A stretch of 39,228 nucleotides of DNA from Clostridiales bacterium DTU024 (GTDB lineage: Bacteria > Bacillota > Clostridia > Christensenellales > Aristaeellaceae), in assembly GCA_001513425.1 (NCBI GenBank), contig LFTR01000051.1:9056-48283 (forward strand). Direction: 5' to 3'. A program made the position numbers and the translations under genes. The notes beneath the pieces were generated by a model. It was not told the DNA's origin and did no database searches. It worked only from the letters and a program-made list of their open reading frames with translations. Of this stretch, positions 1-39,228 are shown piece after piece (position 1 is the stretch's first letter; each line of letters begins with the position of its first letter).

Positions 1-871
1 GGGCATCCTTCGAAACAAACCATGTGCCCAAAGCCATGACCGCCAATGCAGCGAGGAATTGCAGCGTTGGCATTTCAAGGAAGATGAGAAAAGAGAGCGC
101 TGCTCCAATGAAAGGCGCAATGGCATAGTAAGCGCTGGTTTTCGCCGCGCCAAGCACGCGCTGTGCGTGAATGTACAGATAAATGCTCAGTCCGTACGTG
201 ATAAACCCCAAACACAGGCACAGGAAAACAACGCCCGGGGCGGGTGGGGAGTCGCCCAGTGCAAGGGAGATCGCCAGGGCGCCGGCGCCTGAGAAAAGGC
301 CCTTGATCACCACGATCTGCATGGGATTTTTGGATGACATCATGCGGGTGCAGTTGTTTTCGAGCCCCCAGCAAAGGCACGCGACAAGGACATACATTGA
401 GCCAACGGAAAACGCAAAACTGCCCATATCCTGGATGGACAGCATCATCGAGGCGAGGGTCACCAGGCCAAGGCCCAGCCAAAGCCTCCTTGAGATGACC
501 TCCCTAAAAAAGAGCAGCGCGATAAGAGAAGTAGCCGCTATTTCAAAATTGTTCAGCAGCGCCGCGTTGGCAGCAGTGGTGTTAAGAAGTCCGTACATCA
601 GTGCAATGGGGGCGGCAATATCCAGCAGCACCATCATGATGGTATACGGCAGTTCCTTTGCGGACAGTTTCTTTTCGCCCGCATGGCCGCCCGTTTTTTC
701 CCTAAACAGGTACAAAGCGCTCATGCCGATCCCGGCGCCCAAATACAGAAGCGCCGCCAGCATCGTTGGCGAAACCGTTTTCAGCAACAGCTTTGACAGC
801 GGCGCGTTGAGCGCGTAAAAAACGGCGGCCAGAGCCGCAAATGCGATGCCTTTGTGTCGATCGTCGGGCAT
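1..871 (-). CDS. DMT superfamily (EamA-type) transporter, C-terminus truncated by window edge
   Basis: Minus-strand open frame from ATG at 871 (MPDDRHKGIAFAALAAVFYALNAPLSKLLLKTVSPTMLAALLYLGAGIG...); repeated hydrophobic helices and EamA-like N-terminus. Not in the ORF track because the stop lies outside the window. Confidence 0.8.
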   Translation of the reverse strand, partial: MPDDRHKGIAFAALAAVFYALNAPLSKLLLKTVSPTMLAALLYLGAGIGMSALYLFREKTGGHAGEKKLSAKELPYTIMMVLLDIAAPIALMYGLLNTTAANAALLNNFEIAATSLIALLFFREVISRRLWLGLGLVTLASMMLSIQDMGSFAFSVGSMYVLVACLCWGLENNCTRMMSSKNPMQIVVIKGLFSGAGALAISLALGDSPPAPGVVFLCLCLGFITYGLSIYLYIHAQRVLGAAKTSAYYAIAPFIGAALSFLIFLEMPTLQFLAALAVMALGTWFVSKDA

Positions 872-942
872 TGATCCATCCTTTCTGTATGTTATAAAAT
901 CAAATAGTGTCAATGGAATTGTGATCGCGTTGTGACATTCTC

Positions 943-986
943 TGCTTTTCGAAAAAAGCTCCGTGGAATTTCCACTTTCAAAGTGG
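943..986 (-). terminator. Putative rho-independent terminator region with overlapping hairpins
   Basis: Minus strand CCACTTTGAAAGTGG overlapping GTGGAAATTCCAC, then GGAGCTTTTTTCG, downstream of the 1010-1954 CDS. Confidence 0.5.
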
Positions 987-1009
987 GCCTCCCGAGGGTC
1001 ATGGGCGGT

Positions 1010-1954
1010 TTATGTGTCGTAGATTTCCGGGTTGACCACGCTGGGCGGACGACGCCCTGCGAAAAACTCGGCAATGTTGTGCGCCGCTTCCGCTGCCATG
1101 TTGCGGCGGGCATGGACCGAATTGGTACCCATGTGCGGCTGCAGCACCACGTTATCCAGTTTCTTGAGGCGCGGGTTGACGTGCGGCTCATTGGGATAAA
1201 CATCCAGCCCCGCGCCGTAAAGGTGCCTGCATTCCAGCAGGTCGCAAAGCGCCTCCTCATCCACCACCGCGCCGCGGGCAGTATTGATGAGGATGCTGCC
1301 CTTTTTCATCATGTTGAGGCGTTCGCGGCTGAGCAGGTTGCGCGTTTCATCATTAAGCGGCGTATGGATGCTGATAACATCGCTTGTCCTAATTAAATCC
1401 TCCGGCGGCAGCCACCCGGGCACTGTTTCATGGCGATTGTGGTAAGAGACCTCCATGCCCAGCATGCGCGCCAGTTCCGCCATTTTGCTGCCGATACGGC
1501 CCATGCCGATAATGCCCAGGCGCCGTCCCTCCAAATTGAGGGCCATATGATCGCCCGACGCGAAATAGGGGCGCGTGTCTTCCTCGCGCATATGCCGGTC
1601 GAGCTGCGGGATTTGCCGCACCACGCTCAGCAGCAGCGCCAGCGCCAGCTCCGCCGTGGGCAGGGTGACGGAAAAGGGCGTATTGGTTACGGGAATGCGC
1701 CTCAACCCGGCGGCCGCGATATCCACGTTGTTGAAGCCCACCGCGCAGTTGGCGATGATCTTCAGGTTCGGCGCCTGCGCCAGCATATCCGCGTTCACCC
1801 TCCCCGACGCCAGCAGGGCATCCGCCTTTGGGAGGTACTTTTGCATATCTTCGCGGTGGAAACGCGTCCAGAGCGGGGGCATAATGATGGTGTGGCCGTC
1901 CAGTTCCCCAAAGCTTTCTGCGGGATAGCCTGCCATGACAAGAATGGTGGACAT
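1010..1954 (-). CDS. D-isomer-specific 2-hydroxyacid dehydrogenase (glyoxylate/hydroxypyruvate reductase-like)
   Basis: 314 aa; LGIIGMGRIGSKMAELARMLGM nucleotide-binding motif, ILINTARGAVVDEEAL, catalytic-region QPHMGTNS. Confidence 0.9.
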   Translation of the reverse strand: MSTILVMAGYPAESFGELDGHTIIMPPLWTRFHREDMQKYLPKADALLASGRVNADMLAQAPNLKIIANCAVGFNNVDIAAAGLRRIPVTNTPFSVTLPTAELALALLLSVVRQIPQLDRHMREEDTRPYFASGDHMALNLEGRRLGIIGMGRIGSKMAELARMLGMEVSYHNRHETVPGWLPPEDLIRTSDVISIHTPLNDETRNLLSRERLNMMKKGSILINTARGAVVDEEALCDLLECRHLYGAGLDVYPNEPHVNPRLKKLDNVVLQPHMGTNSVHARRNMAAEAAHNIAEFFAGRRPPSVVNPEIYDT

Positions 1955-1987
1955 CGTATACCTCCTCAGGAAGGATCATTTGCTGCT

Positions 1988-3130
1988 TTAGAGCGTATGG
2001 GCGCGGACATCGCGCAATTTTTCCGTCATCCCGGTCATCAGAAGGACCATGATCAGCGCCGCGGCGGGGAGAAAAGCAATATACGCGTCCCCTGCTATTT
2101 GGCCAAACAGCGCCGGCACCAGAAGCGTACCCGTATACGCGCTCGCCATCTGCAGTCCGATAATATATGGCGAAAAGGCTTCCCCAAAGTGGAAAGGCGT
2201 GCGGTGGATCAATAGGGGATAGATGGGCGCGCAGCCAAGGCCTACAACAAACAGTGCAAACGGGGCGGCGAAAAGGGGCAGCAGTTGCAGCAATAACAGA
2301 CCCATAAGGATCAGCCCTTCGCCCAGACGCAGCATGCCTTGGTGTGAGAATTTTTCCGCGAGAAAACCGCTGAGCATTCTGCCCGCCGTAATGCCGGCAA
2401 AGAAAAGCCCCGCAAACGCGGCGGCGTCGGCTTTGGGCGCGCCGCGTGCCAACACGAGGTAGGAGCTGCTCCACAGCCCCATCAGCGCTTCGGCGGCGCA
2501 GTAGAAAAAGAATGCGCTCAGTGCGGGCAGTACGCCGGGGACCCGCAAAAGGTCCTTGTAGCGCGGCGACCGTTCGGCCGCGGCGTTTTTCTCGATCCCC
2601 TTGTCCTGCCACTTAGGCAGAGCGCGCAGCAAAATGACGGACAGCCCGATCTGCAGTGCCGCAATGATCAGATACCCCAACCGCCAGCTGCCCCGTGTCA
2701 GCGCCATCAGCATGGGCCCGGCGGAAGCCCCCAGCCCCCAGAAGCTGTGCAGCCAGCTCATGTGCTTGGCTTCATAGTGCAAGGAAACATAGCTGTTGAG
2801 TGCGGCATCCACGGCGCCAGCGCCCAGGCCCAGTGGGACCGCCAGTACCATCAGCATCCACGCGGATCGGACAAACGCATAGCCTGTCAGCGCCAGCGCG
2901 GTTGCGATGACGCTCATCACCAGCAGTTTGCCCGTACCCAGTTTGCGCAGGATGCGTGCGGAAAAGAGACTGGACAGGATAGTGCCCAATGCCGTTACCA
3001 TGTTGATAAGCCCCGCGGCTTCCACCGATGCCCCAAGATCGGGGTACATCATGGGCCACGCCGCGCCCAGCACGGCGTCCGGAAGCCCCAGGGAAATGAA
3101 ACTCAAATAGATGATCACCAGCAGCGTCAT
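1988..3130 (-). CDS. MFS transporter
   Basis: 380 aa, about 12 hydrophobic segments; MFS-like layout (ISLGLPDAVLGAAWPMMYPDLG...). Confidence 0.85.
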   Translation of the reverse strand: MTLLVIIYLSFISLGLPDAVLGAAWPMMYPDLGASVEAAGLINMVTALGTILSSLFSARILRKLGTGKLLVMSVIATALALTGYAFVRSAWMLMVLAVPLGLGAGAVDAALNSYVSLHYEAKHMSWLHSFWGLGASAGPMLMALTRGSWRLGYLIIAALQIGLSVILLRALPKWQDKGIEKNAAAERSPRYKDLLRVPGVLPALSAFFFYCAAEALMGLWSSSYLVLARGAPKADAAAFAGLFFAGITAGRMLSGFLAEKFSHQGMLRLGEGLILMGLLLLQLLPLFAAPFALFVVGLGCAPIYPLLIHRTPFHFGEAFSPYIIGLQMASAYTGTLLVPALFGQIAGDAYIAFLPAAALIMVLLMTGMTEKLRDVRAHTL

Positions 3131-3289
3131 ATATGATCCCTTCCGTTAACCAAGAAATGGTGCGTTCAGCGCTCTCCTTGCGGCCCAAGGGGACGCGTGC
3201 TTCATCCGTGGATCTGGGGGAAGCCCAGGCGTACCAAAAAAACCAAAGCAGAAGCAGCGAAGCGCCTTTTTTCAGCATCCCTGTTTCCG

Positions 3290-3328
3290 CCGGAAAAAGG
3301 GAGTGCAACTCGTTCTTGTTGCACTCCC
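3290..3328 (-). terminator. Rho-independent terminator of purA
   Basis: Minus strand GGGAGTGCAAC-aagaacga-GTTGCACTCCC-TTTTTCC: perfect 11-bp stem plus U tract immediately downstream of the purA stop. Confidence 0.9.
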
Positions 3329-3334
3329 AAAGGG

Positions 3335-4609
3335 TCAGCGGTAAATGATAGCGTCTCTGTGCGGTCCATTGGAGAGCATGCGCAGCGGCGTGCCGATGCG
3401 TTCTTCTATAAACTCTACGTACTTGCGGCAGTTTTCGGGGAGGTCGCTATACGTGCGCACATCCTTAACATCTGTTTTCCAGCCCGGCAGCGTTTCATAA
3501 ACGGGCGTAGCGCGCTGAAGGTCGGGTGTCACGGGGAAATCCATGCTCACAGTGCCGTCCAGTTCGTAGCCCACGCACACCTTGATCTCATCCAGATAGC
3601 TCAGGACATCCAGATTGGTCATGGCACACTCGGTCGCGCCCTGCACCATGCAGCCATAACGCGTTGCCACGCAGTCAAACCAGCCCACGTCGCGCGGGCG
3701 CCCGGTCTTCGCGCCGTATTCGCCGGCGTCCCCGCCGCGCTTGCGCAGTTCTTCCGCTTCGTCGCCCGTCATTTTGGTCGGGAAGACGCCGGTGCCGACG
3801 CTGGAGGAATAGGCCTTGGTGACGGCGATCACCCGGGTGATCGCCCAGGGCGGCAGTCCCGCGCCCACCGTTGCGTACCCCGCCAGGGGCGACGAGGACG
3901 TCGTGTAGGGGAAAATGCCGTGGTCCGGGTCGCGCAGCGCGCCCAATTGGCCTTCCAGAAGGATGCTCTTGTCCGCCTTCAAAGCGGCATGCAGGTATTG
4001 CGTGGAGTCCACGACCATATGCTTGATCTGCTGTCCCAAAGCATAGTACTTTTCCGTATATTCATCGGCGTTCAGCAGCGGCTTATGGTACAAGTGCTCC
4101 AATAGGATGTTCTTTTTGATAAAGGACGCCTTCAGCCTCTCATGCAAAACATCTTTGTCCAACAAGTGGCACACCTGTATGCCCACCTTGGCGGCTTTGT
4201 CGCTGTAAAAGGGCGCGATGCCCGATTTGGTGGAGCCAAACTTGAAGTCCCGCAGGCGCTCTTCTTCATAGGTGTCCATTAGAACGTGACAGTCCATCAA
4301 CACCTGCGCGCGGCTGGAGATCATGAGCTGTGGCTGCGGCGCACCCTTGGAGAGGACCTCGCCCATTTCCTTAAGCAATGCATCAATGTCCAGCGCGACG
4401 CCGGGGCCGATCAGATTATCCACACCTGCGTTAAAAATGCCGCTGGGCAACAGGTGCAAAGCGAATTTTCCGTATTCGTTGATGATGGTGTGGCCCGCGT
4501 TGGCACCGCCCTGAAAGCGGATGACAATGTCGCTGCCCTTCGCCAACACGTCCGTCAGTTTGCCCTTGCCTTCATCTCCCCAGTTTGCTCCAACAATAGC
4601 ACGAACCAT
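3335..4609 (-). CDS. purA: Adenylosuccinate synthetase
   Basis: 424 aa; N-terminus VRAIVGANWGDEGKGKLTDVLA and VGAGLPPWAITRVIAVTKAYSSSVGTGVFPT are PurA signatures. Confidence 0.97.
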   Translation of the reverse strand: MVRAIVGANWGDEGKGKLTDVLAKGSDIVIRFQGGANAGHTIINEYGKFALHLLPSGIFNAGVDNLIGPGVALDIDALLKEMGEVLSKGAPQPQLMISSRAQVLMDCHVLMDTYEEERLRDFKFGSTKSGIAPFYSDKAAKVGIQVCHLLDKDVLHERLKASFIKKNILLEHLYHKPLLNADEYTEKYYALGQQIKHMVVDSTQYLHAALKADKSILLEGQLGALRDPDHGIFPYTTSSSPLAGYATVGAGLPPWAITRVIAVTKAYSSSVGTGVFPTKMTGDEAEELRKRGGDAGEYGAKTGRPRDVGWFDCVATRYGCMVQGATECAMTNLDVLSYLDEIKVCVGYELDGTVSMDFPVTPDLQRATPVYETLPGWKTDVKDVRTYSDLPENCRKYVEFIEERIGTPLRMLSNGPHRDAIIYR

Positions 4610-4647
4610 TCTTGAACCTCCCTATATCGCTGTAAGTGATTGCCTGT

Positions 4648-5871
4648 TTATAAAATGCCTATGATCCGCGCCGAGGCTTCCGCTGCCGATTCGCGGCTGC
4701 CAAAGGCGGTCAGGCGAAAATAGCCTTCGCCGCAGGGGCCAAAGCCCGCGCCGGGCGTGCCCACGACGTGCGCTTTGTTGAGCAGAAAATCAAAGAAATT
4801 CCATGACGGCATGTTGTCCGGCGTCCTCATCCAGATGTAGGGCGCGTCAACGCCCCCGTAGACGCTCAGACCGCCTTTTCTCAGCGTGTCCAGAATGACT
4901 CCGGCATTATCCAGATAGTAGCGGATATTCTGGCGTGTTTCCTCTTGCCCTTTGGTATCATACACGGCGGCTGCCGCTGCCTGCACGGGGTAGGAAACGC
5001 CGTTGTTCTTGCTGCCGGTGCGGCGTTTCCACATGCGGTTGAGGGATACTTTTTCGCCGTTTCCGTCAAGGCCCATAACGCTGTGCGGGATCACCGTATA
5101 GGCGCAGCGCACGCCGGTAAACCCGGCTGTTTTGGAGAACGAGCAGCACTCGATGGCGACATCCTTGGCGCCTTCGATCTCGTAAATGGACAGCGGGATA
5201 TCATCGCTTGTTACAAATGCCTTGTAGGCGGCATCAAAAATGATGAGGGCATCGTTTTCGCGCGCCCAGTCCACGTATTTTTTCAGCTGCGTGCGCGTCA
5301 GCACTGTGCCGGTAGGGTTATTGGGATAGCATAGGTACAGCACATCCGCCTTTTTATCGGGCAGCGGGGGCTCAAAATCGTTTTCTGCCGTGGCGGGCAG
5401 GTAAACGGCGCGTGTCCATTTTCCGTCAACATATTCGCCCAACCGCCCCGCCATGGCGTTGCTGTCCACATACACGGGGTAGACCGGGTCGGTCAGCGCG
5501 ATCACAGCGTCTTGGGAGAACAGTTCCTGTATGGCCGCGGCATCCGTCTTGGCGCCGTCGGAGATGAATATTTCGCTGTCTTTAAGGCTGACGCCCCGGG
5601 AAGAATAATCGTGGCGGTTGATCTTTTCCACCAGAAAAGCGTAGCCTTCCCCCGGCGGATAGCCGCGAAAACCTTCTTGCGTCGCCATGCCCAGTGCCGC
5701 GTCCGCAAACTTCCGCGCCACATAGGGCGAGAGGGGACGCGTCACGTCCCCGATGCCCAAGCGCAGTACCTGCGCGTCGGGATGCGCTTCTTCAAACGCC
5801 GATACCCGCGACGCGATCTCGGCAAACAAATAACTGCCCGGCAGCGTCGCTATGCTGCTGTTTATTTTCAT
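4648..5871 (-). CDS. dapL: LL-diaminopimelate aminotransferase
   Basis: Likely start at 5871 (MKINSSIATLPGSYLFAEIASRV); LRLGIGDVTRPL, PNNPTGTVLT, SFSKTAGFTGVRCAYTVIP typical of DapL. The ORF track start at 5922 overlaps dapF. Confidence 0.95.
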   Translation of the reverse strand: MKINSSIATLPGSYLFAEIASRVSAFEEAHPDAQVLRLGIGDVTRPLSPYVARKFADAALGMATQEGFRGYPPGEGYAFLVEKINRHDYSSRGVSLKDSEIFISDGAKTDAAAIQELFSQDAVIALTDPVYPVYVDSNAMAGRLGEYVDGKWTRAVYLPATAENDFEPPLPDKKADVLYLCYPNNPTGTVLTRTQLKKYVDWARENDALIIFDAAYKAFVTSDDIPLSIYEIEGAKDVAIECCSFSKTAGFTGVRCAYTVIPHSVMGLDGNGEKVSLNRMWKRRTGSKNNGVSYPVQAAAAAVYDTKGQEETRQNIRYYLDNAGVILDTLRKGGLSVYGGVDAPYIWMRTPDNMPSWNFFDFLLNKAHVVGTPGAGFGPCGEGYFRLTAFGSRESAAEASARIIGIL

Positions 5872-5881
5872 GCTTATCTCC

Positions 5882-6727
5882 CTAAACTGCCGAGTCTTCC
5901 AGCCACTCGCCGTCAAAAACATAGGAGGCGGGACCGGACTGGTAAACGTGATTATCTTCAGCGTTCCAGCATAATTCCAGGTTGCCGCCGGATAACTTCA
6001 CCTGCGCGGTGCGGTCACTCATGCCGCACAGGACAGCCGCCACCAGGGCGGCGCTGGCGCCCGTACCACAGGCCAGGGTTTCGCCTGCTCCGCGCTCCCA
6101 TACGCGCATCTGGAGGATATCGCGCCTGATGACGCGCACAAACTCCACGTTGGTGCGGCGTGGGAACAGCGGATGGTTTTCGAACATCGGTCCCAGAGTT
6201 TGCAGGTCGATCACTTCCGGGTCGCGCACAAACACCACGCAGTGGGGATTGCCCATGTTGACGCAGGTCACAAACCAGCTTTGTCCCAAAATTTGCAGGC
6301 GGTGGCGCAGCACGATTTCACCCGGCAAGTCCACCGTGATGTTCTTGGGGTTCAATTCCGGGCTGCCCATGTCCACGCGCACGCGCGTCACTTTGCCATC
6401 TTCCACCGTCAAGAGCAGCTGGCGTACGCCGGACTTGGTCGAGAGCGTGATTTCCTTCTTGTCTGTCATGCCGCGCTCAAAGACATAGCGTCCGATACAC
6501 CTGGAGGCATTGCCGCACATTTCGGCTTCCGAGCCGTCAGAGTTGAAAATGCGCATGCCAAAGTCCGCCGTGTCGCTGTGTTCTATGAGCACCAGTCCGT
6601 CCGCGCCCACACCAAAGTGCGGCTTGCTCATCACAATCGCCTGGCGGGAGGGGTCGGCTACCATTTCCTCGAAACAGTTGACAAAGATGTAGTCATTGCC
6701 AATACCGTGCATTTTCGTAAATCGCAT
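5882..6727 (-). CDS. dapF: Diaminopimelate epimerase
   Basis: 281 aa; MRFTKMHGIGNDYIFVNC, MCGNASRCIGRYV, ACGTGASAALVAAV with both catalytic Cys regions. Confidence 0.96.
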   Translation of the reverse strand: MRFTKMHGIGNDYIFVNCFEEMVADPSRQAIVMSKPHFGVGADGLVLIEHSDTADFGMRIFNSDGSEAEMCGNASRCIGRYVFERGMTDKKEITLSTKSGVRQLLLTVEDGKVTRVRVDMGSPELNPKNITVDLPGEIVLRHRLQILGQSWFVTCVNMGNPHCVVFVRDPEVIDLQTLGPMFENHPLFPRRTNVEFVRVIRRDILQMRVWERGAGETLACGTGASAALVAAVLCGMSDRTAQVKLSGGNLELCWNAEDNHVYQSGPASYVFDGEWLEDSAV

Positions 6728-6742
6728 GGTTGTTCCTTTCTC

Positions 6743-8449
6743 CTACATTTTTTCCGGCGCTTCCACCCCGATGAGGCTAAGGCCGGTTCCAATGACTTCC
6801 CGCGCAGCTTTGGTCAGTTCCAGGCGTGCCCGGGTCCCGTTCAGGTCTTCCGCGATAATGCGGTGCTCGTAGTAGTATTTGTTGTATTTCTTGGCTATTT
6901 CTGTGACGGCACGGGTGATGACATACGGTTCGTTGCGCTGCATGGCTTCCTCCACTTCCTCCGGGAAGCGTGAGAGGAGCAACAGAAGCTGCAGCGCTTC
7001 ATCATTATCCAGTGCCGAATAATCAGGCTCTGCCGCAATGTCTTCGCCCTTTTTCAATACGCTGCCGCAGCGGGCAAACGTGTACTGCACATACGGGCCC
7101 GTTTCCCCGTCAAAATTAAGGGCGCGGTCCCACCAGAAATCAATGTCCTTGATGCGGTTGTTGTACAGGGTGGAAAAAACCACCGCGCCGACGCCCACTT
7201 GCTTGGCGACCAGTTCCTTGTTTTCAATGTCCGGACTTTTCTCTTCCAGGATGTCCAGTGCCTTTTCCTGCGCTTTGTCAAGCAGTTCATCCAGGTGTAT
7301 GACATTGCCGCGGCGTGTCGAGAGGGCCTCGCCCTCGTAGGACACCATGCCAAAGGCGACATGTTCCATATGGCCCGCCCATGCATAGCCCATTTTGCGC
7401 AGTACGGCGAACAATTGCCTGAAATGCAGATCCTGCTGGTAGGCGACCACGTAAAGGCATTTGGAAAAATCGTATGTTTTCTTGCGGTACAGCGCCGCCG
7501 CCAGATCGCGCGTGGCATACAGCGTCGCGCCGTCGGATTTGAGGATCAGGCAGGGGGGCATCCCCTCGTCTTCCAGATCCACAACCCACGCGCCCTGGCT
7601 TTGAACAAGCAGGCCTTTGTCGCGCAGTTCGTCGATCACCACACCCATTTTGTCGTTGAAAAAGCTTTCGCCGTCATAGGAGTCAAATGTCACGCCCAGA
7701 ATATCGTATACCTTTTGCGCGTCCTTGAGGGTCATTTCTTTGAAATGGTTAAAAATGGAAAGGGCTTCTTCGTCCCCTTCCTCGATTTTTTTGAACCATG
7801 CGCGGCCTTCGTTTTCCAGTTCCGGGTCAGTTTCGGCTTCCTTGTGGAAACGGACGTAAAGGTCGCTCAGCGCTTCCACGCCGCCTGAGCGGATCATGTC
7901 CCTGGTGCCCCAGCGCTTGTAGGCGGAGATCATCTTGCCAAACTGCGTGCCCCAGTCGCCCAAGTGGTTGATTGAGACCGTGCGATACCCCAAAAAGCCG
8001 TAGATACGCGTCAATGCCGCGCCAATCACGGTGGTGGAGAGGTGGCCGATGTGGAAACGCTTGGCAATATTGATGGAGGAAAAATCAATGCAGACTGTCT
8101 TGCCCCTTCCCTGAGTGGAGGAGCCCCATTGCCCGGGCGAAGCCAATACATCCTCGATCACGCCGCGGGCAAAAGCCGTGCGGTTCAAAAAGAAATTAAG
8201 GTAGCCGCCCGCAGTCTCCGCCCGCGCCAAATCCGGCGCGTCGATAAAATCGTTTAAGCGCCCGGCGATCTGAGGCGGTCCCATTTTGAGCAGTTTTGAC
8301 AACCTGAAACAGGGGAACGCATAGTCCCCCATGTTGGTGTCCGGCGGTACTTCCAGCATGCCCGGAATATCTTGTGGCGCATCAGTCCCGGGAAAAGCCA
8401 ATCCAATCGCGCGGGCGATCAGCTCCGCGATACTCGTTTTCCAGTCCAT
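6743..8449 (-). CDS. argS: Arginyl-tRNA synthetase
   Basis: Likely start at 8449 (MDWKTSIAELIARAIG); DFSSINIAKRFHIGHLSTTVIG (HIGH motif), class I ArgRS C-terminal anticodon-binding domain. Confidence 0.95.
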   Translation of the reverse strand: MDWKTSIAELIARAIGLAFPGTDAPQDIPGMLEVPPDTNMGDYAFPCFRLSKLLKMGPPQIAGRLNDFIDAPDLARAETAGGYLNFFLNRTAFARGVIEDVLASPGQWGSSTQGRGKTVCIDFSSINIAKRFHIGHLSTTVIGAALTRIYGFLGYRTVSINHLGDWGTQFGKMISAYKRWGTRDMIRSGGVEALSDLYVRFHKEAETDPELENEGRAWFKKIEEGDEEALSIFNHFKEMTLKDAQKVYDILGVTFDSYDGESFFNDKMGVVIDELRDKGLLVQSQGAWVVDLEDEGMPPCLILKSDGATLYATRDLAAALYRKKTYDFSKCLYVVAYQQDLHFRQLFAVLRKMGYAWAGHMEHVAFGMVSYEGEALSTRRGNVIHLDELLDKAQEKALDILEEKSPDIENKELVAKQVGVGAVVFSTLYNNRIKDIDFWWDRALNFDGETGPYVQYTFARCGSVLKKGEDIAAEPDYSALDNDEALQLLLLLSRFPEEVEEAMQRNEPYVITRAVTEIAKKYNKYYYEHRIIAEDLNGTRARLELTKAAREVIGTGLSLIGVEAPEKM

Positions 8450-8556
8450 GCCTTCCTCCCTCCGGAAAATCACACGTAATGATACCATGTTCTTCCATCA
8501 GGCGCAAGAATCGGAGCCGGTCGACAAATCTGCATTATCGCGCAATACCAACACTG

Positions 8557-9591
8557 TTACATCCGCTCTTTATAGGCGCGCGTGTACTGCGCGGTGACAA
8601 GATCGGGCCGGCCGTAACGCCACGCCAGATCATTTGCCTTGTTCGGGTTGCGCAGCAGCTCACGTCCCAAGGCGGCCAGGTCGCAGCTGCCGCCCTCCAG
8701 GGCCTGCACGATCAGCTGGTCCTCATCCAGAAAGCCGACCCCGATGACCGGAAGGCCGGTGCCGTTCCTGATCTGCGCCGCCAGGGGCAAAAGGTAGCCG
8801 GGGTAAGGATGGACGGAAGCTTTCTGCAGCCCGCCGGCGGATACGTGGACCATATCCATCTTGCGGGGCAACCCTTTGATCCATTTGATCCAGTCCGCGG
8901 GCGTCACGCCGCCTTCCAGCCAGTCCGTGGCGGAGATGCGTATCCACAGCGCCTTGTCTTTGGGCCAGGTTTCATCAATAGCCGCCACAGCCTTATTGAG
9001 AAACAGGGAGCGATCCTGCCCGTAGGCATCATCACGAGCGTTGGACAGGGGGGACAAAAACTGATGGATCAAATAGCCGTGCGCGGCGTGGATCTCAAGT
9101 CCTTCAAAGCCCGCCGCGTCCGCTCTTGAAGCCGCCTCGCGGTAAGCGTCCAACACTTCTTCAATATCCCGGGAAGTCATTTCTTCATATGTGACAGGAT
9201 GGTCGTTGTAAGCGACAGCGGAGGGAGCCAGATGCCTGTTGTCTTTGGTGACCGCCTTGCGCCCCGCGTGGTTGATCTGCAGCGACGGCACCGCGCCTTG
9301 CTCCTTGATAGCTTTGGTCAGACGGGCCATGCCTTCGATCTGCTTGTCTTCCCATATCCCCAGACATTCATTGCTGATGCGGCCTTCGGGGCGTATTGCG
9401 GTGGCTTCCACGATGATCAGGCCGACTTGCCCGATGGCGCGCGCCGCATAGTGCGCCAGGTGGAAATCAGTTACCCCGCCGTCTTGCCTGCATGCGGAGT
9501 ACATGCACATCGGCGGCATGACGAGGCGGTTCTTTAGCTCCATGTTATTGATCTTGAGGGGTTCAAAAAGTCTCACGCCGTTTCCTTTCAA
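8557..9591 (-). CDS. NADH:flavin oxidoreductase, Old Yellow Enzyme family (NamA/YqjM-like)
   Basis: 344 aa; RLFEPLKINNMELKNRLVMPPMCMYSA, EIHAAHGYLIHQFLSPLSN, C-terminal GRELLRNPNKAN. Confidence 0.93.
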   Translation of the reverse strand: MKGNGVRLFEPLKINNMELKNRLVMPPMCMYSACRQDGGVTDFHLAHYAARAIGQVGLIIVEATAIRPEGRISNECLGIWEDKQIEGMARLTKAIKEQGAVPSLQINHAGRKAVTKDNRHLAPSAVAYNDHPVTYEEMTSRDIEEVLDAYREAASRADAAGFEGLEIHAAHGYLIHQFLSPLSNARDDAYGQDRSLFLNKAVAAIDETWPKDKALWIRISATDWLEGGVTPADWIKWIKGLPRKMDMVHVSAGGLQKASVHPYPGYLLPLAAQIRNGTGLPVIGVGFLDEDQLIVQALEGGSCDLAALGRELLRNPNKANDLAWRYGRPDLVTAQYTRAYKERM

Positions 9592-9648
9592 GCTGCCGCC
9601 TTGTCATCATTTTAGGCGGGATGATCTGTGAATACGCTGTATGAAGGC

Positions 9649-10890
9649 CTATTGCTGCGCCAACACGTCCATCATTTTCTTCCACGTCCGCTGCGTCAGG
9701 AGGAAGCCGTCAAAGTGTTTGCCGACATTGCGGCTGTACTTTTCAAACTCGTCCGAGATCTTCAAGAAACGGCTGTCCCCAAAGTATTCAGCCAGTTCGG
9801 GCAGCGTCTGAGACAAGGCGTTTCTGATTTCCGCCATTTTCTGTTCATACTCTTCCCTTTGCGTTATGTAGACCAGCAGGGGCTTGTACCTGACCCAGCC
9901 GATGCATGCGCTTAAAAATCGCGAGTTGACGCCTGGGGAACCGGCAGTGATCGGCGCAAGACGGATGGGGAGTACGCCGGAGAGGAGGTGCTGATAGATG
10001 GAAAACCCGTCATGGAAAGTGTAGCAAGGGATCCTGCGTACCGTGCGATCCTTAAGCATTGTGGACAGGAACGTATCCTCGCCCCGTGCTCCCGGTGGGT
10101 TGAAGAAAGGCTGGGTCCTCTCAAGCTGCGTCAGATTGACGCACAGGTTAGCGCCGGAGATGAATTTGCATCCGCCGTTCAGGGGCACATCATGACTTTC
10201 GTCCTTTTGCAGGATGTCCGTCGAAGCGTACGTGACGCCGCCCGATTTCATGAGCTTTTTGATGCTGTCCCAGTTGATAATGTCGTTGCTGATGGCCCCG
10301 ATGAATGTCCTGAAAGTCTCCTCGCTCAGCTTTTTGTTGAACGTGATCTGAGGGATGGGCGAAACGTAGCCGCAATGGTAGCCGTTGGTGTAATCAGCCG
10401 TTTCAATTTCCTTCAGGTGTTCCAGGAGAACCTGCTCTCCGCTCCAGATGCATCTGTTGCGGTTGTTGGTTACTGCCATGGGGTATTCATCGTCATCCAG
10501 GAACAGGAGGTAGTCCATTCCGTTCTCAATGGCGGCAAACATCACCTGATTGCGTTTTCCGGCATACCCCGCTCCAAATATACTGTCTATTTCAGCGTGC
10601 GTGAACTCGTCATTTTCCTTCAGCATATTGATGCTTTTCAGGACGTTTTTTGCCCCGAGAAATACTGTGTTCTCAAACGTATCCACAATATCCTGGCTCA
10701 GGTTTGTGTAATCGGTTGACTGCGTTTTGCGGTATTTTAGATCGTAGGAGACAAAAAGGCTCAAGCGGACTGTCAGATCCTCGGGCAATTCCTGCACTGT
10801 GTTGTTCCAGTTATACATGTAGGCGGAGAGCACTTTTTTGAAAGACTTTCGCCCTGTCGCAAAGCCTATACCAAGCTTAATTTCCCTCAT
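9649..10890 (-). CDS. Putative GT-A-fold glycosyltransferase-like protein of uncharacterised family
   Basis: Preferred start at 10890 (MREIKLGIGFATGRKSF...) behind GGAAAGGAAACGATAAG. Contains LLFLDDDEYP (DxD-like) and GARGEDTFLSTML (ED acceptor-site-like). Confidence 0.6.
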   Translation of the reverse strand: MREIKLGIGFATGRKSFKKVLSAYMYNWNNTVQELPEDLTVRLSLFVSYDLKYRKTQSTDYTNLSQDIVDTFENTVFLGAKNVLKSINMLKENDEFTHAEIDSIFGAGYAGKRNQVMFAAIENGMDYLLFLDDDEYPMAVTNNRNRCIWSGEQVLLEHLKEIETADYTNGYHCGYVSPIPQITFNKKLSEETFRTFIGAISNDIINWDSIKKLMKSGGVTYASTDILQKDESHDVPLNGGCKFISGANLCVNLTQLERTQPFFNPPGARGEDTFLSTMLKDRTVRRIPCYTFHDGFSIYQHLLSGVLPIRLAPITAGSPGVNSRFLSACIGWVRYKPLLVYITQREEYEQKMAEIRNALSQTLPELAEYFGDSRFLKISDEFEKYSRNVGKHFDGFLLTQRTWKKMMDVLAQQ

Positions 10891-11064
10891 CTTATCGTTT
10901 CCTTTCCGTATGCGGCGTGCTCGGGCACGCTGGAGTATCCATTTATCATAAGTTCGCCCGGGACTGATATCGGCTGGAAAGCGATACCGGATCAGGTCAG
11001 CAGCCAAAGCAAAACCTGCATTTTGCAGGGCGGTGCTGCCGCCGCGCATGCGGACCGCGGCATC

Positions 11065-11094
11065 ATTATATCGCAAAAGTCTATATCGGCACAA
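11065..11094 (-). promoter_or_regulatory. Putative sigma-A promoter of the GT-like gene
   Basis: Minus strand TTGTGC-N18-TATAAT, about 175-200 nt upstream of the 10890 start. Confidence 0.5.
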
Positions 11095-11204
11095 TGCGCC
11101 GCTCAGGAGGCTTGGTCAACCCGCTCCAAGCCGGCCGGAAACTATCGCCTCATTTAGCTGCTCGCGAACGTACTTCCGGCGTGTCGCGGCTTCACGTCTT
11201 TGCA

Positions 11205-11238
11205 GCAAAGAGAAAGCGCCCATCACTTGATGGACGCT
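11205..11238 (-). terminator. Putative terminator downstream of baeRF3-like gene
   Basis: Minus strand AGCGTCCATC-AAGT-GATGGGCGCT (10-bp stem with one G-T pair) followed by TTCTCTTT. Confidence 0.55.
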
Positions 11239-11336
11239 TAAAGCAAACCCGGCCCGGTTCGGAGAAAGCGATTTTCAAAGGGTGCCTAACCCGGATCGAG
11301 ATGGTAAAGAATTTGTCTCAAACCGAAGCGTTATTT

Positions 11337-12422
11337 TTAGTACCTTAGCAGCGCCAGCCGGCCGTGCGGCAGTTCCAGCGCGCCGCCACGATCGGAATAG
11401 ACGCGGCCGCCGTTTTGCAGCACCTGTTGCGCAGCCTTATCCATCGAAGCTTGCTCGCTTTCCCTGAGGACCTGCGGCAGGATCAGTAACTCAACGCGGC
11501 CTTCCTGCGCAGCGGCAGCGATATCTTTCAGGTCGCCCACGGCTTTATTTTCGTTTTGTTTGTTGTTGATGAGGGTGCGCAGGCTGCTGAGTGATTTTTC
11601 CAGACTCGGTTTCAGTATGGTTTTGATGCGCCCGGCGATGTCATCCGGGGAGAGGGATTCCAGCGGGCTTTCGATCTTGCCGTCCAGATAAAACGCGCCC
11701 TTTGCCAAAGCGCTGAATTCGTTGAGGCTGTCTTGCGTACCGGCCAAAATGACGGGCAAGCCGCTTTTCTTATTGAGCGACGCAAACGCGCCGTCCAGGT
11801 AACGGAAGTACTTTTCTCTGTCCTTTTCCGTTTCTTCGGGTTTGGAACCATGGCCGTGGAATGCGCCGGAAAGACCGCCGTAACTCCCGGTGCGCAGGTT
11901 GGCGTTTGCGTCAAAATCGTCGAACAGTTCGGAGAAATCGTTTTTGATATCCGGCATCTCCATCTCTGTGATGCCCTCACTGCCGGCATAGTACATGATA
12001 AAACGATCGCGGCTGATATCCGCCAGGTAGGCTTGGGAAAGGGACCCGATCAGTGGGTACAGCGGCAGCAGATGAAAATCATCGCCCACGTAGAAAGCGG
12101 GGTCCTCCGGGCTATCCAGGAGAAATGTCTCCGCCCTGCCGCCGGCACCCAGTACCCCCAGGCCTTCTGTGGTATGCATCCAGAAGTTCTCATCCTCCAA
12201 CAGCAGCTGCATTTTTTCAAACGTCTTTTCCCAATCGCGGCGCGGGGAACGCTCCTCCAGAGCGTTTTCCACCAATTTCAATTGGTTTTTATAGACAATG
12301 GGGTCCTGCCGGTTGTCGGGGTAAGCGCGGTGCGTGGGGATATAAAGAGAAATCCTGGGTGTATCCTCTGCGATGAGTTCGCCTACCAGTTTGTCGCGTC
12401 TTTTTTCATCTATCATTTTCAT
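11337..12422 (-). CDS. Bacterial archaeo-eukaryotic release factor family (baeRF, probably family 3) protein
   Basis: 361 aa; RISLYIPTHRAYPDNRQDPIVYKNQLKLVENAL N-terminus, followed by an eRF1/Pelota-like middle domain; RBS AGGAGGAAATGAAA. Confidence 0.7.
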   Translation of the reverse strand: MKMIDEKRRDKLVGELIAEDTPRISLYIPTHRAYPDNRQDPIVYKNQLKLVENALEERSPRRDWEKTFEKMQLLLEDENFWMHTTEGLGVLGAGGRAETFLLDSPEDPAFYVGDDFHLLPLYPLIGSLSQAYLADISRDRFIMYYAGSEGITEMEMPDIKNDFSELFDDFDANANLRTGSYGGLSGAFHGHGSKPEETEKDREKYFRYLDGAFASLNKKSGLPVILAGTQDSLNEFSALAKGAFYLDGKIESPLESLSPDDIAGRIKTILKPSLEKSLSSLRTLINNKQNENKAVGDLKDIAAAAQEGRVELLILPQVLRESEQASMDKAAQQVLQNGGRVYSDRGGALELPHGRLALLRY

Positions 12423-12801
12423 TTCCTCCTGTAGTCAAGTAGTCAAGTTTCGGTCACGCGTTCTTTGCGGCATAAGCCGCACATCGTCAGGAGCCGCAGG
12501 CGTGCTTTGCACCCATTGTGAATGTCCGCTTTGGAAGTAACCTCAAACATCGCATTCCGGTGCAGAAGAAAAAACGCACGGCAGTTCCTTCCCGGAACTC
12601 GCTCTCTGATAGTATTATAACCGAAAGTGTCGAGTTCAACCCTCGCATTGTCCGAACAGGCACGCACAGACGGTGTCAGAGGCGCTTGCGTGGGGTGCGA
12701 TTTGGCGCGATCTTTATGTGTTATTCGCCGGAGCGATCCGCAGGTATTCGAAGGACAGAAGAGGCATCAGTCCGCTCGCCTTCAAGGCTTCGATCCCGCA
12801 C

Positions 12802-12822
12802 AAAAAACACCCCGCAAGGGGA
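12802..12822 (-). terminator. Rho-independent terminator of MBL-fold gene
   Basis: Minus strand CCCC-TTGC-GGGG-TGTTTTTTG just past the stop at 12836. Confidence 0.7.
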
Positions 12823-12835
12823 TGAACGGCGTGTT

Positions 12836-14041
12836 CTAATCCCACCTTGACAGCACGTTTCCGAACCGATCATAAAGAAAAGCGCTGTCTTGTTTTTTTT
12901 CATGCCAGACTTCGTTTTCGCCCTGCCACAGATAATCGGCACCGGGCCTTGTTGATACGGAAACGGTCTGTCCGCTTTTAATGAGAGAACCCTCCGGGAA
13001 CATGAACACTTCGCTGCCCCTTTGGGACTGGATCATGAAGCCGGAGATATCCATATCCGCGCCGCTGTTCATGACCGTGACGGTTTGCGTGTCCCGATCG
13101 ACGCCCGTGATCTCCGGAGTGGAAAAGAGGCGGGGCAGTATCGGTGCCGTGACCCGGACGGACCCGTCCTTTTTGACCGTAATCATTACACCCACTGCAA
13201 AGTCTTGCGTCAAAAATACATTTGCATCATTCAGTGCGGCGAGTACCCGTTCATTTGCGGAATTCTCATCCTCAGTTGTATCCGTGGAGACGATTGCGTA
13301 CGCGGGCGATACGGCGGCGGCGAACTGATCACCCGTCGCGTCCGGATTGCCATGGTTGCCGACTTTGAGGATGTCGGCGTCAAGATCCGCGCCGGAACGC
13401 AGCAGCGCGTTTTCACCCGCGAACTGTGCGTCCCCCATGAACAGCAGTGTTCTGCCAAAGAAATCGAGCTTGAGCACCAGCGAATTGTCGTTGTCATCAT
13501 CCTCATTCAAAAGGATCGGACCCAGCACACTAAAGCAGACGTCCTCCGAGAGGAAGACTTTGTCGCCCGCGTTGAGCTTCAATTGGGGAAGCTGCAAATC
13601 CTGCGCGAGCTCGTCGATCTTGTTCCCGCCTTTCTTCTTGTCCAGCGAAAACAAAGATGAGTAAAGTTTTTCCACGGTGAAATAGCGCGCCAGCGCATTC
13701 ATGCCGCCCAAATGATCGCTGTCCGTATGTGTCAGAAACACACTGTCAAGCCTATCCACTTCCAACAAGTTCATCGCGCCGAAAAGAGCAGGTGCCGAGG
13801 CCTTTTTTCCCGTGTCGATAAGATAGGCCTTGCCATCGTAACGCAGCAAAGCAGCGTCCGCTTTCCCGACGTTGATAAATAAAACAGTCAATTCATCAGA
13901 TGCGGTTTCCCGTACCGGATCGCCGGGCGGGTCTTCCAAAGACGCAAAATCATGCGTTTGCGCGGCGAGTGAGCAAGAGGCTGCAGTGAAAGGAAGAAAA
14001 GTGAGGCACGCCATCAACACAACATAGAACAGTTTCTTCAA
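12836..14041 (-). CDS. Secreted ComEC/Rec2-like MBL-fold hydrolase with C-terminal lamin-tail-like (LTD) domain
   Basis: N-terminal signal MKKLFYVVLMACLTFLPFTAASC; FINVGKADAALLRYDGKAYLIDTG, HTDSDHLGGM metal motif, LLFMGDAQ, KVGNHGN; C-terminus SGFMIQSQRGSEVFMFPEGSLIKSGQTVSV...FLYDRFGNVLSRWD resembles LTD. Confidence 0.85.
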   Translation of the reverse strand: MKKLFYVVLMACLTFLPFTAASCSLAAQTHDFASLEDPPGDPVRETASDELTVLFINVGKADAALLRYDGKAYLIDTGKKASAPALFGAMNLLEVDRLDSVFLTHTDSDHLGGMNALARYFTVEKLYSSLFSLDKKKGGNKIDELAQDLQLPQLKLNAGDKVFLSEDVCFSVLGPILLNEDDDNDNSLVLKLDFFGRTLLFMGDAQFAGENALLRSGADLDADILKVGNHGNPDATGDQFAAAVSPAYAIVSTDTTEDENSANERVLAALNDANVFLTQDFAVGVMITVKKDGSVRVTAPILPRLFSTPEITGVDRDTQTVTVMNSGADMDISGFMIQSQRGSEVFMFPEGSLIKSGQTVSVSTRPGADYLWQGENEVWHEKKQDSAFLYDRFGNVLSRWD

Positions 14042-14162
14042 ATTACACCCCCGAAGAAGGATCTGCCCTCATTGTACCATGCGAATGATTTCCTTTGGAG
14101 TAGGTGCTGAAATTGAACAAGCCATGGAGACGATGTGTCGCCATGGCTGTCCGCGTTCAATT

Positions 14163-14414
14163 CTAACGTTTTCTAAGTCCTTTGAAGATGGCCAGCAGCA
14201 GCACGGCGCCGCCAACGGCGACCAGGAATGAAACCAAGTTGAAGCCGTCGACCCCGGTTTTGCCGATAAGGCTCATTACGAAACCGCCCACCAGTGCGCC
14301 TACGATGCCGACGATGATGTTGGCTACGATTCCCATGGATTGGTCATGGCCTGTTATCTTGCTGGCGATCCATCCGGCCAGCCCGCCAAATATGATCCAG
14401 GTTATTATTCCCAT
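14163..14414 (-). CDS. GlsB/YeaQ/YmgE family stress-response membrane protein
   Basis: 83 aa; MGIITWIIFGGLAGWIASKITG...GIVANIIVGIVGALVGGFV, the family signature. Confidence 0.9.
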   Translation of the reverse strand: MGIITWIIFGGLAGWIASKITGHDQSMGIVANIIVGIVGALVGGFVMSLIGKTGVDGFNLVSFLVAVGGAVLLLAIFKGLRKR

Positions 14415-14532
14415 AATACGATCCTTTCTATTTTCAAAAGAGGACTTTTGATTTCAAACAGAGTTTACCCGCTGATCCGGCATTTATACGCCTTGCCCCA
14501 AAATGCCTAAATCAAATTGCGCGTACCACTTC

Positions 14533-15072
14533 TCATCCCGGCACTTGATCGCCTTGCTGCAGTGCCGTCAGCACGCGCTTTATTTCGTCAATGCTGCGGG
14601 GGACCAAAGGGGGGTAGTAGCTGATGGCGCGGATGATGTGCTTGGGGTCGATGATGAATACTGAGCGCACTGCGCTCCTTAAGCCCGACAGGGGATCGAT
14701 CATGCCATACCTGATGGCTGTCTCCCGGGGGATATCTTCAACAATGGGGAAACGAAGTTCGTGCAGCAAAAGTGTCTGATCCCGGATCTCCTGTATGCTG
14801 CGCAGTCCCGCGATGCGGGCATTGGCGCTGTCAATGCTGACGCCGACGAACTGCGTATTCATCTTCTTAAAGTCGTCCGCCATATCGGAAATAAGCGTGC
14901 ATTCCAATAGGCACACCTCAGAAAGGTCCGCCGGGTGTGAAAACAGCACGACCCATTGGCCGGAATAATCCTCGGGGAAATGGATCATCCCCTTGGTGCC
15001 GCTCGCCTCAAACGCCGGCGCTTTATCGCCGATCAAGGGCGGGCAGTGCGTATCATGTGCGTTTTGCGTCAT
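14533..15072 (-). CDS. Peroxiredoxin (AhpC/TSA, Prx6-like 1-Cys type)
   Basis: 179 aa; FSHPADLSEVCLLEC matches Px3[T/S]xxC, VGVSIDSANARIAGLRSI, SAVRSVFIIDPKHIIRAISYYP. Confidence 0.88.
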   Translation of the reverse strand: MTQNAHDTHCPPLIGDKAPAFEASGTKGMIHFPEDYSGQWVVLFSHPADLSEVCLLECTLISDMADDFKKMNTQFVGVSIDSANARIAGLRSIQEIRDQTLLLHELRFPIVEDIPRETAIRYGMIDPLSGLRSAVRSVFIIDPKHIIRAISYYPPLVPRSIDEIKRVLTALQQGDQVPG

Positions 15073-15276
15073 TCGTCATGCCTCCTTTCAAGCATTTCCT
15101 TTCACTACGAAAGTACCCCTGTCACGCGTCCATAGACAGGCCGCGCGCCTCACGCCTTGTGAAACGCGCGGAAGATGCAATAAGCATGGAAATTTGTTAT
15201 AATGACACGGATTATACGTTTGATTTGAATGCGTAAGCGCATTTGGCATTGTTTGGTTCACGAAAGGCAGAGTGAC

Positions 15277-18200
15277 ATGGATCTGATAAAAAGGCAAAAA
15301 AACAGACAGACGCGGCAGGAGGGTCTAAGGGCGCAGGAGAGCTTTGGTCCCAAGGAGTGGACAGAGCAGATGACCGCCCTGGCCGGCAACCTGTCCCGGG
15401 TAAAATGGAAAAAGCACAATATCATCGTGGTGAACAGCACAAAAGTGCACAACCGTATGAATGAGTTTAGAGCGCTGATTGAAGATATGCCCTCGGACAT
15501 TATTGCCCTCATTCCCTCGGCGCGCTGGCTGTTTGACAATTTCCAGATGGTATATCGTGAAATAAAGAGGCTCAACGCCTCCATGACGGGGTTTGCCGCC
15601 ATGCCGGTCCTCAAAGGCCGGGAGGGGCGCGGCCTTCCGCGGATGTACGTCATCGCCAGGAAAATGGTGGAGGCGTCGGGCGGCTACCTCAATGAAGAAA
15701 ACATCATCCTGATGATCAAGGCCTATCAGGAAGTGCAGCCCCTGACCAACAGAGAATTGCACGTGATGCCCGAAATGATTGGGCTGGCGGTGCTGGAGCA
15801 TGTATTGGACGTGACGCGCGAAATAATCAGCGTGGCGGAGCTCAAAGCCCGTGCTGATCGCTTTGTCAAAGAAAACTACAATGCGGAGCATGACTATCCT
15901 GATATTGCGCCTTTGATAAAGCCGGTACCGGAAAGCGAAACGGATATCTATTTTCACAGCCATGTGCTGTATCTGCTTAAGAATTTGTCAGCGGAACAGC
16001 AGGCTATCCAGCGGTATATCGCTTTTCATTTTGAGGACGAAGGCCAAAATATTGCCTCAGTCGATATTTTCAAGGAAGAAAGCCGCCAGGAGTCCATTCT
16101 GGAATCCGCTATCCGCAACCCGGTTGCCAGCCTGAAGGAACTCAACGAGCTTAACGAAGAAACGCTGTTTGAAGAACTGTCGCTGGTGGAGGGGATATTA
16201 TCAAAGGACCCCGCGGGCGTTTATCCCAGGATGGACGCGGGCAGCCGCGGTATGTACCGCCTGGTCATTGAAAGGCTGTCCAAAAAGCATGCATATCAGG
16301 AGACGGATGTGGCGGAGACCTGCCTCAATTTGGCGCAGCGCGGGCATCCGCGGCTGACCAATCCCCATCACGTGGGTGTTTACCTTGTCGGCAAGGGCAA
16401 AGGGCTGCTCAAGGAAAAGCTGCTTAAGGGCAAAACAGCAGGCATTGTCAAAGAAAAGAAGAACGTCAAGGGCCTTGCCTATTTCCTGTCCGGGGGGCTG
16501 TTGTTGGCACTGATGGCATTTCTTGTCTTTTTTGCGCTCCAAAAAGAGGGATACGGCGGACAAGCGGCCCATGTGTCGCTCTACCTCTTGGCGGCTTTGC
16601 CGCTGCTGGTGGGTCTGGCCGTCAAAATAACGAACTATGTTTTTTCCAGGAGCGTGCCCGCCAAAGAGCTGCCCGCCATGGATTATACCGAAAGTATCCC
16701 TGAATCCGCCGCCGCCTACGTCATCATGCCCGTCATCATTTCCAAGGAAAAGCAAGGCATTAATTATCTGAATCGACTGGAAAAGCATTTTTTGGCGAAC
16801 CGGCAGGACAATCTTCATTTTGCGCTGCTGGCGGACTATGCAGACGCTCCCGCCAAGGAGATGCCGGAAGACGAGGGGATCAGGCGCGCTCTTACCGATC
16901 GCTTGGCGGTCCTAAATGCGCAATACCCGTCGGAGCTTCCCAAGTTTTCCCTTTTCATTCGTGAGCGTCGGTGGAATGAGTCTGAAGACTCCTTCATGTG
17001 CTGGGAGCGCAAACGCGGCAAGCTTGAGGAGTTCAACCGGCTGCTAAACGAGGAACCGGTAGAGAATACCAGTTTTGAGATCGTCTTGGCCGCGCCTGAA
17101 TTATGGGGAAATATCAGGTACGTCATCACGCTGGATGCGGACAGCGATTTGGTTCTGGGCAATGCCGCCAAAATGGTGGGCATTATTGACCATCCCCTAA
17201 ACCGCGCCATCGTGGATATGAAGTCCGGGACGGTCAAGGAAGGTTATGCCATCATTCAACCGCAGGTGATGAACCACATAAGTCTTGGCAACAGCTCCTT
17301 TGAGAAAGTGTATTCCGGCCGCACGGGTCTTCCCAATTACTCCATGGCCGTGTCGGATGTTTATCAGGATGTCTTCGAACAGGGTACGTTTGTGGGCAAG
17401 GGCATCTATAATGCCAAAGTGTTCCACACACTCTTAAACGGTGTGATCCCCGAGAACCGTGTGCTCAGCCACGACCTGCTGGAAAGCTGCATCGCGCGCA
17501 CGGCATTTGCCGGCAACGCGTTCATTGTGGAATCGTTCCCCGGCAGCTATGCCTCTTATGTCAAGCGGCAGCACCGCTGGATCCGCGGCGATTGGCAGCT
17601 GTTGCCGTGGCTTTTCGGCCGGAAACTGAGTTTTCTTTCCAAATGGAAGATCGTGGACGATTTGCGCGCCAGCCTGATGCCCGTTGCCAAGCTTGCGGTG
17701 CTTTTCATAAATCTCCTTTTATTCCCGCACGCGTGGTGGGTGTGGGCAGGCCTTATGGCGGTGCCCCTGGTGATTGACTTTGGCACCCTTCTGCTCAACA
17801 TTGTTGTGCATTTGGCGCAAAAACAGCGCTATGTGCTGCTGTATCGCAAACTCCTGAGTGAAATCATCGTGCAGATATGCCGTTTCGTGCTTGATCTGGT
17901 GCTGATCCCCTATGAAGCGTACTATTCCATGGATGCCGTTTTGCGTACGCTTTACCGCTACCTTATCAGCAAAAAGCGTTTTCTTATGTGGGAGGCCTTT
18001 GAGCACGCGGAGAAAGCGGCGGCAAATTCCTTTGGGTTGTACCTTGGCCGCATGTGGCCCACTGTCATACCGGCCGGGCTGTTGGCGTGGGTCATTTTCA
18101 TTACGCCGCTGCCCCTTTTGGCCATCCTGCTTTACGCTTTGCTGGCGCTATCGTGGGCCATGTCGTCTTTTATTGCCTATTGGATCAGCCGGCCAAACGA

Positions 18201-21200
18201 TAAACACAAAACACGGGAAGAACTGGACCCGGTTAATCTTTTGCAGGATACAGGCCGAAAGATCTGGCGCTTTTTCCGCGATTTCTCCACCGAGGACAGC
18301 AACTATCTGCTCCCGGACAACTTCCAGTTGGGGCGCCGCGAAAAACTGACACACAAGACGTCCCCCACCAATATCGGCCTTCAATTCCTGGCCGCTTTAT
18401 CGGCGCGGGATATGGGCTATGAAACGCTTACCAGCACGCTTGAATACATCACCAGCCTCCTGCACACGGTGCAGTCTCTTCCCAGATGGAACGGGCATCT
18501 GTACAACTGGTACGATACCCGCACGCTGGATATGCTTCATCCGCGCTATGTTTCCACCGTCGACAGCGGCAATTACATCGGCTACATTATTGCCCTGCGC
18601 GGCGGGCTTAAGGAACTGCGGGATGCGCCCGTTATGTCACCCGCGCTGCCGGAGGAACTCAACAAACTTCTCCACAACATCGACGCGGGCGTCAGTCTAA
18701 CGTGCGATTATGCATTGGTGGGCGATTTTGTCAAGGATGTCGCCGCCGCGCGCGGCAATTTGGCCAAACAGTCTACCTACAGGTCCAGCCGCGACATGAG
18801 CGATTTTATCCGCTTGGCGGACTTGGTCGAACACGACGCAACGGCTTTGGACCTAAACGATAGACCCTACGGCGACAAGGCAACGCTGCACGATCTGGCG
18901 GCGGATGGCAATTCCCGGGCCCGCGACCTGCTGGAGAAGATCAAGTGGATGACGGACTCGCTGCGTGCCGAAATAAGGGAAGCTGATTTCGGCAAGCTGT
19001 TCAATCCCAGGCGCAAACTGTTTACCATCGGCTTCAATGCCGGTGAACAAACCCATGACAAATCCTGCTACGACCTGATCGCGTCAGAAGCCGTGCTGAC
19101 CAGCGTTCTGGCCATCGCCAAAGGCGACGTGCCTGTCAGGCATTGGCAGCGCCTGGGGCGTCCGCTCACCATCATTTCCGGTATTCCGGCACACGTTTCG
19201 TGGAGCGGCACCATGTTTGAATACCTCATGCCACAATTGGTCCTGCGGGAGTTTAAGGGCAGCGTGTTTGAGGACTCTTCCCGGGCAGCGGTCCTTCAGC
19301 AGATGAAGTATGCTGAGCAGCACGAGGTCCCGTGGGGCATATCGGAGTCCCAGTATTACCGCTTTGACATCAACCAGAACTACCAATACAAGGCGTTTGG
19401 CGTTCCCAAACTGCGTTTGCAGTCCGTTTACCGCGACATGCTGGTGATTACGCCTTACGCGTCGTTTCTGGCGCTGGATTACGGCGGAGACAAGGTGCTG
19501 GCGAACCTCACCCGCATTTTGGATATGGGGGGCATGGGCGAATACGGTTTTTATGAAGCGATCGATTTTACCGTGCCCGATCCTGTTACGCTGGAAGATT
19601 ACTGCATCGTGCGTTCGTTCATGGCGCACCATCAGGGGATGAGTCTGGTAGCGATCAACAATTACCTCAACAATGGCATCATGCGCAGGCGCTTTCATGA
19701 AACGCCCATGATCAAGGCGGCGGAGGCGTTGGTCGAGGAAACGCATCAGGGCGTGTTCGCCACACCGTCCAGGCGCGGGTACACCATCAATTTGAAACCC
19801 AAGGAATTGCCGCAAGATGAAAGCATCGCCCTGCGCTACGTCAAAAATGTCGGTCTGACAATACCCTCCTCCAACTACATATCAAACGGCGATTATTCCC
19901 TCATGATCACGTCCGACGGGGATGGTTTCAGCACTTGGATGGACAAGATGCTTTATCGCTGGCGTCCGGATGTATATGCCGACACGGGCTACTATATCTA
20001 CGTAAGAGACGTCCAGGACAATCAGTATTGGAGCGCAGCATATAACCCCACGCGCAAAAAGCCCGACCACTATCAGGTCGTCTTTTCGCCCCATCAAAGC
20101 GCGTTTTCGCGCCGGGATGGCGAAGTCGCCACCGAAATGGTGGTTACCATCGGGCCCAATTACCCGCTGGAGTTCCGCAAAATCACCCTCAGAAATATCT
20201 CGAACCGTGCCAAAACGCTGGAAGTCACCAGCTACATGGAAGTCACCATGGATACCTTGGACGCGGAAGCCAGTCATCCGGCGTTTAACAAGTTGTTTAT
20301 TGAGAGTGAATATCTGGACGATCGCCGCGCTTTTATCGCCAAGAGGCGGGATGGTGTGGAAGAAGGTCCCTATGCCCTCAGCATGCTGCACACCGACGCG
20401 CCGCTTGCGCGCCCTGTGGAGTACGAAAACAACCGCCTCAAGTTTATTGGGCGCAACAATGCTCTAAGCAATCCGCAGGCGGTCAGCCAAGGCATGCCGC
20501 TTTCGGGCAGTACTGCCTTTTCAGGCGATCCCGTCCTGTGTATCCGCGCAGCGGTTACCTTGGCGCCGGGCGAAGTTGCCGAACTCACCTTCATGGGCGG
20601 CATGTTCCATACGCGCGAAGAATTGCTGCACGCCGTGGATGACTATGCGTACAGCTACAGGATGCGGGACGCAGCAGAGACGTTCCGCCAGCAAAGCCAA
20701 ATCGAGCTCAAATACCTGGATATGACGGGCACGCAGCATCGGGCGTTCCAAAATATCATCCGGCAGATCTACTACCCGTCCCGGTTCTTAAGGGGGCCGT
20801 CCGAAAACATCCGCCGCAACTGGGGCGGGCAGAGCAGTCTGTGGAAGTTCGGCATATCGGGCGACAACCCCATCATGCTGGTGATCGTGGCGTCGGAGAC
20901 CGAAACCAAATTGATGCGTGATGTCCTCAAGATCTACGAATACATGGGCATCAATCGTGTCAAAACAGACTTGGTCATCCTGGCGCAGAGCAAGTACGGC
21001 TATGCCAATGATGTTGTGGACATGATAAATACCGCCACCAGCAGCCTGAGGCTGTACGACAGCCCGCGCGAAAGGTCGGGTATCTACATCATCCGCTCCT
21101 ATGAGCTGAGCCCGGCGGAGACTGACTTGCTTTTCACCGTTGCCGGCGTGGTGTTTACGGGCGAAACGGGCATTTATTTCAGAAGGAATACCGCCCGGTA

Positions 21201-21201
21201 A
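15277..21201 (+). CDS. Cyclic beta-1,2-glucan synthase, GT84 plus cyclisation (Glycoamylase/GH189-type) plus GH94-associated N-terminal region; lacks the GH94 catalytic domain
   Basis: Track ORF starts at 15229; MDLIKRQ at 15277 is the more likely start. GT-A region ITLDADSDLVLG, QHRWIRGDWQLLP (QxxRW), several TM segments, SGNYIGYIIALRGGL...HVSWSGTMFEYLMP...GISESQYYRFD cyclisation region, then MVVTIGPNYPLEFRKITLRNIS. Confidence 0.9.
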   Translation: MDLIKRQKNRQTRQEGLRAQESFGPKEWTEQMTALAGNLSRVKWKKHNIIVVNSTKVHNRMNEFRALIEDMPSDIIALIPSARWLFDNFQMVYREIKRLNASMTGFAAMPVLKGREGRGLPRMYVIARKMVEASGGYLNEENIILMIKAYQEVQPLTNRELHVMPEMIGLAVLEHVLDVTREIISVAELKARADRFVKENYNAEHDYPDIAPLIKPVPESETDIYFHSHVLYLLKNLSAEQQAIQRYIAFHFEDEGQNIASVDIFKEESRQESILESAIRNPVASLKELNELNEETLFEELSLVEGILSKDPAGVYPRMDAGSRGMYRLVIERLSKKHAYQETDVAETCLNLAQRGHPRLTNPHHVGVYLVGKGKGLLKEKLLKGKTAGIVKEKKNVKGLAYFLSGGLLLALMAFLVFFALQKEGYGGQAAHVSLYLLAALPLLVGLAVKITNYVFSRSVPAKELPAMDYTESIPESAAAYVIMPVIISKEKQGINYLNRLEKHFLANRQDNLHFALLADYADAPAKEMPEDEGIRRALTDRLAVLNAQYPSELPKFSLFIRERRWNESEDSFMCWERKRGKLEEFNRLLNEEPVENTSFEIVLAAPELWGNIRYVITLDADSDLVLGNAAKMVGIIDHPLNRAIVDMKSGTVKEGYAIIQPQVMNHISLGNSSFEKVYSGRTGLPNYSMAVSDVYQDVFEQGTFVGKGIYNAKVFHTLLNGVIPENRVLSHDLLESCIARTAFAGNAFIVESFPGSYASYVKRQHRWIRGDWQLLPWLFGRKLSFLSKWKIVDDLRASLMPVAKLAVLFINLLLFPHAWWVWAGLMAVPLVIDFGTLLLNIVVHLAQKQRYVLLYRKLLSEIIVQICRFVLDLVLIPYEAYYSMDAVLRTLYRYLISKKRFLMWEAFEHAEKAAANSFGLYLGRMWPTVIPAGLLAWVIFITPLPLLAILLYALLALSWAMSSFIAYWISRPNDKHKTREELDPVNLLQDTGRKIWRFFRDFSTEDSNYLLPDNFQLGRREKLTHKTSPTNIGLQFLAALSARDMGYETLTSTLEYITSLLHTVQSLPRWNGHLYNWYDTRTLDMLHPRYVSTVDSGNYIGYIIALRGGLKELRDAPVMSPALPEELNKLLHNIDAGVSLTCDYALVGDFVKDVAAARGNLAKQSTYRSSRDMSDFIRLADLVEHDATALDLNDRPYGDKATLHDLAADGNSRARDLLEKIKWMTDSLRAEIREADFGKLFNPRRKLFTIGFNAGEQTHDKSCYDLIASEAVLTSVLAIAKGDVPVRHWQRLGRPLTIISGIPAHVSWSGTMFEYLMPQLVLREFKGSVFEDSSRAAVLQQMKYAEQHEVPWGISESQYYRFDINQNYQYKAFGVPKLRLQSVYRDMLVITPYASFLALDYGGDKVLANLTRILDMGGMGEYGFYEAIDFTVPDPVTLEDYCIVRSFMAHHQGMSLVAINNYLNNGIMRRRFHETPMIKAAEALVEETHQGVFATPSRRGYTINLKPKELPQDESIALRYVKNVGLTIPSSNYISNGDYSLMITSDGDGFSTWMDKMLYRWRPDVYADTGYYIYVRDVQDNQYWSAAYNPTRKKPDHYQVVFSPHQSAFSRRDGEVATEMVVTIGPNYPLEFRKITLRNISNRAKTLEVTSYMEVTMDTLDAEASHPAFNKLFIESEYLDDRRAFIAKRRDGVEEGPYALSMLHTDAPLARPVEYENNRLKFIGRNNALSNPQAVSQGMPLSGSTAFSGDPVLCIRAAVTLAPGEVAELTFMGGMFHTREELLHAVDDYAYSYRMRDAAETFRQQSQIELKYLDMTGTQHRAFQNIIRQIYYPSRFLRGPSENIRRNWGGQSSLWKFGISGDNPIMLVIVASETETKLMRDVLKIYEYMGINRVKTDLVILAQSKYGYANDVVDMINTATSSLRLYDSPRERSGIYIIRSYELSPAETDLLFTVAGVVFTGETGIYFRRNTAR

Positions 21202-21231
21202 TGGTACATGGGCACATGAGGAGGAGTATTC

Positions 21232-23613
21232 GTGCAATTTAGTGGAGATGCATTGTCTTTTTATAACGGTTTTGGCGGGTTCAGCCCGGATGGCAAGGAG
21301 TATGTCGTTACCTTGGATGAGGGCAAGACCCCGCCCGCACCTTGGATAAACGTTATCAGCAATCCGACGTTCGGGTTTGCCGTGTCGGAGACCGGCGCGG
21401 GATCCACCTGGGCGGGCAACAGCCGCGAAAATAAGATAACGCCCTGGTCGAACGACCCGGTCACCGATCGTGCCGGAGAAGCGATCTACATCAAGGACGA
21501 AGCGTCGCGCAGTGTTATCACGCCCATGTCCCTGGGCAGGCGGGACAGGGGCGCGTATACGGTGCACCACGGCTTTGGTTATACCCGTTTTGAGCACGAG
21601 GAAGAGGGGCTCAAACAAAGCCTTAAGGTGTTTACACCGCTGGATGAACCCCTCAAGATTTGGGCGTTGGATATCACCAATGTATCCGGGCGGGAGCGTG
21701 CGCTTTCCATTACCTACTATGTGGAATGGGTGCTGGGCGTGCAAAAAAGGCTGACCAATCCCTACATCGTGACGGAGTACAACAACCGTCACGAGTATAT
21801 GTCCGCTGAAAACGTCTACAACCCCGACTACCGCGAGTACCGTGCGTTTATGTTTTCCTCAGAGGCAGTCGCCGGGTACACGGGGGAGAAACAGGATGTT
21901 CTGGGGCGCGGGGGGAGTGTTCAATACCCTCTGGGGCTGGACACGGAACTGACTTTCACTACCGGCGTGGGTCTGGATGCTTGCGGCGCGCTGCAAGTGG
22001 CGGTCAGACTGGCCGCCGGGGAAACCCGGCAGGTGATCTTCGGCCTGGGCTATTGTGACGATGCGGACGTGGCCGAACATTACTGCGCCAAATACCGCAG
22101 AAAAAACATGGTTGGCGAAGAATTGGAGCGCGTTTCCGCTTACTGGGGCGAAACGTTGGGCACGGTGCAGGTGGAAACACACGACAAGGCCATCGATTTT
22201 ATGCTCAACGGATGGCTCATGTATCAGAACATCTCCTGCCGCATGTATTCCCGTGCTGCCTTTTACCAGTGCGGCGGCGCGTACGGTTACCGCGATCAGT
22301 TGCAGGACGTGCTGGCGCTGTTGTTGGCGCAGCCGCAGATGGCGCGCGATCAGATACTTATTGCCGCATCCCGGCAGTTTCCCCAAGGGGATGTCCAGCA
22401 TTGGTGGCATCCGCCCACGGGCGTGGGCGTCAGGACCAAAATAAGCGATGACCTTTTATGGCTGCCCTATGTAACGGCCGCATACATTGAAGCAACCGGC
22501 GATACCGGCGTATTGAGTGAAGAGACGCCCTACATTGAGGGACCGGGGCTCAGCGATATGCAGCACGACATGATGTTTGTGCCGGAAATAAGCCTCGAAA
22601 AGGATACGCTGTACGAACACTGCAAGAAGGCCATCCTGAAAACGGGGTTTGGCGAAAATGGCTTGCCGCTGATGGGCGGGGGCGACTGGAACGACGGGAT
22701 GGACAGGGTGGGCATCCAGGGCAAGGGCGAAAGCGTTTGGCTGGCGTGGTTCCTGTACGCCGTTATCGACTGTTTCATTCCGCTGAGCCGCCTGATGGGA
22801 GATAATAGTTTTGCCGACGAGATGCACGTTCTCAAAGAAACGCTTAAGGCCAATATCAACAAGAACGCCTGGGATGGCGAGTGGTTTTTGCGGGCGTTTT
22901 ATGACGACGGAACGAAGCTCGGCTCAAGCGAAAATAATGAATGCCGTATTGACTCTATCAGCCAATCCTGGAGCATCATTTCCGGCGCGGGGCAAAAGGA
23001 CAAGCAGCTCAAGGCGTTTGATTCAGCCTACAAATACCTGGTGTTGGAGGATGAGGGCGTATCGCTTCTCTTGACGCCGCCCTTTGACAAGACGCCCAAA
23101 AACCCCGGTTACATCAAGGATTACGCACCCGGGGTTCGCGAAAACGGCGGGCAGTACACGCACGGCGCGATCTGGCTGGCCATTGCTGCCGCGCTGCTTA
23201 ACGACACCAAGCGCGCGTATGCGCTCTTTTCCATGCTTAATCCCATCAATCACACATCCAGCCGCAAAGGCGCGATGCTTTACGAAAAGGAGCCCTACGT
23301 GATGGCGGGGGACGTTTCTTACATGGCGCCCTATACCGGGCGCGGCGGGTGGAGCTGGTACACCGGCAGCGCTGCCTGGCTGTATACCGGCATGCTCAGG
23401 TACCTCCTTGGAATGCACAAGGAGGGCGATACACTGATCGTTGCCCCCCGCGTACCGGATAATTTCGGGGATTATACTATAAAATACCGCTACAGATCCA
23501 CGCTTTACATCTTGGATGTCAAGATCAGCCGGCGGGACGCCGCCGATATCGAGGTAACCCGCATTCTTTTGCGCGACGACGGGGGCGAACATCACATCAC
23601 GGTGGAAGCGTAA
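21232..23613 (+). CDS. GH94 family phosphorylase, equivalent to the C-terminal domain of cyclic beta-1,2-glucan synthase / 1,2-beta-oligoglucan phosphorylase-like
   Basis: 793 aa, GTG start preceded by GAGGAGG; FYNGFGGFSPDGKEYVVTLDEGKTPPAPWINVISNPTFGFAVSETGAGSTWAGNSRENKITPWSNDPVTD, GGGDWNDGMDRVG catalytic-Asp region, APYTGRGGWSWYTGSAAW. Confidence 0.93.
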   Translation: MQFSGDALSFYNGFGGFSPDGKEYVVTLDEGKTPPAPWINVISNPTFGFAVSETGAGSTWAGNSRENKITPWSNDPVTDRAGEAIYIKDEASRSVITPMSLGRRDRGAYTVHHGFGYTRFEHEEEGLKQSLKVFTPLDEPLKIWALDITNVSGRERALSITYYVEWVLGVQKRLTNPYIVTEYNNRHEYMSAENVYNPDYREYRAFMFSSEAVAGYTGEKQDVLGRGGSVQYPLGLDTELTFTTGVGLDACGALQVAVRLAAGETRQVIFGLGYCDDADVAEHYCAKYRRKNMVGEELERVSAYWGETLGTVQVETHDKAIDFMLNGWLMYQNISCRMYSRAAFYQCGGAYGYRDQLQDVLALLLAQPQMARDQILIAASRQFPQGDVQHWWHPPTGVGVRTKISDDLLWLPYVTAAYIEATGDTGVLSEETPYIEGPGLSDMQHDMMFVPEISLEKDTLYEHCKKAILKTGFGENGLPLMGGGDWNDGMDRVGIQGKGESVWLAWFLYAVIDCFIPLSRLMGDNSFADEMHVLKETLKANINKNAWDGEWFLRAFYDDGTKLGSSENNECRIDSISQSWSIISGAGQKDKQLKAFDSAYKYLVLEDEGVSLLLTPPFDKTPKNPGYIKDYAPGVRENGGQYTHGAIWLAIAAALLNDTKRAYALFSMLNPINHTSSRKGAMLYEKEPYVMAGDVSYMAPYTGRGGWSWYTGSAAWLYTGMLRYLLGMHKEGDTLIVAPRVPDNFGDYTIKYRYRSTLYILDVKISRRDAADIEVTRILLRDDGGEHHITVEA

Positions 23614-23643
23614 TTGCACGGAGCCGCCAGGAAATAACCTTTG

Positions 23644-23683
23644 AAAAAATCCCGCTCCTCACAACCGTGAAGAACGGGATTTT
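23644..23683. terminator. Bidirectional terminator hairpin between convergent GH94 and FMN-reductase genes
   Basis: AAAATCCCGCTCCTCAC-aacc-GTGAAGAACGGGATTTT: 17-bp stem with two mismatches, flanked by A and T runs. Confidence 0.8.
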
Positions 23684-23743
23684 CGCTTGCCGGGTAACAA
23701 CGATTGAGGCCTTGCGATATGCCCCTGCCAGTCCCGCCATAGA

Positions 23744-24580
23744 CTACTTATGTTTTTCGTAGAAACGGATGAAGGCGTTCATTACGCTCTGGATGAATTC
23801 GCGGGTTCCCTCGTTTATAAACGAGCCGTCCTCATTAAACAGGTCTTTGGCTTCCGCAATATAGACTTCAGGCTGCCCCATCAACACCGTGTTGACGACC
23901 GTCAGCAGTTTTTTGAGTTCCAGTGCCGCGGCCAGTGCGCCCAGCGCGCCGGGTGTGATGCCCATCACCATGGCGGGCTTGCGGCTCCAGTTGTTCTTGC
24001 CCATGGGGCGGGAGGCAATGTCGACCGCGTTTTTGATGGGTGCGGTGAAGGTGCGGTTATATTCGGGGGTCACGAAGATGACACCGTCCAGCGATTTGAC
24101 TTTGGCGCGGAACGCGATGATCTTGTCAGGCACGGGGCCATCCGTGTCCCAGGCCTGATCGTAAAAGGGCAGGTCCTTGATCCGGATGATCTCTGCCACA
24201 TAGCCTTCAGGCGTCATGTCTTCCAAAAGATCCGCGAGCCTGCGTGAGTACGAGCCCACGCGGAAGCTGCCGACAAAAATGCCAAAGCGTTTTGCGGGGG
24301 CTTCAAATGCCCTATATTCTTCATTGTTGTCAAAGGCCTTGCGCGCATACGGGCACACCGGAACGACCTTCAGTCCTTTTTGCTTGACGTCTTCCATTGC
24401 GAAAGCGAGCATTTGCCCCGCGATACCCTGCCCGCGGAACTGTTCTTCCACTTGAACATGACGGAAAACCATGGTTTTTTCGCCGTTCAAAGAAAGAAGG
24501 ATGCGGCCTATTTCGCGGCCGTCCTGATAAGCCGCATAACGGCGTGACTCGTCAACGTACTTGAATTGCAGCGTCTCCAT
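23744..24580 (-). CDS. Fusion protein: N-terminal GNAT (Acetyltransf_CG-like) domain plus NADPH-dependent FMN reductase
   Basis: 278 aa single ORF; residues about 1-90 FRHVQVEEQFRGQGIAGQMLAFAMEDVKQKGLKVVPVCPYARKAF; residues about 96-278 GIFVGSFRVGSYSRRLADLL...VIFVTPEYNRTFTAPIKNAVDIASRP. Confidence 0.88.
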   Translation of the reverse strand: METLQFKYVDESRRYAAYQDGREIGRILLSLNGEKTMVFRHVQVEEQFRGQGIAGQMLAFAMEDVKQKGLKVVPVCPYARKAFDNNEEYRAFEAPAKRFGIFVGSFRVGSYSRRLADLLEDMTPEGYVAEIIRIKDLPFYDQAWDTDGPVPDKIIAFRAKVKSLDGVIFVTPEYNRTFTAPIKNAVDIASRPMGKNNWSRKPAMVMGITPGALGALAAALELKKLLTVVNTVLMGQPEVYIAEAKDLFNEDGSFINEGTREFIQSVMNAFIRFYEKHK

Positions 24581-24651
24581 AACATAACCTCACTCATTTT
24601 CTTTAGTACAACCTTATGATATACCCATTATTCCCGGGCGGGAAACCTATT

Positions 24652-26580
24652 TCAATATTCGCCACGGTCATCAGCGTCGTCGAATTTGGGCGTGAAGATA
24701 CCTGCGCGGTAGGCATGCAGCAGGTGCTTTAGATCCGCGATCCTTTCGGCGCGCCGTTTCCCTTCATCCGTATCGGCTACCATCTGCCTGGATCCGAAAG
24801 GCAAATACTCCGTCTGGGTGGAGGTGATGTCGCTATTTTGGCGCACGGCCTCCTCCACGCCCGCAAACGGCTCATGCGCCACGATGCGCATGTCGCGCGA
24901 GTTGGAGATGAGCGTATACCCCGCGATGCCCGTTTTGGGCTGGTACGCGCGGCTGAAGCCTCCGTCGATCACGATTATGCGCCCGCCCGCGCGCAGCGGG
25001 GATTCGCCCTTAAGTACAGGCGTGTGCCCGTTGATGATGCGCCCTGTCTGCGGATCCAGGCCAAAGGCGGCCAGCATCATTTCGCAGCTTTCCCGCGTTT
25101 TGTTAAAGGCATAATAGGGGTCGCGCGGCTCATGGAAGGCGGCGCGGTCCGCAATCATCAGGTGGGCAAACGTGCTCATTTTGCGTCCGCACAACGGCGA
25201 AAAATCTCCGCACCAGAGGAACCACATGAAGTCCGTATCGCTCTGGGCGCGCCCGCGGTAGCTTGCGCGCGCCTTCGTGTCGCAATAATCAAAATACGCG
25301 CTGCCCGACAATGTGCTGCCCTCAAAATCGACTTCGCGAAGAGTGCCCTGCCGGGTCAGCGGGATGCAGCCATGGAACAGGAGGTTGCCGTTGTCGCGGC
25401 GGTAGATGCTGCCGTGGTCGTACAAGAAGCGGATCTGGCGGTGCAGGCGGTCGCTGCTTTCAAAATCCTCGCACAATTCCGTAACGACCTTGTCTTCACC
25501 CAGGGTCAGATCATATCTGTCGTCCCCTGAAAGCGTCGGGAACTGCTGGTAGATGAGCGGCCAGCGTTTTTCGCCCACTGTGATCGTGGCGCTGCCGGTG
25601 TCGATCTTGTCCAGCAGCAATTTATCTTCCATATAGTATTCCGGATGGCGGCGGATCAATTGGCCTTCCAGCTTAAACATGATGATGGTGATGGTCTTGA
25701 GCGCCGCTTCATCCGGGCTTAAGTTCGGATAGCTTTTTTGCGCCAAAGCGTACAGCGGCCGCATAGCGATGCCGTAGCCGCTTTCAAGCAGACGCAGGTT
25801 GCCGTAGGCGAGGGAATTGCGCACCGCGGCGGCCACGCATGCCCGGCTGCCCGCCGCCGCGCCCATCCACAGAATGTCGTGATTGCCCCAGGTGAGATCC
25901 ACTGCCGGGTGGCGCATAAGCATATCCAATATCTTGTCCGGGTCGCCTCCACGGTCAAAAATGTCGCCCAGCACGTGCAGCCTGTCCACCGCCAGATGCT
26001 TGATAAGCCCGCACAGGGCGCTGAGGAAGTCCCTTTGCGCGCCGATGCCTATCACGGTGTCCACGATTTTATCGTGATAATTGCGTTGGTTTTGGCTCTC
26101 GTCCACCTGGTAGTTGATCAGTTCTTCCAGGATAAATGAAAACGCTTCCGGGATAGCGCGGCGCACTTCTTCCCTTGTATATTTGGTGGATACCAGCCGC
26201 GCCAGGCGGATCAATAAAAGCAGCGTACGCTTGAACCAAGCGTCATCCGCAATGCCTTCTTTTTCCAGGAGCTTTAGTTTTTGCAGCGGATAGTAGATCA
26301 CGGCGCAAAGGGCGCTTCGTTCGGTTTCACTCAGTTCCCCGCCAAAGAGCGCGTCCGTTTTTTCGCGGATGACGCCGGAGCAATTATTGAGGATGTGCTC
26401 AAACGCCTCATACTCGCCATGCAGGTCGCTCATGAAATGCTCTGTCCCCTTGGGTAGGCTGTTCATGGCTTCCAGGCCGCTGATCTGCGCATAAAGGGAT
26501 TGCACCGTTGGGTACTTTTCCCGCAGCAACTTCAGATATTTCATTTGTTCCGGGGACAGGGCGCATGTACTCACGCTCAT
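24652..26580 (-). CDS. fbp: Fructose-1,6-bisphosphatase class III
   Basis: 642 aa; FMSDLHGEYEAFEHILNN, VLGDIFDRGGDPDKILDML, WGNHDILWMGAAAGS metallophosphatase motifs typical of Firmicutes FBPase III. Confidence 0.95.
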   Translation of the reverse strand: MSVSTCALSPEQMKYLKLLREKYPTVQSLYAQISGLEAMNSLPKGTEHFMSDLHGEYEAFEHILNNCSGVIREKTDALFGGELSETERSALCAVIYYPLQKLKLLEKEGIADDAWFKRTLLLLIRLARLVSTKYTREEVRRAIPEAFSFILEELINYQVDESQNQRNYHDKIVDTVIGIGAQRDFLSALCGLIKHLAVDRLHVLGDIFDRGGDPDKILDMLMRHPAVDLTWGNHDILWMGAAAGSRACVAAAVRNSLAYGNLRLLESGYGIAMRPLYALAQKSYPNLSPDEAALKTITIIMFKLEGQLIRRHPEYYMEDKLLLDKIDTGSATITVGEKRWPLIYQQFPTLSGDDRYDLTLGEDKVVTELCEDFESSDRLHRQIRFLYDHGSIYRRDNGNLLFHGCIPLTRQGTLREVDFEGSTLSGSAYFDYCDTKARASYRGRAQSDTDFMWFLWCGDFSPLCGRKMSTFAHLMIADRAAFHEPRDPYYAFNKTRESCEMMLAAFGLDPQTGRIINGHTPVLKGESPLRAGGRIIVIDGGFSRAYQPKTGIAGYTLISNSRDMRIVAHEPFAGVEEAVRQNSDITSTQTEYLPFGSRQMVADTDEGKRRAERIADLKHLLHAYRAGIFTPKFDDADDRGEY

Positions 26581-26649
26581 CTGATACCTCCGTCAAAGCG
26601 ATGTTCTGTGTTTATCGTAACCTGCGCGCCGGTTACCGTCAAGCAAAGG

Positions 26650-26678
26650 TTGATATCACGGCACGCTTTTTATATAAT
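26650..26678 (+). promoter_or_regulatory. Putative sigma-A promoter
   Basis: TTGATA-N17-TATAAT located 29 nt upstream of ATG 26707. Confidence 0.8.
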
Positions 26679-26706
26679 GGCTCCATCAACAGAAATGGGG
26701 AGCGGT

Positions 26707-28128
26707 ATGAAGCACTTTGATTTGGTGGTTATCGGGTCCGGCGCAGGACTGCTGGTGCTGGATGCGGCTTTGCAAAAGGGCCTTGAGTGTGCGCTGATTG
26801 AAAAGGACGCTATAGGCGGTACCTGCCTCAACCGCGGTTGTATCCCCTCCAAGATCCTGACATACCCGGCGGATCTGCTGTGTCAGATACGCCGTGCGGA
26901 GTCGGTGGGCATCTCAGTATCTTCACTCCGGGTGGATTGGCAAAAGATCAAGGGGCGCGTGCGCGAGCGGCAGGGAGACGGCGCAGAAATGCTGGCGCAG
27001 TATGAAAAGATGCCCAACTTTACCCTCTACGCGGGCAGTGGGCAATTTGTCGGTGATAAAATGCTGCGCGTGCAGCTCAGCGCGGGAGGCTGGTCTGAAA
27101 ACCTGACGGGGGACAATATTGTTGTCGCGGCGGGCGCCCGAACCTTCGTGCCGCCCATCGAAAACCTGAAAGAGACGGGCTATGTTTCCTATGAGTCCTT
27201 CTTTGGCGATGGCTTCCCGGATAAGCCTTACGACAGCGTCATAATCGTGGGCGGCGGTGTTATCGGCGCCGAATTTTCACACATCTTTTCCGCCTTTGGG
27301 GGCCATGTTACCTTGGTGGGGCGCGCTTCGCGGTACCTAAAGCATGAGGATGAGGACATCAACGCCCAGCTGGAAGAGAGTTTTCGTGCCTGCGGGATCG
27401 AGGTTTTCACCAGTCATGAGGCTCTGCGGGCGGAAAAGACCGCAAGCGGGAAACGCCTGTACATGCGCAGCCTTCTGAGCGGCGAAACGCTGGTCAAGGA
27501 AGCGCAGGAGATATTTGTCGCCGCCGGTTCCCTGTCCAATGCCGATACGCTGTCGCCTGAGGAAACGATGCTGGAAACGGATGACAGAGGGTATATCCCC
27601 GTCAATGAATTTATGGAGACCAACCGGCCCGGCATCTATGCCTTGGGCGATATCGCGGGCAAATACCAGTTCCGTCACAGCGCCAATTACGAGGCGGAGA
27701 CTCTGGCGCATAACCTGTATGACGCGCGCGCGGAGCGCCGGAAAGCGGACTACCGCGCCATTCCTTGGGCGGTGTTTTCCGAGCCGCAGATCGGGCATGT
27801 GGGCCTCACGGAGAGACAGGCCCGCGTCCTGTATCCCAAGGTTTATGTCGGCCGCAAGCGCTATTCCTCCATAGCCATGGGATGGGCGATGGGGTATGAC
27901 CCCGGGGACAAGCAAGGCGGGATGTTCAAAATTATCGTCGACGAAAAACGCCGCATCCTGGGCGCGCACGCGGTCGGCTATCAGGCATCCAGCCTGGTGC
28001 AGCCCTTTGCGTATCTTATGAACGCCGGGGACGGGACGTACGACCCCATCCTGCGCTCCATGGTTATCCACCCTGCCATAAGCGAACTGGGTGCCTGGTG
28101 CATAGACAATATCAAGTGGGAAGAATAA
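26707..28128 (+). CDS. Dihydrolipoyl dehydrogenase-like pyridine nucleotide-disulfide oxidoreductase
   Basis: Start at 26707 (MKHFDLVVIGSGAG) after GGGAG, in agreement with the promoter; redox motif GGTCLNRGCIPSK, VIIVGGGVIGAEF, C-terminal IHPAISEL. Longer track ORF 26500 is not supported. Confidence 0.88.
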   Translation: MKHFDLVVIGSGAGLLVLDAALQKGLECALIEKDAIGGTCLNRGCIPSKILTYPADLLCQIRRAESVGISVSSLRVDWQKIKGRVRERQGDGAEMLAQYEKMPNFTLYAGSGQFVGDKMLRVQLSAGGWSENLTGDNIVVAAGARTFVPPIENLKETGYVSYESFFGDGFPDKPYDSVIIVGGGVIGAEFSHIFSAFGGHVTLVGRASRYLKHEDEDINAQLEESFRACGIEVFTSHEALRAEKTASGKRLYMRSLLSGETLVKEAQEIFVAAGSLSNADTLSPEETMLETDDRGYIPVNEFMETNRPGIYALGDIAGKYQFRHSANYEAETLAHNLYDARAERRKADYRAIPWAVFSEPQIGHVGLTERQARVLYPKVYVGRKRYSSIAMGWAMGYDPGDKQGGMFKIIVDEKRRILGAHAVGYQASSLVQPFAYLMNAGDGTYDPILRSMVIHPAISELGAWCIDNIKWEE

Positions 28129-28134
28129 GGTGAA

Positions 28135-29541
28135 TTATCTGATCACGCTGCCGATATGGTCGATGATGCTCCCGTCGCGGTACTCAACGTCCGCCACCAC
28201 GCGTCCCATGGGGCGGTTATGCGCTGGCGTGCCCGTATAGCTTTCGGCCATTTGTTTAAGCTCTTCAATTTCATATAGCGGCAGACCGCTTGCTTTCAGG
28301 CTGTCCTTCAGCTGCGTATTGGCAGGGTTGACCGCCACGCCGCGCTGCGTAACCAATACATCCACGGTGCTGCCCGGGGTGGAAACGCACAGGACCTTGT
28401 CCACCACGATGGGCAGGCGCGCGCGGTAAAGCGGCGCCACGATCATGGAAAGCTTGGCGCCCGCGGCGGTGTCACTGTGCCCGCCGGAGCCGCCGGTGAT
28501 ATACCCTCCAGAATCGGTGTGCACGTTGACGTTGAACCCCGTGTCGATCTGCGTGGCGCCCAGCACCACCACATCCAAAGAGTCCACCAGCGCGGATTTG
28601 GCCAGAGGGCTGGCGTACCTGACGGCGGATACTTCGTGGTGGAGGGGGTTTGCCTTGATGGACTCAACGGCTTGCAGGTCGAAGCACTGCACGTCCATCA
28701 AACGCTTAAAGTACCCTTCCTTCAGCATATCCACAAGGTACCCCGTGATGCCGCCCAACCCAAAGGATCCCGTGATGCCCAAATCCTTCATGAGGGGTTT
28801 TAAATACTGTGTGACCGCAAGCGATGCGCCGCCCGCGCCCGTCTGGAAGGAAAAGCCTTCCTTAAGCAGGCCGCTAAACTGGATCACCCGGCTTGCGTAC
28901 CTTGCGATAGTCAACGCGACGGGGTCACGCGTCATGCGCGTTGTGCCCGATACGATGCCCTTGGGGTCTCCGATCGAGTCCACTTTAACGACAAAGTCCA
29001 CATCCGTTTCCTCAATGGAAGCGGGGGTGAGGGGATAGTCTGTCAGAAAATCGGTCAGGATGACCACCTTGTCGGCGAACCGGCTGTCCGGAATGGCGTA
29101 GCCCAGGGAGCCGCATGCGGCGGGCCCATCCACGCCGTTGGCGTTACCCATTTTATCGGCCGCGGGCGCCGCGATGAACGCCACATCGATGTGTACCCTC
29201 CCGGACGTGATAGCGGCGGGTCTGCCGCCGTGCGAGCGGAAAACAACGGGCCTTGGCATAACACCTTCGGATATTGATTTGGCAATGTACCCGTTCATAT
29301 AGTCTGTTTCGATGCCCGTCACAACGCCGGATCTGATATGGTCAACCAGCGGCGCGTGGCAATCAAACAGGGACGAAGCCTGCACGGTCAAATCGCGGAT
29401 GCCTTGCGCGGCGATCTCCGCCATAACCATATTGAGGACATAATCCCCATTCCTTAAATGATGGTGGAAGGATACCGTCATGCCGTCCCTGAGCCCCGCC
29501 AAGCGGATGGCTTCTCCCAACGTTGAGGTCATCTTATTCAT
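28135..29541 (-). CDS. citF: Citrate lyase alpha subunit (citrate-ACP transferase)
   Basis: 468 aa; DGMTVSFHHHLRNGDYVLNMVM, DCHAPLVDHIRSGVVTGI, LDVVVLGATQIDTGFNVNV. Confidence 0.95.
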   Translation of the reverse strand: MNKMTSTLGEAIRLAGLRDGMTVSFHHHLRNGDYVLNMVMAEIAAQGIRDLTVQASSLFDCHAPLVDHIRSGVVTGIETDYMNGYIAKSISEGVMPRPVVFRSHGGRPAAITSGRVHIDVAFIAAPAADKMGNANGVDGPAACGSLGYAIPDSRFADKVVILTDFLTDYPLTPASIEETDVDFVVKVDSIGDPKGIVSGTTRMTRDPVALTIARYASRVIQFSGLLKEGFSFQTGAGGASLAVTQYLKPLMKDLGITGSFGLGGITGYLVDMLKEGYFKRLMDVQCFDLQAVESIKANPLHHEVSAVRYASPLAKSALVDSLDVVVLGATQIDTGFNVNVHTDSGGYITGGSGGHSDTAAGAKLSMIVAPLYRARLPIVVDKVLCVSTPGSTVDVLVTQRGVAVNPANTQLKDSLKASGLPLYEIEELKQMAESYTGTPAHNRPMGRVVADVEYRDGSIIDHIGSVIR

Positions 29542-30415
29542 GTTTGGCCCCTCCTAATCCCAACGCCCGGGCGGCTTCCAGTACGCGGCGCGCCCTGTCG
29601 ACGATGGGTTTGTCCACCATTTTGCCGTGCAGCGAAATCGCGCCCTTCCCCAAACGCTTGGCTTCCTCAATGACCGCCATTACTTCTCGGGCATAGTCGA
29701 TATCCTTGAGGGACGGGCTGAACACTTCGTTAATGATGGATACGTGGCGGGGCGAAATGGCGGACTTGCCGGTAAAACCCAGCGCGCGCGCAAACTGAGC
29801 GTCTTCTGCCATCCCGTCATCATCGTTGACGTCGGTAAAGGGCGTGTCATAAACGTCCACCCCGGCAGCGCGGGCGGCCATAACGATCTGTCCGCGGGCG
29901 TAAAAAATCTCTTGGGAGGATTTGGAGCGGATGGCCTGCAGGTCGCTTGTCAGGTCCTCCGCGCCCAGGAAAAGCGCTTTGACGCGTTTGTCTGCTTTGG
30001 CTATGGCGTAGGCGTTCAGAACGCCCTCCGCCGTTTCCAGAAGGGGCATCAGCCCAACGGCACCGGGTTCCTGGCCGTTGGCGCCCTCGATCTGAGTCAT
30101 CATGGCGGCAATCGACCTAATGTCATCAGCGCCTGATACTTTGGTCGGCATGATCAGCGAGGGGTTCAGGGGAACCATATTTTCCAGATCCGCCCGCGTA
30201 TATCCGGAGTCCAGCGGGTTGACACGCACGATGATTTCGGTACCCTTAAACTTAAGCGCTGATATGGCGTTGCGCACCAGGATGCGTGCCGCGTCTTTTT
30301 CGGAGGGCGAAACCGCATCCTCCAGATCCAAAATAACGGCATCCGCTTGATGGATGTCCGCGTTAAGCAGCATTGCCGGGCTGTTGCCGGGGATAAAAAG
30401 CATGCTTCTTCTCAT
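29534..30415 (-). CDS. citE: Citrate lyase beta subunit (citryl-ACP lyase)
   Basis: 293 aa; RRSMLFIPGNSPAMLLNADIHQADAVILDLEDAVSPSEKDAAR; overlaps citF by 8 nt. Confidence 0.95.
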   Translation of the reverse strand: MRRSMLFIPGNSPAMLLNADIHQADAVILDLEDAVSPSEKDAARILVRNAISALKFKGTEIIVRVNPLDSGYTRADLENMVPLNPSLIMPTKVSGADDIRSIAAMMTQIEGANGQEPGAVGLMPLLETAEGVLNAYAIAKADKRVKALFLGAEDLTSDLQAIRSKSSQEIFYARGQIVMAARAAGVDVYDTPFTDVNDDDGMAEDAQFARALGFTGKSAISPRHVSIINEVFSPSLKDIDYAREVMAVIEEAKRLGKGAISLHGKMVDKPIVDRARRVLEAARALGLGGAKHE

Positions 30416-30684
30416 TTTTGCGCCTCCATTGCGCGGCGCAGCGCTGTTTCCACGCGGGCCTTGATGGTGCAGTCCAGCGCGCCGCGATCCTCAAGACGTA
30501 TGGCGGCATCGGTCACATGCATTATCTCCGCCACGTCCGTGACGGCCTTCAATATCTGCGGGCCAAACTGCTCCAGCACGATGGATTCAACATCCACCTG
30601 CACGCTGCCGCCGCCCGGAGAAACGGCTACCAACACATCATTTGATTCCAATGTGCCCGCAACCGCGTTCCTTAGGATCTTCAT
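30412..30684 (-). CDS. citD: Citrate lyase acyl carrier protein (gamma subunit)
   Basis: Start at 30684 (MKILRNAVAGTLESNDVLVAVSPGGGSVQVDVESIVLEQFG...); 4-nt overlap with citE. Confidence 0.92.
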   Translation of the reverse strand: MKILRNAVAGTLESNDVLVAVSPGGGSVQVDVESIVLEQFGPQILKAVTDVAEIMHVTDAAIRLEDRGALDCTIKARVETALRRAMEAQK

Positions 30685-30805
30685 CTTCCGCCTCCTTAAT
30701 ATATATAAAACCTGAGTCATGAAGCTGCCTAATATTATAGCCCAATGCAGGTGTTTGCGCAACCGCGCCGCGCCTTGCTATAATGCGTGGGAAAGGCGGT
30801 AGCAT

Positions 30806-31699
30806 ATGGACAAATGTACCTTGTGCCCGAGGGATTGCGGTGCCAAGAGGGCAGAAGAAACCGGCTTGGGCTATTGCGGTATGGGCACCCTGGCTACGGT
30901 CGCCCGCGCCGCGCCGCATTTCTGGGAGGAACCGTGCGTGTCGGGCACATACGGCTGCGGGGCCGTGTTCTTTGCCGGCTGCACGCTGCACTGTACCTAT
31001 TGCCAGAACATGGCGATCAGCCGGCAAAATCAAGGGAAAAGGGTATCTGCCCGCGAACTGGCGGACATCTTCATGCGCTTGGAGGATGAAAATGTCCACG
31101 CCCTTGAATTGGTAACCGGGACGCAGTTCATCCCCGCCATTTTGGACGCGCTGTCGCTGTATCGGCCCCGCTTGCCGCTTGTCTGGAACACTTCAGGTTA
31201 TGAAACGGTGGCGTCCCTGAGGCGCCTGGAGGGACTCGTTGACGTCTATTTGCCGGATCTGAAACATGTGTCATCCCGTTTGTCCGCGGTTTGCGCCGGC
31301 GCGCCGGATTACTTTCGCTGCGCAGGCCCCGCACTGGAAGAGATGTGCCGACAGATCGGTCCCGCGCAGTATGATGCGGAAGGCATCATGACACGCGGCA
31401 CCCTTGTGCGTCACCTGGTACTGCCGGGCTGTACGGGAGACAGCCTCAAAGTGCTCGATTTTATCCACGACCATTTGCCCGGCGGCACACCGATTTCGCT
31501 GATGCGCCAATACACGCCGCAGCCCCACTGCACCAAACCGCCCTTTGACAGGCGCGTCAGGGATAAGGAGTATGCCCGTGTGCTTGATTATGCGGCGGAG
31601 CTGGGGCTGGAAGGATACATGCAGGACAAACATGCTGCTGACAGTGCCTTCATTCCGCCTTTTGACCTGACGGGCATGCATGCTCAGCCTGACAAGTGA
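30806..31699 (+). CDS. Radical SAM protein, PflX-like (putative pyruvate formate-lyase activating enzyme family)
   Basis: 297 aa; CTLCPRDCGAKR N-terminal Cys cluster and FAGCTLHCTYCQN (CxxxCxxC). Confidence 0.88.
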   Translation: MDKCTLCPRDCGAKRAEETGLGYCGMGTLATVARAAPHFWEEPCVSGTYGCGAVFFAGCTLHCTYCQNMAISRQNQGKRVSARELADIFMRLEDENVHALELVTGTQFIPAILDALSLYRPRLPLVWNTSGYETVASLRRLEGLVDVYLPDLKHVSSRLSAVCAGAPDYFRCAGPALEEMCRQIGPAQYDAEGIMTRGTLVRHLVLPGCTGDSLKVLDFIHDHLPGGTPISLMRQYTPQPHCTKPPFDRRVRDKEYARVLDYAAELGLEGYMQDKHAADSAFIPPFDLTGMHAQPDK

Positions 31700-31715
31700 G
31701 AGCGCGCAGCGGAAC

Positions 31716-31742
31716 AAAAAAAGAGCCCGGGGGCTCTTTTTT
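31716..31742. terminator. Bidirectional rho-independent terminator
   Basis: AAAAAAAGAGCCCGGGGGCTCTTTTTT between convergent genes. Confidence 0.9.
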
Positions 31743-31765
31743 ATGTCAATTGCACACATTGCCGT

Positions 31766-32380
31766 TTACATCGATCTTTTGCCCGCGCGCCAGATGCGCT
31801 TGATGATTTTGGCAATGAAGTTGATACCGATAACGAAAATAACAATGCGCAGGAGGGGAGCGGCGCCCGGCAGCACGGTCATCATGACGGCGGCGATGGC
31901 GAGGGCGGCCCCGGTGGTGCCCACGATGGGCAGCACCAACCCAAGGATCACCAGGGCCAGGGCTATCGCACCCACGGCGGGCACGAGGCTGATGGCGAAG
32001 ATAGCGGCCATGACGCCAAAGATGGCTTTAAGCACGCTGCCCGGTGTAATCGGGCCAAAGGGCCGACTCTGCTTAACATATGCGCCTTGCCCTGTGCCGC
32101 GGCGCGTGCCGCCATGCGTTTCTGCTTCCCCTGCCGTATCAAAGTCCTTGGGGGGGATCGCGCTGGAAGGCATGGGCGCATCGATACCGCCATAACGCAC
32201 GGCCATTTTGCGGGGCGAATCCATCAAGAGGATGAGTTCATCCTCCGTCAGCCCCTCACGGATCTTGCGCAACTCCATATCATAGCGGATATCTTTTATG
32301 ATCTGCGCCCGCTTATCTTCGGGCAAATTGCGCAAATGCCATTCCACCATGGCAAGATAGCGTTTCATGTTGTTTTCCAT
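31766..32380 (-). CDS. HAAS-domain (DUF1700-like) membrane protein
   Basis: MENNMKRYLAMVEWHLRNLPEDKRAQIIKDIRYDMELRKIREGLTEDELILLMDSPRKMAVRYGG followed by hydrophobic segments; second ATG (32380) best spaced from GAGGAGG. Track start is 32386. Confidence 0.75.
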   Translation of the reverse strand: MENNMKRYLAMVEWHLRNLPEDKRAQIIKDIRYDMELRKIREGLTEDELILLMDSPRKMAVRYGGIDAPMPSSAIPPKDFDTAGEAETHGGTRRGTGQGAYVKQSRPFGPITPGSVLKAIFGVMAAIFAISLVPAVGAIALALVILGLVLPIVGTTGAALAIAAVMMTVLPGAAPLLRIVIFVIGINFIAKIIKRIWRAGKRSM

Positions 32381-32521
32381 GTGCATCCTCCTCTAATCCG
32401 AAAGCGGGATCTCTTCCGCTTCTGATAATAGCATAACAACGATAACTTAAGCAGAACTAAATAAAAGATTAGAATTGCATTAATTTGGGCGCCACTTTTG
32501 TGTTTTGTGTGTCCAAACGGC

Positions 32522-32551
32522 TTGCAAAGGGGCAAACGGAGAGGGTATAAT
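32522..32551 (+). promoter_or_regulatory. Putative promoter of the cggR-pgk-tpiA-gpmI operon
   Basis: TTGCAA-N18-TATAAT, about 57 nt upstream of cggR. Confidence 0.65.
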
Positions 32552-32607
32552 CCAAACGAGGGCGTTTTTTCGCCCAGTGGGCTGATTTTCTGCCTAAAGG
32601 AGGAAGG

Positions 32608-33663
32608 ATGCACGATTTTTCTTGGACACTGCTGACGCGCTTGGGGCCCAAGCAGATGGAGGAGATCGGCCGCAGGGCACTGCTAATGGAGCGCATCGAT
32701 GTGCGCGAACCCATCGGAAGGCGTGCTGTGGCTTCGGAAGCAGGGTTGTCGGAAAGGGATGTGCGCGCTGCCGCGGAAGCGCTGCGCGAACAGGGCTTTA
32801 TCAAGCTCACCGCTTCCGGCATGACGCTTACCCGCGCCGGGCGCAGTGTGATGCCCGAAGTGCGTGCGCTGTGCCGCATGGTGACGGATCTGGGAGACTT
32901 GGAGCAGCAGCTGATCGACGGCCTTGGCCTAGACCGCGTGATCGTGGTGCCGGGAGACGTTGACGAGCATCCGGACACCCTCAAGGATATTGGCCGCGCC
33001 GCCGCCAACCGCTTAAAGCGGCTGCTGAGCCCGGATATGGTAATCGCCATTGCGGGCGGCGGCACCATGTATGAGGTGGCTAAGGCAATGACGCCCGGCG
33101 TCCCCAATATCATGGTGGTGCCTGCACGCGGCGGTATCGGCATTGCCGCGGCGACACAGGCGGATACGGTCGCGGGGGATCTGGCACAGCGCATGGGGGC
33201 GGATTGCCGCCTGATGCATCTGCCTGACGGTGTCACCACCATCGCCATGAACGAGCTGCTTAAGCTCCCTACGGTGCGCGAGGCGCTGGAATACATGCGC
33301 CGGGCGGACATCATCATCTTTGGCATCGGCCGCGCGGACAACATGGCCAGGCGCCGCGGGCTGGAAGCGCCGCAGATGGAAACGCTGCTTAAACTGGGCG
33401 CCGTGGGGGAATCGCTGGGCGATTTCTTCGATCTGCAAGGTCGCCTGGTTTACCGCAGCCCGTCGGTCAGCGCGGAACTGCAGACGCATCGTCCCGGCAG
33501 CCGCATGATGGCGGCGGCGGGCGGCCGCAGCAAGGCTGAGGCCATCTTGGCGGCGGTGCGGCACAATCCGCCGAACTCCCTGATAATCGACGAGGGCGCG
33601 GCGCGGGGAATTTTAAGCATTCTGCCGCAATCGGCGCGGAAAAACATCAAGTCAAAGGAATAA
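32608..33663 (+). CDS. cggR: Central glycolytic genes regulator (SorC family)
   Basis: 351 aa; N-terminal wHTH ([39 protein letters not shown]), sugar-binding domain; strong RBS AAGGAGGAAGG; immediately upstream of pgk. Confidence 0.92.
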
Positions 33664-33689
33664 TTCGCCAAAAAAAGGAGATATCAATC

Positions 33690-34874
33690 ATGAACAAGAA
33701 AACCATTCGGGATATCAATGTGGAAGGCCGGCGTGTGTTGGTGCGCGTGGATTTTAACGTACCCATGGACGGTACCTTTATCACCGATGAAAACCGCATC
33801 GTAGGGGCTTTGCCCACCATCGAGTACCTTTTGGAGCGCGGCGCCAAAGTGGTGCTGTGCAGCCATATGGGTCGCCCCAAGGGCGAAGTCAACATGAAAT
33901 ACTCTCTGGCACCGGTTGCCAAGCGTTTGGGCGAACTAATCAATAAGGAAGTCAGGATGGCGAAGGACGTGGTGGGCGAAGATGCCCGGCGCGTGGTCGG
34001 CAGCCTCAAGAACGGCGAAGTTGCGCTGTTGGAAAACCTGCGTTTCCACAAGGAAGAAGAAAAAAACGACGAAGGCTTCGCTAAGAAACTCGCGTCCTTT
34101 GGCGATATCTACGTCAACGATGCCTTTGGCACGGCGCATCGCGCGCACGCGTCTACGGAGGGCGTAACGCATTTTATGCCCGTCGCCGTTTCCGGTTTTC
34201 TGATTGAAAAGGAGCTCAAGTTCCTGGGCGACGCCGTTAATAACCCGGAGCGCCCGTTTGTGGCTATCTTGGGCGGCGCGAAGGTCAGCGACAAGATCAA
34301 TGTCATCAATAACCTGCTGGATAAGGTAGACGTCCTCATTATCGGCGGTGGCATGGCCTACACGTTCATCAAGGCGCAGGGAGGCCATATCGGGGGATCC
34401 CTTCTGGAAGCAGACAAAATGGAACTGGCACTTGAGCTTCTGGAAAAAGCAAAGGCGAAGAATGTCAAATTGCTCCTGCCCCTTGATAACCTGATCGGTG
34501 ACAGTTTCAGCAACGACGCCAACCGCAAGGTCGTCAAGGCGGGCGAGATCCCGGATGGCTGGCAGGGCATGGACATCGGACCCATCACGCAGGGCCTGTT
34601 TGTGGAAGAAATCATGAAGGCCAACACCGTGGTATGGAACGGCCCCATGGGCGTGTTTGAATTCCCGAATTTTGCCGAGGGGACCCGCGCGGTGGCGGCT
34701 GCCATGGCCGATGCCTGCGCCACCACCATTGTGGGCGGCGGCGACAGCGCGGCAGCTGTTGTACAAATGGGCTTTGGCGAAAAAGTGAGTCACGTTTCTA
34801 CCGGCGGCGGCGCGTCGCTGGAGTTCCTGGAAGGCATTGAATTGCCCGGTGTAGCAGCGCTCAACGACAAATAA
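33690..34874 (+). CDS. pgk: Phosphoglycerate kinase
   Basis: 394 aa; [49 protein letters not shown]. Confidence 0.98.
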
Positions 34875-34885
34875 CGGAGGAAAAT

Positions 34886-35638
34886 ATGCGTAAACCCATT
34901 ATTGCCGGAAACTGGAAAATGAACAAGACACCCGCGGAAGCGGCAGAACTTATAGCAGCCCTCAAACCCCTTGTGAAGGGTGCGGAGGCGCAGGTGATCG
35001 TTTGTGTCCCGGCTGTTGCCATCCCTTCCGCGGTCAAGGCGGCCAAGGGCAGCCGCATCAAGGTCGGCGCGCAGAACGTGCATTACGAAGCGTCCGGCGC
35101 GTTCACAGGCGAGATTTCTGCTCAGATGCTGGTGGAAGCAGGCGTCACCTATGCCATTGTAGGGCACAGCGAAAGGCGTCAGTACTTCGCGGAAACCGAT
35201 GCCACTGTCAATCTGCGCGCGCGCGCCGCGCTTAAAGCGGGGCTTATCCCCATTATCTGCGTGGGCGAAAAAAAGGAAGAGCGCGAGAACGGATATACCG
35301 ATATTCTGGTCACCTATCAGACGCTGATGGCGCTGCACGGCATGACGGAAGAGGAAGTAAAAAGTGTCATTATCGCTTATGAGCCCGTATGGGCTATTGG
35401 CACGGGGCTGACGGCAACCGATGAACAAGCCAATGAAACCATCGGCGTTATCAGAAAAGCCGTCGCTGAAAACTACGGTCGCCGCGCGGCCAATGCCGTG
35501 CGAATCCAGTACGGCGGCAGCATGAAGCCCAATAACGTCAAGGGTCTCATGGCGCAAAGCGAGATCGACGGCGGCCTCATCGGCGGCGCGTCGCTTTCCG
35601 CGGAGGATTTTGCCCGGATCGTCAATTTCCGGGAGTGA
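34886..35638 (+). CDS. tpiA: Triosephosphate isomerase
   Basis: 250 aa; MRKPIIAGNWKMNKT, VGHSERRQYFAET, AYEPVWAIGTG. Confidence 0.98.
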   Translation: MRKPIIAGNWKMNKTPAEAAELIAALKPLVKGAEAQVIVCVPAVAIPSAVKAAKGSRIKVGAQNVHYEASGAFTGEISAQMLVEAGVTYAIVGHSERRQYFAETDATVNLRARAALKAGLIPIICVGEKKEERENGYTDILVTYQTLMALHGMTEEEVKSVIIAYEPVWAIGTGLTATDEQANETIGVIRKAVAENYGRRAANAVRIQYGGSMKPNNVKGLMAQSEIDGGLIGGASLSAEDFARIVNFRE

Positions 35639-35673
35639 TGCCGCACATTCATTTAGTTGGTTAAGGAGACTTT

Positions 35674-37215
35674 ATGGCGAAACAACTGACGGCCCTTATC
35701 ATCATGGATGGTCTGGGCATTAACCCCAATCCCGTGGGAAACGCCGTCACGATGGCAGGCACACCCAATCTGGACCGTCTGAAAAACGCGTTTCCGTACA
35801 CCCAAATCGGCGCCAGCGGCATGGACGTGGGCTTGCCGGACGGGCAGATGGGCAACAGCGAGGTGGGACACCTGAACATGGGCGCGGGGCGCGTGGTGTA
35901 CCAGGAATTAACGCGGGTGACGCGGGATATCCGCACGGGCGATTTTTTTGAGAAAGAACCGCTCATCTGGGCGATGGATACGGCAAAAGCACAGGGCACG
36001 GCGCTGCACTTGATCGGTCTTCTGTCCGACGGTGGCGTCCACAGCCACAATACACATCTGTACGCCCTTTTGGAAATGGCGAAAGCACGGGGACTCAAGG
36101 ACGTGTTTGTGCACGCTCTTATGGATGGACGCGACGTGCCGCCCGACAGCGGGTTGTCCTTTATCATGGCGCTTGAAGCGAAGATGCGGGAGATCGGCAT
36201 CGGCAAGATCGCCACCGTGCAGGGGCGCTACTGGGGGATGGACCGCGACAATATCTGGGAGAGAATCCAACTGGGCTACGATGCCATGGTTATGGGCGAA
36301 GGCGTCACGGCTCAAAGCGCGGAAGAAGCCGTTCGGCAAAGCTACCTGCAGGGCGAGACCGACGAATTTATTAAGCCCACCGTGGTACAGTATGGCGGTG
36401 TCCCCACAGCGGTGGTCAGGGACAACGATAGCATCATCTTCTTCAATTTCCGCCCGGATCGTGCCAGGCAGCTGACGCGCACGTTCATCCAGAGGGACTT
36501 CACCGGGTTCCTGCGCAAACGCGGATATTTCCCCGTGCAGTACGTGACCATGACGCAGTATGATGAAACGTTCACAGGGCTGCGCGTGGTGAACCCCCCG
36601 GAAAGCCTTGAAAACACTTTGGGCGAATACCTCTCGCGCCAAGGGAAAACGCAGCTGCGCATTGCGGAAACACAAAAATACGCGCATGTCACGTTCTTTT
36701 TCAATGGCGGCGTGGAGATCAAAAACCCCGGCGAAGACAGGGCGCTGATCCCGTCGGACAGGAAAGTAGCCACGTTTGACCTGAAGCCCGAAATGTCCGC
36801 CCCGGAAGTCACGCGGGAAGCGCTTGCGCGCATCCGCAGCGGTCAATACGATCTGATGATCCTCAACTTTGCCAATTGCGATATGGTAGGCCACACGGGC
36901 ATTATTCCCGCTGCGGTGGCGGCCGTGTGTGAAGTGGACAAAGACGTGGGTGTCCTGGTAGACGAGATCCTCAAACTGGGCGGCCGTGCATTTGTGACGG
37001 CGGATCACGGCAACGCGGAAATGATGATCGATTACGCGACCGGCGGCCCTTTCACCGCGCATACCACCAACCCCGTGCCCTTTATCGCCTGCGGCGAAGA
37101 ATACAAGGGCAAGAAACTCCGCGAGGGCGGCAGACTGTGCGACATTGCCCCCACGCTGCTAAAGGCCATGGGTGTTCCCATTCCCGAGGAAATGACCGGC
37201 GAACCACTGATATAA
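35674..37215 (+). CDS. gpmI: 2,3-bisphosphoglycerate-independent phosphoglycerate mutase
   Basis: 513 aa; MDGLGINPNPVGNAV, GQMGNSEVGHLNMGAGRVVYQ, FNFRPDRARQ, TADHGNAE. Confidence 0.97.
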   Translation: MAKQLTALIIMDGLGINPNPVGNAVTMAGTPNLDRLKNAFPYTQIGASGMDVGLPDGQMGNSEVGHLNMGAGRVVYQELTRVTRDIRTGDFFEKEPLIWAMDTAKAQGTALHLIGLLSDGGVHSHNTHLYALLEMAKARGLKDVFVHALMDGRDVPPDSGLSFIMALEAKMREIGIGKIATVQGRYWGMDRDNIWERIQLGYDAMVMGEGVTAQSAEEAVRQSYLQGETDEFIKPTVVQYGGVPTAVVRDNDSIIFFNFRPDRARQLTRTFIQRDFTGFLRKRGYFPVQYVTMTQYDETFTGLRVVNPPESLENTLGEYLSRQGKTQLRIAETQKYAHVTFFFNGGVEIKNPGEDRALIPSDRKVATFDLKPEMSAPEVTREALARIRSGQYDLMILNFANCDMVGHTGIIPAAVAAVCEVDKDVGVLVDEILKLGGRAFVTADHGNAEMMIDYATGGPFTAHTTNPVPFIACGEEYKGKKLREGGRLCDIAPTLLKAMGVPIPEEMTGEPLI

Positions 37216-37225
37216 TCCGACCCGA

Positions 37226-37257
37226 CAAAAAAGGCGGCGTGATGCCGCTTTTTTGTT
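37226..37257 (+). terminator. Rho-independent terminator of glycolytic operon
   Basis: AAAAAAGGCGGC-GTGAT-GCCGCTTTTTTG immediately after the gpmI stop. Confidence 0.85.
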
Positions 37258-37330
37258 GAACCCTTTTGCCAGCCGGGCGACGGCTTGGCAGAAGGAAGGG
37301 GATCTCCCGCGTTGAGAAGCGTCGGCAGTG

Positions 37331-38329
37331 TCATTCAGCTTTTTTGATAAGGGGTCTCCCGTTGGTTATTGTTTCGGCAATCACCGCAAATCCGCAAGAC
37401 GATGCCTGTGCCAACTTTTCACGGACAAATGTGCGGACCTCTTCCATCGCCTGCGTTGCCTCGCGGAACATGGGCGACAACAAAGGGAAACAGTGGAACA
37501 AGCCGTCCCAAATATGCAAGCGGATCTCCACGCCCGCTTCCCCGGCCCTTTTTGCGAACCTGACGGAATCGTCAAGCAGCGTTTCTGCGTCCCCTACCTG
37601 TATCATTATTGGCGGCAAACCCTTCAGATCTCCCAGGAGCGGTGAAGCGTAGGGGTGTTTTGCGTCGCCATTCCCGACATAATAGGCCAAATAGGTTTCA
37701 TTTGCGCCCTTTGGCGTACAGGGGTCTTTTCCCAGGCGGGTTTTGAGGGAGGGGCCGGAAAGCGTTGCATCGGTGCAAGGCGAAAACGCAATGCAGGCGG
37801 CGGGCAAGGGCGCCCCATCGTCCTTAAGTTTCAGCAGCGTGGACAGCGCGATGCCACCGCCGGCAGAGTCCCCTGCAAACACGATGTGTTCCGGCCGGTA
37901 TCCCAGGCCAAGCACATATTGATACACTTCAGCGCCGTCGTATGCCGCCGCTGGAGCAGGGTTCTCAGGGGCAAGGCGATAATCAAACGTCAATGCCTTT
38001 ACGCCAAGATGCTTGACGAAATTGCCGACAATACCACGGTGGGAAAGCGCGTTGCCCATGACGAATCCGCCGCCATGGAAATAGAGCACCAAGTCCTGCG
38101 CGTTACATCCTTGCGGCTCGGCCCATTCTGCGTTGACGGGCGCATTTTCCGCGGCCTTAAACGATACGCCTTCCATCGGCTTAAACATTTTTTGCGCCAT
38201 CTCGTCCGTATCTTTCCTGAGTGATTCGATCGATGTGTTTTTGTCGATCGTCTCAGGCGTGAGCCTTCCCTTCATCAAATGTCGGTTGCGCATAAACGCG
38301 CGCATCAATCGGGCTTTGAAACTGACCAT
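37331..38329 (-). CDS. Alpha/beta hydrolase, hormone-sensitive-lipase-like esterase
   Basis: LVLYFHGGGFVMGNALSHRG (HGGG oxyanion), VFAGDSAGGGIALS (GDSAGG nucleophile). Likely start at 38329 (MVSFKARLMRAF); track start 38383. Confidence 0.9.
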   Translation of the reverse strand: MVSFKARLMRAFMRNRHLMKGRLTPETIDKNTSIESLRKDTDEMAQKMFKPMEGVSFKAAENAPVNAEWAEPQGCNAQDLVLYFHGGGFVMGNALSHRGIVGNFVKHLGVKALTFDYRLAPENPAPAAAYDGAEVYQYVLGLGYRPEHIVFAGDSAGGGIALSTLLKLKDDGAPLPAACIAFSPCTDATLSGPSLKTRLGKDPCTPKGANETYLAYYVGNGDAKHPYASPLLGDLKGLPPIMIQVGDAETLLDDSVRFAKRAGEAGVEIRLHIWDGLFHCFPLLSPMFREATQAMEEVRTFVREKLAQASSCGFAVIAETITNGRPLIKKAE

Positions 38330-38382
38330 TGTTTTCGCTCCTTCGTTTCTTCTTCTATTTGTCCGTAACCGGCCGCCAATCA

Positions 38383-39006
38383 CTATTCCGTTCGTTTAAG
38401 AAACATCGCCTCAAGCAAGCGATAGTCAGGCATGGGACCCGCGTAGGCGTGAGAGATGCGATAGATCGCCAGGCCATTGACGGCGGACCAGAACAGCAGT
38501 GCGAGCGCATCAGGATCTCCCCCTGTCACACTCCCCTCATTTTGCCCCTGGCGCATGATATCCGCTACGATTTGGTAGGGGACGTTTCTCTTTTCGTCGA
38601 TCAGTGTTTTCTCTTTTCCTAAAGGAACCTTGTCTCCCATTTGCGCGATCAGGCAACAGGTTTGATTGAAGCGCTCGCTTGATTCAATAGTGCTTAGCAG
38701 TTCGCGCAGTGCAACACTGATCTTCTCCTGTCCGGACATGTTTGCTTCCTTTAGAGCGATGCTTGCTTCAACCGTTTTATCCAGCGCGTCGCTGATGAGA
38801 TCGACATAGATAGACTCCTTGGACGCATAGTAGTGGTACAGGAGTCCTTGTGACATGCCTACGCCTTTCGCGATATCCTCGATACGTGTCGCGGCAAGGC
38901 CTTTGGAAGCGAATTGACACAAGGCTTCGCCGCGGATCTGCTCTATTCTTGCTTCACGCGCTTGTTCGTTTTGCTGCGGATTTCTCGCCATTTGATGTCC
39001 CGCCAT
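38383..39006 (-). CDS. TetR/AcrR family transcriptional regulator
   Basis: 207 aa; EQIRGEALCQFASKGLAATRIEDIAKGVGMSQGLLYHYYASKESIYVDLI HTH. Confidence 0.92.
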   Translation of the reverse strand: MAGHQMARNPQQNEQAREARIEQIRGEALCQFASKGLAATRIEDIAKGVGMSQGLLYHYYASKESIYVDLISDALDKTVEASIALKEANMSGQEKISVALRELLSTIESSERFNQTCCLIAQMGDKVPLGKEKTLIDEKRNVPYQIVADIMRQGQNEGSVTGGDPDALALLFWSAVNGLAIYRISHAYAGPMPDYRLLEAMFLKRTE

Positions 39007-39016
39007 TCTTCATTGA

Positions 39017-39065
39017 TTGAATATCCATTCAACAGCATTATACATCGGAGGATAGTCCCGGTCAA
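39017..39065 (-). promoter_or_regulatory. Promoter plus putative autoregulatory operator of the TetR gene
   Basis: Minus strand TTGACC-N17-TATAAT (39065..39037) followed by palindrome TTGAAT-GGAT-ATTCAA (39032..39017) near the expected +1. Confidence 0.75.
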
Positions 39066-39157
39066 CACCGAATTTTCACGCCGAACACGTCTTTCTTGTC
39101 GCCAAATAGGGCACGCTATGCGAAGAAAGGCTGCTAGTAGATCGTTCTTCAATTAGC

Positions 39158-39186
39158 TTTACATTTAATTCTTTACGCTATACAAT
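39158..39186 (+). promoter_or_regulatory. Putative sigma-A promoter for the gene beginning at 39216
   Basis: TTTACA-N17-TACAAT upstream of a GGAGG site and ATG. Confidence 0.6.
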
Positions 39187-39217
39187 GGATACATACTTGA
39201 TTGGAGGATGTATCCAT
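39185..39217. repeat. Perfect 10-bp inverted repeat enclosing SD and overlapping the start codon
   Basis: ATGGATACAT-acttgattggagg-ATGTATCCAT. Confidence 0.9.
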
Positions 39218-39228
39218 GAGAAGAAGAG
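39216..39228 (+). CDS. 5' end of a truncated CDS (MRRR...)
   Basis: TTGGAGG 8 nt upstream of ATG AGA AGA AGA, behind a plausible promoter; only 13 nt visible. Confidence 0.4.

Follow-up and report, generated by a model that had tools for sequence, protein, structure and literature searches.

Cyclic β-1,2-glucan synthase (CGS) is elsewhere one giant protein, whereas in the stretch of DNA analysed here (39,228 nucleotides, “the window”) it is two proteins from adjoining genes. Is this a broken gene, a pair of separate enzymes, or one enzyme made in two parts? We regard it as probable that the locus encodes a two-subunit CGS from translationally coupled genes, in which the length-controlling phosphorylase site is shared between the subunits. 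The features of the locus, in window positions, are:

15229–21201, plus strand: ORF1, synthase/cyclase subunit (1990 aa, ATG start), aligning with Agrobacterium Cgs up to the RFL/GP2 linker
16834–17598, plus strand: glycosyltransferase core (alignment with 8rf9/8rf0)
19078–19704, plus strand: cyclase domain PF10091 (Pfam match and alignment)
19864–20598, plus strand: GP1, first GH94 beta-supersandwich, in ORF1 (PF06165, E 1.6e-64; GP1 of Cgs)
20263–20304, plus strand: segment A-E-x-S-H-P-A-F-x-K-L-F-x-E, predicted GP1 pocket helices (ORF1 1679–1692)
20716–21168, plus strand: Rossmann-like subdomain (RFL), C-terminal end of ORF1 (alignment with Cgs 1847–2012; limits approximate)
21199–21231, plus strand: junction with TAA 21199, TGA 21217, GAGGAGG 21218–21224 and a 7-nt spacer; the order ORF1 stop, ribosome-binding site, ORF2 start recurs in 39 further loci
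21232–23613, plus strand: ORF2, separate GH94 phosphorylase subunit (GTG start, 793 aa; Pfam, predicted structure)
21334–22050, plus strand: GP2, second GH94 supersandwich, in ORF2 (PF06165, E 4.5e-73)
22141–23412, plus strand: GP3, GH94 catalytic domain, in ORF2 (PF17167, E 8e-119)

ORF1 consists of an N-terminal region, a GT84-type glycosyltransferase, membrane helices, the cyclase, the GP1 sandwich (PF06165 at residues 1546–1790) and the Rossmann-like subdomain, and ends in FRRNTAR followed by TAA (21199–21201). A second in-frame stop (TGA, 21217–21219) overlaps the GAGGAGG, which is separated by 7 nt from the GTG at 21232 that opens ORF2, so that the two ORFs lie 30 nt apart in one reading frame. 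These elements are as the initial annotation described them, except that the start of ORF1 was moved to 15229, with ATG 15277 as a likely alternative. The composition of the split locus is similar to that of its surroundings.

Read through the stops, ORF1 and ORF2 align over their entire length with Agrobacterium Cgs/NdvB (8rf0), the linker sequence alone being missing, and ORF2 matches Cgs 2042–2814. The initial view that the two products together have the size and domain order of a full NdvB/ChvB-type protein, with no GH94 sequence lost, is borne out by this continuous alignment. As the C-terminal half of Agrobacterium Cgs starts at 1536 and comprises GP1, RFL (1847–2012), GP2 and GP3 (PMC10901819), the break falls in the RFL/GP2 linker, about 450 aa beyond the cyclase/GP1 border, and not at the cyclase/GH94 border. 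The split had been placed “exactly” at the latter; it does lie in the GH94-linked region, but the alignment puts the cut inside the GH94-like C-terminal part, after GP1 and the Rossmann-like subdomain and before GP2. The GH94 sandwiches are thereby divided, Pfam finding GP1 in ORF1 and the second one alone in ORF2.

Residues for all three activities (chain synthesis, cyclisation and phosphorolysis) are retained across the two ORFs. Aligned with 8rf9/8rf0, ORF1 D536, D636, D638, D749 and R783 correspond to Cgs D527, D624, D626, D739 and R773, and ORF1 Tyr704 to the primer Y694, all with roles in chain synthesis (PMC10901819). The ORF1 cyclase matches the cyclisation domain of TiCGS from Thermoanaerobacter italicus (8wy1; E 9e-75 for that stretch), whose structure was solved for the isolated domain only, and keeps both catalytic glutamates: E1287 and E1373 equal Cgs E1300/E1386 and TiCGS E1356/E1442, which act in cyclisation (PMC10834661, PMC11842490). 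ORF2 D355 and D488 align with Cgs D2393 and the catalytic acid D2528; by its sandwich and catalytic domains, catalytic Asp and fold, ORF2 is a GH94 phosphorylase. Strong hydrophobic segments lie in ORF1 near 413–441, 445–472, 812–863, 874–897 and 943–984 (hydropathy; helix number approximate). Agrobacterium Cgs (PDB 8rf0, 8rf9, 8rfe) thus shares domain order, catalytic residues and membrane part with the pair, but is one polypeptide where here there are two, cut between RFL and GP2.

To place the split among relatives, GTDB genomes were scanned with ORF2 and the best 80 loci taken; when two from the family of the window and the window itself are added, 40 loci whose upstream region was readable are split. 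ORF1 and ORF2 thus stand side by side as distinct genes in at least 39 further loci, mostly in clostridial genomes, including Anaerocolumna, Lacrimispora, Kineothrix, Caproiciproducens, Petrocella, Marasmitruncus and many metagenome-assembled genomes (MAGs), some of which bear the names of other phyla and are possibly misassigned. Complete isolate chromosomes are among them (L036, L038). Identity to the window is 46–59% over the C-terminal 850 aa of ORF1; over ORF2 it is 53–64%. ORF1 stands directly upstream of ORF2 in all 40 readable loci, with a gap of 1–37 nt in 36 and of 71–220 nt in four. A ribosome-binding match of at least 6/7 precedes ORF2 in 33 of the 40, and in five loci whose gap is 5 nt the best Shine-Dalgarno-like word shares bases with the ORF1 end. 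Chance is far from explaining an arrangement that 39 other loci show, most of them with a strong ribosome-binding site. No shared operon partner beyond the pair was found, any other neighbouring gene being kept in at most nine of the 40 loci. Short GH94 frames in nine further genomes (G163, G313, G076, G169, G251, G941, G779, G643, G616) were rejected as splits, the synthase frame reaching a contig end, and breaks elsewhere in L183, L184, L185, L098 and L101 look like frameshifts rather than this junction.

Both halves tell the same history. In the ORF2 tree, the 40 rows of the split group form one clade (SH-aLRT 100), sister to a small fused group (L067, L068, L071), and the ORF1 tree recovers the same single split clade (SH-aLRT 100); the split therefore arose once in that clade. 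The distance matrices of ORF1 and ORF2 correlate at r = 0.97 (permutation maximum 0.44), an agreement that is also expected from joint inheritance alone. In six close pairs, dN/dS is 0.05–0.075 for ORF2 and 0.06–0.18 for the C-terminal part of ORF1. In the family of the window, 114 of 300 sampled genomes have a GH94 match at E ≤ 1e-100, and the split clade is confined in this family to the window and three genomes belonging to a single other genus; nearly all remaining matches are long fused frames or lie at contig ends. The gene was absent from the five other genomes of the genus of the window that we examined. A survey of the class gave matches at E ≤ 1e-180 in 111 of 391 genomes, three of them in the split clade.

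What the cut does to the phosphorylase can be read against a soluble relative. The 1,2-β-oligoglucan phosphorylases LpSOGP and LiSOGP (GH94) likewise have two sandwich domains and a catalytic domain, and GP1–3 of Cgs resemble LpSOGP (PMC10901819). In LpSOGP, Ndom1 occupies the position held by the partner subunit in dimeric GH94 enzymes, and lines the pocket with its two helices, whereas Ndom2 has a short loop at that place (PMC5309861). GP1 of Cgs corresponds to Ndom1. LpSOGP holds all its domains in one soluble monomer; here the equivalent of Ndom1 lies in the membrane subunit. Across 37 split loci, identity is at least 97% at eleven of the 14 positions of the GP1 segment, whose H, L and F do not vary in fused relatives either. 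AlphaFold2, applied to GP1-RFL-junction-GP2-GP3 read through the stops, predicts two helices at the segment. The pocket insert is missing from GP2 of Cgs when compared with the GP1 segment, and ORF2 is also shorter there, although one short helix is predicted near the equivalent place in GP2 of the ORF2 model. Hence the fission appears to leave one pocket wall with the membrane subunit, whereas the catalytic acid went to ORF2, a division that would argue for a complex.

The read-through model superposes on the C-terminal half of Agrobacterium Cgs with a TM-score of 0.94, its sole long low-confidence stretch (434–454) being the junction; because the model leans on fused relatives, it provides no evidence that separate chains bind. 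The ORF2 model (pLDDT 85, pTM 0.89) has a TM-score of 0.91 to Cgs and of 0.82–0.88 to cellobiose- and chitobiose-type phosphorylases.

In the two-subunit arrangement that we favour, both ORFs would be read from one message, ORF2 being translated from a ribosome-binding site of its own just after the stop of ORF1. ORF1 would initiate, elongate and cyclise the glucan, and ORF2, as the phosphorylase subunit, would shorten the chain from its non-reducing end and thereby determine ring size. The subunits would most likely assemble like the corresponding parts of Agrobacterium Cgs, with GP1 of ORF1 completing a pocket to which ORF2 brings the catalytic acid. We thus infer one transcript, a complex, a shared active site and length control. 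With phosphate, Cgs proteoliposomes yield shorter rings, and a Brucella synthase whose phosphorylase domain is truncated still makes rings, larger ones (PMC11071196). Besides the short helix predicted in GP2 of ORF2, two points speak against a shared site: the conservation of the GP1 segment could have another reason, and ORF2 alone has a complete cellobiose-phosphorylase-like fold, as found in enzymes that act as homodimers.

The latter point leads to the reading that ORF2 is an independent, soluble, homodimeric phosphorylase that recycles β-1,2-glucan and sits beside the synthase just for co-expression. Homodimeric cellobiose and chitobiose phosphorylases of GH94 (2cqs, 3qde, 1v7v) do share the fold and size of ORF2, and free β-1,2-oligoglucan phosphorylases are known in Listeria and Lachnoclostridium. 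However, these homodimers are only 23–26% identical to ORF2 and have their pocket completed by a second identical subunit. The equivalent GP2 of Cgs lacks the pocket insert, which is kept in ORF1. ORF2 stands apart from ORF1 in none of the 40 loci, and its closest relatives are the C-termini of CGS rather than free phosphorylases. An uncoupled recycling enzyme, as raised in the initial annotation, accordingly becomes less likely given the adjacency, the co-evolving halves and the GP1 segment retained by ORF1, and we consider it unlikely overall.

Alternatively, ORF2 could be mainly structural, needed for cyclisation, with a phosphorylase activity that hardly matters. In Agrobacterium, the inactive D2528A enzyme is nearly normal while C-terminal truncations fail, Cgs 1–1846 being inactive although the catalytic mutant works (PMC10901819). 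The truncation data are in conflict, as Agrobacterium Cgs 1–1846 fails and the Brucella truncation makes rings. A mainly structural role is nevertheless decidedly improbable, as the GH94 catalytic residues are all retained and ORF2 is under strong purifying selection.

Programmed readthrough of the stop, yielding some full-length fused protein, had also been proposed, and in the window the two ORFs do share a frame. Yet the window has two stops, and across the 40 loci the frame of ORF2 relative to ORF1 is 0 in four, 1 in 11 and 2 in 25, so that it is out of frame in 36 and a conserved same-frame continuation past one stop is not seen. The ORF1 stop codon varies as well (TAG in 20, TAA in 16, TGA in four), and strong ribosome-binding sites serve ORF2, all of which makes readthrough most implausible. 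Hardly more credible is an assembly error or a recent pseudogenising mutation in a fused gene: the assembly is in 277 contigs and five other members of the genus lack the gene, but 39 independent loci, complete isolate chromosomes included, share this break together with a ribosome-binding site, and both parts are under purifying selection in other pairs from the split clade, so that sequencing error and pseudogene are ruled out. The original judgement of a real fission hence stands; fused genes in all close relatives would have spoken against it, and these turned out to be split as well.

The cut has also been made more than once. L179 (G764), outside the main clade, has ORFs of 1885 and 788 aa that meet in a TAATG overlap at the same linker, where there is also an AGGAGG, and in L178 (G852) ORF2 starts within the end of the upstream ORF, a TAA also lying in its cyclase region. 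One common origin for every split gene is rejected (AU test, p = 8e-8), as is the grouping of L179 with the main split clade, and at least two fissions have therefore occurred at the RFL/GP2 linker; a common origin of L178 and L179 is compatible with the data (p = 0.076). At the linker of L136 (G033) there is one TGA, with no ribosome-binding site. ORF2 starts, as picked by script, are TTG in 30 of the 40 loci, ATG in nine and GTG in one. A bolder version of the two-subunit reading, which we hold as a tentative and rather doubtful possibility, is a heteromeric CGS with a two-gene phosphorylase site in which the proportion of ORF2 to ORF1, governed in part by the weak TTG start, tunes the share of synthase under length control, the fission having recurred at the same linker in another lineage.

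The open-access literature searched contained no account of a split or two-gene CGS. The CGS system is widespread in Clostridia, on which little published work was found. Studies of CGS have dealt with one very large polypeptide, where it is difficult to tell polymerisation, cyclisation and length control apart. The natural two-gene form shows where evolution can cut the enzyme, gives two separately expressible parts and suggests a phosphorylase site common to two gene products. As ORF1 ends after RFL, further along than the truncations made in Agrobacterium, this natural division can help to separate trimming from scaffolding, and the role of the GH94 part in either becomes directly testable.

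Outside the main clade of loci in which ORF1 (synthase/cyclase) and ORF2 (GH94 phosphorylase) are separate neighbours, a clean and independent fission of the cyclic glucan synthase (CGS) was observed in locus L179 (517-8540), again at the RFL/GP2 linker between the Rossmann-like subdomain and the second GH94 supersandwich; stop and start overlap there as TAATG. A more distant example, the CGS at L136 in genome G033, carries one in-frame TGA in this linker (minus strand, about 4559-4561), behind which neither a ribosome-binding site nor a start was found, and this TGA may represent a nonsense mutation, an error or a readthrough site. In L178, the CGS is spread over three ORFs because an in-frame TAA at about 4695 interrupts the cyclase region.

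Split loci from Lachnospiraceae (e.g. L035, L046-L048) recurrently end ORF1 with a short YELLEEY-like tail, which is absent from ORF1 of the window. The Herbinix MAG G042 contains two copies of the split-clade ORF2, each preceded by a long ORF1-like frame. Further genes in the window are:

11337-12422, minus strand, bacterial archaeo-eukaryotic release factor group (baeRF) protein
12836-14041, minus strand, protein of metallo-beta-lactamase fold whose C-terminal part weakly matches a lamin-tail domain
23744-24580, minus strand, single ORF that combines a GNAT-like (PF14542) with an FMN reductase (PF03358) domain

ORF2 apparently starts with TTG in 30 of the 40 split loci (ORF2 starts, L032-L070), and most of these TTG-started genes have a near-perfect ribosome-binding site. 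The TTG start of ORF2 may set the subunit ratio in split loci.
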